A stretch of DNA of 60,976 nucleotides, from positions 1 through 60,976 of the forward strand of contig JACWAI010000051.1 in NCBI GenBank assembly GCA_014874415.1, read 5' to 3'. The translations under genes and the position numbers were made by a program. Each line of letters begins with the position of its first letter. Within the stretch, counting starts at the first letter, position 1. The DNA is from Nitrososphaerales archaeon. Its GTDB lineage: Archaea; Thermoproteota; Nitrososphaeria; Nitrososphaerales; Gagatemarchaeaceae. Positions 1 to 60,976 of this stretch are shown here, in pieces. The notes under the pieces were generated by a model, which did no database searches, was not told where the DNA came from, and saw only the letters and a list, made by a program, of their open reading frames with translations.

Positions 1-294
1 ATTGGCGAAGAGAACTTCTTCCTGAAAGTTGTGACGTACCCTCATGTAATCCTCCGCGAGAACAAGATGATCGCCACTGCGGGCGCTGACAGGCTCCAGG
101 AAGGGATGCGCAAGGCCTTCGGCAAACCCATCGGGCTTGCGGCGCGGGTCGGCATCGGTGACGTCGTGCTGGAGTTGAGCGTGAAGTCCGAGAACCTCGA
201 CAAGGCCAAGGAGTCGATGAAAGCCGCTTCGGCGAAGCTGCCGATGAAGACCAAGACAGAAATCGTGGAACTGCAGAAGACGATGCCTCAATGA
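1..294 (+). CDS. rpl10e: Ribosomal protein L10e (uL16), C-terminal part
   Basis: The reading frame is open from the first base, so the gene begins before the window and only its last 97 residues are visible. They contain the family segment VTYPHVILRENKM followed by the AGADRLQEGMRKAFGKP stretch typical of archaeal L10e. The protein belongs to the large ribosomal subunit near the peptidyl transferase centre and is the counterpart of bacterial L16. It overlaps the next gene by 4 bases (ATGA), so it probably heads the dph2-csl4 operon. Confidence 0.93.
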   Translation: MGEENFFLKVVTYPHVILRENKMIATAGADRLQEGMRKAFGKPIGLAARVGIGDVVLELSVKSENLDKAKESMKAASAKLPMKTKTEIVELQKTMPQ

Positions 295-1328
295 CGGTGA
301 GGATAGACGAGGCTCGGGTCTTCGAGCTCATGGAGGAGAAGAAGCCCTCAGTCGTTGTGCTGAACGCTCCGGGAGGGTTGCTGCGCCAGACCCGGGACCT
401 GATGGACAAGCTCAGACAGAAGTACGGCATCACCTGCATCTTGACCGGCGACAGCTGCTTCGGGATTTGCGACACCAGTGACAGAGACGTCGGCGAGCTT
501 CAGGCCGACATGGCCTTGCACATCGGGCACAACGCAGTCGTCAAGAAGGTGGGAGATTTCACATACCTGATCGATGCCGTGGACGACGCCAGCTTCGAAG
601 GGGTTGTCGAAACGGCAGTCCCGCTCCTCAAGGCGTACAAGAGACTAGGGCTGGTCACGTTCAGCCAGCACATGCAACAGCTCGAACCGGTGAAGACGAA
701 GCTCGAGGCGAAAGGGTTCAAGGTGTTGGTCGGAAGGGACAACAGCCTGTTGATGGGCAGCCAGATGTTCGGTTGTGACTTCTCGACCGTGTACCCGCTT
801 CGCGACGAGGTTGACGCGTTCTGTTTCCTCGGAGAGAGCGAGTTCCACGCAGTCGGACTGGCTCTTGCGGTCGGGAAACCGACCTACATGCTCGACCCCC
901 ACCTCAATGAAGTGATTGACATGGAGGAGGCTGCCGAGGAGAGGAGGAAGAGGGCGGTTCTGGCAGTCTACAAGGCCCTCGACGCCAGGGTCTTCGGAGT
1001 GATCACCGGGCTCAAAGAGGGACAGAAGATGCTGGGAAGGACCAGGTGGATCTCGAAGAGGCTCGAGACGCATGGACGGAGGGTGGTCCAGCTGGCGATG
1101 CGGGACATAACCCCCGACCGGCTCGCCCCCCACAGGGACATCGAGGCCTTCATCCAGACTGCGTGCCCCAGGATATCGATTGATGGCTTCACGTTCGACA
1201 GGCCCGTCCTGTCAATCCCCCAAGCAGACGCCCTCGTCGCTCTGCTGGAAGGACGTGAAATAGGGGAGTTCCTTCAGAGACCAAAATGGATAGAACTGAC
1301 CGTAGGACAGGGGCGGGGGCGTGAGTAG
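291..1328 (+). CDS. dph2: Diphthamide biosynthesis enzyme Dph2
   Basis: This is the 4Fe-4S enzyme that transfers the 3-amino-3-carboxypropyl group of S-adenosylmethionine to the histidine of elongation factor 2, the first step of diphthamide formation. The 345 residues match the archaeal homodimeric Dph2. The expected cluster ligands are visible as C56 (with C60 close by in GDSCFGIC), C162 (MFGCDF) and C292 (TACPRISIDG). The start overlaps the L10e stop as ATGA, and the end overlaps csl4 by 8 bases, which suggests translational coupling. Confidence 0.93.
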   Translation: MTVRIDEARVFELMEEKKPSVVVLNAPGGLLRQTRDLMDKLRQKYGITCILTGDSCFGICDTSDRDVGELQADMALHIGHNAVVKKVGDFTYLIDAVDDASFEGVVETAVPLLKAYKRLGLVTFSQHMQQLEPVKTKLEAKGFKVLVGRDNSLLMGSQMFGCDFSTVYPLRDEVDAFCFLGESEFHAVGLALAVGKPTYMLDPHLNEVIDMEEAAEERRKRAVLAVYKALDARVFGVITGLKEGQKMLGRTRWISKRLETHGRRVVQLAMRDITPDRLAPHRDIEAFIQTACPRISIDGFTFDRPVLSIPQADALVALLEGREIGEFLQRPKWIELTVGQGRGRE

Positions 1329-1896
1329 GTTGAAGCAAAAGACTCCGACTGTGCTGCCAGGGGACAAGCTCGCGGTCTCGGAGGAGTTCCTCCCCGGTCC
1401 GCACGCGTACGATGATTCCGGCCTCATCCGGGCACTCGCTGTCGGGAGCGTCCAGCGCGACATGAAGAACATGGAGATTTCAGTCAAGCCCGCAGCCAAA
1501 GCCAATCTCCTCAAGGTAGGGGACCGGATCGTCGGACAGGTGGAGGTTGCCCAGAGCAGCTCAGCCGGTGTGAAGCTCTATTACGTCAACGGCCAACCCA
1601 CTGACAAGGACTTCTCCGGCTCCCTTTCTCTCAGGAGTGGGCGTCCCGGCAGGGGAGGGCCCAGAGGACCCCCGGTCAAGCTGGGAGACATAGTGAGGTG
1701 CAGGATCTTCAGCCTCCTGAACGGAATCATCCATCTCTCGATAAACGAGGACGAAATGGGGGTCGTGTACGCCCTCTGTGGGAACTGCGGCAAGCCGCTC
1801 CTCAGGGGAGGGAACAGGGCGAAGTGCGATGAATGCGGAAACGTAGAAGAGAGGAAATTGGCCGCCGACTTCGGCAGATCCCCAATTCAACCGTGA
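1321..1896 (+). CDS. csl4: Exosome RNA-binding subunit Csl4
   Basis: Csl4 is a cap subunit of the archaeal exosome and helps recruit RNA and DnaG. The protein has an N-terminal domain opening with the LPGDKLAVSEEFLPG pattern, a central S1-type OB fold (about residues 60-145) and a C-terminal zinc ribbon with C153, C156, C169 and C172. A glycine/arginine-rich loop lies around residues 106-118. It starts with GTG inside the end of dph2. In many archaea rpoL follows directly, but here a TnpB element lies between. Confidence 0.92.
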   Translation: MSRLKQKTPTVLPGDKLAVSEEFLPGPHAYDDSGLIRALAVGSVQRDMKNMEISVKPAAKANLLKVGDRIVGQVEVAQSSSAGVKLYYVNGQPTDKDFSGSLSLRSGRPGRGGPRGPPVKLGDIVRCRIFSLLNGIIHLSINEDEMGVVYALCGNCGKPLLRGGNRAKCDECGNVEERKLAADFGRSPIQP

Positions 1897-1899
1897 ACT

Positions 1900-2060
1900 T
1901 AGTGACGTCCTCCTCCGATTAGAATCGAAGGCTTCCCGCTTCAGCGCCTAAGCTTACCATTCCACGAAGGGATGGCAGAGGCCCCGGCTCTGCGAGTGAC
2001 GACCCTCCGTCCGAGGGCGAGCTGCTGAGGATGCCAAGCCTTTTGATTAGAAGGGCGGAG
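1900..2060 (-). ncRNA. Candidate TnpB guide RNA (reRNA/omega RNA) scaffold
   Basis: In this family the guide RNA is transcribed over the 3' end of tnpB and runs past the element boundary, the flanking bases acting as guide. The last 120 bases of this tnpB encode an atypical tail and contain two possible hairpins (GCAGAG/CTCTGC at 1975-1993; GAAG/CTTC near 1927-1942). If the element ends near 1900-1918, the guide would be read from the csl4 3' flank. This is inferred from family behaviour and local structure only. Confidence 0.4.
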
Positions 2061-3106
2061 TTGAGGTCTCGCGAGGTTCTGACACCACAGCTGGGGCAGA
2101 TGTGTTCTCTTTCAGCCAGGCCCTTGGGTATCCATGCGAGGCAGTTATGGCAAAACTGTGTCGTTCCCCATGGGTCGACAGCGATGAAATGTTTCCCGAG
2201 CATGTCTGCCTTGAAGATGGCTTTCCTGATGAACCTGCCCAACGAAGCGTCTGAGATTGACTTGGCGAGGCTGTGGTTCTTTAGCATCCAAGATATGTCC
2301 AGCTTCTCAAGAACTAGGACGTCATTCTCCGAGAATATTCTATGGATGAGTTTGTTCTGGAAGTCCTCTCTTTGTCTCTTGACATGCAGGTGGAGTCTGG
2401 CAAGGGAGAAGCAGATTTCCTTCCACCGCTTCGACCCTTTCTTCTTGTGTGCAAGCCGTCTTTGCAACGCGTTGACCTTGTCCTCAGACCGTCTTAGGAA
2501 CCTGGGATACTCCACAGACTCAGAATTGTCTAGGGTGGTGAACATCTCGAGTCCGAGGTCGGCTCCTCTGATTCGGTTTTCGGCTACTGTGTCGATAGGT
2601 TGTTTCACTGGCGCGTCCCCTTCGGTGATGAAGATGGCGTACCATTCGCCCGCTTCACGCTTGATTGTGAGCCTCTTGACTCGGCCAAGTGGGGGCCTGT
2701 GAACGAAGATTCTGACGTACCCCATGCCAGACACATAAAGTCCTCTTTGGGGATTGACCTTGAACCCCGACTGAGGGAATGTCATTGAGAGATATTTCCT
2801 TGGATGTTTGTGCCTCGGGAAACGTGCTCTCCCCTCGAAGAAGTTCGAGAAGGCGATATGCACCCTGTCCGCGGCGGTCTGTACGACTTGGCTGTAGATT
2901 GTTTGAAGTTCTGGTCTGTGTCGCCTTTCCTCTAATGCGAGGGCCCTGAGGCCGGTCTTCGTCAGTGAGATTCCATGTTGCTTGTACTCTTCTATTTTCT
3001 TGGCCCTCAGCCCGTTACAGAGTTCGCACAGGGAGAGCAGGCTGCGCTTGAGCCACAACTCCTGCCCGGGTTTGGGATAGATTCGGTACTTGAAGGCCGA
3101 GAGCAC
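1919..3106 (-). CDS. tnpB: RNA-guided nuclease TnpB (IS200/IS605 OrfB)
   Basis: TnpB proteins are RuvC-like nucleases guided by an RNA made from the element end and are ancestors of Cas12. This copy is full length (395 residues). RuvC motif I has D183 (RGADLGLEM), motif II has E267 (LVLEKLDI), the zinc finger has C319, C322, C337 and C340, and motif III has D347 (SRDLNSALL). All catalytic positions are present, so it may be active. The C-terminal tail after about residue 355 is low complexity, as usual where the coding region overlaps the guide RNA scaffold. Confidence 0.9.
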   Translation of the reverse strand: MLSAFKYRIYPKPGQELWLKRSLLSLCELCNGLRAKKIEEYKQHGISLTKTGLRALALEERRHRPELQTIYSQVVQTAADRVHIAFSNFFEGRARFPRHKHPRKYLSMTFPQSGFKVNPQRGLYVSGMGYVRIFVHRPPLGRVKRLTIKREAGEWYAIFITEGDAPVKQPIDTVAENRIRGADLGLEMFTTLDNSESVEYPRFLRRSEDKVNALQRRLAHKKKGSKRWKEICFSLARLHLHVKRQREDFQNKLIHRIFSENDVLVLEKLDISWMLKNHSLAKSISDASLGRFIRKAIFKADMLGKHFIAVDPWGTTQFCHNCLAWIPKGLAEREHICPSCGVRTSRDLNSALLIKRLGILSSSPSDGGSSLAEPGPLPSLRGMVSLGAEAGSLRF

Positions 3107-3320
3107 AAAGTAAATCTCTATGCGTTGGTATTAACCTGAAGTCTCCTTTTTCCGCCATTAAGGCGGGAGAGGAGATTGAATGTGTTCATTATTCTGAGGG
3201 TTCCCCCGTCATGACTCCCTTGAAGTCAAACACGATGGTGTCGTTCATCTACCGTAGGATTTGGTGGTTTCTCTTGCCGCGCAGCTTATTAACACGATAT
3301 CTAGGGCACGTCAGAGAAAA

Positions 3321-3608
3321 ATGCAAGTTCAGACTACCAGCGAGGATGAGAAAGGGCTGACCGTAGAGATCACTGGAGAGGACTACTCGCTGGCGGAGAT
3401 CGTCCATCATGAGCTTTTGGAAGAGAAGAGCGTGACATTCGCTGGCGTGATACCTCCTCATCCTCTGATAAAGAAGCTGGTGTTGAGGGTCAGGGCACAG
3501 CGAATAAAGCCCGAGAAGGCGTTCGTGAACAGCGTCCAGAGGGCGATTGAGACCACCCAGGAGCTCTTCGAGAGCGTCGAGAGCGCGCTTGGCGGTGGTT
3601 CTGGCTGA
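3321..3608 (+). CDS. rpoL: RNA polymerase subunit L (Rpb11 homologue)
   Basis: RpoL pairs with RpoD to form the assembly platform of archaeal RNA polymerase. The 95-residue protein carries the family core LAEIVHHELLEEKSVTFAGV and the HPLIKKLVLRVR strand, followed by a C-terminal helix. The ATG at 3321 gives the usual family start; the upstream extension of the frame has no family likeness. The gene ends in a CTGA that also provides the apparent CTG start of tfs. Confidence 0.92.
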   Translation: MQVQTTSEDEKGLTVEITGEDYSLAEIVHHELLEEKSVTFAGVIPPHPLIKKLVLRVRAQRIKPEKAFVNSVQRAIETTQELFESVESALGGGSG

Positions 3609-3949
3609 AGTTCTGTCCAAAGTGCGGAACGCGTCTCAGACTCAAGCAGGTGAAAGGACAGCACGATGTCACGATCACCTATCTTTGCGATAACTGCGGC
3701 TACAGCAACAAGGCAGGGAAGACCGTGACGCAGGCCACCGAAGAGGAGCTGGTGAACCTGGCCCCGATCAAGGTCGTTGGGGACAAGGAGAACAAGCTGA
3801 ATACACTGCCGACCACCAAAATCGAGTGTCCGAAGTGCGGTCACGACGAGGCCAGTTGGTGGTTCCTTCAGACCAGGAGTGGAGACGAGCCCCCCACGCA
3901 GTTCTACCGGTGCGTGAAGTGCAACCACACCTGGCGGTCGTACTCTTAG
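3605..3949 (+). CDS. tfs: Transcription cleavage factor TFS, apparent CTG start
   Basis: TFS stimulates RNA cleavage by stalled RNA polymerase. The C-terminal ribbon contains CPKCGHDEASWWFLQTRSGDEP, with the acidic pair needed for cleavage, and the ending CVKCNHTWRSYS is typical. The first in-frame ATG (3650) would drop half of the N-terminal ribbon, because FCPKCGTRL is encoded at 3611-3637. The only start-like codon before it is CTG at 3605, in a CTGA overlap with the rpoL stop and preceded by GGTGG at 3594-3598. I place the start there. Confidence 0.82.
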   Translation: MKFCPKCGTRLRLKQVKGQHDVTITYLCDNCGYSNKAGKTVTQATEEELVNLAPIKVVGDKENKLNTLPTTKIECPKCGHDEASWWFLQTRSGDEPPTQFYRCVKCNHTWRSYS

Positions 3950-4503
3950 GATTCTTCTCGACTGTAGACCTCGACTGCATCGCCCCCGGCGATTAAGATG
4001 TCGGCGTTTGAGGCCGGAATCGAAGCCAGGTCGTCGACTTCGAAAGGCCCATACCGCCTGAGGTCGGTGCCGATGAGTTCGTTGATGCGCTTGGTGAATC
4101 TGACTGTTGTGTTTCTGGCCGACTCCCTCCTGTGGGCGAACTCTATGAAGGACGGTTGCCCTGTGGACAGGGCTTCGATGAAGGCGTCGAAGCGCTTTTG
4201 GAATCTCTGCCTGGTTGAGCAGACGTACCTCTCCTCCGGGAGGAGCTGGAGGTAGGCGTTCCCTCTTGACGCCTTCTCGACGCGCCGGTTGAAGAGTTCC
4301 CTGGTCATCGACTCGATCATCTCGGTCTGCCTGGCGACTAGGCGGTTGGTCGCTTCAGAGTTCCCAGAGCTCATGGACCTCCTCAGCTTCTGGCTGTACT
4401 GGGAGACCCTGGAATAGAAGTCGGCAGGAAGTGGGTGAAGGACCTCTGACTGCACCTCGTCGTCGAGGTGCCTCTTGACGAATTCCAGGATTGTCTCGGC
4501 CAA
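3946..4503 (-). CDS. GINS complex subunit (Gins15/51 type)
   Basis: GINS joins MCM and Cdc45/RecJ-like proteins in the replicative helicase. The 185-residue protein has an N-terminal helical A domain and a small C-terminal B domain ending GPFEVDDLASIPASNADIL, the arrangement of archaeal Gins15/51. It lies one base downstream of priS on the same strand, so primase and GINS are probably made together. Its 3' end overlaps the convergent tfs by 4 bases. Gins23 is not visible in this window. Confidence 0.85.
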   Translation of the reverse strand: MAETILEFVKRHLDDEVQSEVLHPLPADFYSRVSQYSQKLRRSMSSGNSEATNRLVARQTEMIESMTRELFNRRVEKASRGNAYLQLLPEERYVCSTRQRFQKRFDAFIEALSTGQPSFIEFAHRRESARNTTVRFTKRINELIGTDLRRYGPFEVDDLASIPASNADILIAGGDAVEVYSREES

Positions 4504-4504
4504 C

Positions 4505-5593
4505 CTACCCGACCTCTCCGAAACCCCTTGTTAAGATTGAGACCGCGGCGTAGGCTGGCAGGGAAGCAACCTCGGACTTGAACGGGCCGAAGGACCCCCC
4601 GTTGATGGAGAACCGCGGGTAGAACGTTACGTTCACTTTGACCGGCTCGGCGCTCAAGACCACGGGGTCCGAGTCGGGGTCGAAGGACTCGATGGAGTCT
4701 ACGCGCGTCTTGCACATCCCTGTGTTGCCGTGGAGAGTGCCGGCGAGCCTGAAAACCCTGTGAATGTCGGTAGTCACCCCTGCGTCAATCAGTGCCCGCT
4801 GAGACGAGACCGCATCTGATACCAGTTTCTGCAGCGTCCCCGGGTATTCGGCCCTCCTTTCTTCGACGAACGACCTGATCCTCCTCATCCACCCTTCGGC
4901 GGTGACACTGTCCCCACTCGGCCTCCGTCTCATTGCCGAAGCCAGGGTCTGGTTCGGAGGGAGGGAGCTGCCCCTCAAGTAGTCTGCTATCTCCAGTCTG
5001 GCCTGCTGGTCCAGTTGGTCGAATCTCTGGTCGAACACGTGGAGGTGGTAACCTCGGTTCCCAGAGAAGTAGGCCCTCACGTCTCCGCGGGAAACGCCGA
5101 AGTCGTCGACAAGAAACCTAACCACGCGGAGGGTGTGGTCCTTCGCGGCGTCGAGGCAGACCTTGCAGATCCCGTGCAGTTCGGCCGTGTTCCCCCCACA
5201 CTTCGGGCACTTCTGGGGCTTGGGCAGGCGGCCGGAGGAACGGCAGCTTTCACAGTACCAGAAATCGTGTCCTTTCTTGCAGGGGGTTGGGATGTCGGTC
5301 GCGTCTATGTCGAAGATGAGTTCAGCCCCGTTCCAGCCCTTGTCTTCCATTGGGAGGGTCGGAGCGGTGTAGCGGGCGTTGGAGCAGTAAACCGAGGAAG
5401 GGGTCTGCCTGAGGATCTCTGCCGTCGCTTCCCCGGGGGTCTTGAAAGAGAGGTGGCGGACCATGCTCCCGCCGAAGGGTATGTAGCCGAACTCGCGGCT
5501 CTCGATTTCGTGCGGAAATTCGACCGAGCCGGCCCGCCTGAAGTAGTACTCTTTGTAGACTGATTTCAGGAACGCCTTGGTGGGGTCGTTCAA
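4505..5593 (-). CDS. priS: DNA primase small catalytic subunit PriS
   Basis: PriS is the catalytic half of the archaeo-eukaryotic primase. The metal-binding pair is D95/D97 in ELIFDIDATD, with a third carboxylate at D276 (TTDIHRVFRLAG). The nucleotide-binding SGNRGYH motif lies at 177-183. A knob with several cysteines (C114, C117, C129, C132, C143, C146) suggests zinc binding. Length (362 residues) is normal. PriL was not found in the window. The gene leads a two-gene unit with gins. Confidence 0.95.
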   Translation of the reverse strand: MNDPTKAFLKSVYKEYYFRRAGSVEFPHEIESREFGYIPFGGSMVRHLSFKTPGEATAEILRQTPSSVYCSNARYTAPTLPMEDKGWNGAELIFDIDATDIPTPCKKGHDFWYCESCRSSGRLPKPQKCPKCGGNTAELHGICKVCLDAAKDHTLRVVRFLVDDFGVSRGDVRAYFSGNRGYHLHVFDQRFDQLDQQARLEIADYLRGSSLPPNQTLASAMRRRPSGDSVTAEGWMRRIRSFVEERRAEYPGTLQKLVSDAVSSQRALIDAGVTTDIHRVFRLAGTLHGNTGMCKTRVDSIESFDPDSDPVVLSAEPVKVNVTFYPRFSINGGSFGPFKSEVASLPAYAAVSILTRGFGEVG

Positions 5594-5630
5594 CGCGAGG
5601 GGACGTTCATTCGAGCCAGATAAACAGAGT

Positions 5631-6467
5631 TTACGCCTTGGGGACCGCCAGACTGTTGAGCTCGTCGAAGGTGAGGACCCCTTCCAGAAGGCTGCCGTAG
5701 GTCCCAGTCCCCCGGACCTCTTTCGAGATCCGTCTGAGAAGCCCCAGGGCTGCGTAGGAGGCGCTCGGCCCGAAACTCAGGCGCTTCACCCCCGCTCTTT
5801 CAAGGTCCTTCACAGGCGGCAACCCCTTTCTCACCATCACGTTCACCGGGAAGTCGAGGGCCCTGACGAAGGAGGAGATCTGGTCGAGGTCGACGAGGCC
5901 CATGGGGTAGACGCAATCGGCGCCGGCGTCTCTGTACGAGATCGCCCTGTCGACGGCCTCGTTGAATCTGGCAGAGCTGCCCCCTGTTGCGTATCTCAGG
6001 GCGTCTGTCCTGGCATTGATGACGAGTGGGACACGCATGGCCTCCCCCGTCTTCTTAATCGCCTTGATCTTCTCGACATGGCTCCTGGCGGTGAAGAGCC
6101 TCTTCGTCGAGTGCTCGAAGTCCTCGATGTTGAGTCCGACCGCGCCAGCCCGGATCAGGCCTCTTGCTGTCGATGCGACTTCCGCTGACGTCCGGCCGAA
6201 CCCGGCGACCGCGTCTGCGCTCAGTGGGATCGACAGGACCTTCGCGATTCTCTTCACGGCTGCGAGGTACTCATGCCGACTGATCAGTTCGCCGTCAGGA
6301 TAGCCCAGGGATACCATCACTGCGGCGCTGGAGGTGGCAACGGCGGGGAACCCTTCATTCTCGAAGACGCGTGCACTCGGGACGTCCCAGGCGTTGGGCA
6401 GGATCAGGATCCGGTCTTTGTGGTGTAGTTCGCGGAAGGCCTCGGCCTTCTCCTCTTGGGAAGTCAA
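5631..6467 (-). CDS. Isocitrate lyase/PEP mutase superfamily enzyme
   Basis: This is a 278-residue TIM-barrel protein of the isocitrate lyase/phosphoenolpyruvate mutase superfamily. Visible signatures are LPNAWDVPSARVFE near the N-terminus, LSADAVAGFG, GLNIEDFEH and VINARTDAL. The KKCGH-type catalytic cysteine motif of isocitrate and methylisocitrate lyases is absent, so oxaloacetate decarboxylase or another C-C or P-C bond activity is more likely. The exact substrate cannot be read from the sequence. It stands between priS and pcna without an obvious functional link. Confidence 0.82.
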   Translation of the reverse strand: MTSQEEKAEAFRELHHKDRILILPNAWDVPSARVFENEGFPAVATSSAAVMVSLGYPDGELISRHEYLAAVKRIAKVLSIPLSADAVAGFGRTSAEVASTARGLIRAGAVGLNIEDFEHSTKRLFTARSHVEKIKAIKKTGEAMRVPLVINARTDALRYATGGSSARFNEAVDRAISYRDAGADCVYPMGLVDLDQISSFVRALDFPVNVMVRKGLPPVKDLERAGVKRLSFGPSASYAALGLLRRISKEVRGTGTYGSLLEGVLTFDELNSLAVPKA

Positions 6468-6531
6468 TTCTTCAAATTGGGCATGGAGCTTGGAGATAAA
6501 GGAATCTTCAGCCCGGCCGGCCAGGCGCGGC

Positions 6532-7287
6532 CTAGTCGGAACTTACACGCGGTGCGAGATAGAAATGAATCCTCGCCCCTTGGTCGTTGAGCTTGAATTC
6601 AAGCAGAATCGGTTTCTTAGTCGAGAAGTTGCACACTAGTGTGTCAGAAGCGCTCCCGGCCGCTCGGATGATGTTGGCGAGGTAGTCGATCGAGTAGGTG
6701 GCCTTGCTCTCCGCGCCGACCTGCACTTCCAAGACATCGGCGTCGTTCTTCTCGAGGACTATGCTGGCCTTACCGATGTCAGACTTGCCAGAGAAGGTCA
6801 GTTTGTCCTTGGTGGCCTGTATCATGACTTGGTCCGACACCACCGAGATGTCCGAAAGCAATTTCTCGAGAATCGACTTCGTCAGTGTGACCTTCGTGTC
6901 GAACTCCAGCTTCGGCAGGGGAGCAGGGCCCCCAGACGCTTCGATTAGGTGTATCGTGAACTCGCGTTTGTAGCCGTTGACGAACTTCACGGCGATTGCG
7001 TCTTCCTCGGTCGATGAGATTTCTACGCTGTCTTTGTTGTCAGACCGCCCGATCAGCTTGACTAGGTCCTCAACTCTGAGGCTGAACTTGAATGGTTTGT
7101 CGACTTCGTATTTTTCAAACGAAACATTTGGTATCAGAAGGTCCACGAGAGCCACGTGCGAAGGGTCCATTGCCCGGAAGGTGAGCCCCTCCGTATTGGC
7201 TTCGAAGGTTGCCTCCTCGACAAGTGTCTTCACAGAGGCGGCGACCGCCTTCCATTCGTTAGAGCTCGCTGTCTTAGCTAGGAACAA
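6532..7287 (-). CDS. pcn: Sliding clamp PCNA
   Basis: The protein has the two-domain PCNA fold, with RAMDPSHVALVDLLIP in the first domain and HFYLAPRVS at the C-terminus. It tethers PolD, FEN1, ligase and RFC partners to DNA. The frame is open to a GTG at 7323, but a TATA-like box (TTATAAGG on the plus strand, 7327-7334) would place the RNA start near 7304. I therefore prefer the TTG at 7287, which gives LFLAKTASSNEWKAV, close to the usual family start. One copy is seen. Confidence 0.93.
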   Translation of the reverse strand: MFLAKTASSNEWKAVAASVKTLVEEATFEANTEGLTFRAMDPSHVALVDLLIPNVSFEKYEVDKPFKFSLRVEDLVKLIGRSDNKDSVEISSTEEDAIAVKFVNGYKREFTIHLIEASGGPAPLPKLEFDTKVTLTKSILEKLLSDISVVSDQVMIQATKDKLTFSGKSDIGKASIVLEKNDADVLEVQVGAESKATYSIDYLANIIRAAGSASDTLVCNFSTKKPILLEFKLNDQGARIHFYLAPRVSSD

Positions 7288-7435
7288 AGTATTCTGAATC
7301 GCCTTGGTCGGTCGACCACTCACGGGTTATAAGGATTGGTCATTCCATGAATTGTTTCTGGATGGGAATACTGGACCTAATCAGGTCCGGCCTAGACTTC
7401 GTCTATCAGTTCGTCGGATCTTGTAGCATTCGTGG

Positions 7436-7825
7436 TCATCGGTCGTCCTCGTCTTCGAGGTCTTCCTCATCAAGAGTGATTTCAGATTCGTTGATTCCCA
7501 GGGCCTTGAGCTCGGCTTTCGCCTCTTCGAGGGTGACCTCTTTCAAGAAGTCTAGGTCATACAGCAGTCCGCATCCATCCCATCCCGCGTTCAGCAGTGT
7601 CCTGCCTATCTGAGACACGCGGACCAACCGTGTTTTGATCTCTTCTCCGCACTTGGAAATCTCATTCAGCAATTGCGCGTCGACATCAGCTCCCTCCAGC
7701 CTTTCAATCTCCCAGGCTGGTTTTCCGAATAACCAGAGAGAAAGCCTGACGACTGGCCTTGTTGGGGATTCCTGGGTCAACACCAGAGGAATCGCCAAGA
7801 GTAGATAAGCCCCACCGTAGGTCAC
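7436..7825 (-). CDS. Unknown protein with acidic tail
   Basis: I do not recognise this 129-residue protein. It has a short hydrophobic stretch near the start (AYLLLAIPLVL), a middle segment with two cysteines, and a strongly acidic end (about residues 114-129). The start is GTG at 7825. An IS5-like element is inserted about 100 bases upstream and may have displaced its promoter. It follows pcna's promoter side but shares no visible operon structure with pcna. Confidence 0.55.
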   Translation of the reverse strand: MTYGGAYLLLAIPLVLTQESPTRPVVRLSLWLFGKPAWEIERLEGADVDAQLLNEISKCGEEIKTRLVRVSQIGRTLLNAGWDGCGLLYDLDFLKEVTLEEAKAELKALGINESEITLDEEDLEDEDDR

Positions 7826-7928
7826 CGCAGACTGACCGGTTTGGTTCGGAGGCTTGATTGGAGAATGGCGCCGCTATCGAGCCGCGCCGGTGTCGTTGGA
7901 ACAACGGTCTTCTTCCTATGGATACACT

Positions 7929-7945
7929 AGACCTTAGTCGCAATT
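7929..7945 (+). repeat. Left terminal inverted repeat of the IS5-like element
   Basis: The sequence AGACCTTAGTCGCAATT is the exact reverse complement of the right end at 9006-9022. Confidence 0.95.
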
Positions 7946-8010
7946 TTTCTCCAAATAGTTCAGCCCTGTAGACACGGTTCGATTTCCCGTCGTCAGGACG
8001 ATCTGCTCTC

Positions 8011-8952
8011 ATGCTCTCCTACCAGAGGCTGTCGAGAATCCCATCGGTCTTCAGATCCTTCACGGGCCTTGAGGTGTCCGAGTTCGACTCCGTCTACCAG
8101 GAGGTCGAGTCGAGGTACGACGATTACGAGCGGAAGAGGCTCTCCTCAAGGAAGGACAGGAAGAACGAGGTCGGCGGAGGCCATCCCTTCAAGCTCCCCC
8201 TCAGGGACAGGCTCCTGATGCTCTTCACCTACTACAGGCTGTACGCCACGTCCACGTTGCTCGCATTCCTCTTCGATTTCGGCCAGACCAACGTCCTGAA
8301 GGACATCAGGATGTTGGAGCCGCTCGTGAGGGAGATCCTCCCGCTCCCCGAGAAGGTCCACGAGAGGGCGAAGAGGCTCGGGACGGTCGAAGAGATCGAG
8401 GAATTCTTCCCGGGGCTCAGGGCCATCGTAGACTCCACCGAGCAGGAGATCCCCCGGCCGAAGAACGCGACGAAGAGGAAGACGCATTACTCGGGGAAGA
8501 AGAAGAGGCACACCGTCAAGACCCAGCTGACAGTCAACTCCGAGGGCCTGATCGTTCACAGGACGAACCACGCGAGGGGGAGGAGACACGACTACGCTGT
8601 CTTCAAGGGGAATCGCCCGTCTCTGCCAGAAGGGGTGAGGCCGATGGTCGACCTCGGCTACGACGGGATACAGAACGACTACCCGGGGTTGGAGCCCATC
8701 GTCCCGTTCAAGCGGCGGGCCAAGGGAAGGGGGCACAGAGGAGAGAAGGGGCGCAGGCTGACCCCTCGCCAGAGGGCGTTCAACAGGGCCCTCTCGAAGA
8801 CCAGGGTCGTGGTGGAGCACACGATATCGAGGCTGAAGAAGTTCAGAATCATGGGGGAAGAGTTCAGGAACAGGTTGAAGCACTACGACCTGATGACAGA
8901 CTTGGTCTCAGGTCTGGTGAACCTGAGAATACTCGGAAGGATGACGGTCTGA
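8011..8952 (+). CDS. DDE transposase, IS5-like family
   Basis: The 313-residue transposase has a helical N-terminal region and a DDE_Tnp_4-like catalytic domain. Candidate catalytic residues are the aspartate in AIVDSTEQEI, the aspartate in DLGYDGIQ, and the glutamate in VVVEHTISRLKKF. The ATG lies 66 bases inside the left repeat, and the stop is 53 bases before the right repeat. No frameshift is seen. The gene is arginine- and lysine-rich, as expected for DNA binding. Confidence 0.92.
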   Translation: MLSYQRLSRIPSVFRSFTGLEVSEFDSVYQEVESRYDDYERKRLSSRKDRKNEVGGGHPFKLPLRDRLLMLFTYYRLYATSTLLAFLFDFGQTNVLKDIRMLEPLVREILPLPEKVHERAKRLGTVEEIEEFFPGLRAIVDSTEQEIPRPKNATKRKTHYSGKKKRHTVKTQLTVNSEGLIVHRTNHARGRRHDYAVFKGNRPSLPEGVRPMVDLGYDGIQNDYPGLEPIVPFKRRAKGRGHRGEKGRRLTPRQRAFNRALSKTRVVVEHTISRLKKFRIMGEEFRNRLKHYDLMTDLVSGLVNLRILGRMTV

Positions 8953-9005
8953 AGGAAGCGGTCCAATATCCACCTATGACTGAGAGAACCGGTCTGACGA
9001 TCAAG

Positions 9006-9022
9006 AATTGCGACTAAGGTCT
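9006..9022 (-). repeat. Right terminal inverted repeat of the IS5-like element
   Basis: AATTGCGACTAAGGTCT, the perfect partner of the left repeat. The next bases, ACT, repeat those preceding the left end. Confidence 0.95.
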
Positions 9023-9194
9023 ACTCTCCATGCTTCCCTTTCGATGTGTTGCAGTCTGAGCAAAGGAGCTGGAACCCTTCAGGGAAACCCTGTTTGACGA
9101 GCCGCAATGCCCAGGAGATGAGACAGAACCCAAATTAACGAGTCAATGCTTTTAAAGGCTAGACCAAGAACGCCTCGAAGCCCAAGGAGAGATC

Positions 9195-9473
9195 ATGAAG
9201 TTCCCAAAGGAGATGAGAACGTACTGCCCTTCGTGCAAGCGCCATACGTTACACTCTGTCGCACTCTACAAGCGCGGCAAGGAACGGGCCGGTTCGTGGG
9301 GGGCTAGGAGGCAGGCCGGGAGAAAGAGGGGGTACGGGGGACAGAAGTTCCCGGAGCTCATCAGGACGGCGAAGACAACCAAGAAAGCCACGCTTAAGCT
9401 GCATTGCAAGGATTGTAACAAGGAGGTCATGAGGAAGGGGATGAGGCTGAGAAAGGCGGAGATAGCGGCGTGA
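9195..9473 (+). CDS. rpl44e: Ribosomal protein L44e
   Basis: L44e is a zinc-binding protein of the large subunit near the E site. The 92 residues begin MKFPKEMRTYCPSCKRHT and end with LHCKDCNKEVMRKGMRLRK, giving the CxxC pairs of the family zinc site. A Shine-Dalgarno-like AAGGAGAG lies just before the ATG, and a TATA-like TTTTAAAG lies near 9151. The gene leads the L44e-S27e-aIF2-alpha-Nop10 string common in archaea. Confidence 0.95.
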   Translation: MKFPKEMRTYCPSCKRHTLHSVALYKRGKERAGSWGARRQAGRKRGYGGQKFPELIRTAKTTKKATLKLHCKDCNKEVMRKGMRLRKAEIAA

Positions 9474-9667
9474 GACGCGGGCGAGAGCCGATACCCCGTA
9501 TGCGGAGCACCTTCCTTCAGGTGAAATGCCCAGACTGCGGAGAGGAGAGAATCCTATTCTCCAACTCGGCGAAGGACGTCGGATGCAGGGGATGCGGCAG
9601 GAAACTGGCTGAAAGCAAGGGCGGAAAGGCGGTCGTGCTGGCCCAAGTAGTGAAGAAGCTGGGTTGA
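9470..9667 (+). CDS. rps27e: Ribosomal protein S27e
   Basis: S27e is a small-subunit zinc-ribbon protein. It shows FLQVKCPDCGEERILFSNSA and a second pair in CRGCGRKLAES. The GTG at 9470 overlaps the L44e stop as GTGA. The ATG at 9500 gives MRSTFLQVKCPDC, which matches the usual family N-terminus better, so the true protein may be 55 residues. The two genes are translationally coupled if the GTG is used. Confidence 0.92.
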   Translation: MRRGREPIPRMRSTFLQVKCPDCGEERILFSNSAKDVGCRGCGRKLAESKGGKAVVLAQVVKKLG

Positions 9668-9711
9668 GCCCGAGAAACGTCTTATAGCCGCATGGCCTGG
9701 AGCCGTCCTGC

Positions 9712-10506
9712 ATGAGCGAAGTGATGCCCGAGTCTGGCGAAATCGTCATTTGCACAGTGAGGGAGATCACTTCACATGGAATCTACGTAAACCTCGACCA
9801 GTACGAAGGAATGAACGGATTCCTCCATGTCTCCGAGATATCCACGGGTTGGGTAAGGAACATCGAACGTGTGGCGAAGCCGCAGCAGAAGCTCGTCTTG
9901 AAGGTCATTCGCGCCAACAGCCTGAGGAAGGAAATCGACCTGTCACTCAGGCAGGTCACAAATGAAGAGAGGCGCGCCAAGGTCATCGAGTGGAAGAGGG
10001 AAGAGAGGGCAATGTCGATAGTGAATGTTGTGAAGAACCGTCTTGGCCTCGGGGAAGAACAGACGAAGTCGCTTGTCCACAAGCTAGAGGAGGAATACGG
10101 GACGCTCTATGGGGCCCTCGAGACGGCTGCGAAAAGGAAGGAGAAGGCGCTCCAGTCTCTGGGGCTGTCCCCGGAGGCAGCAAAAGTGATAGCCGAGGTG
10201 GCAGGAGAGAAAATCGTACCCCCCAGATACGAGGTCGGAGCGTTGGTCGAGGTGTCTTCGAGGATGCCTGACGGCATCGAACGGGTCAAGCAGACGCTCC
10301 TGGCTGCCGCGACAGCCTCTGACGCAGAGGTGCACATCACCTATGCTGGGGCTCCCAGGTACAGGGTGAGGATAATGGCCGATGACTACAAGCAGGCCGA
10401 GAAGGCGCTCGATGGGGTCCTCGACAAGATAAAGGATGGCGTGGGCAAGCATGACGTCTTCAATTTCAAACGAGAGATATCGCGGAAATACGGTGGGGCT
10501 TCTTGA
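9712..10506 (+). CDS. Translation initiation factor aIF2 alpha
   Basis: This is the alpha subunit of the factor that brings initiator tRNA to the ribosome. An N-terminal S1 OB fold (about residues 8-85, with GIYVNLDQYEGMNGFLHVSEIS) is followed by a helical domain and the C-terminal alpha-beta domain. The serine region that is phosphorylated in eukaryotes reads VSEISTGWVRNI. A TATA-like CTTATAG lies about 27 bases before the ATG, so the message is probably leaderless. nop10 follows. Confidence 0.94.
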   Translation: MSEVMPESGEIVICTVREITSHGIYVNLDQYEGMNGFLHVSEISTGWVRNIERVAKPQQKLVLKVIRANSLRKEIDLSLRQVTNEERRAKVIEWKREERAMSIVNVVKNRLGLGEEQTKSLVHKLEEEYGTLYGALETAAKRKEKALQSLGLSPEAAKVIAEVAGEKIVPPRYEVGALVEVSSRMPDGIERVKQTLLAAATASDAEVHITYAGAPRYRVRIMADDYKQAEKALDGVLDKIKDGVGKHDVFNFKREISRKYGGAS

Positions 10507-10514
10507 GGAGCCTG

Positions 10515-10661
10515 ATGTTGAAGTGCTCGAGCTGTGGCACCTACACGATGAGCGAGAAGTGTCCCTCGTGCGGCGGCCAGACTGTGACGGTCCACCCCGC
10601 CAGGTACTCTCCTGACGACAAGTACGCCAGGTACAGAAGTCCGATGGCCTACGAAGAGTAG
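10515..10661 (+). CDS. nop10: H/ACA RNP protein Nop10
   Basis: Nop10 is a core protein of H/ACA pseudouridylation particles and binds Cbf5. The 48-residue protein starts MLKCSSCGTYTMSEKCPSCG, giving the four-cysteine zinc site, and continues with HPARYSPDDKYARYR, the linear Cbf5/RNA-binding segment. The ATG at 10515 is preceded by GAGGAG. A TTG at 10503 overlapping the aIF2-alpha stop is an alternative start. Placement after aIF2-alpha is the standard archaeal order. Confidence 0.95.
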   Translation: MLKCSSCGTYTMSEKCPSCGGQTVTVHPARYSPDDKYARYRSPMAYEE

Positions 10662-10662
10662 G

Positions 10663-13062
10663 CTAGCCTAACACTTGGTAGACTACGATCGTGTTGAAGC
10701 AGCCGTAGTTGGTGTTGCCCGGACACGCTGCGGGGGTGGCCAGACTCGGCGACGCGTAGGCCAGCCTGAAGAGTGTGCTGCTGTTGGTCCCGTAGGTGGG
10801 GTTGTATGGATACGCAAAGGCTTCCAAGGGGGGCAACGTAGTGGAGCCCACCGTCCCTTGCTGATATGTTGTGGAGAAGGAAAGAGAGATGCTTGTCCCC
10901 TGGCTTGACACCTGGGGGACCAGGTATCCAGCGAACTTGAATGGGAAGAGCTGTGCGAAGAGGCTGTTCTGAAGCGCGTAAGGAGTCAGGTTGAAGTCGT
11001 CGCCGGTCGTGCAGGTGGCGGAAGGAGCAACACACTCCAGATACTGCGACTCGTTGAGGTCCCCTATTCTGATGAACCACTGCTTCTTGCTCTCGTCCCC
11101 GCCCCCAGCGGTGAACCACCCATTGCCAGCGGGCACCTGCAGAGTGTAGTAACTGGTGCCACTGCTGTCTTGGATGATGCTCCCAGTGAGGAACTCCAGG
11201 ACGTACACCGGGCGCTGTTGCCCGTCGGGGCCGGTCGCTATCTGCTTCGCTATCTTCGCGGCCTGGGTCGCGTTGGACATGAACATCTGCCCGATCTGCG
11301 CAATCCTCGTGCCGTTGACCGTGGAGTTGTCAGCTGCGCTGGTCCGGTTCCCCATCACTGCGAGCCAGTATCCGTAGTCCCACCAAGCGACCACTACCGC
11401 GTTGCTGGGGGTGTCCTGCCTCACCCACTGCATCGTCTGTATCCAGTCGTTGAAAGTGACGCGTGAGTAGATCGTCGCCCCGTTCGCAAGGCTGACCGCG
11501 GCGTCTGCGGGGTTGCTGCTATCACAGAAGAGCTGGCCGGCGGAGGTGCATGGTATGGGGTTGGGGATCCAGTAGGTCCCGGCCGGCACGGCTATCAGAA
11601 AGATTACAGCGATTGAGAAGACGACTTTCATTTCGTTCCTGGCCGTGTAGGCAGGCTTCTTCTTCACCAGCGACGGCGTGCCTGGTTTGACCACAGCAAA
11701 AATGAGCTCGGCGAACCCTATCCCTCCGAGAAGCCCGAGGGCGATTGACGAGTAGACCAGAAGGCGGGAAAAGGCGGCGGAGAAGTAGAGTGCGGTCAGG
11801 CCGAACACCAGAGCATAGAGCGTGGGGACGCTCCGGCGCCTGAACGCGACCAGGGCTCCTGCAACACCCAAGGAGAGAAGAATCGCGTACGAAGTGAAGT
11901 AGTCCTGTCCCGTCGGAACGAAATGCTCAGCCACGGACTGGACCAACGCGTTCCCGGTGCGGGCCAGCGGGTCGATGGCCGAGAGGTACCTGAGTGAGAG
12001 GCCGCCCACCAGGCCGAAGCTGACTGCGGAGAGGCCTGCGAGGGCGAATGCGAAGAGGAGCTTCAGAAGCGTCTTCCTGTAATCTGCGGGCTTCGCCCAT
12101 GACTTCGCCCATTCGGCCATGAGGATGAACACTGTTCCACCGATCAGAGCGAGGCCGACCGGGCTTGTGACTATCCCTACCCCGGGCCTCGGGAACGAAG
12201 CTCCGACAAGGATGGTCATGGCCGTGAAGGAGATCAGCGAGGTCGAGACGTTGGGGAGTTCCAGATTCATGAAGGGGAGTATGATGAAGAGGAGACCGAA
12301 TGCGGCGCTGAAGTAGTCGCCGCCCCCCCACGCTGTGCTCGAGTACCCAGCGAAGAACCCTGCCAAGGCGGCTCGGAAGATGCGGCTTCTCGTCCCCCGC
12401 TCTTTGTCGAAGACGGTGAGCAGGAAGTAGCTGGCGGCCACGAACAGAAGGATGGCAAGAGGCTCAGACTTGAACCAGCCGAGGTTCCCTCTCACTATCA
12501 GCGGAGGCGAGACCGCTATCATGAGGGCAGAGAAGAGACCGGCTGCGTCACCTGCAATGCGCCTGACCAAGAAGTAGAAGAGGACCGCGGTCAGAGCGCC
12601 GAAGAACACCGGAAGAAGAACCAAGAGCGAGTAGAGGGTTATCGGTATCCCGAAGACGTTGTGGGCGAGGAGGAAAATCAGGGCTCCCGCAGTCTGCAGT
12701 CCGCCCTGCGAGGTGGCAGCGACATCCCTGCCGTACGGGAACCATGTGGCGATGTCGTGCCAGTAGAAGTAGCCCTGCTGCGAGTGGCAGGCCGTCAACA
12801 CGGTCGGTCCGCAGCCCGCCGGGTTGTTGAAGAAGGCGTAGAACAGGCCGTGCTGCTGGGCCAGAGTCACGATGTGCTGGGCGGCGTAGTAGTCGTAGTA
12901 TGGGTCGAATTCGTTCAGGTAGTAACCGTAGCGCGCCGAATACGCCCTAATCGTGACTGCGATAGTGAACACGAAAGAAAGGGTGAGGGCAATCATCAAG
13001 GCCCTTCTTGACAGCGTAGGCCTCTTGATCGCGGACCTCAGCCATCTGAGTCCGAACTCCAA
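10663..13062 (-). CDS. aglB: Oligosaccharyltransferase AglB (STT3 homologue)
   Basis: AglB transfers lipid-linked glycans to asparagine on proteins outside the membrane. It has about a dozen membrane segments in the first ~500 residues and a soluble C-terminal domain. The catalytic loop motif NEFDPYYDYY occurs near residue 50, and the signature WWDYGYW lies at 560-566. At 799 residues it is of normal size. The start is TTG at 13062, about 30 bases after a TTAATTA box, so it is probably leaderless. Several NxS/T sites lie in its own C-terminal domain. Confidence 0.95.
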   Translation of the reverse strand: MEFGLRWLRSAIKRPTLSRRALMIALTLSFVFTIAVTIRAYSARYGYYLNEFDPYYDYYAAQHIVTLAQQHGLFYAFFNNPAGCGPTVLTACHSQQGYFYWHDIATWFPYGRDVAATSQGGLQTAGALIFLLAHNVFGIPITLYSLLVLLPVFFGALTAVLFYFLVRRIAGDAAGLFSALMIAVSPPLIVRGNLGWFKSEPLAILLFVAASYFLLTVFDKERGTRSRIFRAALAGFFAGYSSTAWGGGDYFSAAFGLLFIILPFMNLELPNVSTSLISFTAMTILVGASFPRPGVGIVTSPVGLALIGGTVFILMAEWAKSWAKPADYRKTLLKLLFAFALAGLSAVSFGLVGGLSLRYLSAIDPLARTGNALVQSVAEHFVPTGQDYFTSYAILLSLGVAGALVAFRRRSVPTLYALVFGLTALYFSAAFSRLLVYSSIALGLLGGIGFAELIFAVVKPGTPSLVKKKPAYTARNEMKVVFSIAVIFLIAVPAGTYWIPNPIPCTSAGQLFCDSSNPADAAVSLANGATIYSRVTFNDWIQTMQWVRQDTPSNAVVVAWWDYGYWLAVMGNRTSAADNSTVNGTRIAQIGQMFMSNATQAAKIAKQIATGPDGQQRPVYVLEFLTGSIIQDSSGTSYYTLQVPAGNGWFTAGGGDESKKQWFIRIGDLNESQYLECVAPSATCTTGDDFNLTPYALQNSLFAQLFPFKFAGYLVPQVSSQGTSISLSFSTTYQQGTVGSTTLPPLEAFAYPYNPTYGTNSSTLFRLAYASPSLATPAACPGNTNYGCFNTIVVYQVLG

Positions 13063-13134
13063 TTCCTTGCCGCAGAGCTGTACGGGGTAATTAACTCCTC
13101 CGTTGAAACTGTCAGAATCGTCGCTTGCGCCAGA

Positions 13135-13542
13135 CTATCTCTGAAGCGATTCGATGTGAGCTGCGTAACTCTTCGGGTCGAGAAGGTTCTTGCGTTCAGA
13201 AGTGAAATCATCAGGCCTTATCTCCAGCAGCCACCCTTCCCCATACGGGGACTTGTTAACGAGTTCCGGGTGGGAGTCGAGTGCCTTGTTCACCTTGGTG
13301 ACCGTGCCTGAAATCGGTGAATAAAGCTCCGAGACCGCCTTGATGGATTCCACAGTCCCCATGGTCTTGAACTGGGTCACCCGTTCTTCCAGCTTGGGGA
13401 GAGTGACGTAGACTATGTCATTCAGCGTCTTCGCCGCGTAGTCGGTAATGCCCACCCTGATGACTGGGGCCGCTTCCTTCGCCCATTCATGCTCCTTGGT
13501 ATAGACCAGGTCATCGGGTATCTCAAAGCCAGCGTGGTCCAT
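13135..13542 (-). CDS. gcvH: Glycine cleavage system H protein
   Basis: The H protein carries the aminomethyl group on a lipoyl arm between the P, T and L proteins. The modified lysine is in TMGTVESIKAVSELYSP. Length (135 residues) is normal. A TATA-like TAAATAGG near 13565, within the gcvT 3' end, lies about 27 bases upstream, so gcvH can be transcribed on its own as well as after gcvT. The P and L proteins are not in this window. Confidence 0.95.
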   Translation of the reverse strand: MDHAGFEIPDDLVYTKEHEWAKEAAPVIRVGITDYAAKTLNDIVYVTLPKLEERVTQFKTMGTVESIKAVSELYSPISGTVTKVNKALDSHPELVNKSPYGEGWLLEIRPDDFTSERKNLLDPKSYAAHIESLQR

Positions 13543-13569
13543 GCAGGTCGACCTCGAGCCTTGGCCTAT

Positions 13570-14685
13570 TTACCGTTGTGCCCCGCGTTTCCACCCGTAG
13601 GACTTCTCGTCATAGAATGGTGGCTTTACCAGCCGTCCTTCCTCGTCCGAGCCTCTGACCCTGACCTTGACGGCGTCCCCCGGTCCCGAGCTGGCGTTCT
13701 TGACGCGGCAGAGCGCGATCCCTCGCCGAAGGATCGGGGAGAAGGTACCGCTGGTCACCGTGCCGATGGGGTTCGAGCGGCCGTCGAGGACTTCGAAACC
13801 GTGGCGGGGGATTCCCCTGTCAAGCACCACCCCTCTCTTGACCACGTCCGGCGGAGCCTCCCTGAGTCTGACGATTTCGTCGTAGCCCACGTAACCTTTC
13901 TTCTCCGCTGCGACGACCCACCCCAGGTCCGCCTGAAACGGGTTTGTTTCTGGGTCTATGTCTGAACCGTGAAGCGGGAAACCAGCTTCCAACCTGAGAG
14001 AATCCCTCGCGCCAAGGCCGCAGGGGGTCGACGCACCGGCAAGTTTCTCCCAGACCAAGAGTGCCCCTTCGGGGTTCTCGTTGGTTACACCGCGTATGAT
14101 TACCTCGAACCCGTCTTCGCCTGTGTACCCAGTCCTGGAAATCACCGCTGGTTGGTGAAGGACGTCTGTCTCGGCGGACCTGAACCTCTTCAGCTGTCCG
14201 AGGTCAAAGGGGGTCAGAGGCTGGAGGACCTCCATGGCTCTGGGCCCCTGCACGGCGATCATGGCGGAAGATGCGGTCACGGCCTCGATTTCGATTCCCC
14301 CCGGCGGGGCGTGTTGCGTGATGTGGTGCATGTCGTTCTCAGCGTTGGCCGCGTTGACAACGACGAGAAAACCCGACTCGGACTGCTTGATGATTATCAG
14401 GTCGTCGATGATTCCAGCCTTTTCGTTCAGGAAGAGGGTGTAGAACGCCTTCCCCGCTGGCTGCCGTTGGACATGGGTGGGGACCAGCCCTTCGAGAAAC
14501 CCGGCGGACTCGGGCCCGGTGACCATGAAGCGCCCCATGTGCGAGACGTCGAAGATACCACAACTGTTCCTGACAGCCAGGTGTTCTTCTGTCGTCGTAG
14601 TGTACCAGAGGGGCATCTCGTATCCAGCGAATTCGGTCAGCTTGGCATGCTTCTCATGGTAGGCGTGAAGCTGGGTGGTCTTCAT
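13570..14685 (-). CDS. gcvT: Glycine cleavage T protein (aminomethyltransferase)
   Basis: GcvT passes the methylene unit from the H protein to tetrahydrofolate or a related pterin and releases ammonia. The N-terminal core (KTTQLHAYHEKHAKLTEFAGYEMPLWY), SHMGRFMVTG and LRLEAGFPLHGSDID are family signatures. I place the start at the ATG at 14685, since it gives the usual N-terminus and lies about 29 bases from a shared TATA box. The longer frame to 14733 would cross that box. glyA at 25.5 kb belongs to the same one-carbon pathway. Confidence 0.95.
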   Translation of the reverse strand: MKTTQLHAYHEKHAKLTEFAGYEMPLWYTTTTEEHLAVRNSCGIFDVSHMGRFMVTGPESAGFLEGLVPTHVQRQPAGKAFYTLFLNEKAGIIDDLIIIKQSESGFLVVVNAANAENDMHHITQHAPPGGIEIEAVTASSAMIAVQGPRAMEVLQPLTPFDLGQLKRFRSAETDVLHQPAVISRTGYTGEDGFEVIIRGVTNENPEGALLVWEKLAGASTPCGLGARDSLRLEAGFPLHGSDIDPETNPFQADLGWVVAAEKKGYVGYDEIVRLREAPPDVVKRGVVLDRGIPRHGFEVLDGRSNPIGTVTSGTFSPILRRGIALCRVKNASSGPGDAVKVRVRGSDEEGRLVKPPFYDEKSYGWKRGAQR

Positions 14686-14710
14686 CCGGTGCCCGCGCGG
14701 ACGATGATTG

Positions 14711-14718
14711 TATTTAAG
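14711..14718. promoter_or_regulatory. TATA box apparently shared by divergent gcvT and cofE
   Basis: TATTTAAG is the only AT-rich element in the short gap. Its centre is about 29 bases from the gcvT ATG (14685, minus strand) and about 29 bases from the TTG chosen for cofE (14743, plus strand). Both transcripts would be leaderless and start from the same box in opposite directions. Confidence 0.55.
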
Positions 14719-14742
14719 GGAGGCAGGGCGCACTGCGGCAAC

Positions 14743-15528
14743 TTGCTCACATTGAGGGGGGTCACGGTCCGACCCGCATCATCCAGGTTCGACGCAGTCG
14801 GGCTCGTCGTGAAGAAGTTGGGAGGGGTCCTGAAGGACGGGGATGTCCTAGTGATTTCCAGCAAATTCATTGCCATTTCAGAGGGGAGAGTCATCAGGCT
14901 CAGGAGCGTCCTGGTCAGCCGGAAGGCCAAGGAACTCGCGAAGCGCTACCGGATGAACGAGCGATTATGCGAACTCGTGCTGCGGGAATCGGACGAAGTG
15001 GTTGGGGGGATTCCTGGCTTCCTACTGACCAGTCGCGAAGGGGTGCTGACCCCCAACGCTGGGATAGACAAGTCCAACATCGAACATGGTATGGTAGTCC
15101 TCTACCCGAGAAGGCCTGAAGCGCTGGCGCGGCGGATTCGGGAATCTGTGAGGTTCGCCACCGGAGCTACGATCGGGGTGGTCATCTGCGACAGCAGACT
15201 TTCTCCTTCTAGGAAGGGGACCACGGGGGTGGCTGTCGCGGCCTCTGGACTCGAAGCGATTCTTGACCTGAGGGGCAAGTCGGACTTGTTCGGTAACGTC
15301 CTGAAGGTGACGTCCCAAGCTGTTGCCGACGACCTCAGCTCCGCAGCCGAATTAATCATGGGCGAATCGGATGAGGCGACCCCCATCGTAATAGTGAGCG
15401 GATTGAGGAGGGAGCTGCTCCGGAAGACCGAGTATCCGCCACGCCGGTTCTCGATTCCGACAGACGAATGCGTGTATCTTAGGAGCCTAGGATACGACAG
15501 ACGCCGGAATACGCTTTTAGCTTCGTAA
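14743..15528 (+). CDS. cofE: Coenzyme F420:L-glutamate ligase (CofE-like)
   Basis: CofE adds glutamates to F420-0 with GTP. The protein shows LKDGDVLVISSKFIAISEGR near the N-terminus, TPNAGIDKSN in the middle and VVICDSRLSPSRKGTTGVA, all family features. The frame is open far upstream, but that extension is antisense to gcvT and unlike the family. I choose TTG at 14743, with TTG at 14752 as the alternative. A C-terminal FMN-binding extension, found in some bacterial forms, is absent. Confidence 0.85.
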   Translation: MLTLRGVTVRPASSRFDAVGLVVKKLGGVLKDGDVLVISSKFIAISEGRVIRLRSVLVSRKAKELAKRYRMNERLCELVLRESDEVVGGIPGFLLTSREGVLTPNAGIDKSNIEHGMVVLYPRRPEALARRIRESVRFATGATIGVVICDSRLSPSRKGTTGVAVAASGLEAILDLRGKSDLFGNVLKVTSQAVADDLSSAAELIMGESDEATPIVIVSGLRRELLRKTEYPPRRFSIPTDECVYLRSLGYDRRRNTLLAS

Positions 15529-15544
15529 CTCCGACGGTGAGTCG

Positions 15545-15721
15545 TTGACCTACGAGATCGCGTGTTTGTCTTGCGGCAGTTCACTTTACTCGGGTTTCGA
15601 CCTGAAGTCCCCTAACGATGTCCTGAAGGTCATGGGTTACAAGTGCAAGAAGTGCGGCGTGAAGCTTTCGACAGACAAGTTCGTCGTAGAAGTGAAGAAG
15701 GTGGACGGTTCTTATTCCTGA
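15545..15721 (+). CDS. Small zinc-ribbon protein
   Basis: A 58-residue protein with two CxxC pairs (ACLSCGSS and YKCKKCGVK) forming a likely zinc ribbon, then a basic and hydrophobic C-terminal strand. The TTG start at 15545 is preceded by GGTGA, a good ribosome-binding site. It lies between cofE and topA on the same strand with 16- and 18-base gaps and is probably cotranscribed. Function is unknown; it could bind nucleic acid or a protein partner. Confidence 0.7.
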   Translation: MTYEIACLSCGSSLYSGFDLKSPNDVLKVMGYKCKKCGVKLSTDKFVVEVKKVDGSYS

Positions 15722-15739
15722 GCCGGCAAGTCGCAGCCG

Positions 15740-17830
15740 TTGAACCCTGAATCCCGCCCTGACGGCTATACTCTCGTGGTCTGCGAGAAGCCGGACGCTG
15801 CGAGAAGGGTCTCCGAAGCGCTGTCCGGAGGGGGAGCGGAGGCTTCTGTGGCCGACGGGGTCACTGTCTTCAGATTCAACGCGGATGGAGAGGACTTCGT
15901 CGTGTGTTCGGCACAGGGGCACGTCTATGCAGTGTCTGACCCGTTCGAAGAGCGGACGGTCTACCCGATCTTCGATGTGGAGTGGTATCCTTCAGATATG
16001 GTGGAGAAGGAGAACGCGAACGCTGGCAGGAGGATAGCCGCAATCAGGAAGTTGTCTGAAGGGGCGAGACGATTCGTCAACGCTTGCGATTTCGATTTCG
16101 AGGGGGAGACCATCGGATTCAACGTCCTCAGATATGCGTGCGCAGGGAGGGAGGACCAGGCGCTTAGGGCGAAGTTCTCGACCCTGACGAAGGAAGAGCT
16201 GGTCGAAGCATTCAGGTCTGCCAAACCGAATGCGGGGCAAGGGCTGGCGCGGGCGGGAAGAGCCAGACACCTGGTCGATTTCATCTGGGGGGTCAACCTC
16301 TCTCGGTTCCTTTCCCAGTCGGCTCTCGGTTCAGGTCACAGGTACAGGACTGTGAGCATGGGGCGGGTGCAGGGGCCGACTCTGAACTTCGTTGTGGAAA
16401 AGGAGAGGGAGATCCAAAGGTTCGTCCCGACCCCGTTCTGGAAGGTGACAGGCCTTTTCAAGAAGGACGGCGAGACGGTCGTCGCGGCCTATTCGAAGGA
16501 TCGACTCGACAGGCGGGCCGACGCGGCGAGAGTCACCTCGGACTGCTCCGGCGGGGAGGGGAAGGTAGTATCCGTGAGGAGAAGCGTGGTCCAAGTACCG
16601 CCCTACCCACCGTTCAACATAGGAGACCTGCAGAAGGAAGCTTACAGTGCATTTGGGTTTTCTCCGAGCCGGACCCTGCAAATCGCGGAGCGGTTGTATC
16701 TCGGTGCGCTCATCTCGTACCCGAGGACGGGGAGCCAGAAACTCCCCCGGTCGCTCAACTATCGGGGGATACTGCAGGGGCTGGCGGGGCTGTCCGAGTA
16801 CTCGAAGGGGGTCGCCGAGCTCCTCCGCGGAGAACTGAGGCCGGTTGAAGGGATCAAGACAGACCCGGCCCATCCCGCCATCCATCCAACGGGCGAACGC
16901 CCGAGAAGACCTCTCGACGCGTCGGAATCCAAAGTCTATGACATCGTTGTCAGGAGGTTCCTGTCGGTCTTCGCCCCTCCAGCGAAGAGGGAGATGGTAA
17001 CCGTGGCGATTAGGGTAGGGGAACACGAGTTCAGGCTTGGTGGGGGAAGGACCGTCTTTCCGGGCTGGACGACGCTCTATGGCCGATACAGGGGCCTGAA
17101 GGACGCCGACGTCCCGCAGATGAACGAGGGAGACAGGCTCAAGGTCGTCGAAGCCAGGAACGAAGAGCAATTCGAATCGAGGCCGTCGAGGTACAACCAG
17201 AGCAGCCTGCTCGAGAAGATGGAAAGAGAGAGGATTGGGACGAAAGCCACGAGGGCAGAAGTGATCTCGACGCTCGTCGCGAGGGGCTACGTCGCTGGTG
17301 CCGGCCTTGCCCCCACTGAACTGGGACTCTCCGTCGTCGAAACGATGAAGCGGTTTGCCCCGTCCATCATCACCGTGGAGCTGACGCGTGAGATAGAAGA
17401 GCGGCTGGAAGGGGTCGAGAATGGGTCGGGGGAGGACCGTGACCTGGTCCGGGAGACGGTGAGGTCGATGACCAAGCAGTTGGCGGGCCTCAGCACAAAC
17501 GAAGAGAGCGTGGGCCGGGAAATAGATGCGGCCCTCATGGCGACTGTGGCAGCATCCTACGTGCTCGGTGACTGTCCTGTATGCAAAACCGGTAAACTAA
17601 GGCTCATCAGGTCTAAGAAGACGGGCAAGAGGTTCGTCGGCTGCTCCAACTATTCGTCGGGGTGCAGAGCTTCTGCCCCACTCCCACAACGGGGTGCGAT
17701 AAAGGCGGCCGCGAAGCCTTGCCAGCATTGTTCGTGGCCGGTGGTCTATGTGCTAGGCGGGGGGCATCCTTGGAGGCTCTGCGTGAACCCTGCCTGTCCG
17801 TCGAAGGGGGTCAAGAGGAATGAAGTGTGA
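15740..17830 (+). CDS. topA: Type IA DNA topoisomerase
   Basis: This enzyme relaxes or decatenates DNA through a 5'-phosphotyrosine. The Toprim domain has E16 (VVCEKPDAAR) and D117/D119/E121 (CDFDFEGE), and the active tyrosine is Y327 in LISYPRTGS. Two C-terminal zinc-finger units follow (DCPVCKTG...GCSNYSSGC, and PCQHCSW...LCVNPAC). No reverse gyrase helicase domain is attached. The start is TTG at 15740. The end overlaps the next small gene by 11 bases. Confidence 0.95.
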   Translation: MNPESRPDGYTLVVCEKPDAARRVSEALSGGGAEASVADGVTVFRFNADGEDFVVCSAQGHVYAVSDPFEERTVYPIFDVEWYPSDMVEKENANAGRRIAAIRKLSEGARRFVNACDFDFEGETIGFNVLRYACAGREDQALRAKFSTLTKEELVEAFRSAKPNAGQGLARAGRARHLVDFIWGVNLSRFLSQSALGSGHRYRTVSMGRVQGPTLNFVVEKEREIQRFVPTPFWKVTGLFKKDGETVVAAYSKDRLDRRADAARVTSDCSGGEGKVVSVRRSVVQVPPYPPFNIGDLQKEAYSAFGFSPSRTLQIAERLYLGALISYPRTGSQKLPRSLNYRGILQGLAGLSEYSKGVAELLRGELRPVEGIKTDPAHPAIHPTGERPRRPLDASESKVYDIVVRRFLSVFAPPAKREMVTVAIRVGEHEFRLGGGRTVFPGWTTLYGRYRGLKDADVPQMNEGDRLKVVEARNEEQFESRPSRYNQSSLLEKMERERIGTKATRAEVISTLVARGYVAGAGLAPTELGLSVVETMKRFAPSIITVELTREIEERLEGVENGSGEDRDLVRETVRSMTKQLAGLSTNEESVGREIDAALMATVAASYVLGDCPVCKTGKLRLIRSKKTGKRFVGCSNYSSGCRASAPLPQRGAIKAAAKPCQHCSWPVVYVLGGGHPWRLCVNPACPSKGVKRNEV

Positions 17831-18047
17831 GTTGTGCGGTCGGGAGGCCGTCACCGACCTGTGCCTGTATCACCAGTCTGCGAAGGAAAACATTGAAACG
17901 ACCTACGGGCTGTGGGTGAGAGCCTACGGGTCTATGGAGTGGAAGACGTACTTGGATAGGGTTATTATCAATGCCCAAACTGGGCAGTGGGCGAAAGAAG
18001 TAGCAGGATTGCTAGAGGGTCGAATACATGATAAGAAATCTCCTTGA
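17820..18047 (+). CDS. Small protein with N-terminal zinc knuckle
   Basis: A 75-residue protein starting MKCELCGREAVTDLCLYH, which offers three cysteines and a histidine as a likely metal site, followed by a helical region. It overlaps topA by 11 bases and the next membrane protein by 20 bases, so the three are translationally linked. I do not recognise a family. The coupling to topoisomerase suggests, but does not show, a DNA-related role. Confidence 0.7.
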   Translation: MKCELCGREAVTDLCLYHQSAKENIETTYGLWVRAYGSMEWKTYLDRVIINAQTGQWAKEVAGLLEGRIHDKKSP

Positions 18048-18429
18048 GACGGGCTACAGGAAATCTGTGGGCGCCCTATGGGACATTCTGCGTCGCTTCG
18101 TCGGGTCTGCGGTCGGCAGGTGGGGCGTGGTTCAGTTCCTCTACATCTTGATCGTGGCCGGGTTGATGGCGGGGTTCGTCAACGCCGTCGTCCTCCCTGT
18201 TCCCAATCAGGCCGAAACGATATATCCGGTGGCCGGGTCCCAGACCATCCCCGAGACGTTCATCGACGCCATGGTGATCCTCCTCGGAGGGGCAGGGATT
18301 TACCTGACGTACATCAGCGGGAGGCAGACGACGAAGTCGAGAATGGTGAACCTGTACCTAGGGTTCGCTCTGCTCCTGATTGCGACGTCCGTGATGATGG
18401 GACTCTACCTGGTCACCCTCAAGGGGTAG
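18028..18429 (+). CDS. Predicted three-helix membrane protein
   Basis: The 133-residue protein has a basic amphipathic start and three clear hydrophobic segments (about residues 35-58, 80-98 and 108-130). Conserved-looking NQAETIYPV and ISGRQTTKSR loops lie between them. No enzymatic motif is visible. It overlaps the preceding zinc-knuckle gene by 20 bases and the convergent RecA-like gene by 11 bases. Function is unknown; an accessory membrane component is a guess. Confidence 0.65.
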   Translation: MIRNLLETGYRKSVGALWDILRRFVGSAVGRWGVVQFLYILIVAGLMAGFVNAVVLPVPNQAETIYPVAGSQTIPETFIDAMVILLGGAGIYLTYISGRQTTKSRMVNLYLGFALLLIATSVMMGLYLVTLKG

Positions 18430-19021
18430 GGAGAGAGAAGCCTCCTCCGACCCAGCCAAGGCCCCGCTCGCATTTCAAGGCCAACGCAGCGCCCGTCAGG
18501 CTGGTTGACACGGTCATATCGGACAGGTCGGAGATGTTTTTGCTGCGGCCGAAGTAGGGGGCCCTTTCCCGCCGATACATGGTGAACAGGACGGCTGTCT
18601 TCTGGACCTTTGTCAGATAGGAAAGGAGGGCCATCATGAACGACAGTTTCCTGCTCCTGGAGCTCCGGCCCCCGGTCGTCAGGAGGTGGAACAGGCTGTT
18701 CAGACTGTCGACGATGATCCTCTCGGAGTCCGAAGCCAACAGGGCCGGGATAACGGCTTCCACGTCGGAATCCGGTTCAGGCACGACGACCTGAATCGCC
18801 CGCAACTGGGTTTCAGAAAGCGGTGCGAAAATGAAGTCTGAGTTCGATGAGTACAACGCGTCGATGTCGAGTATCACGCAAGGATGTCTCTCCCGTGTCA
18901 GGTGGAAGAGCGCGCTCCTGGCAAAGGCGAGGTTCGTTCTTCTATCGTCGACCATGAAGGTCGCCGTGTGCCCAAGCAACGGGCCGACGAAGGAGCGTGA
19001 CTGCTGGGCGCTAAAGCTCAT
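18419..19021 (-). CDS. RecA/KaiC-like protein without a Walker A motif
   Basis: The 200-residue protein looks like a RecA-fold core: a strand in the P-loop position (TATFMVDDRRTNLAF), a Walker B-like strand (SERIIVDSLNSLF) and late strands TAVLFTMYRR and LALKCERG. The GxxxxGKT signature is replaced, so ATP binding is doubtful. It faces away from the RuvC-like gene at 19061 with a 39-base gap. A structural or regulatory RecA-fold protein is the most I can say. Confidence 0.55.
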   Translation of the reverse strand: MSFSAQQSRSFVGPLLGHTATFMVDDRRTNLAFARSALFHLTRERHPCVILDIDALYSSNSDFIFAPLSETQLRAIQVVVPEPDSDVEAVIPALLASDSERIIVDSLNSLFHLLTTGGRSSRSRKLSFMMALLSYLTKVQKTAVLFTMYRRERAPYFGRSKNISDLSDMTVSTSLTGAALALKCERGLGWVGGGFSLPTP

Positions 19022-19060
19022 TAGCCCTGCAGAGCCGTGCCACCCTCCGAGAGTATATCA

Positions 19061-19663
19061 ATGATGGGCCGCATCTGTGTCGCGACGTCACGGGCCGGAG
19101 CCTACTACTCTCTTGTTTCGAGGCTGAGGAAGGCCGGGCTTCCCTTCGCCAGTCTGGTCCCCGGGGCTGAGCATCCAGAATGCGATCTGGTGTTGACCAC
19201 GAGCGCGGAAGCGGGACCGTTCGGGGAGCGAGTTCTTGCAGCCGAAGAGTTGGACGAGAACCCATCAGTCTTCAAGGGGCAGATTCTGTCCCGACTGACC
19301 GGCGGGAAGGAGACGGTACTCATAGGGATTGACCCTGGAGCCAGAAATGGGATGGCCGTCTACTACGGGGACGTCAACCTGGCGTTCGGCACCTACGGTT
19401 CCACCGACAGCCTGTGTTCCAGAGTGGGAGTGTTTGTGAAGAGGGTCCCCTCGAAAGGTTCGATGATTAGGATAGGGAACGGCAACCCGACCCTTGCGGC
19501 CAAACTGGTTGCGGCATTGGTGAACGAAGTCCCTGAGGCCGTGATAGAACTTGTCGATGAGTCTGGGACCTCGACCAGAAACGTGAGGTTGAAGGGAGTT
19601 CAGGGGGACCAGAGCGCGGCTGCGAGAATCGCGTTCCGAAAAGGCGTAGTGTTCAGCCACTAG
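19061..19663 (+). CDS. RuvC-like RNase H-fold protein
   Basis: The protein shows VLIGIDPGARNGMAVYYGD (about residues 85-103), the first strand and catalytic aspartate of RuvC/RNase H-fold nucleases. ELVDESGTS and the final SAAARIAFRKG resemble the remaining acidic positions of the fold. Before this lies an ~80-residue N-terminal domain. The start is ATG 19061 or 19064. It could be a Holliday-junction or other structure-specific nuclease. Its end overlaps the convergent helicase gene by 11 bases. Confidence 0.6.
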   Translation: MMGRICVATSRAGAYYSLVSRLRKAGLPFASLVPGAEHPECDLVLTTSAEAGPFGERVLAAEELDENPSVFKGQILSRLTGGKETVLIGIDPGARNGMAVYYGDVNLAFGTYGSTDSLCSRVGVFVKRVPSKGSMIRIGNGNPTLAAKLVAALVNEVPEAVIELVDESGTSTRNVRLKGVQGDQSAAARIAFRKGVVFSH

Positions 19664-21521
19664 ATCCCCAGAATTGCTTTGTGATCAGGTGCAACGTTTG
19701 GGGGTCAAACTCACCGCTGACTAGATCTTTCTTCATCCACGACGGCATAAGGTCTCTCACCACACCCGAGTCGAAGCGGCTGTCCAAGAGAAAGACGAGC
19801 CCCCGCTTTCCCGGACTCCTGATGTGCCTGCCGGCGGCCTGGAACGCCTTGCGGAGGGCAGGGAGGCGGGAGAGCATCAGATACGAGTCCGGCTCGCCGG
19901 CGCGCTTGAGGCACGCATATTCGGCGTAGAGCATCGGGGATGGCGGCGGCAACGAGAGCCCTATTACCACGATGGCGCTCAAGATGTCTTCCCGGAAGTC
20001 CTCCCCCTCAGAGAAGCGGCCTCCTTGGACGCCGAACAGGACGGAACCCCTGTTTGAGCGTAGAGATTCGAAAAGTTGTGCCGCGTCCTGGTTCGACAGT
20101 CCCCTTGCTTCTGTTGCTAGGTGCCTCCCCGCAATCTTGTGCGATGCCATCTCGAAGATTGGTTCGAGTACGGAGTACGACGGAGCGAAAACTCCGACGC
20201 CGTCCTGATTCGCCTCCACTATCGCCGCGACCCTGGAGGCTATTTTCGCAAACATCTCCGGACTGCGCAGCTTGTACCTGGTGGTCACGCTTGTATCGAT
20301 TATGGTCTTGACCGACACCAGAGGCTCTGTCGCGGCTTGGTATGTGGAAGCGTCTGCGGAACCGAGGCCGAGTGACCTGATGAAGACGTCCGAGGGATTG
20401 ATGGTAGCAGAGACCAGGACGGAGCTTTGGAACCCTTTGAGGTATGAAGCAAAATCCTCCGTTGGGTTCGGGTCAATCAGCGCAAGCGTCCGTTCCCACT
20501 TCACCAGCACCGTTCTGCTCTCGGATGAAAGCCTGACCAAGAACTGGCCGACCTGCAGGAGGCGAGACGGCAGCCTCTTCTCGTATGCAACCGCCCCCCA
20601 TGCTGCCTCGGAGCACGCCGTGAGCTCGAAGGAGAGGTTCTGGAGCCAGGCCGCTCCGCGCTCCTTCCGGAACTCCTCCAACACTTCAGCTCTGTCGAGG
20701 AGCCAGCCGGGTGACCCTTCCATGAACCGCTGTAGAAGTCTCTTGAGGGCCTCCAGCGAGGCGGCGGCTTGGTCCATGAAAAGTGTCCGTGCTTCGCTGA
20801 TCGCGCACTCCAGCTGTTCCACGGTCAGCGTGGTCGAGTTGACCCCCCTAAGGAACTCGCGCAGGTTGTGCGCCTCGTCGACCACCAGAATCGTCTTCTT
20901 TCGCTCCAAGAAGTTGCGGTCGAAGAGGACCGGGGCGGCCCTCGGGTCGAAGACGTACTGATAGGGGACGACGGCCACGGTCGCTTGGGCCATGGCAAGC
21001 CGTGCTACCTCGTATGGGCAGACGTGAATCGACTGGGACTTTGTGAGCAGCTCCCGATGACTCGGGACGTCTCTTATGACCTCCCGGACTGCCTGCTCGA
21101 ACTCGCCGCCGAGGAGGGCGACGTTCAAGAAATACGAACAAAGATTGTTGTGGACGTTGAACCAACAGTACCAACCGAACGATTCCTGTGGAACATGCCT
21201 GGAACCGTCCTCCTTGAGCAGACAGTAATCGAACTTGGAGAGCATCGAAGCGGCGGTGACGTGGTGCCGTTTCTGAAGCCTGGAGAGCTCTTCTACCACC
21301 CGCAGAATCTGTCGTTTCGTCCTGCATGCGTAGACGACCTTGCAACCGGTCTCCTCCGCTGCAGAAACCACCCCGGTCAGGACTGCTGCCGTCTTACCGA
21401 AACCGCTCATCGCCTCGGCCAACAGAATCTCGCCAGCGATGCAACACTGGTTCACCCGCAGGGCCAGCCCTTTCTGACCCGGGCGGAAAGAGTCGTAGGC
21501 GAAGACTTCTTCTAATTCCAC
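19653..21521 (-). CDS. xpd: XPD/Rad3-like iron-sulfur DNA helicase
   Basis: This is a 5'-3' superfamily 2 helicase. Walker A is AEAMSGFGKTAAVL, motif II is VVDEAHN, and motif VI is QAAGRHIRSP. Four cysteines at 100, 119, 128 and 168 match the 4Fe-4S domain, the last in HVCPYEVARLA as in XPD. At 622 residues it has full length. It likely works in repair or replication-fork processing. The start is GTG at 21521, near a TAAAATATC promoter element. Confidence 0.9.
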   Translation of the reverse strand: MELEEVFAYDSFRPGQKGLALRVNQCCIAGEILLAEAMSGFGKTAAVLTGVVSAAEETGCKVVYACRTKRQILRVVEELSRLQKRHHVTAASMLSKFDYCLLKEDGSRHVPQESFGWYCWFNVHNNLCSYFLNVALLGGEFEQAVREVIRDVPSHRELLTKSQSIHVCPYEVARLAMAQATVAVVPYQYVFDPRAAPVLFDRNFLERKKTILVVDEAHNLREFLRGVNSTTLTVEQLECAISEARTLFMDQAAASLEALKRLLQRFMEGSPGWLLDRAEVLEEFRKERGAAWLQNLSFELTACSEAAWGAVAYEKRLPSRLLQVGQFLVRLSSESRTVLVKWERTLALIDPNPTEDFASYLKGFQSSVLVSATINPSDVFIRSLGLGSADASTYQAATEPLVSVKTIIDTSVTTRYKLRSPEMFAKIASRVAAIVEANQDGVGVFAPSYSVLEPIFEMASHKIAGRHLATEARGLSNQDAAQLFESLRSNRGSVLFGVQGGRFSEGEDFREDILSAIVVIGLSLPPPSPMLYAEYACLKRAGEPDSYLMLSRLPALRKAFQAAGRHIRSPGKRGLVFLLDSRFDSGVVRDLMPSWMKKDLVSGEFDPQTLHLITKQFWGSSG

Positions 21522-21557
21522 CGAAGGTTAGTCGTGTGTGATATTTTAGAGCCGCGG

Positions 21558-22853
21558 CTAGACTGAAATCTTCGTTATGTAGCCGTCGTCGCCGAAGAGC
21601 TCGGCCGTCGCCCGCGTGACCGACCTTCTGTGTTCGGGGGCCGAGTACACGCGCAGGACATCCATGAAGCCCGCTATTGACCCGAGAAGCGGTAGTTCGC
21701 TTATCGGGACGTCCCTGCTGATTCTCCTGCTACCCTCCCCTTGGATTAGCCTGATATGGGTCAGCGCCTCCCGCGAAGAAGTGTACGGAACAGACGGCAT
21801 CGTGGGGACGTCGAGGAAGATTCGCATGGGGTCGACCTTCGACCTTTCCGCTAGGTCCGAGACGACCTGGTCCCTGATCCTGCCCTTTGCGAAGAGCTGT
21901 TCGACGGCTCTGTCTTTTCTCTGTACGAGTCTTTCGAAGACGCACTTGACCAGCCTCCTGTCCCTGAAATCCAGGGCGAGCCGCCTCGCCTCCTTCAGTT
22001 CGGGGGTTGAAGGGTCGAGAGTCGTGAGCTTGTGGAGGACGATTTCGTCTGTCAGTTCAAGGTACCGCTCCAGGTCGGAGAGGTCGGTGAGCCCGAGGGC
22101 GTCGTCAGCGAGCTTCATCGACTGGACGAGCATGAGTTCGGCTGCCCTTACAGTCCGGTGGAAGTAGACCGCCTTGAACATCTCGTACCTCGCTAGCAGC
22201 AGTGCTTCGAAGGCGTACAGGGCAGCCTCGTCGAGGGCCAGGTGCCCTTCGGCGGTCTGAAGGGAATCGACTATCCTCCGGACGTCGACTTTGCCGTACT
22301 CCACTCCTGTGAAGTACGAGTCCCTCAGCAGGTAGTCCATGATGTCGGCGCTCAGACCTCCGGCGATGATCTCGTTCATGAAGCGGGGTTTGCTTCTGTG
22401 CTTCCCAACGGCGAAGGACGACAGCTGTCTCGAGGAGAAGCCGTGTTTTTCCAGGATGTCGCCGATTGAAGTCTCGCGCACGATCCTTTCAGAGATGTCT
22501 TCGTGGGTCAGGTCGGACTTCTCGCCTAGGACCTCTTCGTACATGTGAGAGAACGGCCCGTGCCCCACGTCGTGGAGAAGGGCGGCCAGCCTGACTTCCT
22601 GGATGTCGTCGGCTTTCATTCCGGAGCTTAGAGCCAGAGATTCGGCGATCTCACCGGCCACGTGCATGGTGCCTATCACGTGCTCGAAGCGCGTGTGGAC
22701 GGCCCCGGGATAGACCAGATAACTCCCCGCGAGTTGATGGACCCTCCTCAGCCTCTGGATGAATGGCGAGTCGATCAGGTCGCGTTCGACTTTGGTGGCC
22801 TTCACGTATCCGTGGACAGGGTCCCTTATCTCCGCGACCGGCTTCAGTCTCAA
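21558..22853 (-). CDS. HD-domain phosphohydrolase (dNTPase/SAMHD1-like)
   Basis: The 431-residue protein starts EIRDPVHGYVKATKVERDLIDSP and has the metal ligands in HTRFEHVIGTMHVA, LLHDVGHGPFSHMYE and a distal aspartate in LSADIMDYLLRDSYFTG. This is the family of dGTPase- and SAMHD1-like hydrolases. A role in controlling dNTP pools is plausible next to thymidylate kinase. The TTG start at 22853 lies about 28 bases after a TTTAAG box, suggesting a leaderless message. Confidence 0.88.
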   Translation of the reverse strand: MRLKPVAEIRDPVHGYVKATKVERDLIDSPFIQRLRRVHQLAGSYLVYPGAVHTRFEHVIGTMHVAGEIAESLALSSGMKADDIQEVRLAALLHDVGHGPFSHMYEEVLGEKSDLTHEDISERIVRETSIGDILEKHGFSSRQLSSFAVGKHRSKPRFMNEIIAGGLSADIMDYLLRDSYFTGVEYGKVDVRRIVDSLQTAEGHLALDEAALYAFEALLLARYEMFKAVYFHRTVRAAELMLVQSMKLADDALGLTDLSDLERYLELTDEIVLHKLTTLDPSTPELKEARRLALDFRDRRLVKCVFERLVQRKDRAVEQLFAKGRIRDQVVSDLAERSKVDPMRIFLDVPTMPSVPYTSSREALTHIRLIQGEGSRRISRDVPISELPLLGSIAGFMDVLRVYSAPEHRRSVTRATAELFGDDGYITKISV

Positions 22854-22880
22854 TGGCGTCTCAAGCAGACTCTGTTGGTC

Positions 22881-23477
22881 TTAAACGGTTCGTCCTCTCT
22901 CCGCGAGTGCTTTTGCGACTGTCGCAACTATGGTATGGTTGGTGCTCTCGATTCCTTGTGCCGCGTTGATTATCGTCCATCCGAATTCCTCGGCGAGGTG
23001 CAGGTAGGCCCTGCGCACCCTTTCCTGCAACTCGATGCTCCGTTCATACTTATCCTTGTTGAGGCCTCTTCGAGGGTAAAGGGTTGACGGGGGTGCGTCG
23101 AGAACCATCACCAAGTCGGCCTTCGGGAGGCCAGCCTCGAGGTTGATGAGCCAGTCGAGCTTCAGGCCCTTCGCGGTGCCGTAGGCCAGGTTGGAGGCCG
23201 AATACCTGTTGACGATTACGACCTCCGACTTCGAGAGCAGGCGTTCTATGACATCCTTCTTCTCCCACCTGTTGGCTGCGAACAGCATGTGTCCGACTTC
23301 GGGTGAGTAGTCCCTGCGCCCCAGCAGGTAGCCTTTAATCTCTCGGCCGATGACTGTGCCATAGTCGGGGAACGATATACTGCTCGATGTGATGTTATTG
23401 GAGTGGAGCCAAGAACTCAGGAGAGAAGTCTGGGTCCTCTTGCCGACTGCGTCCACGCCCTCGACCCCTATCAGCAT
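22881..23477 (-). CDS. tmk: Thymidylate kinase
   Basis: Tmk phosphorylates dTMP to dTDP. The P-loop is IGVEGVDAVGKRTQT, the ERR/DRY-like motif is VNRYSASNLAYGTAKGL, and the lid follows VMVLDAPPSTLYPRR. The ATG at 23477 gives a 198-residue protein of normal size; the longer frame upstream is unlike the family. The second lysine/threonine of the usual GKTT is changed to GKRT. With thyX at 37.4 kb it provides the dTTP route. Confidence 0.9.
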   Translation of the reverse strand: MLIGVEGVDAVGKRTQTSLLSSWLHSNNITSSSISFPDYGTVIGREIKGYLLGRRDYSPEVGHMLFAANRWEKKDVIERLLSKSEVVIVNRYSASNLAYGTAKGLKLDWLINLEAGLPKADLVMVLDAPPSTLYPRRGLNKDKYERSIELQERVRRAYLHLAEEFGWTIINAAQGIESTNHTIVATVAKALAERGRTV

Positions 23478-23530
23478 CCCCCTAGACCGCTCCACGGGGC
23501 CGACGCCCCCTGTGAGTCTAAATCCCTTTC

Positions 23531-25318
23531 CTACAGCGCGAGAGAAAGCGCGAGCAGGGACAGTGCGGTCGCGACTGCCGGCTTGGCGTACCTCTTGGCG
23601 AACTTGGAACTTGATTGAGTGATAGACGCGAACTCGTCCAACGCTTTCGAACCGAAGACACTGACAGAGCTTGTGAACTCGCCGGAACCGTACCTGCACT
23701 GGGCCAACCTTGTCTCAGCTAGCCGTGCTAGGTCGACGACCAGCTTCGTGATAACGTTGACGGGAGTGGCCTCCCCCAACGCCCTGTAACCTCGAGTGAC
23801 TGTGAGCCCTCTCGCTGCCAGGTCGTGGCTGTCTGAAGTGCAGAATTCGATGAGTTGGTAGCCAGATGACTCCAGTGCTTTCGCGGCTTCTTCGTGTAGG
23901 TTCGACACTGCGTTGTTCGCGTCTGCTAGGATCAGAACCGATTTCGTCCCGCCCGTTTCGAGCATCAGCAGGTTGATGCCGTTTTCGGTGACGTCGTCGC
24001 CGGCGGAGAATCCAACTTCACTCGAGTGTGAATAGGCAATACTCAACGGCCGCGGCTCTGAATCCTTCATGCGGGCAAAGATGTCCTTCCATCCAGGGTC
24101 AGAAGTGTCGGGGTGTTCCTGTTCGTGGGCCAGTGAATTGTGTGCGTCGACTGTTGAAGCCGTGAATCCCACTGCTGAAGCGAGGCGGGACATCTCTTCT
24201 TCGACTCGTGGTTCGAGGTCGTCAGAACCGAGGGGGGCAAACGAGATGGTGAGAAGGACGTCGCGTGAGAACGCGGTCGAGCTCACCGAGGCCTTCCCGA
24301 TCCGTCCGTAGAGCGGACCGCGCATGGTCCCGGCTTCCGACGGAATGATGGTCCGTGCGAACTCGCAGATCTGCGAGGCGTACTGATGGGCCAAATCGTT
24401 GCTCGTGAGGTTTCTCTCGTGTCCCCCGGGCCTGTGCAGTGTCAGAACGTGACCCGTCTCTTTGAACTCCTCGGCAATAACCCCGGGAAGGTTGTAGCTC
24501 CCTACTGGAAAGAACGGGCCCGGGTGGACCCCTGGCAGGACGACGAATGTGTCGCCGCTACTCTGCCGAAAGCGCATCACCTTGGTGACGACTCTAGTGG
24601 GTTCGGCGTGGTCTGAAATCACCGCTTCGAGGTCGGCTGCGTCTTTGTTGGTCCACGCCTTCATGAAAGCCTGGAAGAGCCTAACCGGGTCGTGGCCGTG
24701 ACTGGTCTTCCTTCGCCTCAGGAGGGGGGTGAAAGCGGCAATGACTGCGAGTGAGACTGCGCCAGTGCCGACCGTGGCCAGGCTGAACGGGCCCGTTGTC
24801 AACGGCAGCCCTACTATCAGGAAGGTGGAGACCGGATGAACTGCCGCGAGAGGTGCCGAAAGCGGGGTGCTCTCTGTGAAAGCGCCGTTGACAGTCAGGA
24901 ACTCCATCCCAAGGCCGACAAAGGCCCCGAACATGACGGCGTTGGCAAGCGGACGGGTGGAACCGATGACTGCGGAATACCCTAGACCTGCGGTCGTGCA
25001 GACCAGCCATAGGGCCTGACTCATCAGAACCATGGCGCTCGTCCTCCGGAAATTGGCGATGGTCGTCTTGTCCGCAATCAGGAGGGCACTTGAGATGGCT
25101 ATGGAAGACAGGACCGCGATGACGGTCGCCGTGATGAACGCGGAGACCCACCCGCTTCCTCTGGCTTCGAGGCTCAGTAGGAATGACGTGAGTGCAGTGA
25201 GCAGGAGGATGATTTCGGTACGGGGGAGGACGAAGAGATGCCTGTATCTTGCCGCCAGGGCTTCAGTGGCCGAACGTTTCGGTGACGCCCATCTAGCGGA
25301 GGAGGATGTTGATTGCAA
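23531..25318 (-). CDS. DUF2070 family archaeal membrane protein
   Basis: The 595-residue protein has about six membrane segments in the first 200 residues and a long soluble region with VLPGVHPGPFFPVGSYNLP and GGHERNLTSND, recognisable features of the archaea-specific DUF2070 family. A last hydrophobic helix closes the protein. Function is unknown. The start is TTG at 25318, inside the sec61-beta gene (26-base overlap), so the two are probably coupled. Confidence 0.85.
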   Translation of the reverse strand: MQSTSSSARWASPKRSATEALAARYRHLFVLPRTEIILLLTALTSFLLSLEARGSGWVSAFITATVIAVLSSIAISSALLIADKTTIANFRRTSAMVLMSQALWLVCTTAGLGYSAVIGSTRPLANAVMFGAFVGLGMEFLTVNGAFTESTPLSAPLAAVHPVSTFLIVGLPLTTGPFSLATVGTGAVSLAVIAAFTPLLRRRKTSHGHDPVRLFQAFMKAWTNKDAADLEAVISDHAEPTRVVTKVMRFRQSSGDTFVVLPGVHPGPFFPVGSYNLPGVIAEEFKETGHVLTLHRPGGHERNLTSNDLAHQYASQICEFARTIIPSEAGTMRGPLYGRIGKASVSSTAFSRDVLLTISFAPLGSDDLEPRVEEEMSRLASAVGFTASTVDAHNSLAHEQEHPDTSDPGWKDIFARMKDSEPRPLSIAYSHSSEVGFSAGDDVTENGINLLMLETGGTKSVLILADANNAVSNLHEEAAKALESSGYQLIEFCTSDSHDLAARGLTVTRGYRALGEATPVNVITKLVVDLARLAETRLAQCRYGSGEFTSSVSVFGSKALDEFASITQSSSKFAKRYAKPAVATALSLLALSLAL

Positions 25319-25457
25319 TTGACGCAGCTATCAGGACAAGCGAGCCGATTAGGACTATCTCCGGCCTGATCTTTATCCCCTGAGTCTCTTCGTTGAAGAA
25401 GGTCAGCAGGCCAGCACTCGATGCGGGCATCGGTGCGTTGTTCTTCTTGCCGCTCAT
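25293..25457 (-). CDS. secG: Protein translocase subunit Sec61 beta
   Basis: This 54-residue protein is the small beta subunit of the SecYE channel. A polar N-terminus is followed by LLTFFNEETQGIKIRPE, the family signature, and one C-terminal membrane helix (IVLIGSLVLIAASIAINILL). A TATA-like CTTAAGAA lies about 31 bases before the ATG. It shares its upstream region with divergent glyA and overlaps the DUF2070 gene, a pairing that suggests a membrane-related role for DUF2070. Confidence 0.92.
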   Translation of the reverse strand: MSGKKNNAPMPASSAGLLTFFNEETQGIKIRPEIVLIGSLVLIAASIAINILLR

Positions 25458-25552
25458 TTCAGGAGCTGGGATTGCCAGACCGTTCTTAAGGATAACGCCC
25501 CGGTGCCAAGGGTGTGAAACGCATAATTATCTACCAGAGCCCGCTGCGTCTC

Positions 25553-26845
25553 ATGCCCACCTACGAATATGTGTTCGAGTCCGTCCTTGACAAAGTGAGG
25601 GCTCATGAGAAGTGGTTCTCTGAGTGCCTCCCTTTGGTGGCCAGTGAGAACCTGGCGTCCAAGCGCGTCAGACAGGTGCTGTCGTCAGACCTTGGGCATA
25701 GGTATGCTGAAGGGTGGCCTGGAGAAAGAGTCTACGCTGGCTGCAAGTACATTGACGAGATAGAGTTGCTCGCCATCTCGCTTGGAAAGAGGCTCTTCAA
25801 AGCCGATTTCATCGACGTCAGGCCGACTTCCGGGGTGGTGGCCAACCTTGCGGTCTATTCGGCCCTGAGCAACGCCGGCGACACCATGCTGGCGCTTTCG
25901 ATTCCAAACGGAGGTCACATTTCGCATGGAAAGAGGGACTTTTCGGGTTCTGCCGGCCTGGTCCATTCGCTTCAGGTCGAGTACTTCGCGTTCGACAAGG
26001 ACGAAATGAACATAGACGTAGACGAATCCAAGAAGAGAATCAAGGCCCTCGCGAAGCCGGCCAAGCTCGCTATGTTTGGGGGGAGCCTGTTCCTGTTCCC
26101 ACACCCAGTCAGGGAGCTCGCAGACGTGATCCGGGAGGGAGGGGGCACTGTCTGCTACGATGCTGCCCACGTCGCCGGGCTGATTGCTGGAGGGCGGTTC
26201 CAGGACCCGTTGCGCGAGGGAGCGCAGGTGATGACCTTCAGCACGCACAAGACATTGTTCGGGCCGCAGGGGGGCGCGATTGTATCGGCAGGGGAATTTG
26301 TTGAGGAACTGAAGAAGGGGGTCTTCCCTGGGACCACCAGCAACCATCATCTCAACAACGTAGCAGGGAAAGCCCTTCTTTTCGCTGAGTTCCTGCAGTT
26401 CGGGCGGGGTTATTCGAGGGACGTGGTAAAGAACGCGCAGGTTCTTGCGAACGAACTAGCTCGGCTGGGGGAGAAGGTCTTGGGGGAGAAGAACGGGTAC
26501 ACGAAGTCGCACCAGGTCGCCGTGGACGTGACGAAGTACTCCGACGGGGGTACAATCGAGAAGCTGCTCGAAGAGCAGAACCTGATCATCAACAGGCAGC
26601 TGATTCCCGGGGACCTGCAGGCGGGAAGGCACTACACGAATCCTGGCGGGATAAGGCTCGGAGTCGCCGAGCTGACCCGGTTGGGGATGGGGAAGGGGGA
26701 GATGAAAGAAGTGGCGAAAATCATCCATCTCGCGATGGAAGGTCGGAGCAAGAGGGAAGTGGCGAGCAGAGTGAAGGAGCTCAGAAAGGGATTCCAGACT
26801 GTCAAGTACGCTTTCGGGGAGTCACCGGCCTACTTCTTCCGTTAG
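25553..26845 (+). CDS. glyA: Serine hydroxymethyltransferase
   Basis: SHMT interconverts serine and glycine with a one-carbon carrier. The PLP lysine is in TFSTHKTLFGPQGG. LVASENLASKRVRQVLSSDLGHRYAEG is the substrate and cofactor-binding start, and CYDAAHVAGLIAGG carries the PLP aspartate and histidine. The ATG at 25553, about 26 bases after TAATTATC, gives the usual N-terminus. It overlaps the convergent PolD gene by 24 bases. It fits with gcvT and gcvH at 13-14.7 kb. Confidence 0.95.
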   Translation: MPTYEYVFESVLDKVRAHEKWFSECLPLVASENLASKRVRQVLSSDLGHRYAEGWPGERVYAGCKYIDEIELLAISLGKRLFKADFIDVRPTSGVVANLAVYSALSNAGDTMLALSIPNGGHISHGKRDFSGSAGLVHSLQVEYFAFDKDEMNIDVDESKKRIKALAKPAKLAMFGGSLFLFPHPVRELADVIREGGGTVCYDAAHVAGLIAGGRFQDPLREGAQVMTFSTHKTLFGPQGGAIVSAGEFVEELKKGVFPGTTSNHHLNNVAGKALLFAEFLQFGRGYSRDVVKNAQVLANELARLGEKVLGEKNGYTKSHQVAVDVTKYSDGGTIEKLLEEQNLIINRQLIPGDLQAGRHYTNPGGIRLGVAELTRLGMGKGEMKEVAKIIHLAMEGRSKREVASRVKELRKGFQTVKYAFGESPAYFFR

Positions 26846-29800
26846 AGCGGGCCGAAGGAAATCGGTCAGCTCGAGCTGGTCGGCTTTCCTTTCCCCCTGG
26901 AAGAGTTGGCTGAGTTCTCGTTGGACCATGTCGAGGCGGCTCTTCAGGTATGGGTCGACGTCGTAGTCTCTAGCGAGTCTCTGGGCGATTGAAAGGTACT
27001 TCTCGACGGAAGCCTGAGTCAGGGTTCCCCTGACTTCGCCGCCGCAGCTCGGACATGTCCACGATACCGGAGGCCGGCGGATTGTCAGGCCGCACTTCCG
27101 ACACTTAAACGATTGAGTCGCGTACTTTTTCGTGTTCCCCATTATGTCTCTGATCAGGTGCGTCTTGATTATGGATTCGACTACCTCCTTCGTCGAGACT
27201 GCGTCTATCTTCGATGCGACCTCAATCTGTTTGGAGATCTTCTCGTTCAGGGTTCGCAGGGTGGAGTAGGCCGCGCGGGAACGTTTGATGGCCAGGGCGC
27301 TGGTGGTGTGGGTGTAGCCATACCCGTAGAATTGTGTCTCGTTGCCCAAGCGTGACCCGATCCGCTCAATCAATCCTTCCACGGCCGCCGCGGGAGGGGT
27401 CTTCTGGGTCGCTTCGTAGAATTCGCGGGGGTAGGATGAGGCGATGTCGAAGTTGTGCGCCTGTTCATCTACTTCCGAAGGCAGCAACACGGGCTGGACC
27501 AGCAAAGGCGTGTCCATCATGCCCCCAATCTGATGGGGTATGAATTCCAGAGAGAAATTCAGCAGTGCGTCCAGCAGCAGCAGGAGAGAGTCTCCGTCTC
27601 CGTCGCAGTCGCGTCTCTTCGCCGCATGCCAGTAGGGGTTTGCGAAACAGACTTGGGTGGCTGAGAACCCCACTATCCTCCCGGCAACTCCGACAGAGGT
27701 GTGGGGCGCGAGGCCAATCACGACCTTTCCGATGAGGTCGGAAGGCGTCTCCGCTCTGTAGTAGGCCGGGAGTTCGTACAGGTCCCGGAGCTCGTCGTCC
27801 ACGAACTGTGCCATCCTCAGCAAATCGTCGGAGACCCCCGATGGAATGATGATGTCCTGGGGTTTCAGCTCTAGAACCTGGTCTTCCCTTTCCAGCGGTT
27901 GTCCTTGTGCGTCTGTGGCATACCCCAGCCCGGCCAGTTTCTCGACTGGTAACTTCACGTCCGAAGGTCGGAAGTGGGTAAGTGACGCGTTGGTGACATC
28001 AATCCGCAGAGTCCCGTCCTTGTATACGAAGACGTCGTGGTTGCTCCGGATGATGCCCTTCTCTATGGGCTCGGGGGTCTTTGAAATGCTTGTGAGCCCC
28101 TTTACCCCCTTTATCGGTCTGGATGGGTCGTGTGGCAGCCTGGTCTTCAGCGCGTCGAGTTTCGAGCGGAGGTCGAAGTCGGTATGGGAGTAGGTTACTG
28201 TCTTGATCTTACACTTGGGACAGGTAGCCTCGAGTGTAGTCAGCGCGCACCGGGGACATGAAAGGAAACGTGTAGTCGGGGCGCCACATACTTCACATCT
28301 GGCTGAAAGTCGTCTCTCCCTGCAGTCAGGGCAGTAGGTATTTGTGATCTCGACGTCAACGACCCCCGCTTTGGACGCTGCCGTGATGTCCCTTGATTGG
28401 CCGCCAGCCATCCCGACAGGGAAGAGGACGTGGACCGGTGGCTTCATGCGTCTCATCATGGCTTTCTCCGGCCTCCCGATCCTGATCCCAATCGTGGCCG
28501 TGGTCTGCCGGCCCAGTGTTATCCCAGAAAGTCGGCGGACTGCCTCAATTGGGTCGGCCGAGTCAAACCCTTCGTGGTCAGCCTCGAGTTTCAGAAGTGC
28601 TGTGAGCACCTCAGCCGCGTCCCCCTCCACAACCGCTGAGGACCCGTCGACGCGATGCTCAATCAAAGAGTTCTGGAGTATCTGCTTCGTGTGATGTGAT
28701 GTGATGTCGACAATCACGTCGCGGCCCTCCTTCCTGCACTTGCTTCTTAGCTCTACCAGGTCAGGGGCGGCAATCCTATCGAACCGCGGTGTGAAGCGGG
28801 GGTGAAGTGGGATTCCAAGAACCTGTGAAAGCACGAGGGCCTCCCGCGCGGTCGGGATGGTCGTTATTCCATTGGCGCTGAGGTTCGTGGCCCTTTCGAG
28901 TGGGACTCCGGACTCTGCAAGGCGCTCGGCCGAGCCTGGGGCAGAGCCGAGTGCTTGTCCGAGGTCCTGGCACCACCACTCGGCGACATATGGTGAAGGG
29001 GGGAGATTCTTGTTGTTCTCAAGGAAGTCACCGTAACTCATGAGGACGTCTCCGAGGTCTATGATCTTGTCAAGTCCTTCTCGAAGCGCTTCGGCTTCAG
29101 AGATAGATTCAACCCGTTTCACGCTTCCGTCCGTGAAGAGGGCAGTCGGCCCCTCAATCGAGTCGACGAAAGCGATGGTGGCAGCCTTCCCAGGAAGGTC
29201 CACCTTGACCTGCGTGCCTGGGACGACCGGGTAGTCGAGGAGCGTGGTCAGGGCCGGGTGGATTCCAATGGTGGACAGTCCGGTGTTTGGTGCCCTGCCG
29301 TAACGGAGCCTGAAGCCCCCCCGCCGGTGTGGCATTGAAAGGACTGCCCGGCCCGAGATTACCTCCTCGAAGTGGGCGCCTGCCTGCTCGGTCTCGTTAG
29401 CCGACTGTTGCGTCCCTCCCTTGAGTTGGGCGAGCCATTCCCATCCAGTCACGTTAAGGGTGGCGAGTTTCTTCGCCAGTTTGTGGGCCCTCCCGATCAC
29501 CCCGTCATTCAGCACTCGGAGAGCTCCGCCTCTCATGCGGTCTGTACTCACCCGTTTCAGGTTCCTGTGGACCACGACCTCAATCGGGTCGGTCTCGACG
29601 CCGTCGATTTCGACCGGCAGGTTGGAGATTGTGCGCCTGATGTCTTCGTCCGTGACCTTGTACTGGAAGTTCCCGACTTCTCTTTCGTAGATCCTGAGTT
29701 CTTCGGCGTACCTGTCGACCTCCTCCTGCCTGGCTCTGTAGCTTGCCAGCCCCAGCTTTTTCGCTGTCATGTCTGCAATCACGAGTGAGAAGGCGGCCTC

Positions 29801-30304
29801 GGTCCCGCCGGCAGAGCGCATCGGGCCGGCGTAGGTGACGCATGTGTAGTCGCTGTTGTCGTCGTTCTGTTTGATCGAGACGTCGAAGATGCCTTCGATT
29901 GGGGCGACCGTGACCCCGTCCGTCATCACGGCGAGGCCAGCGCGGACGCCGTACTCGAGTGCCTTCTGCCTTTCAAGGGCCCCAAACCGGCCCAGGGCGA
30001 TTTCTTGAGAGATTGTCAGAGCTGCGCGCTCCTTGGTGGTGGACTTCAGGAGCTCCCTGAGCCTGCCGACAAGGCTTTCGAACTGGTCCAGGCCGAGCAT
30101 TTGGTTCACCCGGTCTGCCAGATCGAAGACCGTCTTCGACTCGACTGTTTGTTTCGGGTCGAGTCCCTTGGCTCTCGCTGTCGAGGCGAGGTTGTAGGTC
30201 GTTTCGTACTGTGAAAGGATGTCTTGGTAGTATCCCTCGAGTCTGGCGGGGAAGGGTGCTAGCTGCCGGGCGCGAGCCCAGGCGTCCTTGCTGGAGAACG
30301 ACAT
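26822..30304 (-). CDS. polC: DNA polymerase D large catalytic subunit DP2
   Basis: DP2 is the polymerase core of the archaeal replicase PolD. The protein is 1,160 residues with no intein. The catalytic double-psi barrel motif DCDGDGD lies at about 899-905, following NPYWHAAKRR. Zinc sites include CPDCRERRLSARCEVCG, CPRC/CPKC pairs, and the C-terminal C1068, C1071, C1084 and C1087. A CTTAAG box lies about 29 bases before the ATG. Its partner DP1 is at 34.6-36.1 kb, across the origin. Confidence 0.96.
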   Translation of the reverse strand: MSFSSKDAWARARQLAPFPARLEGYYQDILSQYETTYNLASTARAKGLDPKQTVESKTVFDLADRVNQMLGLDQFESLVGRLRELLKSTTKERAALTISQEIALGRFGALERQKALEYGVRAGLAVMTDGVTVAPIEGIFDVSIKQNDDNSDYTCVTYAGPMRSAGGTEAAFSLVIADMTAKKLGLASYRARQEEVDRYAEELRIYEREVGNFQYKVTDEDIRRTISNLPVEIDGVETDPIEVVVHRNLKRVSTDRMRGGALRVLNDGVIGRAHKLAKKLATLNVTGWEWLAQLKGGTQQSANETEQAGAHFEEVISGRAVLSMPHRRGGFRLRYGRAPNTGLSTIGIHPALTTLLDYPVVPGTQVKVDLPGKAATIAFVDSIEGPTALFTDGSVKRVESISEAEALREGLDKIIDLGDVLMSYGDFLENNKNLPPSPYVAEWWCQDLGQALGSAPGSAERLAESGVPLERATNLSANGITTIPTAREALVLSQVLGIPLHPRFTPRFDRIAAPDLVELRSKCRKEGRDVIVDITSHHTKQILQNSLIEHRVDGSSAVVEGDAAEVLTALLKLEADHEGFDSADPIEAVRRLSGITLGRQTTATIGIRIGRPEKAMMRRMKPPVHVLFPVGMAGGQSRDITAASKAGVVDVEITNTYCPDCRERRLSARCEVCGAPTTRFLSCPRCALTTLEATCPKCKIKTVTYSHTDFDLRSKLDALKTRLPHDPSRPIKGVKGLTSISKTPEPIEKGIIRSNHDVFVYKDGTLRIDVTNASLTHFRPSDVKLPVEKLAGLGYATDAQGQPLEREDQVLELKPQDIIIPSGVSDDLLRMAQFVDDELRDLYELPAYYRAETPSDLIGKVVIGLAPHTSVGVAGRIVGFSATQVCFANPYWHAAKRRDCDGDGDSLLLLLDALLNFSLEFIPHQIGGMMDTPLLVQPVLLPSEVDEQAHNFDIASSYPREFYEATQKTPPAAAVEGLIERIGSRLGNETQFYGYGYTHTTSALAIKRSRAAYSTLRTLNEKISKQIEVASKIDAVSTKEVVESIIKTHLIRDIMGNTKKYATQSFKCRKCGLTIRRPPVSWTCPSCGGEVRGTLTQASVEKYLSIAQRLARDYDVDPYLKSRLDMVQRELSQLFQGERKADQLELTDFLRPALTEEVGR

Positions 30305-30338
30305 CCGTTGTCATCGGTCCGCGGCTAGGTCTTAAGCT

Positions 30339-31097
30339 CTATCTGTGCCTTAATGCCTTAGTGATTTGTCGTAGGGTCTTGTCGAACCCTTCGGTCTGGA
30401 GGAGATTGCCGACGACCAGAACGTTCGCACCCGAATGTGAAGCCCTTCGCGCTTGATCTGCGTTGGTGATTCCGCCCCCCACGATCAGGATCCCGTCGTA
30501 GACCTTTCGAACCTGTCGGATAGTCTCTGGCGAGACGGGCTCTCCAGACCCGCTCCCTGCTTCCAGATAGAGGTTCCTCATTCCCAGATACTTGGCGGCG
30601 AGGGCATAGATTGCCGCGAGGTTGGGTTTCGATTGCGGAATCCCGTTCACCTGACCGATGAAGCTCGTCGCGCTTGAGTTGCCGAAGACGAGATACCCCA
30701 TCGGTATGCTTTCGATCCTCGTTCTATACACCGCCGTGGCCCCCAACGCTTGGGCTCCTATGATGAAGTAGGGGTTGGTCGAGTTGAGCAGGCTGCTGAA
30801 GAGTATCGCGTCAGCGTGACGTGATACTCCTGTGATGTTACCTGGAAAGAGTACTACCGGTGATGTCACGCGTTTCTTGATGGCTCTGACGACCGCGTCC
30901 AGCCGGCTTTGGTCAGAGATTGTCGAGCCTCCGACCAGAATCAATGATACTCCGCATTTGATTGCGGCCCCTGCTGTCTCTGCGGCTCGAGCCGGAGAGA
31001 AATCCTCAGGATCAATCAGGGCCGCGCAAATGGTGCCTCTTCTTGTTTCATGAAGTATCTTCTTCTCGACTGGTCCTGGCCCGTTCATCTCAGGCAC
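30339..31097 (-). CDS. Geranylgeranylglyceryl phosphate synthase
   Basis: GGGP synthase makes the first ether bond of archaeal lipids from sn-glycerol-1-phosphate and geranylgeranyl diphosphate. The TIM-barrel protein (252 residues) has CAALIDPEDF, LVGGSTISD, FPGNITGVSRHADAILF, YLEAGSGSGEPV and VGGGITNADQA, all family signatures for phosphate and substrate binding. It overlaps elf1 by 8 bases and is therefore probably coupled to it. Confidence 0.94.
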   Translation of the reverse strand: MPEMNGPGPVEKKILHETRRGTICAALIDPEDFSPARAAETAGAAIKCGVSLILVGGSTISDQSRLDAVVRAIKKRVTSPVVLFPGNITGVSRHADAILFSSLLNSTNPYFIIGAQALGATAVYRTRIESIPMGYLVFGNSSATSFIGQVNGIPQSKPNLAAIYALAAKYLGMRNLYLEAGSGSGEPVSPETIRQVRKVYDGILIVGGGITNADQARRASHSGANVLVVGNLLQTEGFDKTLRQITKALRHR

Positions 31098-31344
31098 CGA
31101 CTCGTGCGAAGTCGTCTACGAATGTGTTGTAGACGTCTATGTCGGCGCGTTTGGTGGGGTACCTGAGTTCTCTGCGGAGAGAGCACCCTAGGTTGCCACA
31201 CGCAATCGAGTAAACGTTGTCTTGTGATTCCTCATCCAGTTGTGATGTGATTCGAATCGTTATCATGCCACATCGCGGACAGGCAAAGACCTTCGGCAAG
31301 GTTCGTCTAACAATCCGTAGTGTTTTCTTCCTTCTCCTACCCAA
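31090..31344 (-). CDS. Elf1-like transcription elongation factor
   Basis: The 84-residue protein starts MGRRRKK, then FACPRCGMITIRI and a second cysteine pair (ACGNLGC), ending with DIDVYNTFVDDF. This is the layout of the eukaryotic and archaeal Elf1 zinc-ribbon factor, which binds RNA polymerase during elongation. The TTG start at 31344 is preceded by GGTGAGG and by a CTTATTTAG promoter element about 35 bases upstream. Elf1 occurs in TACK and Asgard lineages, which supports the placement of this genome. Confidence 0.85.
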   Translation of the reverse strand: MGRRRKKTLRIVRRTLPKVFACPRCGMITIRITSQLDEESQDNVYSIACGNLGCSLRRELRYPTKRADIDVYNTFVDDFARVGA

Positions 31345-31459
31345 GTTACCTCACCCGCTTGTTCGTAATCTGTGCTAAATAAGATGATGTGTGGGTGGAG
31401 GAAGGTGGTCCTACGGAAATCTCAAAGTTTGCCTCGGAATAACGTGATTTAGTTTAGTT

Positions 31460-31472
31460 TTCTTATTAAGAA
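31460..31472. promoter_or_regulatory. Palindrome in the elf1/HTH divergent region
   Basis: TTCTTA-T-TAAGAA is a perfect 6-bp inverted repeat with a one-base centre. It lies in an unusually AT-rich 192-base gap between elf1 and the gene at 31537. It could be a regulator site; no terminator-like T run follows. Confidence 0.35.
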
Positions 31473-31508
31473 GACTAAGTAGATTAGAATCGTAGGAACC
31501 GAGGGTTT

Positions 31509-31522
31509 ATACGATTTCGTAT
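31509..31522. promoter_or_regulatory. Palindromic operator overlapping a TATA box
   Basis: ATACGA-TT-TCGTAT is a perfect 6-bp inverted repeat that starts inside the TATA-like TTTATACG (31506-31513) and ends 14 bases before the ATG of the downstream gene. A protein bound here would block the promoter. Confidence 0.45.
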
Positions 31523-31536
31523 CAACCGCTGACGCA

Positions 31537-31893
31537 ATGAGCGTGCCTAATCGTCTGATCGAAGACTCCAGCTTGACGAGAACCCAAGTGGAGTCTCTCG
31601 AGGTGTTTGCGAGGGTGCTCTCTCACGAGCTCTCCCTGAGAGAGGCCGCTGGTCTGAGAGAAGATGGAGCTGTCACCGTGGGATCCTATTACAGAACGGT
31701 GCTGCAGGCGAGGAAGAAGATTCGGTCTTCTGTCCTGACTCTAATCATAGCTCAATGGCTTGGAGTTGTGAACGTCGAGAACCTGCGCCGCCTGCTCGAC
31801 TTGGCTGGAAAAGGAGTCTCGACCCTGGGCGAGGAGGAGAAAGAGAGGCTTGTCGATGTCTTGGACGCCCTTCTGGACAAAATCGTGATGTGA
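31537..31893 (+). CDS. Small helical, possibly DNA-binding protein
   Basis: The 118-residue protein is all helical by inspection. A helix-turn-helix-like part (SLREAAGLREDGAVTVGSYYRTVLQARKKIRSS) lies at about residues 32-66, with a leucine-rich C-terminal half that could dimerise. The ATG is about 28 bases after a TATA-like TTTATACG, so the message is leaderless. A perfect palindrome sits on this box, which suggests self-regulation. I cannot name a family. Confidence 0.6.
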   Translation: MSVPNRLIEDSSLTRTQVESLEVFARVLSHELSLREAAGLREDGAVTVGSYYRTVLQARKKIRSSVLTLIIAQWLGVVNVENLRRLLDLAGKGVSTLGEEEKERLVDVLDALLDKIVM

Positions 31894-31921
31894 TAGTGAT
31901 GTTTATATGATGTTGCATCAC
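31885..31921. promoter_or_regulatory. GTGATG repeat cluster around a TATA box
   Basis: GTGATG occurs at 31885-31890 and 31896-31901, TGATG recurs at 31908-31912, and the inverse CATCAC lies at 31916-31921. The TATA-like TTTATATG (31902-31909) is in the middle. The gene at 31935 begins about 29 bases after this box. The repeats look like half-sites of an operator. Confidence 0.4.
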
Positions 31922-31934
31922 AGACGTAGAGCCA

Positions 31935-32492
31935 TTGGATGATCTCGTGACCCTGGCCGTCGTGGGTTTCTCGGGTTTCTTTGTGGTCCTATCCTTCGTC
32001 CTGTTGGTTCGTTACAGGCAGATTTCGCAGAGAATCTCTACTTCCTCTGACCTCGGTCATGATTTGTGGCAGGCGTTGGACTCTCGTCTGAGGAAGCAGG
32101 ACGAGCGAATCCTCGATATGATGGGTCGATTCGAAGTGATTCAGTCGCGTGTTGTGGGGAAGGAACCGGCGAAGTCGTTTGTGACCCCCGTGGCGGTCGA
32201 GGAAGCACCCGTGTTGCGTGAGGGGCGTCCTCCGAGCGCCCCTGTGATTGCCCCCAAGACCCCGGCTCCGCATGATCAAGGTGACAATATCGCCAGGGTC
32301 GTTCTGAGGCTCCTCGCAGAGCGACCTCGGACGTCGGTTGAGATCAAGGGGCTAGTGGGCAAGTCCCGCGAGCATTCGGCCCGCCTGATGAAGAACCTGT
32401 TCGAGCGCGGTCTGGTCGTCAGAGACGATTCCAAGAGGCCCTTCGTCTACCAGTTGACGGACGACGGTCGGCGTTATCTTTCTGCTGGTTGA
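31935..32492 (+). CDS. Membrane-anchored winged-helix protein
   Basis: The protein has one N-terminal membrane helix (about residues 5-27), a charged, probably coiled-coil region to about 75, a proline-rich linker, and a C-terminal winged helix (IARVVLRLLAERPRTSVEIKGLVGKSREHSARLMKNLFERGLVVR...). A DNA-binding domain tethered to the membrane is unusual and could sense a membrane signal or anchor DNA. The TTG start is about 29 bases after the TATA box. It overlaps the convergent wHTH gene by 19 bases. Confidence 0.65.
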   Translation: MDDLVTLAVVGFSGFFVVLSFVLLVRYRQISQRISTSSDLGHDLWQALDSRLRKQDERILDMMGRFEVIQSRVVGKEPAKSFVTPVAVEEAPVLREGRPPSAPVIAPKTPAPHDQGDNIARVVLRLLAERPRTSVEIKGLVGKSREHSARLMKNLFERGLVVRDDSKRPFVYQLTDDGRRYLSAG

Positions 32493-32872
32493 GGGACCTT
32501 CAGGTATACCCGTCTGTAGACCCAAGAATTGCCGAATCGTTCTCTCTTCAGGTATTGTTTCTCCGCGAGCCGCGACAGGTAGGTGGATATCGTGCTCAGC
32601 CTGACCGGCTGGTTGTGTTTTTCTTCGAACTCCCTGGCCACGTCGGATGAGGAGAAGTCACCCGAGGAAAACGTAGTCTCGAGCAGGATCATGACCTTCC
32701 CCAAGAATGTCCCCTCGTCTGGTGGTTTGATGTCGTGTTCGAGTGGTACGTCCATGATCTCCAGCATGTCTACTGCCTTCATCAACTTGTCCCGCGAGAC
32801 CTTCCCCTCGAGGGCGAGTGTGTACTTGGTACCGTCCTCGTCCTCTAGCTCAATCTTGATGCGTTTCCGCAT
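32474..32872 (-). CDS. Winged-helix DNA-binding protein
   Basis: A basic/acidic N-terminal strand region (KRIKIELEDEDGTKYTLALEG) is followed by a linker and a C-terminal winged helix with the recognition region VRLSTISTYLSRLAEKQYLKRERFGNSWVYRR. The frame is open to 32947, but the ATG at 32872 gives a clean start with GGATTTAACG about 35 bases upstream. It is the last gene before the origin and reads away from it. Regulation of replication or of nearby genes is only a positional guess. Confidence 0.65.
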   Translation of the reverse strand: MRKRIKIELEDEDGTKYTLALEGKVSRDKLMKAVDMLEIMDVPLEHDIKPPDEGTFLGKVMILLETTFSSGDFSSSDVAREFEEKHNQPVRLSTISTYLSRLAEKQYLKRERFGNSWVYRRVYLKVPQPAER

Positions 32873-33025
32873 GCGACCTGCCCGTGGTCGGTCCGCTGGT
32901 GCGTTAAATCCAGTGACGGTGTGAACTTGTGAACACCCGGCGAACATTGTTTGACTGCTAGTTGATAGCGTTCGGTCTGTTCACTCGCGTTCACAGTTGT
33001 GGTTTCTGGAAAGGCCGTCTACTGG

Positions 33026-33049
33026 CTCCAGTGGAAACAAAGGGGTTGG
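33026..33049 (+). promoter_or_regulatory. ORB element 1
   Basis: It contains TCCAGTGGAAACAAAGGGG, a near-exact match to the archaeal origin recognition box bound by Orc1/Cdc6, including the G-string at its end. Orientation is towards the AT-rich core. Confidence 0.88.
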
Positions 33050-33083
33050 AATTTGGTTCTGTGGGGTTTTTGGGGTTGGACAA

Positions 33084-33108
33084 GTTCCACTGGAAACATT
33101 GGGGTCTC
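33084..33108 (+). promoter_or_regulatory. ORB element 2
   Basis: It contains TTCCACTGGAAACATTGGGG. The CTGGAAAC core and G-string are kept and the orientation matches ORB 1, 58 bases away. Confidence 0.82.
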
Positions 33109-33167
33109 CCCTCGACCGGGTTCCTCGGGTTGTTCACCAATCTTCACTGGGGATCCCCGCCCCCTGT

Positions 33168-33181
33168 GCTTCCACTGTAGG
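33168..33181 (-). promoter_or_regulatory. Mini-ORB-like half site
   Basis: On the minus strand it reads CTACAGTGGAAGCAC, sharing the CAGTGGAA core but not the G-string. It is a weaker match, in the opposite orientation to ORBs 1 and 2. Confidence 0.4.
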
Positions 33182-33281
33182 CTTTTCTCCCCACGGCTTG
33201 TCCTTCGTCTTCCTTCTCTTCACTGTCTGTGTCTGTTGTTCTAGACCCCAAGGCATATCCCATCGGTCTCGCATACCTAGA

Positions 33282-33329
33282 ACGGGACGTTTTACTAACG
33301 TAAAATTAATTTCTCTACCCACGGGACGT
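33282..33329. repeat. AT-rich core flanked by a 9-bp direct repeat (candidate unwinding element)
   Basis: ACGGGACGT is repeated at 33282-33290 and 33321-33329. Between the copies lies TTTTAC-TAAC-GTAAAA (an inverted repeat) followed by TTAATTT. This is the most AT-rich part of the origin region and the likely site of strand opening. Confidence 0.6.
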
Positions 33330-33359
33330 ACAGTAGAAACAGGGGAAACCAAGGGGCGG
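33329..33359 (+). promoter_or_regulatory. Two overlapping degenerate ORB-like sites
   Basis: TACAGTAGAAACAGGGG at 33329-33345 and AGGGGAAACCAAGGGGCGG at 33341-33359 both resemble the GTGGAAAC...GGGG pattern and adjoin the AT-rich core. Confidence 0.5.
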
Positions 33360-33393
33360 CGGGCCATTCGGCAGCGCAGAAACTCCTTATTTA

Positions 33394-33416
33394 CCAACCA
33401 GTGTTTCCACTGTTCC
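33394..33416 (-). promoter_or_regulatory. ORB element between the orc1 TATA box and start
   Basis: On the minus strand it reads GGAACAGTGGAAACACTGG. It begins just after the TATA-like CTTATTTACC (33385-33394) and ends one base before the TTG start of orc1, so initiator binding would cover the orc1 promoter. Confidence 0.75.
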
Positions 33417-33417
33417 G

Positions 33418-34596
33418 TTGCCCGGTTCTGTGGATGAGATCTTCCGAAGAGCGAAAGAAGGCAAAGCACTCTTCATTGACCGCAACGCGCTCAGCCCCGA
33501 CTACGTCCCGGAGGCGCTCCCCTTCAGAGACGCCCAGACCAAGGCGGTGGCCGAAGTGCTGGCGCCGGTCCTTCACGGCTCCAAGCCATCTAACCTCCTA
33601 CTTTACGGCAAAACAGGGACCGGCAAGACCGCAGTAGCCAGGTACGTCCTGTCGCGGTTGAAGAAGGAAGCAGACGGGGGTTCACTCATCGTGGCCTACA
33701 TCAACACCAGGCTAGCAAACACAGAATACCGCGCGTTGGCCGAGCTCGGCCAGGCGATAGACGTCCAGATCCCCTTCACGGGCCTTTCGATCGGAGAAGT
33801 GGTGGGCCGCGTCTTCAAGGAAATCCAACTGAAGAAATCACACGTGGTACTGGTCATGGACGAAATCGATTACCTCGTCAAGACGTTTGGTGACGGAATA
33901 CTCTACGAGTTCACAAGATCAAGCGAAAAACTCTCTCCCGGCTTCCTTTCCTTGGTCGGGATATCCAACGACCTGAAATTCAAGGAGGGGCTCGACCCTA
34001 GGGTCCTCAGCAGCCTCAGTGAAGAGGAACTCGTCTTCCCGCCCTACACAGTTGAAGAGCTCAAGGGAATATTGACAGAAAGAGCAAGGGTAGCGTTTAG
34101 GCCGTCCGCCGCCTCGGCAGCAGCAATCAACCTATGCGCAGCAATGGCGGGTTCGGAGCACGGAGACGCAAGACGGGCGATAGACCTCCTCAGGATAGCA
34201 GGGGAGGTCGCGGAAAGGGAAGGACTCAAGGAAATCGACGACAGCTGCATCCGCAGGGCCTCCGACAAGATGGAGCACGACCGGGTCGAAGAGGCAATCC
34301 GTTCTCTGCCGGTTCAGAACAAAGCCATCCTGCTCGCGACCTCAAAGTTCGAAGGGACCAACACGGGTGAACTCTACTTGGCTTACAACAGCCTTTGCAA
34401 GAAGTGCGGCCTGGAGACCCTGACCCAGCGGAGGGTGAGCGGGATTCTAGCCGAACTCGACCTCATGGGCCTCGTCGAAGCATCAGTCGTCAGCAAGGGG
34501 AGGAGGGGACGGACCAAACGAATCAGGCTCTTGATTGGCAGCGAAGCGTTGGCCAAGACCCTCTCTGAGGACACCACCTTTGCCGGATTGTTCTAG
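33418..34596 (+). CDS. cdc6: Replication initiator Orc1/Cdc6
   Basis: This AAA+ initiator binds ORBs and loads MCM. Walker A is GKTGTGKT at 64-71, Walker B is VVLVMDEIDYL with D148/E149, and sensor 1 is LVGISNDLKF. A C-terminal winged helix (about residues 300-385) carries LTQRRVSGILAELDLMGLVEA. At 392 residues it is full length. The start is TTG at 33418, or GTG at 33430. Its location beside the ORB cluster marks it as the main initiator. It overlaps DP1 by 4 bases at the 3' end. Confidence 0.95.
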   Translation: MPGSVDEIFRRAKEGKALFIDRNALSPDYVPEALPFRDAQTKAVAEVLAPVLHGSKPSNLLLYGKTGTGKTAVARYVLSRLKKEADGGSLIVAYINTRLANTEYRALAELGQAIDVQIPFTGLSIGEVVGRVFKEIQLKKSHVVLVMDEIDYLVKTFGDGILYEFTRSSEKLSPGFLSLVGISNDLKFKEGLDPRVLSSLSEEELVFPPYTVEELKGILTERARVAFRPSAASAAAINLCAAMAGSEHGDARRAIDLLRIAGEVAEREGLKEIDDSCIRRASDKMEHDRVEEAIRSLPVQNKAILLATSKFEGTNTGELYLAYNSLCKKCGLETLTQRRVSGILAELDLMGLVEASVVSKGRRGRTKRIRLLIGSEALAKTLSEDTTFAGLF

Positions 34597-36071
34597 GACG
34601 CGGCGAACCCGGCAGCCCCAAAATTCCGTCTGAGGACCTTCATCGTCGATAGGTCAACCACGGGGATCAGGCTAGGGGTCGGGTCCAAACCCATGTTCGC
34701 CTGGAACCTCGTTTGGGCCTGCCAAGTTCCGGAGTTGATCAACAACGTCCCACGATAAGTCAGCTCTCCAAACGTATGGACGTGCCCGGAGTGCAGGACG
34801 TCAGGGACCGGGTCGATGACCATGAAGTCACGGAGCTCAGGGGACAACGCGGTCCTCTTTCCATAAGTCGGGGCGAGGTGCCTCGAACGCAACAGCAACT
34901 TCATCGCGTCGGTCGGGCGATCGTATGAAAGGTCAGGGGTGGTGGCAATGACGTCGTCTAGGCTCTTCCCGTGGTAAATCAAAAACATGGTACCATGGAG
35001 TTTGACGTAGCATGGGTCGCCGACCCATCTGACGTTATCCATACCATAGAGCGACTCGGCCAGATCCAATCCCACCGCTGGCTGCGGGAGGGCCTGTCTG
35101 ACGGCGTCGTGGTTGCCGGGAGAAATCACAATCTGAATACGAGAAGGAATCTGCCTGAGCAACCGCGCTGCCATCTCGTACTGCTTCTTCGGATCCCGTT
35201 CGTCCAACTGAAGTTCCTGGCCGGGGTAGACGCCCACGCCATCGACGATGTCTCCCGCGACGATGAGATACTTGACCCTGTTCACCACATCGAGGTCGCC
35301 TAGGCCGCCGTTCAACCACTGGATGAAACGCCGGAAATCTTCCGACAGGAACATATGACTTCCGACATGGAGGTCGGAGAGCAAGACCGCATACGCCCTG
35401 TGCGAGGACGAGACCACCCTCTTGCCGGGAACATCGGGAAGCACCAGGGATCCTGCCCGGAGCTGACCCGACCTCGACTTGAAGACTTCGGCCACGACCA
35501 TGCTGTCCAACGGAGCTTCCATCGCAGCCCTGGCCACAGCGTCATCCTGGCACGTGACGCGCATGGTCCCCGAGGGGTCGTCCAGAATCACCTCGACGTT
35601 ATTCCGCCTGTTTATTCTCCCAGAAAGCAAACCGGCTATCTTGACCCTCTTCCCTTCAGGGACCGCCTTTCCAGCGGAGACCCCGGCTACTGCCCTTGCA
35701 TCGAGCCGTCCCTTCACGATTGAGAGGAGCCTGTCATACCTGTCATTGAAGAGTCTGTTGAAACCCTCGTTCGCTTCTACCGGAGAAATCGCCGGGGTGG
35801 GGTCTGAAACAACCTCGACTTCACCCGGCTCATCTACGACCACGTCTTGCTTGCTGCCCCCGGGTTCGAAGCCGGGAGGCAACACCCTCCTTACGTCTTC
35901 TTCGGTGATCACCTTCGCCTCCGAGGCACCTCCTGCCTTTTGCTCGAGCAACCTTTCAACCACCGAATCCACGTCTATTTCGGAAGGCAGTCCGCTGATC
36001 ACATCGAACGCCTTCGCGTCGAAGATGTAACCAGAAGCCAGAGCCCTGGCAATCATCCCCGAATCGGTCAT
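34593..36071 (-). CDS. polB: DNA polymerase D small subunit DP1
   Basis: DP1 is the proofreading exonuclease partner of DP2. An N-terminal helical region and linker are followed by an OB fold (about residues 140-215) and a calcineurin-like Mre11-type domain with DLHVGS (233-238), GDIVDG (273-278), GNHD (319-322) and GHVH near 430. All metal ligands are present. It converges on orc1 with a 4-base overlap. DP1 beside orc1 at the origin is a common archaeal arrangement. Confidence 0.95.
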   Translation of the reverse strand: MTDSGMIARALASGYIFDAKAFDVISGLPSEIDVDSVVERLLEQKAGGASEAKVITEEDVRRVLPPGFEPGGSKQDVVVDEPGEVEVVSDPTPAISPVEANEGFNRLFNDRYDRLLSIVKGRLDARAVAGVSAGKAVPEGKRVKIAGLLSGRINRRNNVEVILDDPSGTMRVTCQDDAVARAAMEAPLDSMVVAEVFKSRSGQLRAGSLVLPDVPGKRVVSSSHRAYAVLLSDLHVGSHMFLSEDFRRFIQWLNGGLGDLDVVNRVKYLIVAGDIVDGVGVYPGQELQLDERDPKKQYEMAARLLRQIPSRIQIVISPGNHDAVRQALPQPAVGLDLAESLYGMDNVRWVGDPCYVKLHGTMFLIYHGKSLDDVIATTPDLSYDRPTDAMKLLLRSRHLAPTYGKRTALSPELRDFMVIDPVPDVLHSGHVHTFGELTYRGTLLINSGTWQAQTRFQANMGLDPTPSLIPVVDLSTMKVLRRNFGAAGFAAS

Positions 36072-36094
36072 AGGAGTCCCGAAACAGGGTCACG

Positions 36095-37420
36095 CTATAA
36101 AGAGGATTCGATACACTGCGTTCCTTGCTGGACCAACAGCTCCAGAATCTGCGGGTCCCTCGACTCACAGTACAACCGCGTCTTCGGTTCGGTCCCCGAC
36201 GACCTGAACATCACCCAGGAACCATCGTGGAAGACGAGCTTACAGCCATCGACCGAACGGACCTCAGATATCCTGAGCTTCCGGAACACTTCCATGGCCT
36301 TCTCCATCAGCACCGGCATTTTCACTGCGAGGTTCAAATTGACCTGTCGGTACCGCCACTGCACCTCCTCTAGGACGCGATCCAGGAGTTCGGGCTCCCG
36401 TGACAGAAGACCAGATATCAGGGCCGCGGCGTTGATTCCGTCCTCCCAGAGGCCCCACCTGGGGTCGACTACCTTGCTGGGTTCTGAAGCGAAAATCACC
36501 CCCTCTGCTTCGAGGACAGCGAACGTCTTTCCTACCCGGCTGCGTAGCACGCGGAACCCCAGCTTCTCGGCCTCCTCCTCCACAGCCATCGAAGTGTTTT
36601 CAGAGATGACCACAGTCCCACCGGAAGCATTCAAACCACGCAAGGCAAGTATCGCAACGACCGAATCTGGGACAACGTTGCCGGCCCGGTCTATCATGAC
36701 GAGCCTGTCGGCGTCGCCATCATGGGCGAACGCAAAATCGACTCCAAGACCGGGAACCATCTTCGTAAAGTCTGACAAGTTTCCACTCGTGGGTTCGGGC
36801 GGGCGCGCGGGGAAACGCCACGAGACCTGCGCGTTGACAGGGAGCACCCAATGACCCAGGGACTTCAGGATCCGCGGAGTGACTGCACCCCCCGGCCCGT
36901 TCGCGCAATCCACCGCAATCCTCAGAGGAGTGGACGCCCTGTCAAATCGCGAGACTAAGGCTTCCACGTATTCGTCCAAGATGCCGGCGTCTTGGTTAAG
37001 CTGGCCGAAGCGCCCAGAGGGTTTCATCACATCCACCGCCATCACCCTCTCCACCCTCTCCTCGTCCGACTTCGGCAGTTCCATACCGCTCCGGTTGAAG
37101 ACTTTCACTCCGGAGAACTCAGGGGGGTTGTGGGAAGCAGTGACAGAAAACCCCGCCAAGCAAGAACGCGACTTGGTCCCGAAAGCGACAACCGGGGTGG
37201 GTACGGTGCCAAACACAAACACGTCGCTTCCAACCGCGTTGACAGCAGAAGCGACCGCCTTGGCGAGCAGAGCCGACGTCTTCCTTCCATCCCAACCCAC
37301 GCCATAACCCCCCCTACCGAAGACAAAGGCGATGGTCTCGGCTAGCTTGTAGACCTGTTCAGGCGTCTGTGTCCGATTGAAGACCCCTCTGACACCCGCT
37401 GTACCGAAGGCCTTGCCCAA
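36095..37420 (-). CDS. Phosphohexomutase (phosphomannomutase/phosphoglucosamine mutase type)
   Basis: This alpha-D-phosphohexomutase moves phosphate between the 1 and 6 positions of hexoses. The phosphoserine is S96 in VTASHNPPEFSG, the metal loop is AHDGDADRL, the sugar loop is the SEPSK/GLWEDG region, and the phosphate-binding loop is MFRSSGTEPKTRL. The 441 residues cover all four domains. Substrate choice (mannose, glucose or glucosamine) cannot be fixed. The start is 3 bases from the thyX stop, so thyX and this gene are probably cotranscribed. Confidence 0.9.
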   Translation of the reverse strand: MGKAFGTAGVRGVFNRTQTPEQVYKLAETIAFVFGRGGYGVGWDGRKTSALLAKAVASAVNAVGSDVFVFGTVPTPVVAFGTKSRSCLAGFSVTASHNPPEFSGVKVFNRSGMELPKSDEERVERVMAVDVMKPSGRFGQLNQDAGILDEYVEALVSRFDRASTPLRIAVDCANGPGGAVTPRILKSLGHWVLPVNAQVSWRFPARPPEPTSGNLSDFTKMVPGLGVDFAFAHDGDADRLVMIDRAGNVVPDSVVAILALRGLNASGGTVVISENTSMAVEEEAEKLGFRVLRSRVGKTFAVLEAEGVIFASEPSKVVDPRWGLWEDGINAAALISGLLSREPELLDRVLEEVQWRYRQVNLNLAVKMPVLMEKAMEVFRKLRISEVRSVDGCKLVFHDGSWVMFRSSGTEPKTRLYCESRDPQILELLVQQGTQCIESSL

Positions 37421-37423
37421 CTA

Positions 37424-37954
37424 CTATCGCTCTATGACCTTGCCCCAGAGTTCAGGGGTCGCTTCGCGGGCCAGGTTCAGCATGGCGTTCACAAGGTCCC
37501 TGATTTCCCACTGAGCCTGGAGCGCCGTCCTTTGCCAAACAACGTGCATCAGGCTCCTTGCGCTGACCGTCATCACGAGCTTGGTCTTGATTGCACTCGG
37601 CAGAACGTAGCGGGCGTCTTCTTTGGGGACGCCGGCTGCGACCATCTTCTCGTAGGCTGCGTAAACCACCTTGAGCGCTTCATCGTACGCCTTGTACGCT
37701 GCCTCATTCGTCTGAATGCTCGGAGGCGTCACCACTCCTTCACGCGTGGCCGCCGAGAACCGTTGGGACTCCTGATCGTATGACGCCGCCCTGTGCCGGA
37801 CAAGCTGGTGCGTGGTGACTCTGCTACAGTCTTCAATCTCGAACATGTAGACGACGTGGTCCAGCAGCGCGCTGGGGTCGAAGGCCGCCCCCTTCTCACT
37901 GAACACCCGCTTCAGGGCCTCGAAATCCGTGTTGTAGAGTAACTTAACCCGCAT
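37424..37954 (-). CDS. thyX: FAD-dependent thymidylate synthase ThyX
   Basis: ThyX methylates dUMP to dTMP using FAD and methylene-tetrahydrofolate. The signature RHRAASYDQES (R53 to S63) is present, as are ARYVLPSAIKTKLVMTVSARSLMHV and the late QAQWEIRDL. At 176 residues it is short; the N-terminal strand region of typical ThyX is reduced. ATG at 37954 or GTG at 37966 is the start; the longer frame runs into the neighbouring gene. The upstream gene is a ThyX-like paralogue and overlaps it by about 10 bases. Confidence 0.9.
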   Translation of the reverse strand: MRVKLLYNTDFEALKRVFSEKGAAFDPSALLDHVVYMFEIEDCSRVTTHQLVRHRAASYDQESQRFSAATREGVVTPPSIQTNEAAYKAYDEALKVVYAAYEKMVAAGVPKEDARYVLPSAIKTKLVMTVSARSLMHVVWQRTALQAQWEIRDLVNAMLNLAREATPELWGKVIER

Positions 37955-38387
37955 TTGTTCTATCACCAAAAGCCAGCTGATTGAAGACCGGGCAGACCTG
38001 TCTGCCATCGAGTTCTGACACGATAGCCGCAGCGAAAGGCTTCCCCTCCGGCTCTCTCCACAACTCAACCAAGGTCCTTGCATTCAGCGAAACCAACCAA
38101 GAGCCTCCACCAAGACCGGTGGCGCGCATGTACGGAAAGCCGCGGATGAGCCTTCCAACATCGGCGTCTGTCATTCCCTCTGCCAGCAACGACAGTGTGA
38201 AGTGCTCCAGCACGTCCAAGGACTTGTCTTGTAGCGCCTTCGTCAGAAGATACCTCCAGTATTCGACCCCCTTCTGCTCCAACTCTGCTTCAATCTCCTC
38301 AATCGTCTTTGTGCTGAAGCACCTCCTCATCGCCACCGCAATCGTCCTCTCTGGCTTTGGGCTGGACCACACTAGGGAGACCTTCAT
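37944..38387 (-). CDS. Degenerate ThyX-like protein
   Basis: The 147-residue protein resembles the ThyX fold but lacks the RHRxxS signature. LDVLEHFTLSLLAEGMTDADVGRLIRGF aligns with the EHxxFTF...RQWxRHR region, and LVSLNARTLVELWRE aligns with the VNARSLMxF segment, with the part between them deleted. FAD or dUMP binding is therefore doubtful. It overlaps the start of the active-looking thyX and could form a mixed tetramer with it or regulate it. That role is inferred from pairing only. Confidence 0.6.
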   Translation of the reverse strand: MKVSLVWSSPKPERTIAVAMRRCFSTKTIEEIEAELEQKGVEYWRYLLTKALQDKSLDVLEHFTLSLLAEGMTDADVGRLIRGFPYMRATGLGGGSWLVSLNARTLVELWREPEGKPFAAAIVSELDGRQVCPVFNQLAFGDRTNAG

Positions 38388-38449
38388 CGTACGTTGTTAA
38401 CCCACATACGGATTTGATATAAACGTCTGGTCGAGGAAGTCGCCCGCGA

Positions 38450-39214
38450 TTGCCAAGAAACCCTCGCAGTCAGAACAAGCAGACTTGCTTCTCAGCGGTC
38501 CCGAAACACGCCTCCGCTTGTGTGGTGGTGCTCCACGAGGTTTGGGGCCTCGATCCACACATCGAGGATGTATGCAAACGGGTCGGCAAACTCGGGTTTG
38601 CAAGCATGGCGCCCAACCTCTACCAGGGATACGACGACGTGCTGACCCCTGAAAACATCCAGAAGGCGATGGAAGGGGTTTGGGACCTGTCACTTGAGGA
38701 TAGGCGCGACAAGGGCAAGGTCGAGCGGGAGCTGACGAAGAAGAAGGCTGGCAGCGATGTCAAGGAGACCGTGGGTATTCTCTATGATCAAGGGTTCAGA
38801 GACCGGCTCCTCTCGACCGCAATGAATACAGTGGAGCAGGCGTACAGTAGGTTCGGCAAGGTGGCCACTCTAGGCTTCAGCCTCGGCGGTGGCCTCTCGT
38901 TGAAAGTCGCCGCGAAGTCTAGACAATTGAGCGCGGTGGTCGCATTCTGCGGAGAACCGCCTGACCCCGAAGATGTACTACGCATATCGGCGCCGATTCT
39001 AGCAATCTACGCCAGCCAAGACGAGATCATCAATCAGAAAGTACCGGCATTCGTCGGCACGGTTCTAGGGACCGGGAAGGACTTGACTCTGAAGGTCTTC
39101 CCTGGCACCAAGCACGGGTTCTTCAATCACACAAACGGAAAAATCTATGACAGGGAGGCAACAGCGGAAGCCTGGGAACTCACGGGACAATTCCTCCGGA
39201 GAACACTCGGATAG
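38450..39214 (+). CDS. Dienelactone hydrolase family alpha/beta hydrolase
   Basis: The 254-residue protein has the alpha/beta hydrolase core VVVLHEVWGLDPHIEDVCKRVGKLGF. The nucleophile elbow is LGFSLGGGLS (serine, where many dienelactone hydrolases have cysteine), the acid is ASQDEII, and the histidine is in GTKHGFFNH. The substrate is unknown. The TTG start at 38450 lies about 30 bases after TGATATAAA, consistent with a leaderless message divergent from the thyX pair. Confidence 0.88.
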   Translation: MPRNPRSQNKQTCFSAVPKHASACVVVLHEVWGLDPHIEDVCKRVGKLGFASMAPNLYQGYDDVLTPENIQKAMEGVWDLSLEDRRDKGKVERELTKKKAGSDVKETVGILYDQGFRDRLLSTAMNTVEQAYSRFGKVATLGFSLGGGLSLKVAAKSRQLSAVVAFCGEPPDPEDVLRISAPILAIYASQDEIINQKVPAFVGTVLGTGKDLTLKVFPGTKHGFFNHTNGKIYDREATAEAWELTGQFLRRTLG

Positions 39215-39330
39215 TTCCGAACTCGTCGATTGCTCCGTCACTTAGCTACACAGTAGAGAAGACGGACAAGCTCAATCACTCAGGGTCGCCCTCAAAGAGA
39301 TTATAGAGGCCGCCCCGAGACACCGGCCCA

Positions 39331-39457
39331 GCCGGGGTGGCAGAGTGGTTAATGCGCGGGCAACCCTCTCAGCAATGGAAGGGTCCGCAACTCGAGATCA
39401 TACGACCAGTCAGCCCGTGACCTTCGGGTCTCGTGGGTTCGAATCCTACCCCCGGCG
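39331..39457 (+). tRNA. tRNA-Ser (CGA), probably with two introns
   Basis: The acceptor stem GCCGGGG/CCCCGGC, discriminator G, T arm GTGGG-TTCGAAT-CCTAC and a long variable arm (GACC-TTCG-GGTC) fit serine. The anticodon stem is CGGGC (39357-39361) with GCCCG (39413-39417). Between them the only good loop is CTCGAGA (39391-39397), anticodon CGA. This leaves 29 bases before it (39362-39390, containing an ACCCT/AGGGT hairpin) and 15 bases after it as introns, giving an 83-base mature tRNA. A TTATAG box is about 30 bases upstream. Confidence 0.75.
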
Positions 39458-39486
39458 CCTCATCCGGAGAACCGATTCAACACAGT

Positions 39487-39849
39487 TTACGCGGTCTTGA
39501 ATGACTCGCCGCAGCCACACGTCGAGACAGCGTTCGGGTTGTTGACCACGAACCCACCACCCATCAGCTTCTCGGCCTTGTAATCAACGACCGACCCTGC
39601 TATGAAAAGGGCGCTCGACCTGTCAACTACGACCTTGGCTCCGTCGGAATCAATCACAAAGTCGTCGCCAGTCAACTTGTCGTCGACAACCATACCGTAG
39701 GAAAGACCCGAGCAACCCCCTGCTGTCACGAAGATCCTCAGAGCCGCATCCGGCTTGCCCTGCCTCGCCAGATAGAGCTTCAGCTCGCCCGCAGCCCTTT
39801 CCGTGAGCTGGACTATCGGCTTGATATCCGCTTCTTGAGTCAATCTCAC
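39487..39849 (-). CDS. A-type iron-sulfur carrier (IscA/ErpA/HesB family)
   Basis: The protein delivers Fe-S clusters. The three family cysteines are C46 (GGCSGLSY) and C111/C113 (TCGCGESF). Length is 120 residues, with a slightly long N-terminus. The GTG start at 39849 follows a TATA-like TTTTTATACG. Client proteins in this window could include Dph2 and the XPD-like helicase, which need 4Fe-4S clusters; that link is inference. Confidence 0.92.
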   Translation of the reverse strand: MRLTQEADIKPIVQLTERAAGELKLYLARQGKPDAALRIFVTAGGCSGLSYGMVVDDKLTGDDFVIDSDGAKVVVDRSSALFIAGSVVDYKAEKLMGGGFVVNNPNAVSTCGCGESFKTA

Positions 39850-39887
39850 GATTTGTTACGGTCCCCGTATAAAAATCCAGTGGGCTG

Positions 39888-40373
39888 CTAACCAGTCAGC
39901 TTCTGGACCGCCTTCACCAGCTCCTGATACGGAGGCTCTTCAGTGGGCACATCAGTAATCCACCTGTAACGAAGGACCCCCTTCCGGTCGACCAGGAAGA
40001 TCGAACGCTTGGCCACCCCCCTGTAACCAAGGGCCACCCATTGGACATGCAGCACTCCGTAGAGCCTAATGACCTTCTTGTTGAAATCACTCAGGAGAGG
40101 AAACTGCAGGTTGTACGTCTGAGCAAAAGCCTTCAAGGCAAACGCGCTGTCAACACTGATGCCGACCACCTGGGCATTTGCTTGTTGAAGCGGCGTAAAG
40201 CCATCTCTGAAAGTGCACATCTCCTTATCACAAACGCCGGAGAAAGCGAACGGAAAGAAGGCGAGCACGACCGGGCCCCGTTGAGCCAGTTCTCCCAGCG
40301 AACGCGTTCTGTTGTCCATGTCCGGCAGGGAAAAATCGGGGACCTTCTGCCCTATCCTCGGCACCACAGGCAC
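39888..40373 (-). CDS. Peroxiredoxin (AhpC/TSA, Bcp-like)
   Basis: A thiol peroxidase of 161 residues. The peroxidatic cysteine is C48 in FFPFAFSGVCDKEMCTFRD, where the usual threonine of PxxxTxxC is a serine. C53 may be the resolving cysteine, as in some Bcp-type enzymes. SVDSAFALKAFA and PLLSDFNKKV are further family features. It detoxifies hydroperoxides in the cytoplasm. It stands alone, in line with iscA on the same strand. Confidence 0.9.
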   Translation of the reverse strand: MPVVPRIGQKVPDFSLPDMDNRTRSLGELAQRGPVVLAFFPFAFSGVCDKEMCTFRDGFTPLQQANAQVVGISVDSAFALKAFAQTYNLQFPLLSDFNKKVIRLYGVLHVQWVALGYRGVAKRSIFLVDRKGVLRYRWITDVPTEEPPYQELVKAVQKLTG

Positions 40374-40404
40374 CGAAAGTGAGGTTTCAGATTTAAGGTG
40401 TGTG

Positions 40405-40740
40405 CTACTTCAAAGGCAGCTTCTGCAACAGCTCGTAGTATTCCGTCATCAGCGATATGAGTTGGTCCTGCTTGGCGGCGTCCTTTTCCCCCTCGAGGAG
40501 GGCCGCTACATCATTGAGTTTGGTCAGCAACACCTCTCTCATCCTTGCCACCACAGTGTCGAAGGAGACCCCTTCGCTCCTGAGGACCGGGGCGAGGTCC
40601 TCGTGGCCCGTGCAGTAGACCTTGCCTCGATACCTGACCTGGACTCCCCCACACTGCTGGCAGGGCTCACTCAACATCGTTGCCCCCTTCCTCACCAGCT
40701 CCGCCGCCAGTCTCATCCTGTCCTTGGCAGCCAAACCCAT
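40405..40740 (-). CDS. SSSCA1/ZNRD2-type zinc-ribbon protein
   Basis: The start MGLAAKDRMRLAAELVRKGATMLSEPCQQCGG followed by YRGKVYCTGHED is the pattern of the Sjogren autoantigen p27 (SSSCA1/ZNRD2) family found in archaea and eukaryotes. The zinc ribbon is followed by a long helical tail. Molecular function in archaea is unknown. It is 31 bases upstream of the peroxiredoxin gene on the same strand. Confidence 0.82.
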   Translation of the reverse strand: MGLAAKDRMRLAAELVRKGATMLSEPCQQCGGVQVRYRGKVYCTGHEDLAPVLRSEGVSFDTVVARMREVLLTKLNDVAALLEGEKDAAKQDQLISLMTEYYELLQKLPLK

Positions 40741-40836
40741 TACTCCGCCCTCGGCCAGCTTCTATAAAAGACACCTCTCGACGAAAAGCACTTATTCCCA
40801 CCAAATGATGCACCACACTCATAAACGGGGGTCCTT

Positions 40837-41124
40837 TTGTTGAGCACCAAAATCAAGAAGCAACAGGAGAACGACGCAAGGCTAGCGAAGGCGTCTGTGA
40901 GCCTTCAACAGATTGCCGACTCGAACATCACCCCACGAAACATCCGCAAGATCGTGAAGGACTCGATCATGATGCTCCAGGACCAGAAGCAGAGCGTGGC
41001 AGTGAGAGCGGCGAATGCCATCAGCCTGCTCGACGACGTGGCACAGGACCCAAACATGCCTTCCTTCGCCAGGGTGACCCTCTGGTCGGCCGTCTCAGAG
41101 CTGGAATCGATAAGAGAGCAGTAA
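40837..41124 (+). CDS. UPF0147 family protein
   Basis: The 95-residue helical protein contains LQQIADSNITPRNIRKIVKDSIMMLQ and AVRAANAISLLDDVAQDPNMP, the hallmark of the archaeal UPF0147 family of unknown function. It starts at one of two tandem TTG codons (40837 or 40840), with a CATAAACG element about 15-20 bases upstream. No neighbour suggests a role. Confidence 0.85.
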   Translation: MLSTKIKKQQENDARLAKASVSLQQIADSNITPRNIRKIVKDSIMMLQDQKQSVAVRAANAISLLDDVAQDPNMPSFARVTLWSAVSELESIREQ

Positions 41125-41158
41125 AGCTTTAACACGTTCCGCCGAGCTACAGCCGCGA

Positions 41159-41584
41159 TTGCCAAACTGCCCAAAGTGTGGGAATAAGGAGGCCCTCCCC
41201 TCAAGGACGTTCTCAGTCATGGTCGAACCTTCAAAGGGAGAACGAGGCATGACCGAAAGACGGGTCGGGATGTACACGTGCTCGAAGTGCGGAACCAAGT
41301 TCCCGACCGTCATCAGTAAGCAACGATACCTGATCGTGGCCGAGGAGCAGCTGAAGTCCGTACAAGAAGAGCTTGCCTCTCTCAAGAAGGGGAACGAGGA
41401 ACTCCAGACAAAGGTTCAGGGGATGCTGGAACAGCAGAAGGAACTCGAGGGGAACCTAGAAAAGACGGCCAAAGAGAACGAGGTCAGACGTCTTGAGACC
41501 AAACTCGCAGAGTTAGAGTCCTTCGTGGAGTACCTCAGAAAAGAAAAGGGCGAACTCGAGCAGAAGGCCTCTAAGCTTCGTTAG
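41159..41584 (+). CDS. Zinc-ribbon and coiled-coil protein
   Basis: The N-terminal 50 residues form a zinc ribbon (NCPKCGNKEALPSR ... TCSKCGTKFP). From about residue 60 to the end the sequence is a long coiled coil rich in glutamate, lysine and leucine. The arrangement suggests a nucleic-acid or protein-binding head on a dimerising rod, but no named family is recognised. It starts with TTG and converges on a second coiled-coil gene with a 3-base gap. Confidence 0.7.
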   Translation: MPNCPKCGNKEALPSRTFSVMVEPSKGERGMTERRVGMYTCSKCGTKFPTVISKQRYLIVAEEQLKSVQEELASLKKGNEELQTKVQGMLEQQKELEGNLEKTAKENEVRRLETKLAELESFVEYLRKEKGELEQKASKLR

Positions 41585-41587
41585 GTC

Positions 41588-41854
41588 TTAAAGCCCTTCA
41601 GTCGTGCTCGGTGGAAGTTCGTAGCCAGCCTCGGCTTCGTAGGCTGCGGCCTTCTCGTCCAGCACTGCCTTTTCCGTCCGGAGCGACTCCACTTCACTCT
41701 CAAGAGTCGCGACGGTCTTCCCCAGCTCATATGCAGCCACTTTCTCCTTGAGGGAGGCAATGCCAGAAAGCAGGTCGGCCTTCTCAGCTTCGAGAGACCT
41801 GATCTTCTCCTCGAGCTCTGTCCTTCGGTCAGCGAATTGGGTTACCGCTTCCAA
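41588..41854 (-). CDS. Small coiled-coil protein
   Basis: The 88 residues are almost entirely a heptad-like coiled coil (RRTELEEKIRSLEAEKADLL and similar repeats), ending with a short non-coiled tail. There are no cysteines and no membrane segment. It converges with the zinc-ribbon coiled-coil gene. The two could interact, but that is only suggested by position and composition. Confidence 0.6.
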   Translation of the reverse strand: MEAVTQFADRRTELEEKIRSLEAEKADLLSGIASLKEKVAAYELGKTVATLESEVESLRTEKAVLDEKAAAYEAEAGYELPPSTTEGL

Positions 41855-41960
41855 TGGGAACCGAACTCAGACCCGCTTTGGACTTTATTCTCCAGATTAA
41901 CTAAAAACAATTGATAAGGCGGTTAAAGGGATTCAATCTCTGTCCATCGCCCAACTCGCA

Positions 41961-42359
41961 GTGTTTATGAGGCGTTGGAATTCGGTCTTCGTCGTGAACA
42001 GGGGCTTGTGGGTTTGGCCTCCCGACCCCAAGGGCCAAAGAAGGACCCTCCGCAAGGTCGCGGATTCGGACCGCCTCATGAGAGCCCTCGCTGGCATAGG
42101 GAAGAGCAAGGACGGCCTGAGCAACCCCGAACTCGACGAGTTGCTGAACGACAACTCCAATTGGATGACGCTGTGGCCGGTCAGACAACTGCTTTCTCTG
42201 GGCTTCATCGAATACAAGGTAGACTTTTTCGGCGGGCCGGCAAAGTACCAACTGAGCGAGCTCGGGAGGAACGCGCTGGCAACAATCACGGGCCAGTCAG
42301 CCCAGCCTAAGGCCCCTGTATCTCCACCTCAAACGCAGGTTGCGGCACCCAAAGCCTGA
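41961..42359 (+). CDS. Winged-helix-like protein
   Basis: The protein contains a compact helical and wing region (LMRALAGIGKSKDGLSNPELDELLNDNSNWMTLWPVRQLLSLGFIEYKVDFFGGPAKYQLSELGR), typical of a winged helix, and ends in a proline/alanine/glutamine-rich tail. The GTG at 41961 or ATG at 41967 is the start. A regulator is likely; its targets are unknown. It lies head to tail against the ABC exporter genes on the other strand. Confidence 0.65.
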   Translation: MFMRRWNSVFVVNRGLWVWPPDPKGQRRTLRKVADSDRLMRALAGIGKSKDGLSNPELDELLNDNSNWMTLWPVRQLLSLGFIEYKVDFFGGPAKYQLSELGRNALATITGQSAQPKAPVSPPQTQVAAPKA

Positions 42360-42363
42360 CTGA

Positions 42364-43137
42364 TCAGATTCTGCCTGACTCTCTGAGCCTGGTGAAGACG
42401 TGCCTGTATGAGATAACACCCACCACGAGCAACACGAATGAAGTCAGGAACAGGGCCGGGAAGTTGAACACAGGGTCTGAGGGGGTCCCGTAGACCACGG
42501 TCCTGAGGGCCTCTGCTCCCTGGCTCAGTGGGTTGTACTCGACGAAGGTCAGCAGGTATGAAGGGAAGAACTTGCTCACTACTTGGAGCGGATATGCGAT
42601 GGTGCTCAGGCTGACGAGCGCCGTCTGAATGCCATCTGCGAACACCCAGTACCTCTCTCCCGCCTTCGAAAAGAGGTTCAACACGGCGGCTATTCCCGCA
42701 AGTCCCATCGACAGGACGAACATGTATGGAATCAAGACAAGGGTGTTCAGGGCGACGAGCGATGGGAGGAAGGCTGCGGCTATCACAGTAAGGATCCCGG
42801 CGTAGATGACTCCTCCGAAGCCCGCCGACAGCAAGTGGGCCAGGACCAAGCCATTCAAACTCACAGGGAGGGTGAGGTAGTACTGCGAGACCCCCTCCGT
42901 GAGACCCAGGTGGACCCTCCTGCCGACGTCGAACGAAGCGAAAAAGAGTCCGGTCACAATCACCCCCGGTGCGAAGAACTCGAAATAATTGAACGCCATC
43001 ATCCCGTTATACACCAGGCCGACTACCAGCATGTCGGTTACGTTCAACCCGATTAGCGTCGCAAGCAACCACTTCGTCCTGAAGAAATAGGACAGGTCAA
43101 CGCGGGCGATCTGGAGCATCTTGTCGGTCTGGCTCAC
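42364..43137 (-). CDS. ABC-2 type transporter permease (second)
   Basis: A 257-residue protein with six predicted membrane segments and the ABC-2 pattern, including a SFDVGRRVHLGLTEGVSQYYLTLPVS cytoplasmic loop near the first helices. It overlaps the upstream permease gene by 4 bases. With the second permease and the ATPase it forms an exporter, probably for a lipid, glycan or drug-like molecule. The substrate cannot be inferred. Confidence 0.85.
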   Translation of the reverse strand: MSQTDKMLQIARVDLSYFFRTKWLLATLIGLNVTDMLVVGLVYNGMMAFNYFEFFAPGVIVTGLFFASFDVGRRVHLGLTEGVSQYYLTLPVSLNGLVLAHLLSAGFGGVIYAGILTVIAAAFLPSLVALNTLVLIPYMFVLSMGLAGIAAVLNLFSKAGERYWVFADGIQTALVSLSTIAYPLQVVSKFFPSYLLTFVEYNPLSQGAEALRTVVYGTPSDPVFNFPALFLTSFVLLVVGVISYRHVFTRLRESGRI

Positions 43138-43892
43138 GACGACTTCACACCCTCCAACGCGCGGGGAACCAGGGCCATTCCCAACGTCATCGTCGATACT
43201 CCGACGGCAGCTACGACTACGACTGACAGCTCAGGGTTGAGCAGAGAGGGCACATCAAAGTTCAATGCGTTTCTGAGCAGGTCGGCCCCATAGGTAAGGG
43301 GGTTGAAGCGCGAGACAGTACCATAGGAAATCGGCATGGACGACAGAGGGTAGAGGACGGTGCTGAACCTGATGAGTACGGCGCTCATACCAGCAACTAT
43401 GGCACTGTAGATATCGAAGGACTTGAAAGCGACGAAGGAGAGCGAGATCATCATCCCCATGATTCCGACGCTCATGCCCAGGAGGACCAACAACGAAGTA
43501 AGCAGACTCGTGAAGGGCATCCCCACGATTAGCAGGACCAAGACCAGGGGCGGGCCGATTCTGATTACGTTGACTACAATACCGAGGAGGACCTGCTCAA
43601 GGAAGAGCTCTCCCCTGGTGAAGGGCAGAGACAACAAGTACCTGAGCCGACCTTCATGGGCCCCCTCGACGAACCTCCTCCCTGCCCAGGTGCTGATGTT
43701 GAACGTCATTATAATGAGAAGGCCCGTACCGTAGTAGAAGTAATAGTTGTTGAGAGTGACGACAAGCCTGGACACAAGTTGCCCGTAGACGAAGTACTGA
43801 AACGCAAAGAAGACCCAATGGTAGACCGTCCATGGAACGGAGTCAAAGGTCTCCCTGACGTCGAACCTCAGCAGAGAAAGCATCTCACGCAT
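43134..43892 (-). CDS. ABC-2 type transporter permease (first)
   Basis: A 252-residue six-helix permease homologous in layout to the gene after it. The loop RRFVEGAHEGRLRYLLSLPFTRGELFLEQ is the typical coupling region of ABC-2 permeases. It overlaps the ATPase gene by 8 bases and the second permease by 4, so the three are coupled. A heterodimeric membrane domain is likely. Confidence 0.87.
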   Translation of the reverse strand: MREMLSLLRFDVRETFDSVPWTVYHWVFFAFQYFVYGQLVSRLVVTLNNYYFYYGTGLLIIMTFNISTWAGRRFVEGAHEGRLRYLLSLPFTRGELFLEQVLLGIVVNVIRIGPPLVLVLLIVGMPFTSLLTSLLVLLGMSVGIMGMMISLSFVAFKSFDIYSAIVAGMSAVLIRFSTVLYPLSSMPISYGTVSRFNPLTYGADLLRNALNFDVPSLLNPELSVVVVAAVGVSTMTLGMALVPRALEGVKSS

Positions 43893-44847
43893 CTGTTCGC
43901 TTCACTCCCACGTCCCCAGTGTAATGGAGGAAGACATCATCCAGAGAAGGCTCCGACACCCTGATCGACGTCACCTTTGCTTGCAGGGTTTGAACCAATA
44001 CCATCATCTGAGGCAGCCAGTCTTCCGAACGGTTCACGAAGGCCTTCAGCGCCGTCTCGGACTCCTGGACAACACGGACCGTACCTGGGACAGTCCCGAT
44101 CCCACTCAGCACTTCGGCTGACGCCGGATTCGAGAACTCGACCTCGACCACGTCTCCACCGCTTATGCTGTCCTTGAGCGTCCTGAGGTTCTCGGTGACG
44201 ACTTCCTTCCCGTCCCGCATGATGCTGATTCTGTCAGCGAGGTACTCCGCCTCTCTCACCTCGTTGGTCGCGACGATGATTGTGGACCCGGCGTCTCTGA
44301 GGCCTTTGATCCTGTCCCAGATCATCCTCTTCCCCTCGAGGTCAACCATGGCAGTCGGCTCGTCGAAGACCGCGACAGCAGGCCTGTGCACGAAGAGCTT
44401 CGCGACCTCGAGTCTCTTCCCCTGGCCTCCGGAAAGCTCCATGAACCTCTTGTTCCTCGAGGGCCACAGGTCGAAGGCCTTCAGCGTCTCGTCGACTACC
44501 TTCTCCTTCTCGTCCCCTCTCAGACCATAGACACCAGCGTGGAAGGAAAGTATGTGGTACGGCTTGTGTCTCCAGAACCCCCTTGGTTCCTGGAATGATA
44601 TCCCGACCGTTTCTCTCACCTTCAGAGACTGTTTGACTACGTCGTAACCCATCACAGTGGCGGTCCCCCGCGTTGGCTTCAGGACCGTGGCCAACAGGTG
44701 CAAGAGGGTCGTCTTGCCCGAACCATTGGGACCCAAGAGCACTAGAATCTCTCCCTTCTTCACCTTCAGGTTCAGATCGTCGAGGGCGTTGGTGCTGCCA
44801 TAGGATTTTGTGAGGCCGAACGTTTCTACAGCGATATCCAAGAGCAT
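43885..44847 (-). CDS. ABC transporter ATP-binding protein
   Basis: The ATPase has Walker A GPNGSGKTT, Q-loop SFQEPRGFW, signature LSGGQGKRLEVAKL, Walker B VAVFDEPTAM and a C-terminal extension of about 100 residues common in ABC-2 exporters. The switch histidine position reads VATNEVREAE, with asparagine instead of histidine, which may lower turnover. The first gene of a three-gene exporter operon. A TTATTAAC element lies upstream near 44884. Confidence 0.9.
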   Translation of the reverse strand: MLLDIAVETFGLTKSYGSTNALDDLNLKVKKGEILVLLGPNGSGKTTLLHLLATVLKPTRGTATVMGYDVVKQSLKVRETVGISFQEPRGFWRHKPYHILSFHAGVYGLRGDEKEKVVDETLKAFDLWPSRNKRFMELSGGQGKRLEVAKLFVHRPAVAVFDEPTAMVDLEGKRMIWDRIKGLRDAGSTIIVATNEVREAEYLADRISIMRDGKEVVTENLRTLKDSISGGDVVEVEFSNPASAEVLSGIGTVPGTVRVVQESETALKAFVNRSEDWLPQMMVLVQTLQAKVTSIRVSEPSLDDVFLHYTGDVGVKRTDA

Positions 44848-45040
44848 CTCTTCCGAGATCGAGGCGGTTCCTCTTTCCGGCGTTAATAACTAATACCAAT
44901 CATCAGCCGAGACCACATGTAGGTTCCGGAGACCTGATGCGAAAGGCACTGGCCCTGACTCACGTGGTTCTCTGCGTCGCCGGGACTACAGCACAATAAA
45001 TTGGGTTGAAAACGACACGGTTCTGACCAGGAACGTCAAT

Positions 45041-45991
45041 CTAACCGGGTTCTTTCGCTAAGACCGTCAAGAACTCCTCAAGCCCGAGATACGCTTCGGA
45101 ACCAGCCCCGCATTTTTCAAAGGCGGAATACACAGCTTCAGTCTCGGCATAGTAGGGGGATTTCGGTTTGAGCCTTTCAACATACTCCGACTTCAACCAG
45201 GGCTTCACTGACAAGTAGGCGGCAGTGTCCACTACGGTGTGGAAGACCCCCGGATTGATTCCTCTTGTTTGAAGTTTGCTCTGCAAACCATTAACAGCAA
45301 ACGCAGTCTCCGAAAGTTCGTGGCTGAGCAGCTTTTTTTCAATCTCGAAGTCAGAAACTGGACCTATCAGAATCTTGTCGATATAGGACGCACCACCGTA
45401 GAGACAATCGACAAGGTGAACATCAATGTGCTTTGGGTCCCATTCTGCCTCCGAGATTCTCTTGACCCGCAAAAGGACATCTTCGCCGCTTGCTTTCCAT
45501 GCATCTTCGAACTGTGATTTGTATTTCGTCAAACTGGCTTCGATAGCAGGCCACATCTCGCCATAGCCTTTCCAACTCTCTTCGAGGATTGCCGACCAGA
45601 TGTTCGACAGGCGTCCCAATCCATGACGGATTCTGTTTTCGGAGGAGCCACCGGCGCCGCTACCGTCAATAAGTGAAAGGCCCACGAAATCCCAGTCGGC
45701 CCAGCCCAACTGGAGTAGGTTGGAGAACAGATTAGCAAGCGCCTGCTGTCTCAGATTCGAATGTTTTTCTCTGTATTTGGCGTTATTGAAGGCAGACCCC
45801 TCAGAGCGGTACGACTCCGGAAACAGGCAGATTGTGTGACAGAAGAGATTCAGACCTCTGTCAACGTGGAATCTGAATTCGGTCACGAGCTGGGTTCGGA
45901 GTATCCTGTCTAAAAGCTCGGTGCACAAGAGACGGGCTAGCCTTTGTTTGATTTGTGCGCGAACTGAATACAACAAACGCTTTGAGACCAA
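45041..45991 (-). CDS. Unknown protein directly after tRNA-Leu
   Basis: I do not recognise this 316-residue protein. It is mostly helical. A segment LLSHELSETAFAVNGL followed by HTVVDTAAYLSV recalls metalloprotease helices, but the HExxH histidine is missing (HELSE). Base and codon use are AT-richer than in the neighbours. It starts with TTG only 7 bases past the tRNA-Leu 3' end on the same strand. This position and composition suggest an acquired gene; no integrase is nearby. Confidence 0.5.
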   Translation of the reverse strand: MVSKRLLYSVRAQIKQRLARLLCTELLDRILRTQLVTEFRFHVDRGLNLFCHTICLFPESYRSEGSAFNNAKYREKHSNLRQQALANLFSNLLQLGWADWDFVGLSLIDGSGAGGSSENRIRHGLGRLSNIWSAILEESWKGYGEMWPAIEASLTKYKSQFEDAWKASGEDVLLRVKRISEAEWDPKHIDVHLVDCLYGGASYIDKILIGPVSDFEIEKKLLSHELSETAFAVNGLQSKLQTRGINPGVFHTVVDTAAYLSVKPWLKSEYVERLKPKSPYYAETEAVYSAFEKCGAGSEAYLGLEEFLTVLAKEPG

Positions 45992-45998
45992 TAAAATG

Positions 45999-46083
45999 TG
46001 CGGGGGGTGGGATTCGAACCCACGAACCCCTAAGGGATGAGGTCCTGAGCCTCACGCCGTTGACCAGGCTGGGCGACCCCCGC
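45999..46083 (-). tRNA. tRNA-Leu (CAG)
   Basis: The acceptor GCGGGGG pairs with CCCCCGC, and the discriminator is A. The anticodon arm is TGAGG-CTCAGGA-CCTCA (anticodon CAG), with a variable arm CCCTTAGGGG and T arm GTGGG-TTCGAAT-CCCAC. The gene is 85 bases with no intron and no encoded CCA. A TTATTAAC box lies about 30 bases upstream (near 46112). Confidence 0.95.
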
Positions 46084-46229
46084 GTTGTTCGCCGAGCCGA
46101 TTGTTTGGGTTAATAATGTTGTGAGAGACGCCGCAGTTACAGCAACACTTTCGCCAATCTCTCCAGCACAGACTCATTCCAAAGGAGTCCGACATTAAAT
46201 TCCAGTTGGAATTTTCTGCTCTCATCACG

Positions 46230-47168
46230 ATGACCAGACTACACTATCCACATGATCAACGCGAAAGCGGCAAGGAGCGTTTCGTTTACTCCTGTTCCAG
46301 CTGCAGTTGCGTCCTTCAAGTCCGACGCGACCTGGGGCTGATTAGTGAGACGATCGATTCGCCAAACAGCAGGTGCGTCGGCTGCGGCCGCACACTCGAG
46401 GGGAACGTCGAATGCAGATTAACCACCGTACCTGATGAGTGGTCCGAACTCTACAAGAGCGTCCCAAAGGCGACCGAGAGGAAGACCCCCGACTTCCGTC
46501 CCGCCTCGTCCTATCCTCACTTCTCTCTCGGTTTCCCCAGTCTGGATTCGCTTTTCAGGCCATTCTCCCCCGGCTACACGGTCGTGGTCAGCGGTGGCGA
46601 AACCTCTATCATCGCTGAGCTCGCTACATTCAGGGCACAGCTCCCACTCGAGATGGGGGGCCTCGACTCTACCGTGCTCTTCATCGACGGCGGCAACCGC
46701 TCCGACCCGTACCTCTTCTCCTCGTTCGCGCGTCAACGCGGGATCAAGCCGAACACCGCGATGAGAAGGGTAGCCACGTGCAGGGTCTTCACCATGCACC
46801 AGCTCGCAGACCTAGTCTCAAGACACGTCGTTTCAGCCGTGGACGACTATGCGGCACGGCTAGTGGTCATCTCCGACCTCCTCGGCACCTTCAACGAACC
46901 CGAGCTCGACGACAGGGAGGCGAGAAGGCTCCTCAGCGCCATCGAGCAGGCAATCGGGCTTGTGAAGAAGAACGCCTTGGTGCTTGTGACTCTGGTCTCG
47001 CCGAACAAATACGACGACACGGTCACATCTTGGGCCGACACCTCGGTCAGTCTTACCTCGACCGGCGGCAAGGTGCGCGCCGAGCTGCTCAAGCACCCGA
47101 GCAAGCCTCCGGCCGTCTCCAGCTTCAATCCGGGCCAGCTCCTCAGACAGGTGAAGGTGGTTCGCTGA
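46230..47168 (+). CDS. Zinc-ribbon RecA-like protein without Walker A, first gene of the PolB cassette
   Basis: An N-terminal zinc ribbon (CSSCSC ... CVGCGR) is followed by a RecA/RadA-like core: HFSLGFPSLDSLFRPFSPGYTVVVSGGETSII, FIDGGNRSDPY, LVVISDLLGTF and LVLVTLVSP. The P-loop is SGGETSI, lacking GKT, so ATPase activity is unlikely. I choose the ATG at 46230 because ATTAAATT near 46196 is about 34 bases away. It overlaps the next gene (TGATG), the start of a tightly packed operon ending in the PolB gene and an unknown gene. Confidence 0.7.
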   Translation: MTRLHYPHDQRESGKERFVYSCSSCSCVLQVRRDLGLISETIDSPNSRCVGCGRTLEGNVECRLTTVPDEWSELYKSVPKATERKTPDFRPASSYPHFSLGFPSLDSLFRPFSPGYTVVVSGGETSIIAELATFRAQLPLEMGGLDSTVLFIDGGNRSDPYLFSSFARQRGIKPNTAMRRVATCRVFTMHQLADLVSRHVVSAVDDYAARLVVISDLLGTFNEPELDDREARRLLSAIEQAIGLVKKNALVLVTLVSPNKYDDTVTSWADTSVSLTSTGGKVRAELLKHPSKPPAVSSFNPGQLLRQVKVVR

Positions 47169-47437
47169 TGGGGAGGACTATACCCTCGTTCAGAATCGCG
47201 GAAGCCCAAGAAATCGCAGAGTGGAAGGCCTTCAGGAACGCCCTCCCCAAGAGAGACAGACTCATCTTTGACGAGATGCTGAGCACGGCCAGGCTTTACA
47301 CGTCGGCCTCCTCGTCTGCGGCGAGGACCTCGAGGTTCGAGGGGATGGCGATGGCCCTGATCTTCCATCACCAGAGGCTGCTGACGCGTGCCATGGGGGC
47401 CCTCACAGAGACAAGGCATGCGGAGGGTGAAAAATGA
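47168..47437 (+). CDS. Small helical protein A of the PolB cassette
   Basis: An 89-residue, probably all-helical protein. The pattern EIAEWKAFRNALPKRDRLIFDEM is shared with the next gene (E..W..F..AL...DR.LF.EM), so the two are tandem paralogues. The ATG at 47168 overlaps the preceding stop, and its stop overlaps the next start by 4 bases. There are no cysteines or membrane segments. Role unknown; an adaptor or scaffold for the neighbouring RecA-like and polymerase proteins is suggested by context. Confidence 0.65.
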   Translation: MGRTIPSFRIAEAQEIAEWKAFRNALPKRDRLIFDEMLSTARLYTSASSSAARTSRFEGMAMALIFHHQRLLTRAMGALTETRHAEGEK

Positions 47438-47700
47438 CCCTTTCCGACTCCGAAATCATCGAAGAGCTGGAGAGCTGGGAACGCTTCTCCGGAGCCCTCA
47501 GGGCTGAGGACAGGGAGCTGTTCAAGGAGATGTTCAGGCTCTGCTACGAATACTTCCCTGCCATGCAGGCGCGCCAATCGCCCTTCCCGAGCGAAGCGCT
47601 CTTCATGAGCCTCCTCTTGATGCAGCACAAGACGATCGTCTGGCTGGCGGCCGAAGTCGAGAAGCTGAAAGGGGAGAAGGGTGAGGGGCTGGATTCTTGA
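47434..47700 (+). CDS. Small helical protein B of the PolB cassette
   Basis: An 88-residue helical protein, paralogous to the preceding one: ELESWERFSGALRAEDRELFKEM aligns residue for residue with its start, and the C-terminal half has a similar hydrophobic pattern. It overlaps the polymerase gene by 20 bases. Two related small proteins side by side point to a heterodimer. Function unknown. Confidence 0.65.
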   Translation: MTLSDSEIIEELESWERFSGALRAEDRELFKEMFRLCYEYFPAMQARQSPFPSEALFMSLLLMQHKTIVWLAAEVEKLKGEKGEGLDS

Positions 47701-50700
47701 CCTCTACCCGGACGCACCGGGGAAGATGGTCGTCTGGCTCAAACAGGAAAGCGGCCAAGCAGTTAGGTTGGTCGACCACTGGTCGCCCTCCGTATTCATA
47801 GCCACCGACGGCAGGTCCGACCTCAGAATCCCGCTGGACATACTCGGCCCCGAGTTCGCATGGACAAGAGCCGTCCAGAAGTACGAAAGGGTGACCGACG
47901 CCAGCAAATCCGAAGTCGTCGAGGCGAAGCTCAAAGACGCGAAGAGAGCCCAGCAGGTCGCAGGCAGGATGGAGAGACTCGGCCCGTTCGGGACCTTCAG
48001 GCTCTATAACGTGGACATCCCCCCCAACCAGAGTTACCTCTACGAGCACGACCTCTTCCCGCTTGCTTACTGCGAAGTGACACAGACCGGAGCCAAGCTC
48101 GAGTGGGAGCTGAAGGACAGCGTATGGGAATACGACTACGTCCTGCCAAAGACCAGGAGAGCCGAACTCGACGTCACGATAGCGAAACAGGGAAAACTAG
48201 CACGCTTCACCGACAAGATCAAGGAAATCACACTAAAGATTGACGGCGACAAGATTGGAATCGACGGCGGAAGCGAGGCTGACAAGATACTCGAACTGGT
48301 CCGCACTGTAAAGGAAGCCGACCCTGACTTCATCATCACAAACGACGGCGACACTTTCCTGTTCCCATACATGGCCAAGCGCGCCCAGGCCAACGGCGTA
48401 GCCGACAGGCTGACCCTTGACAGGGATAGGACTCTATTGAGAATCCCCGAGAAGAAAGGGACGTCGTACTTCAGTTACGGAAGAATCCACTACAAGCCGT
48501 CGGCGGTGAAGCTCTACGGCAGGGTGCACATCGACACCAACACGTCCTTCGCTTACTCGGAGGCAGGGTTCGAGGGGCTCTTCGAGCTTAGCAGAGTCTG
48601 CAGGATGCCGCTTCAGACCTCCAGCAGGGCAAGCATAGGCAAAGCGCTCTCGAGCCTGCAGTTCTACCACGCCTCGAAGACCGACCTGCTGGTCCCTTGG
48701 AAACCCACACTCGTGGAGCACTTCAAAGACAGGAACGAGTTGCTCATAGCCGACAGGGGGGGTTTCATCTTCGAACCGAAGATGGGACTTCATGAGGGAA
48801 TCGGCGAACTAGACTTCAATTCGCTTTACCCGAGCATCATGTTAAGGAAGAACATCTCCGCAGAAACGGTAAGATGCCCCTGCTGCCCAGACTCGAAGAA
48901 CAGGGTCCCTGAGCTCGACTGGAACGTCTGCGAGAGGAGGACGGGCATCGTCCCCCGAGCAATCGAAATCGTGGTCAAGAAGAGGCTCGGATACAAGGAA
49001 CTGAAGAAGAACGCCAAAGGCGCAGACTACGACAGGTACAAAGAAAGACAGGCCGTCCTGAAATGGATCGGAGTAACATGCCTTCCTAGGGAATCGCCGG
49101 TCTTTGTCAAGCAGGCCGACGCCGCCGGGTTCGTCGGAATCGGTGATTTTGTAGACAGTCTGGTGGGCGAAAGGACGGGCGTGATAGAGTGTCCGCCCGG
49201 CGTATTCGTCGCAGGGTTGGGACCGGATTACAAAGCAAAGTACAGCAAGGTGGCCAACCTGATCAAGAAGCCGAACAACCAGAAGCTGCTGTCCGTAGAG
49301 ATGGAAGACGGCAGGAAGATTGTTACCACTCCTGACCACCCGTTCTTTGCACTCCGAGAAGGAGAATTGAACGTGGTTGCCGCCGAAGAGCTGAAAGTAG
49401 GGGAAGCCATACCCGCGGCAAGGAGGATTCCACCGAGCACCAACGCGATCAAAGAAATAGACCTGGTCGAGCAACTTGGAAGGTCGCTCAGCACCGAAGA
49501 GCAACTGTTATGGAGGGTCTCGGGGGAATGCATCAAGGAGGAAAGCCGGGAGAAGAAGCTGAGCCTCCTCAAGGCAGCAACTTCGGAGGGGTACACCTAC
49601 CAGGCCGTCACTTCATGGACCAAGAGCGGGATTATACCACTCAGATTCCTGAGTCTGCTCAACATTGCCCCCGAGTCCCGTCGGGCGCTGAGGATAGGCG
49701 TCGGGAGAAGGCTTGGAGGAAGGATTGCATGGCTCCCCGCTATGATCAAGGTCGACGAGAGGCTCGGCTTCTTCCTGGGCTTGTATGTAGCAGACGGAAC
49801 CGCCACCGACACATACATCAGGCTTGACATAGCGTCCTCAGAACCCGAACTGCTGAAGACCGCCAGAAGGTTAGTACAATCAATCCTGGGAATCTCGCCG
49901 CGCATCTACAAAGAGAGAAAGGCCAGGATGCACGTCGTCCAAGTAAACAACGCCAGCCTTGTCAAAGTCTTGGAGAAGGTCCTCGGCCTACCCGGTTCTG
50001 CAGAGAAGGGGAAGCTGAAGGTCCCAGACGTCATATTCAACTGCAGAGAACGGGCTGCCCACAGGTTCCTTGCTGGGCTGGTGGCTGGCGACGGACACGT
50101 CAGCAAGCAACGGAAATTCGTTGACGTCGCGACGGCATCAAAGGAGTTCCAGAACCAAATCGGGTTCCTGGCGGCCAGGTTGGGGCTGGCTTTCCGGTTG
50201 GCAACCAGCCGTGAGAACGGCCACCCTCTCTACACCATCAATTTCGTGGGGCCTGAGACGCTAGGGAGCATCGCGAGCTGGGAATACTCGAAAGAAAACC
50301 AGAGAACGGCGATTCAATCTTGGTCCAAAGAGTCTCCAGACACCTGCGATCATGCCAGATACATGAGGCTCCCGGCCGCCGAATCAAGCCTATTCACACT
50401 GGCCAAGGCCACCAGAACCTCTTCAGAGCCGCACGTGAACGAAGAGGCTCGCACATGCCCCACGCAGGTAAAGAAGAAAATCGAACGAATGCGTTCTAGG
50501 ACGCTGAGCGAAGAGCAGAATGAGCAGACGGTGAAAATCGAAAGGCTCCTCAACAGCGACTTGGGATTCGTCAGGATACTGAGAATCGAAAGACTGGATT
50601 CCCGCCCTGAGTATGTCTACTGTTTCCAACTGGCCGAGAGCGAAGTTCCAGGGTTCTTCACCGGCGAGGGACTGGTCTTCACCCACAACTGCTTCGGCTA

Positions 50701-51547
50701 CCTCGGCTTCAACAACGCGAAGTTTGGCAGGATAGACGCCCACATCGCGGTCTGCGCCTGGGACAGGAAGATTCTGCTGGACGCGGCAAGGATAACCGAG
50801 GGGAGGGGCTTCGAGGTCGTACATGGCATAATTGATTCTCTTTGGGTCAAGAAGGAGAGAGCAGGGCGCGACGACTATCTCAAGCTGAAGTCGGACATCG
50901 AGTCTGAAACAGGCTTCACGATGTCGTTTGAGGGCATCTACAAGTGGATCGCGTTCCTTCCTTCAAAGATCGACGCACAGATACCTGTCCTCAACAGGTA
51001 CTTTGGAGCCTACCAGAACGGAGAACTCAAGGTGAGGGGAATAGAGGCGAGGCGTCACGACACGCCGCCCGCGTTCGCGAAGTACCAGATGGAGATCCTG
51101 AGGGTTCTGGCGAAGGCCGACTCGGTAAGGGGTGCTCAGACAAAGATTCAGGAATGCGTCAGCATATTCATCAGGCACGCCACAGCGCTCGAAAGGCGTG
51201 AGACCCCCACCGCCGAGCTGGCCTTCACGACGAACCTCTCAAAGGCCCCCGATGAATACACAACCATGACAGTCCAGCATTCGGCTGTGAAACAGTTGAC
51301 CCACGAGGGGGCACAACTGCACGCCGGCGAAGGGATACGTTACATCATCACCGACTACAGGGGCAGGGATTCGAAGAGGGCTACGCCCCTAGACACCCTT
51401 CAGGACGGAAGCTACTACGATTCCAAGCGCTACATCGAGCTTCTGGCAGAGACGTGCTCCTCAGTCTTGGAGCCGTTCGACCCTCGCCTATCGGCTGCCG
51501 GGCTGCTCTCCCTCTACGAGGCTCACAGGAGCGTGCCGCTGGTATGA
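47681..51547 (+). CDS. Family B DNA polymerase homologue, apparently inactivated, with intein
   Basis: The precursor is 1,288 residues, of which 467-1003 are an intein. The host (751 residues) begins GWILDLYPD, like the inactivated archaeal PolB clade. Motif A is intact (LDFNSLYPSIM, D378). Motif B is altered (LKWIGVT-CFGYLGF). Motif C reads HGIIDSLWV, so the first aspartate of DTD is isoleucine 1050. The exonuclease motifs are lost: no DxE at Exo I, NDGDTFLF instead of NxxxFD at Exo II, no YxxxD. A four-cysteine insert (C399, C401, C402, C417) follows motif A. The start is GTG. Confidence 0.85.
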   Translation: MRGWILDLYPDAPGKMVVWLKQESGQAVRLVDHWSPSVFIATDGRSDLRIPLDILGPEFAWTRAVQKYERVTDASKSEVVEAKLKDAKRAQQVAGRMERLGPFGTFRLYNVDIPPNQSYLYEHDLFPLAYCEVTQTGAKLEWELKDSVWEYDYVLPKTRRAELDVTIAKQGKLARFTDKIKEITLKIDGDKIGIDGGSEADKILELVRTVKEADPDFIITNDGDTFLFPYMAKRAQANGVADRLTLDRDRTLLRIPEKKGTSYFSYGRIHYKPSAVKLYGRVHIDTNTSFAYSEAGFEGLFELSRVCRMPLQTSSRASIGKALSSLQFYHASKTDLLVPWKPTLVEHFKDRNELLIADRGGFIFEPKMGLHEGIGELDFNSLYPSIMLRKNISAETVRCPCCPDSKNRVPELDWNVCERRTGIVPRAIEIVVKKRLGYKELKKNAKGADYDRYKERQAVLKWIGVTCLPRESPVFVKQADAAGFVGIGDFVDSLVGERTGVIECPPGVFVAGLGPDYKAKYSKVANLIKKPNNQKLLSVEMEDGRKIVTTPDHPFFALREGELNVVAAEELKVGEAIPAARRIPPSTNAIKEIDLVEQLGRSLSTEEQLLWRVSGECIKEESREKKLSLLKAATSEGYTYQAVTSWTKSGIIPLRFLSLLNIAPESRRALRIGVGRRLGGRIAWLPAMIKVDERLGFFLGLYVADGTATDTYIRLDIASSEPELLKTARRLVQSILGISPRIYKERKARMHVVQVNNASLVKVLEKVLGLPGSAEKGKLKVPDVIFNCRERAAHRFLAGLVAGDGHVSKQRKFVDVATASKEFQNQIGFLAARLGLAFRLATSRENGHPLYTINFVGPETLGSIASWEYSKENQRTAIQSWSKESPDTCDHARYMRLPAAESSLFTLAKATRTSSEPHVNEEARTCPTQVKKKIERMRSRTLSEEQNEQTVKIERLLNSDLGFVRILRIERLDSRPEYVYCFQLAESEVPGFFTGEGLVFTHNCFGYLGFNNAKFGRIDAHIAVCAWDRKILLDAARITEGRGFEVVHGIIDSLWVKKERAGRDDYLKLKSDIESETGFTMSFEGIYKWIAFLPSKIDAQIPVLNRYFGAYQNGELKVRGIEARRHDTPPAFAKYQMEILRVLAKADSVRGAQTKIQECVSIFIRHATALERRETPTAELAFTTNLSKAPDEYTTMTVQHSAVKQLTHEGAQLHAGEGIRYIITDYRGRDSKRATPLDTLQDGSYYDSKRYIELLAETCSSVLEPFDPRLSAAGLLSLYEAHRSVPLV
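49079..50689 (+). other. Intein with LAGLIDADG endonuclease in the PolB homologue
   Basis: The intein is 537 residues. It begins with cysteine (CLPRESPVF), has the block B histidine in TTPDHPFF, two LAGLIDADG motifs (FFLGLYVADG and FLAGLVAGDG, both aspartates kept), and ends VFTHN with cysteine as the next host residue. All splicing residues are present, so it should splice. It is inserted in motif B after GVT. A block of about 90 residues between the second motif and the C-terminal blocks is unusually long. Confidence 0.93.
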
Positions 51548-51957
51548 CAATCGAGATTGCAAGGCTCGAAGAGTTCCTAGACGAACTCGCAAGCCATGTC
51601 ACCACCAATGGAATAGTCACGTTCTCCGCTGAATATGAAACACAAAAGTGGGATGTGAAGCGCTCTAAGGGAGGATTGACCTTTGGAACAAGCAAGAAAC
51701 AGGATATGAAGTTCAGGGGGATTTTCGCCAACACCCTTGTAGGTAGCGGTCGTTTGGGTTTGGTTCTCAGAACATTCACAGACAAATTCGACGAGTTGTC
51801 AGGCCTGCCAATCAAGGAGATTAGAGGGTATCTCGTCGCACTTGACGGTCAACACGTGAGATGGGAGAAGCTCGCCCCTGATGAAATCGCCGAAGCATCT
51901 GGAAGGGACGAGGCGGGAAAAATCATTCCTGCCGAGAAGGCAGTGGTGTATTGTTGA
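51544..51957 (+). CDS. Unknown protein ending the PolB cassette
   Basis: The 137-residue protein starts at an ATG overlapping the PolB stop (ATGA), so it is translationally coupled. It is a mixed alpha/beta sequence with GIVTFSAEYETQKWDVKRSKGGLTFG and FTDKFDELSGLPIKEIRGYLVALDGQHVRWEKLAPDE. It has no recognised motif. Membership of the cassette is inferred from overlap; it may instead be a passenger. Confidence 0.6.
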   Translation: MTIEIARLEEFLDELASHVTTNGIVTFSAEYETQKWDVKRSKGGLTFGTSKKQDMKFRGIFANTLVGSGRLGLVLRTFTDKFDELSGLPIKEIRGYLVALDGQHVRWEKLAPDEIAEASGRDEAGKIIPAEKAVVYC

Positions 51958-52019
51958 AGCCTTGAATTCGAACATCAACTTCGCTCAGAGCTACTAGCCA
52001 GTCTGTGCCGCGAGCCTTA

Positions 52020-52403
52020 CTACATGACGACTTTGGTCGGCTTTATCTTCAGAATCGGAGACTCTCCTTCACCCCAAGGGTTCAGCCTGTAGTACTCGAA
52101 CCTATCAAAGAGGACCTTCAACAGCCGAAGATACTCCTGCCCGTGCGCAAGAATCTCACAGGAGCCTTCGACCATCAGGCCTCCGTTGTCTTCAACAGGT
52201 CGGTAATCATCCACCACCAGCGCGACCTTTCGGTTCTCCCTGAGGTTTTTCAGCTTCTTCGTCCCATAGTCGACTGCGATGATGATGTTTTCCCCATCGA
52301 GGACGTAAATCACAGGCACAACATGAGGCGCCCCGTCCTTCGACGCAGTCGCGAGCCGGCACAACTCGTGAACCTGCAAGAACTTCAATTCACGAGATTT
52401 CAT
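52020..52403 (-). CDS. Pyridoxamine 5'-phosphate oxidase-fold protein
   Basis: The 127-residue protein has the split-barrel flavin-binding pattern: LCRLATASKDGAPHVVPVIYVLDGENIIIAVD, KKLKNLRENRKVALVVDDY and VEGSCEIL. Family members bind FMN or F420 and act as oxidoreductases. cofE in this window shows that F420 is made, so an F420-dependent role is possible but not shown. It stands alone between the PolB cassette and tRNA genes. Confidence 0.85.
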   Translation of the reverse strand: MKSRELKFLQVHELCRLATASKDGAPHVVPVIYVLDGENIIIAVDYGTKKLKNLRENRKVALVVDDYRPVEDNGGLMVEGSCEILAHGQEYLRLLKVLFDRFEYYRLNPWGEGESPILKIKPTKVVM

Positions 52404-52490
52404 CTACACCACAGCATCCTGCCCTGCCGAAAAACACTTCGACTCATGACACTTCGGTATCCTGCACTGGGAGAAGGGTTTGATTCCTGG

Positions 52491-52564
52491 AGCCGCGGGT
52501 GGGATTCGGACTCACGACCTTTGCCTTACCAAGGCAACGCTCTAACCAGCTGAGCTACCGCGGC
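52491..52564 (-). tRNA. tRNA-Thr (GGT)
   Basis: The acceptor GCCGCGG pairs with CCGCGGC, discriminator T. The anticodon arm is TTGCC-TTGGTAA-GGCAA (anticodon GGT), and the T loop is TCCGAAT. It is 74 bases with no intron and no encoded CCA. Confidence 0.95.
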
Positions 52565-52667
52565 TCGACCGACACCATCGGAGTGCCGTTTTTAATCGTT
52601 GAAGGGGAATCGCCGGGCCACAGAAGCGCGAGTCTTTTAATCTCAACAGGGCGGCGGCTGCGTGGAT

Positions 52668-52778
52668 GCCGGGGTAGCACAGCCTGGCCTATTGCGCCCG
52701 GGCTAGCCAAGCGGCGACACTCATAATCGGTCAGGATGGGAGATCGGGAGATCGCGGGCTCAAATCCCGCCCCCGGCA
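52668..52778 (+). tRNA. Elongator tRNA-Met (CAT) with two introns
   Basis: The acceptor GCCGGGG/CCCCGGC with discriminator A and T arm GCGGG-CTCAAAT-CCCGC are clear. The anticodon stem closes as CCCGA/TCGGG around CTCATAA only if two segments are removed: 52701-52718 (18 bases, position 30/31) and 52726-52742 (17 bases, position 37/38). The mature length is 76 bases. The second intron can slide by several bases because ATCGG is repeated at both borders. No CCA is encoded. Confidence 0.85.
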
Positions 52779-53059
52779 CCTTTAGCCGCAGTGAGTCTCA
52801 ACGTGAGGTCTGACTGTCACGTCCGTCACCAGAAATCGACGAAACTTCGGATGGTCGACGGGGAGTTCTGGGAGGTAATGCTCCTCCCGGCCGGTTCGAC
52901 AGTAGCCTCCACGTTGGCGAACATCTCCCCCCACCGCCAGAGGACTTTTCGCACATTTGTTCCCCACAGTCGAAGATTAGCCTATAAGGCTGCGACATCC
53001 GCTTCACGAGTCCACCCCCAGCAATCCTTATTATCTCAAAGTCGGCCGCCAATCCAGAC
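52779..53059. other. Intergenic region, no certain gene
   Basis: The 281 bases between tRNA-Met and the microprotein hold no recognised gene. On the minus strand a CCTTATAGG box near 52980 is followed by a 61-codon frame (52782-52967) and by stems such as GGGAGG-(7)-CCTCCC near 52873-52891. A small RNA or a short protein is possible, but neither can be shown. Confidence 0.3.
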
Positions 53060-53191
53060 TTGCACATTCCGTTGCTGTCTCTCAGCAGCTACTACGACTT
53101 CCTGAGCACAATGATGATAGCTCTCTTCATCGTCGGCTTGGTGGTCGTCTTCGTCTACGAGTACGAAGCGCTTAGGCGCTCAAAGACCTAG
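53060..53191 (+). CDS. 43-residue single-helix membrane protein
   Basis: The frame starts with TTG and encodes a short polar start, one membrane helix (TMMIALFIVGLVVVFVYEYE) and a basic end (ALRRSKT). A TATA-like CTTATTAT at 53027-53034 lies about 29 bases before the TTG, which matches the leaderless pattern of many genes here. It overlaps the convergent RPA gene by 4 bases. Function is unknown; it may be a subunit of a membrane complex. Confidence 0.55.
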   Translation: MHIPLLSLSSYYDFLSTMMIALFIVGLVVVFVYEYEALRRSKT

Positions 53192-54591
53192 TCACTGCCT
53201 CGGAGTTTCTCCACGACGCTCAAGGCGTTGAGCTGAAGCACCCAGCCCCCCATCCGTGTCGCCTTCGGCGAAACCCCGGAAATCCGAAGTCTCTCACCAG
53301 GCTGGATTCCGAGGAGCTTCTCTGACTGCTCCCTCCACCCGTCGACCTTCATCTCCGCAGTGTCGTCACCGACCACGAGTTCCCCCTTCTTGACCACCGA
53401 CCCATCCTTCAGGTGCACGTCGTCGGCCGCCCCATGGGAGAGCGCGATTACTTCCACCATGATCTGGGATGATTCGTCCTTGGCGTCCCTCAACTTGGTC
53501 GCCAGCTCTTCGAGGTCTGGAAAGTCTTTCCCGTCTGCGGTTTCCACCGAACCACGGGCACTGCAGATCATCCTTCCATCAGATTCGTTGTCGGCCGTAA
53601 TCGCAACGACGTCTCCTTTGGACGCTTTCCCTGCATCCTTGCCGACCTCCACCACTTTCACTTTCTTGCTCTTGTCAAGCGCCAGGAGGATGATTCCCTC
53701 AGGACTCCTGGGGGTCGCCGCGACCCGAAACCTGACCGGTTCGGCCTTCCTCCCAAGGAGAATCGTGCTGCCGGCGTCTCCATGAATCTCGAACTCTCCA
53801 TTCGACGACCGTCTCGACCTCACGTTCGTTATCACCACCCTCTGTCCCGGCTTGAGCTCCGGCCGTATGGCTGGACTCCAGATGACGACCCTCGATTCAT
53901 GCCTGCCGTGGTCTCCGGCTACTCCGAACTGGAACAGCGAACCAGGCGAACCGTCCTGCCTCACGAACTCCGAATAACGCGGTTCCGAGTCAACCGTGCA
54001 CTCCACGGCCACGAACGTCTTTTCCTGCGATACCTTGATCAGCTTCTCAGTGACCACCGAAAGTTTGGGGAGCTTCGCCGGGACTCGGTCATCCGGCACA
54101 ACCTCCATGCCGCCTCTCTTCCCAAGGTTGAGGTTTGGTTTGCCATCTAATCCCTGCTTGACGTAGCCGCTTGTTACCCTGACCGGGGAGTCGATGTTCA
54201 TCCCAGTCTTTTCCACCTCATCTGCCCTTTCGTCCCAGACAGTCAGCTTCACCGAGTTGTTCCCGTCAAAGAGGACGAGTCTCCTGTATCTCCCTTCCCC
54301 ACCGTCTTTCTTCTTGTAGGTGGAGACTGGGTAGACAGCGAGTACCCTGGCAACCACAGTCACGTCGTTAGCGCCGATGTACAGGTCTCTGATCGTCATG
54401 TCAGAAGACGATTCAGCCTGACGCAGGGCGACTCCGAGCTCGCCGGCGACGAGAAAGAGCGCCCCCTGGTCCGTCAGGTAACCGGCACCGACCGTCTCCT
54501 TCTTCTCAGCCACCCGCCGCATCAGTTCTTCCCGGTTCAGCTCGGGCCGGCTCTTGAGGAGTTCCCCTACCAGGCCTTCGAAATCATACAT
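53188..54591 (-). CDS. rpa: Replication protein A-like single-strand DNA-binding protein
   Basis: The 467-residue protein has an N-terminal helical domain (EGLVGELLKSRPELNREELMRRVAEKK) typical of archaeal RPA, then several OB folds: about residues 65-165 (DVTVVARVLAVYPVSTYKK), 175-285 and 290-460. No zinc finger is visible. It coats ssDNA at forks and in repair. It is 3 bases after the aminotransferase stop on the opposite reading order (same strand), so the two may share a transcript. Confidence 0.88.
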   Translation of the reverse strand: MYDFEGLVGELLKSRPELNREELMRRVAEKKETVGAGYLTDQGALFLVAGELGVALRQAESSSDMTIRDLYIGANDVTVVARVLAVYPVSTYKKKDGGEGRYRRLVLFDGNNSVKLTVWDERADEVEKTGMNIDSPVRVTSGYVKQGLDGKPNLNLGKRGGMEVVPDDRVPAKLPKLSVVTEKLIKVSQEKTFVAVECTVDSEPRYSEFVRQDGSPGSLFQFGVAGDHGRHESRVVIWSPAIRPELKPGQRVVITNVRSRRSSNGEFEIHGDAGSTILLGRKAEPVRFRVAATPRSPEGIILLALDKSKKVKVVEVGKDAGKASKGDVVAITADNESDGRMICSARGSVETADGKDFPDLEELATKLRDAKDESSQIMVEVIALSHGAADDVHLKDGSVVKKGELVVGDDTAEMKVDGWREQSEKLLGIQPGERLRISGVSPKATRMGGWVLQLNALSVVEKLRGSD

Positions 54592-54594
54592 GGT

Positions 54595-55947
54595 CTAGCC
54601 CTTTGTGGACAGGGAATTGATGGCCGCAACGCCCTCCTCCACTATGTCGAGTCCTTCGTTCAGCTCGTCTTCTGTAATGTTCAGGGGAGGAATGATCCTC
54701 AGGGTGTTCCTTCCAGCAGTGATTAGGAGCAGCCCATGCTTGAAGCAATACTCGATAATCTGGCGGGCCTCCTGCTCCCCCCTGGCCTTGCTCTTCTTGT
54801 CCTTCACGATCTCCGCGCCGACGAACAGGCCTAGCCCCCTCACGTCCCCCACGATCTCGTACTTCTCTTTCATTTCGTTCAGCCTCTTCATGGCCACGTT
54901 CCCAAGTCTCCTCGCATTCTCCATAAGGCGCTCGGACCTGATAACCTCCAATGTCGCAAGCGCAGCCTCGACTGCCACAGGGTTGGCACCGAAAGTGGAA
55001 GCGTGCTGCCCCGGCTTCCAGCTCTCCATGAGCTCAGACTTCGCCACCATAGCACTGAGAGGCAATCCCGATGCTATCCCCTTGGCCAACGTTACTAGGT
55101 CGGGGGTCACTCCGAAGTGTTCGACTCCGAGGAACTTGCCTGTCCTCCCCACGCCGGTCTGGATCTCATCCGATACGAACAGAATCCCCTCCTTTCTGAG
55201 GAACTCCATCTTTCGGAGGTACTCCGGTGGGGGGACGATGTAGCCGCCCTCTCCTTGCAGGGGTTCGAAGAAATAAGCCGCGACCTCGTGGATGGGGACA
55301 AACTTCTCGATGTACTGTTCCTTGAAGTAATCGACGCAGTAGTAATCGCATTCGGGGAAGGTCTGTTTCCACGGACACCTGTAACAGTATGGATACGGGA
55401 AGTGGACGGTCTCCGGGATGAGAGGGGACGCGCCCTCCCTCTGGATGGGTTTGCTGGCCGTGAGACTCAGCGCCCCCATGGTCCTTCCATGGAATGCTCC
55501 CGAGTGTGCTAAGAAGATCGGCCGCCTCGTGTAGTTCCTCGAAAGCTTCATCGCCGCCTCAATCGCCTCTGCGCCACTGTTCCCATAGTACACCATCTTC
55601 GAGAACTCTCCAGGAATCAGAGATACCAGACGTTCGGAGAGCTCGACCAGGTTCTCGTAGTAGAAGTCGGTGTACGAAAAATGAATGAACTTCCGTGACT
55701 GCCTCTCGATTGCCTCCACGACCTTCGGGTGTGCCGAACCCGTGCTAAGAACGGCGATTCCTGCTGCAAAATCGATGAACTGGTTTCCATCCACGTCCTT
55801 TACAACAGACCCGCGCGCAGATTCTACTACAAGCGGGTAGAATCGGGATATCGACGGAGACACATACTCCGCTGTCTTCTTCACGACTCGAGCGGCGTTC
55901 GGCCCGGGAAGCTTCGAACCTACCTTGGCGAATTTCCTAGCTTTCAT
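54595..55947 (-). CDS. Class III PLP aminotransferase (acetylornithine/GABA type)
   Basis: A 450-residue fold-type I enzyme. The PLP lysine is in LVTLAKGIASGLP, the PLP phosphate site is YGNSGAEAIEAAMK, and SDEIQTGVGRTGKF is the cofactor aspartate motif. A cysteine-rich insert (YPYCYRCPWKQTFPECDYYC) is typical of the archaeal subgroup, which includes aminotransferases and amino acid racemases. The substrate is uncertain (ornithine, GABA or a neutral amino acid). Confidence 0.9.
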   Translation of the reverse strand: MKARKFAKVGSKLPGPNAARVVKKTAEYVSPSISRFYPLVVESARGSVVKDVDGNQFIDFAAGIAVLSTGSAHPKVVEAIERQSRKFIHFSYTDFYYENLVELSERLVSLIPGEFSKMVYYGNSGAEAIEAAMKLSRNYTRRPIFLAHSGAFHGRTMGALSLTASKPIQREGASPLIPETVHFPYPYCYRCPWKQTFPECDYYCVDYFKEQYIEKFVPIHEVAAYFFEPLQGEGGYIVPPPEYLRKMEFLRKEGILFVSDEIQTGVGRTGKFLGVEHFGVTPDLVTLAKGIASGLPLSAMVAKSELMESWKPGQHASTFGANPVAVEAALATLEVIRSERLMENARRLGNVAMKRLNEMKEKYEIVGDVRGLGLFVGAEIVKDKKSKARGEQEARQIIEYCFKHGLLLITAGRNTLRIIPPLNITEDELNEGLDIVEEGVAAINSLSTKG

Positions 55948-55989
55948 GAGACAAACGGCCCCGACCCGAATAATCGGGCTAAAATCCTT

Positions 55990-56274
55990 TTACTGGGGGA
56001 TAGACAGCTCTATTTCAAGGACCGGGAGGTTCAGCTGCCTGCCGTCTCTTGAAGTGACGTTCTCCCCGTCTATGGTGATGTTGGAGATCTGAACGTTGCT
56101 CATGAAGCGCTTCTTCAGGACCTGCGCCACCTCCACAGACATGTTGATGGCTTCCCCTCTGGCCCTGAGGACGACCCGGTGGGCACCTCCGTTGAACATT
56201 GTGATGCACGCCGTTACGTAGTTCAGAAGCGGCTTCGATTGGCCGACTATGACCGTTTTCCTCTCTTCAGACAT
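55990..56274 (-). CDS. albA: Chromatin protein Alba
   Basis: Alba binds DNA and RNA as a dimer and compacts the chromosome. The protein shows VIVGQSKPLLNYVTACITMFNGGAHRVVLRARGEAINMSVEVAQVLKKRF, the family core; the usual acetylated or methylated lysine is K14 in QSKPLLNYV. The ATG at 56274 lies about 27 bases after TTTATAGC, so it is leaderless. A longer frame to 56292 would overlap the promoter. Confidence 0.94.
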   Translation of the reverse strand: MSEERKTVIVGQSKPLLNYVTACITMFNGGAHRVVLRARGEAINMSVEVAQVLKKRFMSNVQISNITIDGENVTSRDGRQLNLPVLEIELSIPQ

Positions 56275-56370
56275 AGGTTCGAGCCCTCCCATTTGAGCTA
56301 TAAATCCTCGCTTTTGTCAAATTACACACCGAATCATATTTGAATCTCAACCACGGGCGGCCAGCCTAGG

Positions 56371-57069
56371 ATGCCTGAAAAGCCCAGACGCAGGAGGAAG
56401 CAGGGCGTTAACAAGGGTGTACTGGCTGCAGTCGTGGTGGTCCTCGCCCTGGCCGCTGTCACTGGATGGTATCTGTACGGCCCTGCCAGTGCGAATCCCT
56501 CCACCTCCACCTCCACATCCAGCTCTACAAGCCAAACCTCAGCGAGCCCAGTGTACGCCAAGATTCAGACTAGCTTGGGAACGATCGAAGTGCAGCTCTT
56601 CCCCAATTCCACTCCCAAGACGGTTGCGAACTTCGTGAGTCTGGCCGAATCGGGATTCTACGACAACCTAGTCTGGCACAGGATTGAGCCCGGCTTCGTC
56701 ATACAGACCGGGGATCCTAACACGAGGAACGGGGGCGGCGTGAGGTCGCAATGGGGGCAAGGTACATCCGGGACCACGATTCCGTTCGAAGATGACCCCT
56801 CACTTCACAACTACGCGGGTTACCTAGGAATGGCGAGCACTGGCGCCGGCGTCGGTGGCAGCTCACAATTCTACATCAACCTGAACGATACCAATGCAGC
56901 AAGCCTAGACGGCAAATACGCCGTCTTCGGCAAGGTCATTGCTGGCATGGATGTAGTCCAGGCGCTAGGGTCGGTGCCTGTGGAGTATGTTGGAACATAC
57001 CCAAATGGTCAGGATGAACCCGTGACACCAGTGTACGTCACCAGCATCACCATTCTCAGCAGCCCATAG
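56371..57069 (+). CDS. Membrane-anchored cyclophilin-type prolyl isomerase
   Basis: A basic N-terminus and one membrane helix (about residues 17-38) are followed by a serine/threonine-rich linker and a cyclophilin domain (from about 60): FYDNLVWHRIEPGFVIQTGDP, GYLGMAST and SSQFYINL. Catalytic arginine and glutamine positions are kept. The domain faces the outside and may fold exported, perhaps AglB-glycosylated, proteins. A CATATTTG element lies about 30 bases upstream of the ATG. Confidence 0.93.
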   Translation: MPEKPRRRRKQGVNKGVLAAVVVVLALAAVTGWYLYGPASANPSTSTSTSSSTSQTSASPVYAKIQTSLGTIEVQLFPNSTPKTVANFVSLAESGFYDNLVWHRIEPGFVIQTGDPNTRNGGGVRSQWGQGTSGTTIPFEDDPSLHNYAGYLGMASTGAGVGGSSQFYINLNDTNAASLDGKYAVFGKVIAGMDVVQALGSVPVEYVGTYPNGQDEPVTPVYVTSITILSSP

Positions 57070-57081
57070 GCCGGGCACGAC

Positions 57082-57168
57082 CTAAGGCGCGGACTTCTGG
57101 TTGTTGTTTTCCTCAGGCGCACAGCATCCCGGGGGACAGCAACAGCAGCAACACGACACGAAACTCAC
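57082..57168 (-). CDS. 28-residue cysteine-rich microprotein
   Basis: The frame starts with GTG at 57168 and encodes MSFVS followed by CCCCCCPPGCCAPEENNN and a short KSAP end: eight cysteines in 28 residues. A TATA-like AATAATTAG (minus strand, near 57195) lies about 27 bases upstream, in line with other leaderless genes here. Such a cluster could bind metal or be lipid-modified. No neighbour gives a role, and such a short frame needs expression evidence. Confidence 0.55.
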   Translation of the reverse strand: MSFVSCCCCCCPPGCCAPEENNNQKSAP

Positions 57169-57194
57169 CCCTACACACAGGACAGAGGGCCTAA

Positions 57195-57434
57195 TTATTG
57201 ACCGACCCTGCGCCGGTACTTGCCTTCGACCTTCTCGATGGCACCGTGGTTGACCAGCCGCTTCAGGATGCGGGACACGATTTCCTGATGGAAACCGACA
57301 GACCTTCTGACCGCAGAAAAACCAAGGGGCATCTCGCTTCCGCACACCGTCTCGCACACCATCATCTCACGGTCAGTCAGTTGGATGTAACTGGATTCAG
57401 GGCACGCCACGACCGCACAACAGGCTCCTGTCAA
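57195..57434 (-). CDS. Small winged-helix protein with N-terminal cysteines
   Basis: The 79-residue protein has cysteines near the start (TGACCAVVACPES) and a winged helix (DREMMVCETVCGSEMPLGFSAVRRSVGFHQEIVSRILKRLVNHGAIEKVEGKYRRR). The recognition helix is VGFHQEIVSRILKRL. A TATA-like AATAAATAGG (minus strand, near 57467) is about 33 bases upstream. It may be a redox- or metal-sensing regulator. It lies just upstream of the cysteine-rich microprotein on the same strand. Confidence 0.65.
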   Translation of the reverse strand: MTGACCAVVACPESSYIQLTDREMMVCETVCGSEMPLGFSAVRRSVGFHQEIVSRILKRLVNHGAIEKVEGKYRRRVGQ

Positions 57435-57491
57435 CGGCTTTCTGTCTCCAATAGGTGTCCCTCCTATTTATTGACTTGCCGGGCGAGGAAA

Positions 57492-58447
57492 CCCACCGGT
57501 TGACTAGTGGGAGAGAAGCGACGCCTTGGTTGTTAAATAAGAAATCCCAGTGGTTGAACTGGACATGTACAAGACTGCCTATCGCTACCGAATCTACTCT
57601 TCTGAAAAGCGGAAGGAGTTACTGACACAGCAGATGATTCTGGCAAAGGAGGCATACAACATTCTCTTGCAGGAGTCCAAGAAGTATTACAGAGAGACAA
57701 GAAGGACATTCACGAGAAACAACATGAACAACCGTCTTCCAATGCTCAAGAAGGAACATCCCGAATTCACCCTCCTTCACTCACAAGTCCTGCAGAACAT
57801 CTCGGACAGATTATGGAAGGCTTATGGGAACTTCTTCCGGCGGCTGAAAGAGAAGAAAGCTGGTAAGAAGACGAAGGTAGGCTTTCCGAGGGCCAAGACA
57901 TTTGTCGTAAGTCTGACTTATCCACAATCTGGGTTCACGCTGAACAACAGGAGGTTGGTTCTTTCAAAGGTCGGCAGCATGCCAATTGTGCAACACAGGG
58001 ATATTGAAGGGAAGATGAAAACCCTGACCATAAAGCAAACTAGGGCGAAGGAGTGGTTCGCAACGGTGACCGCGGAGAAGGAGCCGAATCTCTTCATTTC
58101 CAACAGCAAGCCGGAAGTCGGGCTCGACTTGGGTCTGAAGGACTACGCAACACTCTCTGACGGGACGAAGCTACCAAATCAGAGGTTCGGACAGAGTGAA
58201 TCCCGAAAGAGGAGGCGTCTGCAGCGATGGATTTCGAGGAAGGTCAAAGGATCCCGTAACAGGGCGCGGGCGAGGCTGCGCTTCGCCAGGTTTGAAGATC
58301 ACACCGTTAACAAACGGAAAGACTACCTTCACAAACTGTCACACAACCTCGTCAACTCGTACTCCCTGATTGGCTACGAAACCTTAGCAATCCCAAACAT
58401 GGTGAAGAACCACCATCTCGCTGGAAGCCCACAACTCCGGTCGTGGG
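57492..58447 (+). mobile_element. Internally deleted IS200/IS605-type relic
   Basis: Two matching hairpins bound the region: CCCAC-(10)-GTGGG at 57492-57511 and CCCAC-(10)-GTGGG at 58428-58447. Between them is a tnpB lacking its zinc finger and RuvC motif III. The right hairpin falls in the tnpB frame straight after motif II, so the 3' third of the gene and any guide RNA scaffold appear to have been deleted while the end was kept. Confidence 0.6.
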
Positions 58448-58470
58448 AGGGTGTCACTGACTCGTCTTGA
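57565..58470 (+). pseudogene. tnpB: Truncated tnpB
   Basis: The protein begins MYKTAYRYRIYSSEK as usual for TnpB. RuvC motif I (VGLDLGLKDYATLSDG) and motif II (IGYETLAIPNMVKNHHLAG) are present. Then the frame runs into SPQLRSWEGVTDSS, encoded by the element-end hairpin, and stops. The zinc finger and motif III aspartate are missing, so nuclease activity is not expected. It is not closely similar to the tnpB at 1919-3106. The end overlaps the glyoxalase gene by 17 bases. Confidence 0.85.
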
Positions 58471-58843
58471 AGAGCTCTATCCAGATGCCGTTCGGGTCTT
58501 CCACGTAGGCCCACCGGCTTTTTTCGGTCCTTATTTCCTTGAGGGCCCTGTAACCTAACTTCTTGGCCTCCCTGAGAGCCGCGTCAAGGTCCTTCACCCC
58601 GAACGCGAGATGGTCCAATCCTTCTCCGACCACATACTTTGTGTTGAACGGACTGTCAGTGTCATAATGGTTCAGCTCGATGCCGAACTTGCCGTCGCTG
58701 GATTCAAGGAACTCCACGTCGCCTTTTGTGGTTTCGATTCGAGTATGTCCCTTGTCCTTCATCCCGAGGAACTTGGTGTAGAAGTCTATCGACTTCTTCA
58801 TGTTCTTGACCCTTATGCCAACGTAGGTGAAAACTGCTTCCAA
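58454..58843 (-). CDS. Glyoxalase/VOC superfamily protein
   Basis: The 129-residue protein has the vicinal oxygen chelate pattern: FTYVGIRVKNMKKSIDFYTKFLGMK, VEFLESSDGKFGIELNHYD, GLDHLAFGVKDLDAALREAKKLG and WAYVEDPNGIWIELFK, with metal ligands H and E in place. Lactoylglutathione-lyase-like or methylmalonyl-CoA epimerase-like activity is possible. I choose the TTG at 58843, 30 bases after CTATTAAGG; the longer frame would cross that promoter. Confidence 0.85.
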   Translation of the reverse strand: MEAVFTYVGIRVKNMKKSIDFYTKFLGMKDKGHTRIETTKGDVEFLESSDGKFGIELNHYDTDSPFNTKYVVGEGLDHLAFGVKDLDAALREAKKLGYRALKEIRTEKSRWAYVEDPNGIWIELFKTSQ

Positions 58844-58919
58844 GGCACCGGCTCTGCGGTACTCTGCTCTATTAAGGAAACAGGAAGCCTTATGCATAGA
58901 AACCGGCTCCGAATTCACT

Positions 58920-59450
58920 ATGAGCTCAGAGCGGCGCAAGGCACTTTTCGACGAAAGGAACGTCCCACCTGGAGGCGTCTGTCTATCCTCATTCGTCCTA
59001 GTCAGAAGAGGAGGGAAGGTCCTGGTGGGGAAGATGGCCAAGCCTGAAGTCTGGGTCGAGAGGTTCTTCGTGGGGGAGAAGTTCGTTCCCACTTACGCGA
59101 GCAGCGACAAGTACCTGCTCCCCGCAAGGCACCTCGCCTGGTACGAGTCTCCCCTCGACGCAGCAGCGAGCGTATTGAGAGACCAAATCAAACTCCGCCT
59201 ACCCAAGAAGCGGATTCGCCTGCTTGACGTCCAGTCACACGTCAGGGGGGACGTCGCCAGCACAGAACAACCACCCCACTGGGACATCTGCTTCGTCTAT
59301 GAGGCTGAAGTATCAGCGAAGGAAGCTGAGGGGTTGAGGACGCTCCCCTGGTTCAAGGACCTTCAGTTCGTCTCGCCTTCGTCCCTCTCAGTCAACGACT
59401 TCACGCGCGGTCACGGCGACATCCTGGAAGTGGCCGGCATCATCGGGTGA
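58920..59450 (+). CDS. Nudix-fold-like protein without a standard Nudix box
   Basis: The order of strands and helices (VCLSSFVLVRRGGKVLVGKM ... ARHLAWYESPLDAAASVLRDQIKL ... WDICFVYEAEVS ... WFKDLQFVSPSSL) resembles Nudix hydrolases. The catalytic box GX5EX7REUXEEXGU is not present: the expected REUXEE region reads SVLRDQIKL. It may therefore bind rather than hydrolyse nucleotides. The ATG is about 27 bases after CTTATGCATA, and the gene diverges from the glyoxalase gene. Confidence 0.65.
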   Translation: MSSERRKALFDERNVPPGGVCLSSFVLVRRGGKVLVGKMAKPEVWVERFFVGEKFVPTYASSDKYLLPARHLAWYESPLDAAASVLRDQIKLRLPKKRIRLLDVQSHVRGDVASTEQPPHWDICFVYEAEVSAKEAEGLRTLPWFKDLQFVSPSSLSVNDFTRGHGDILEVAGIIG

Positions 59451-59493
59451 GGGCAAGGCAACCCTTTTCTGGCCGAGCTCCTTCAGCGGAGTC

Positions 59494-59934
59494 ATGAACT
59501 GTAGTCAGTGCGGGAAGCCGGTTCCTGACAATGCAACGTTCTGTCCGAGCTGCGGGGCATCCTTGGGCGGGCATCCCGGTAAGATGATGCTGTTGACGTC
59601 CAATTACGCCTCAGGCTACAAGGTCGACAAGGTTCTGGGATTGGTTTACGGAATCACAGTCAGGTCAAGGGGGGTAGGGGGTAACGTGATGGCTGGCCTG
59701 CGCACCATAATGGGGGGAGAGATCAAGGAATACACTGAGATGGCTCATCAAGCAAGGCAGCAGGCGCTCGACCGGCTTTCTGACCAAGCAATCAGCATGG
59801 GGGCCAACGCCGTCCTTAGCGTAATGTTCGACTCGACCGAGATAGGCGCGACCATGGACGAGATCATTGCGTTCGGGACGGCAGTAGTCGTATCCCCTGC
59901 CAGCGAACCCGGCCAGCTGGTGAAACTGAGCTAG
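59494..59934 (+). CDS. Zinc-ribbon YbjQ/DUF74-type protein
   Basis: An N-terminal zinc ribbon (NCSQCGKPVPDNATFCPSCGASLG) is fused to a YbjQ-like domain (LLTSNYASGYKVDKVLGLVYGITVRSRGVGGNVMAGLRTIMGGEIKEYTEMAHQARQQALDRLSDQAISMGANAVLSV). YbjQ proteins form pentamers of unclear function, sometimes linked to heavy metals. The fusion suggests a metal-dependent interaction. It is a single gene before tRNA-Pro. Confidence 0.87.
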   Translation: MNCSQCGKPVPDNATFCPSCGASLGGHPGKMMLLTSNYASGYKVDKVLGLVYGITVRSRGVGGNVMAGLRTIMGGEIKEYTEMAHQARQQALDRLSDQAISMGANAVLSVMFDSTEIGATMDEIIAFGTAVVVSPASEPGQLVKLS

Positions 59935-60005
59935 CTCTGCCATCCATCTTCGCGGGTTCGGACACCGATAGCATATAAAGCGAGACAAAGAGGCGGGATT
60001 TCGAT

Positions 60006-60102
60006 GGGGTCGTCGGCTAGTCTGGTCTAGGCTTCAATCAATCATTTGATTGGGAGTCGCCTCGGGCGCTTGAGATCGCTGGTTCAAATCCGGCCGACCC
60101 CA
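60006..60102 (+). tRNA. tRNA-Pro (CGG) with an intron at 29/30
   Basis: The acceptor GGGGTCG/CGACCCC with discriminator A and T arm GCTGG-TTCAAAT-CCGGC are clear. The anticodon stem CAAGC/GCTTG around CTCGGGC forms only after removing 60038-60058 (21 bases), which itself folds as CAATCA-TT-TGATTG. The intron thus interrupts the 5' strand of the anticodon stem, a non-canonical archaeal position. The mature length is 76 bases. Confidence 0.88.
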
Positions 60103-60150
60103 CCAATTCTGTTGTATTGGACGTTAAATATCGCCTGCAAATAGGCGATC

Positions 60151-60942
60151 ATGCTCGACTGGGACCAGGCGGACAGATTCATCGAAGGAATCTACAGGCG
60201 GAGCCACTCCGTCCACTCGAAGCACTTCTATTCGTTCGGGATAAGGAAGTTCAGGCAGTTTTGTGACCAGGAGGGGATAGGGCTCACACAGGCGAACCTC
60301 TATGAGGCCATGGACGAGTTCGTCGGCTGGCTGGACTCGAAAGGGCTCAAGCCGAAGACCATAGTCGACTACAACAGCGCAGTCAAGCGGTTCCTTGTCT
60401 TCTGCGGGTTCGAGATAGACGAGAAGAAGTTCAGGAACAAGGTATCTACTCCCAGGGTGATGAAGATAGCAGAGGAGCCCCTGAAGCTGGAGCAGGTCAG
60501 GCAGCTGCTGACCGTGGGGAAGCCCAACGCCCGCATAAGGGCCCTGATCTTGGTCCCGCTCAGCAGCGGGATGAGGCTCACGGAGGCCCTCAGCCTCACC
60601 GTGAAGGACCTGGACCTGAAGGCAGAGCCAGCGCGAGCCACCCTGCGGGCCGAGATAACCAAGGGAAAGAGGGCGAGGGTGGCGTACATGAGCGTCGAGG
60701 CGAGGGAGGCGGTCAGCGAGATCACCAAGGGCGCACCCCCCGACAGGCTCGTCTTCGACTACTCTGGGGACATCTGGTCAAGAAACAAGATTGCGACGGT
60801 GACCTTCAGGAGGGTGGTGGCTCGAGCAGGGCTTGGCGCGAGGCTCGACAACCATAGGCTTGGTCACCGGAATCGGCCTGAGGAACTCCTCCGTCGTTGC
60901 GGGATCTACTACGGTGAGACCGCCAGGTTTGGCAAGGTCTGA
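60151..60942 (+). CDS. Tyrosine recombinase/integrase, C-terminal part damaged
   Basis: The N-terminal SAM-like domain (FYSFGIRKFRQFCDQEGIGL ... YNSAVKRFLVFCGFE) and the first catalytic arginine (PLSSGMRLTEALSL) with lysine (ITKGKRARVAYM) are normal. The HxxR...H...Y part is not: the frame ends LDNHRLGHRNRPEELLRRCG and stops. Another frame stays open to the window end and reads NFATALLR, like the helix after HxxR, so a frameshift or insertion is likely. It lies 48 bases after tRNA-Pro, a usual integration site. Confidence 0.75.
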   Translation: MLDWDQADRFIEGIYRRSHSVHSKHFYSFGIRKFRQFCDQEGIGLTQANLYEAMDEFVGWLDSKGLKPKTIVDYNSAVKRFLVFCGFEIDEKKFRNKVSTPRVMKIAEEPLKLEQVRQLLTVGKPNARIRALILVPLSSGMRLTEALSLTVKDLDLKAEPARATLRAEITKGKRARVAYMSVEAREAVSEITKGAPPDRLVFDYSGDIWSRNKIATVTFRRVVARAGLGARLDNHRLGHRNRPEELLRRCGIYYGETARFGKV

Positions 60943-60976
60943 ACCCAACTTCGCGACAGCCTTGCTTCGGCCGATG

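Follow-up and report, generated by a model that had tools for sequence, protein, structure and literature searches.

The soil-archaeon cassette analysed here, in which a family B DNA polymerase that has lost some catalytic residues lies beside a RecA-like protein without the usual ATP site and two small related proteins, raises the question of whether its products are dead folds in a structural complex or serve a working polymerase. In the following, the window denotes the whole stretch of 60,976 nucleotides. We consider, with a probability of roughly 0.83, that the operon is an archaeal translesion-synthesis mutasome whose polymerase carries a splicing intein. The cassette is the already described PolB2 mutasome operon (iRadA, two PPB2, PolB2), as in the passages of PMC11791011 on that operon, and the surprise that it caused in an earlier sequence-only reading therefore drops away. 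Two features seem to be new: a mobile element, predicted to splice itself out, that sits in the PolB2 active site, and a conserved box in the promoter that also precedes the gene of a repair-type helicase. Both were overlooked in that reading, the intein of 537 aa making up 42% of the length of gene 4, and neither a PolB2 intein nor the promoter box was met in the literature searched.

Gene families of the operon

The features can be seen in Table 1. The five genes do overlap as had been read, by 1, 4, 20 and 4 bases between successive ORFs, and the set and order iRadA-PPB2a-PPB2b-PolB2 are kept in relatives; gene order, family membership and the invariance of the catalytic residues were established here. 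The first gene had been described as a zinc-ribbon RecA-like protein without GKT, which agrees with its CxxC...CxxC N-terminus, its Pfam match to Rad51 (E 2.4e-6) and an inactivated ATPase site, GGETS standing in place of RadA's GSGKT at Walker A. The AlphaFold model has a confident RadA/Rad51 fold (mean pLDDT 88.6) with 5kdd_B (RadA) as the best Foldseek match (E 1.1e-16). GxxxxGK[ST] is absent from 81/81 iRadA proteins (84 RadA-like ORFs minus 3 extra RadA paralogues), and a pattern search of iRadA found no PCNA-binding (PIP) motif. Genes 2 and 3 are small related proteins, both in one profile family, and PPB2a has the MGRT N-terminus of the small PPB2 proteins. The MGRT pattern occurs on the first copy only in 66 of the 87 two-copy loci, on neither copy in 20 and on the second only in 1, which is less clean than the account of PMC11791011, whose passages on PPB2 give MGRT to one copy. 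The association itself is borne out by a neighbourhood survey of the PolB clade, where PPB2 and PolB2 stand together in 119 of 161 partly redundant loci.

Table 1 Positions of the operon genes, the parts of PolB2 and the upstream elements in the window
Feature	Position	Strand	Description	Basis
Promoter box	46146..46163	+	CACTTTCG-N5-CTCTC, includes hexamer ACTTTC	Exact pattern match
TTAAAT	46195..46200	+	Probable TATA element, 29 nt before iRadA ATG	Sequence; function inferred
iRadA	46230..47168	+	CxxC...CxxC N-terminal segment and RadA-like domain without Walker A lysine	Pfam, AlphaFold, Foldseek
PPB2a	47168..47437	+	N-terminal MGRT arm (MGRTIPSF)	Translation; homologues in operons; arm per passages of PMC11791011
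PPB2b	47434..47700	+	No MGRT arm	Translation
PolB2 precursor	47681..51547	+	1288 aa, GTG start	Pfam DNA_pol_B (E 1.6e-22); PolB2-type motif C HGIID
PolB2 N-extein	47681..49078	+	Residues 1-466, ends ...KWIGVT within motif B	
Intein	49079..50689	+	537 aa (residues 467-1003), two LAGLIDADG motifs	Pfam, NCBIfam, splice residues
PolB2 C-extein	50690..51547	+	Residues 1004-1288, starts CFGYLGF, contains motif C	
ORF5	51544..51957	+	No assigned family, overlaps PolB2 by 4 bases	Outside conserved operon

The fourth gene encodes a family B polymerase of the PolB2 type which, as had been noticed, lacks two aspartates. The first motif C Asp is Ile in the window and in 113/113 relatives (HGIIDS, that is, HxxxD without the first Asp), and the Exo II Asp is replaced by Leu227, only 5 of the 113 relatives having Asp there. 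D358-R359 forms the D(K/R) motif. No variation is seen across the 113 non-redundant PolB2 genes in the Asp of motif A, the Lys of motif B, the His and second Asp of motif C, or the Asp of the D(K/R) motif. Since the residues still present are those that catalysis needs, the term 'inactivated' does not follow; given the active Dpo2 of Sulfolobus it is also outdated.

The closest known system is the operon of PMC11791011, which in the passages describing it has the same three families in the same order, a duplicated PPB2 with MGRT on one copy and a lost first motif C Asp. Compared with that account, the window adds the motif-B intein and the CxxC...CxxC N-terminus of iRadA; the words 'intein' and 'zinc' are absent from the main text of the paper. 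The association of arCOG07300 and an inactivated RadA with PolB2 was noted in a passage of PMC4104785. The Dpo2 operon of Sulfolobus islandicus shares the Ile that replaces the first Asp of motif C, the kept motif C His and D(K/R) and the absent Exo II Asp; the passages on it (PMC8764526, PMC7390963) mention no intein, and damage induction and activity, measured there, are predicted for the window.

The intein in motif B of PolB2

The intein matches Pfam Intein_splicing (2.7e-14) and LAGLIDADG_3 (2.6e-20) and NCBIfam intein_Nterm (3.9e-8). All splice residues are present, namely Cys1 (CLPRES), block B TPDH, the C-terminal HN and Cys+1 (Cys1004), and by these residues the element, which we take to be a class 1 intein, should be splicing-competent, splicing itself being a prediction. 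It also has the mark of a homing intein in that both LAGLIDADG motifs, FLGLYVADG and LAGLVAGDG, are intact (by pattern and Pfam LAGLIDADG_3); the pattern finds one motif in the intein of one relative (genome G127) and none in that of another (G161). In the alignment with the usual NSYYG, the insertion point falls between S and Y, and the usual pol-b intein site is presumably one residue before it.

The anatomy of the intein and its mobility were established here. A motif-B intein is found in 7/113 full PolB2 genes and a motif-A intein in 1/113, with neither in 105/113; the carriers, mini-inteins included, are scattered among empty genes, and the site is empty in syntenic relatives. Between the window and genome G151 the inteins are more alike (69% identical) than the exteins (53%), which points to horizontal homing. 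Both the intein and the exteins are under purifying selection. Three related species have mini-inteins without endonuclease motifs that keep all splice residues, with a dN/dS of about 0.10-0.15 that is only rough because dS is high. Cys+1 occurs in 7/7 full genes with a motif-B intein, and its use as a mark of the intein is weakened by its presence in 32/106 others, mostly of Bathyarchaeia. In the main Gagatemarchaeaceae clade it was counted in 5/5 genes with the intein (one of them partial) versus 1/23 without; four divergent second-type copies, all with Ser, were excluded from this count, and partial, split and motif-A-intein genes were included. This pattern fits co-conversion of the intein flank, although the events behind the count are few. 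A search for near kin of the intein in other genes gave matches (E up to 1e-15) in 13 of the phylum's 300 genomes searched, its own included, but the best non-self match is only 32% identical. Archaeal PolB inteins likewise lie within PolB catalytic motifs (PolB3; PolB1 of Nitrososphaera gargensis, in the part of PMC4104785 concerned), and the literature passages on such inteins do not name PolB2 as a host.

The promoter box upstream of iRadA

The hexamer ACTTTC is found upstream of iRadA in 18/18 loci of the window's clade (0.75 expected), in 4/10 other Gagatemarchaeaceae (0.48 expected), in 10/19 Bathyarchaeia/Methanomethylicia (1.9 expected) and in 0/20 other Nitrososphaeria, and TTAAAT occurs at a similar distance in relatives too. 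Among the helicase genes, ACTTTC precedes 19/24 (0.92 expected) and AGTTTC stands at the same place before the other 5. We searched 31 genomes of the genus with the composite pattern CACTTTCG-n-CTCYC-n-TTAAAT, whose TATA part was added after the first matches were known, and obtained 26 matches in 16 genomes versus 0 for the reversed pattern used as control. Twelve precede iRadA, nine an Lhr-type helicase and the other five genes without an obvious repair role. The earlier pattern without the TATA part gave 22 match rows versus 4 controls in four genomes, many of them within ORFs. For Bathyarchaeia, a composite pattern derived from the very operons that it later matched gave 5 matches versus 6 controls in six genomes, and hence no evidence of a regulon there. 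No box was found within 170 nt before operons with an extra RadA, the start of one of these being guessed.

The box hexamer fits the A(N)TTTC required in the UV promoters of Sulfolobus (PMC5817253), being the same non-palindromic hexamer upstream of TATA and before genes of DNA-damage type. The Sulfolobus hexamer, however, lies at -44 to -39, adjoining BRE/TATA (PMC5817253), whereas here its distance to the downstream TTAAAT is about 50 nt for the mutasome and 29 nt for the helicase, and CTCYC follows it. As this is too far from TTAAAT, we did not class the box as a Sulfolobus UV-promoter element.

Proposed function and alternative readings

In the proposed mechanism, catalysis would fall to PolB2, as an active polymerase that lacks proofreading and can extend a primer beyond a lesion or a mismatched end. 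iRadA, with its RadA fold, would dock on PolB2 like a filament neighbour, and a PPB2 trimer would reach with a single MGRT arm into the space between PolB2, iRadA and DNA, its armless subunits coming from the second PPB2 copy. The homing intein would have to leave the precursor, linking T466 to C1004, for the polymerase to become functional, and its endonuclease would spread it among PolB2 genes. ImuA-ImuB-DnaE2 is the bacterial parallel; both it and Pol V (UmuD'2C-RecA) combine a mutator polymerase, a RecA-family partner and small subunits, as here. The polymerase families and small subunits are different ones, however, and the likeness is one of architecture rather than membership, as the comparison with Pol V in PMC11791011 indicates. 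A PolB2-iRadA-PPB2(3) complex has been predicted from structural models and compared with Pol V in the same paper's section on the complex, and the proteins here probably form one such complex, the published models being of other species and our own of iRadA. Polymerase activity is carried over from papers on relatives, with Sulfolobus Dpo2 described as an active, damage-induced extender polymerase (passages of PMC8764526 and PMC7390963), and by the same analogy mutasome function would hold in the window's organism. Damage induction of the operon is a prediction from these relatives, the promoter motif being a candidate local sign of it.

The sequence-only reading had suggested a DNA-repair or fork-associated complex; that the proteins form one assembly linked to DNA damage and including a RecA-family member, with a loose likeness to bacterial mutasomes, is probable. 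Its other part, in which both enzyme folds are dead and build with the small adaptors a structural complex at forks while PolD synthesises, we regard as very improbable. The two lost aspartates and the missing Walker A lysine speak for it, as does the inactivation predicted in older papers (PMC4104785, where it treats PolB2), but the remaining catalytic residues are invariant and the Dpo2 of Sulfolobus, which carries these substitutions too, is active according to the assays quoted from PMC8764526. Synthesis by PolD is unsupported, since PolB2 keeps its catalytic ligands throughout and its Sulfolobus counterpart is a robust polymerase in those assays. Splicing within motifs A and B would, moreover, matter only if the active site is used, so that the repeated entry of inteins into them is independent evidence that this supposedly dead site is at work.

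Two further readings would add regulation to the mutasome. One takes the box as a damage-response element, in which a factor binds ANTTTC-CTCYC upstream of TATA and induces mutasome and Lhr-type helicase jointly after damage. The excess of ACTTTC before iRadA in the window's clade, other Gagatemarchaeaceae and Bathyarchaeia/Methanomethylicia, the ACTTTC or AGTTTC before each of the 24 helicase genes, the 21 of 26 composite matches before two genes of DNA-repair type and the Sulfolobus precedent argue for it. The TATA part was picked post hoc, however, and the pattern is less specific without it; the orthologous promoters of one genus are not independent, some being near-identical; and the spacing unlike that of Sulfolobus, the five matches before other genes, the Bathyarchaeia result and the absence from other Nitrososphaeria and extra-RadA operons also count against it, leaving a nearly even chance. 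That the box marks a DNA-damage regulon of Gagatemarchaeaceae, perhaps also of Bathyarchaeia, with the PolB2 mutasome and the helicase as its core, is a tentative proposal that we hold as somewhat doubtful. It would be a candidate damage regulon in archaea without one in print (in the literature searched, mostly open papers without supplements), and lets one ask whether a common DNA signal lies behind the poorly understood archaeal damage response; if it is true, the hexamer common to the Sulfolobus UV response would be an old damage signal across TACK archaea. The other reading makes the intein a post-translational lock, motif-B splicing being cued by ssDNA, redox or another damage signal, and here we are sceptical. 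RadA inteins of Pyrococcus and Thermococcus do splice conditionally, with an ssDNA cue in P. horikoshii (from the passages of PMC5790916 on these inteins), and the mini-inteins keep their splice residues without an endonuclease, but any intein in a useful gene must keep them, most PolB2 genes work without an intein (105 of the 113 full ones), and patchy distribution and mobility suit a selfish element. If the lock were real, intein-bearing species would have a second one, holding the mutator polymerase off until needed; the intein in PolB2 makes such splice-gating testable.

The fifth gene had been counted in the cassette, and ORF5 is ruled out as a member by its near absence from relatives: besides itself, it has 1 weak match in 151 genomes of the order and 6 matches in 398 genomes of the phylum. 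No PolB2, PPB2 or iRadA was seen beside the nine phylum matches (roughly 1.5-kb flanks, by eye only), the window copy has no match in Pfam or NCBIfam at E up to 1, the family has none in viral contigs, and a single-sequence fold prediction was uninformative (pLDDT 40.7). For some PolB2 genes, such as those of mini-intein carriers, neither iRadA nor PPB2 is found in the stretch examined, which counts against the mutasome reading. Contig C107 of the same genome holds another PolB2, at first considered a paralogue. This contig is collinear with that of the window in three blocks over 39.5-56.3 kb of the window, at roughly 60-90% protein identity, and so more likely belongs to a congener and was binned into the draft by error (contamination 3.55%), a segmental duplication being the less likely alternative.

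The operon and the state of its polymerase

The cassette is already known. The window matches the mutasome operon which, according to PMC11791011, consists of iRadA, PPB2 and PolB2, with PPB2 duplications that carry the MGRT arm on one copy; we count it as such because iRadA, a PPB2a beginning with MGRT, a PPB2b without MGRT and PolB2 are all present.

Features of the PolB2 operon and of related sites in the draft genome
Feature	Position	Strand	Remark
Five ORFs	46230-51957	one common strand	successive overlaps of 1, 4, 20 and 4 bases
iRadA	46230-47168
PolB2 precursor	47681-51547		1288 aa
PolB2 intein	residues 467-1003 of precursor
ORF5	51544-51957
tRNA-Leu		opposite strand	upstream of the five-ORF run
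Split RadA match	8782-11217 of contig C24		outside the window

The RadA fold of the window iRadA was seen with Pfam Rad51 (E 2.4e-6) and in a predicted structure (pLDDT 88.6), for which the top Foldseek match was a RadA (E 1.1e-16). The sequence-only reading had described a RecA-like protein lacking the P-loop GKT, and this held: among 84 non-redundant RadA-like ORFs no shorter than 190 aa, GxxxxGK[ST] was absent in 81, the remaining three being extra RadA paralogues, and at least two CxxC were found within the first 110 residues in 33. The operon's anatomy is conserved among relatives, PPB2 occurring together with PolB2 in 119 of 161 loci of a partly redundant set. An MGRT-like start, scored by one pattern of our own, was confined to the first copy in 66 of the 87 two-copy loci, to the second in 1, and seen in neither in 20.

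The same reading had taken PolB2 for a dead enzyme, and this was not borne out. We compared full-length PolB2 genes, 113 in the non-redundant set once 16 partial ORFs had been left out. None of them varies at the Asp of motif A, the Lys of motif B, the His and second Asp of motif C, or the Asp of D(K/R). In place of the first motif C Asp every one has Ile, and 5 have the Exo II Asp. Sulfolobus Dpo2, which like the window PolB2 has no first motif C Asp, is described in PMC8764526 as a robust polymerase without exonuclease that extends past lesions, and in PMC7390963 as induced by damage; both properties come from Sulfolobus. The earlier observations were mostly right, while the interpretation as a dead complex was not.

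Polymerase activity, damage induction and a modelled complex are taken from papers on relatives, and we infer that they would also hold in the window's organism. Most likely, DNA damage would raise transcription of the operon, the PolB2 precursor would then splice, and a PolB2-iRadA-PPB2 complex would extend primers beyond lesions without proofreading.

The PolB2 intein

The intein is a new part of the finding. It was identified with Pfam Intein_splicing (E 2.7e-14), LAGLIDADG_3 (2.6e-20) and NCBIfam intein_Nterm (3.9e-8), and has Cys1, TPDH, two LAGLIDADG motifs, HN and Cys+1. In main-text passages of literature on inteins and PolB2, PolB2 is not named as a host, inteins being placed in PolB3 and one PolB1; PMC2643942 also names both intein and PolB2.

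The intein has been mobile. The insertion site is empty in syntenic loci of G052 and of C107, another contig of the own draft. In motif B, inteins of 530-537 aa are found in the window, G161, G127 and G151. Mini-inteins, 185-204 aa long and free of LAGLIDADG matches, occupy this motif in G033, G050 and G064, and G097 and G153 each carry a motif-B intein in a partial gene. Motif A is interrupted by a different intein (373 aa) in G115 and, in a partial gene, in G155. In a tree built from the exteins, carriers of full inteins are interspersed among empty relatives, and the three mini-intein carriers form one clade. Vertical descent is inadequate for the window and G151, because their inteins are 69% identical and their exteins 53%. 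The corresponding dN/dS values, rough since dS exceeds 1 in most comparisons, were 0.17 for the intein, 0.13 for its endonuclease part and 0.36-0.37 for the exteins. The first 90 nt 3' of the insertion are 90% identical between the window and G151, against 77-81% between G151 and four other relatives, two of which have an intein; this is a weak sign of co-conversion.

A RadA match is also split inside a single open frame, as if by an intein, in the own draft and on contig C218 of G127 (860 and 867 aa). Both genomes carry the PolB2 intein; in G052 and G010 RadA is unbroken and there is no PolB2 intein. For RadA inteins of hyperthermophiles, PMC5790916 describes splicing that can serve as a control point, as it conceivably might in PolB2.

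The promoter box upstream of iRadA

The promoter box is also new. In the window's clade ACTTTC stands 5' of iRadA at 18/18 loci, 17 from the genus plus that of G103 (0.75 expected from mononucleotide shuffles). It does so in 4/10 of other Gagatemarchaeaceae (0.48), in 10/19 of Bathyarchaeia/Methanomethylicia (1.9), where positions do not all match, and in 0/20 of other Nitrososphaeria (1.6). Two loci with short flanks were dropped from the third group and two loci from the last.

A first pattern, built from operon promoters without the TATA part, gave 22 match rows in four genomes vs 4 for reversed controls, and in two of the four pointed to a helicase, which we take to be of Lhr type; many of the other matches fell within ORFs. 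With TTAAAT, added after the first matches had been seen, the pattern CACTTTCG-N(3-12)-CTCYC-N(8-36)-TTAAAT had 26 matches in 16 of the 31 genomes of the genus and none when reversed. Read by eye, 12 lie before iRadA (two of them assigned by place, the automatic frame choice being spurious there), 9 before the helicase and 5 before other genes, including thioredoxin and a small gene preceding a PIN-like toxin. Of 24 helicase promoters inspected directly, some near-identical, 19 contained ACTTTC (0.92 expected), and the other 5 had AGTTTC in that position. The top NCBIfam model for helicase residues 1-485 was TIGR04121 (damage-response DEXH helicase), with a score below its cut-off. According to PMC5817253, A(N)TTTC is essential in UV-inducible promoters of Sulfolobus; both hexamers fit it, although they lie farther from the TATA element than there.

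Further observations on the genomes

The own draft comprises 114 contigs and 1.69 Mb, with a completeness of 91.6% and a contamination of 3.55%; the window is its contig 33. Gagatemarchaeaceae, the probable family of the organism, are the former Thaumarchaeota group I.1c (PMC10640624). Homologous blocks of the window and C107 are collinear, which suggests that a congener was binned into the draft. Two Y-family polymerase matches were found, one on C107. The Pfam DNA_pol_B search of this one draft assembly returned two PolB2 genes and no replicative PolB1; a gap in the assembly may hide that gene.

At L039, L040, L041 and several Nitrososphaeraceae loci, some on short contigs, PolB2 is accompanied by neither iRadA nor PPB2 within the stretch examined. 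A RadA paralogue with an intact P-loop lies directly 5' of iRadA-PPB2a-PPB2b-PolB2 at L050 (G130, of the window genome's family, f1), L100 (G028) and L101 (G082), each genome having another RadA elsewhere. Two of the three are above the RadA cut-off, and a contig end truncates the third; tree support for a single clade was 0.32. They could be mutasome-dedicated recombinases.

The domain family that includes ORF5 (GLPxKELRGY ... PEPAVxYC; L129-L137) has no name; among 398 genomes of the phylum, 7 carry it, the own genome counted, with at most 3 copies per genome.
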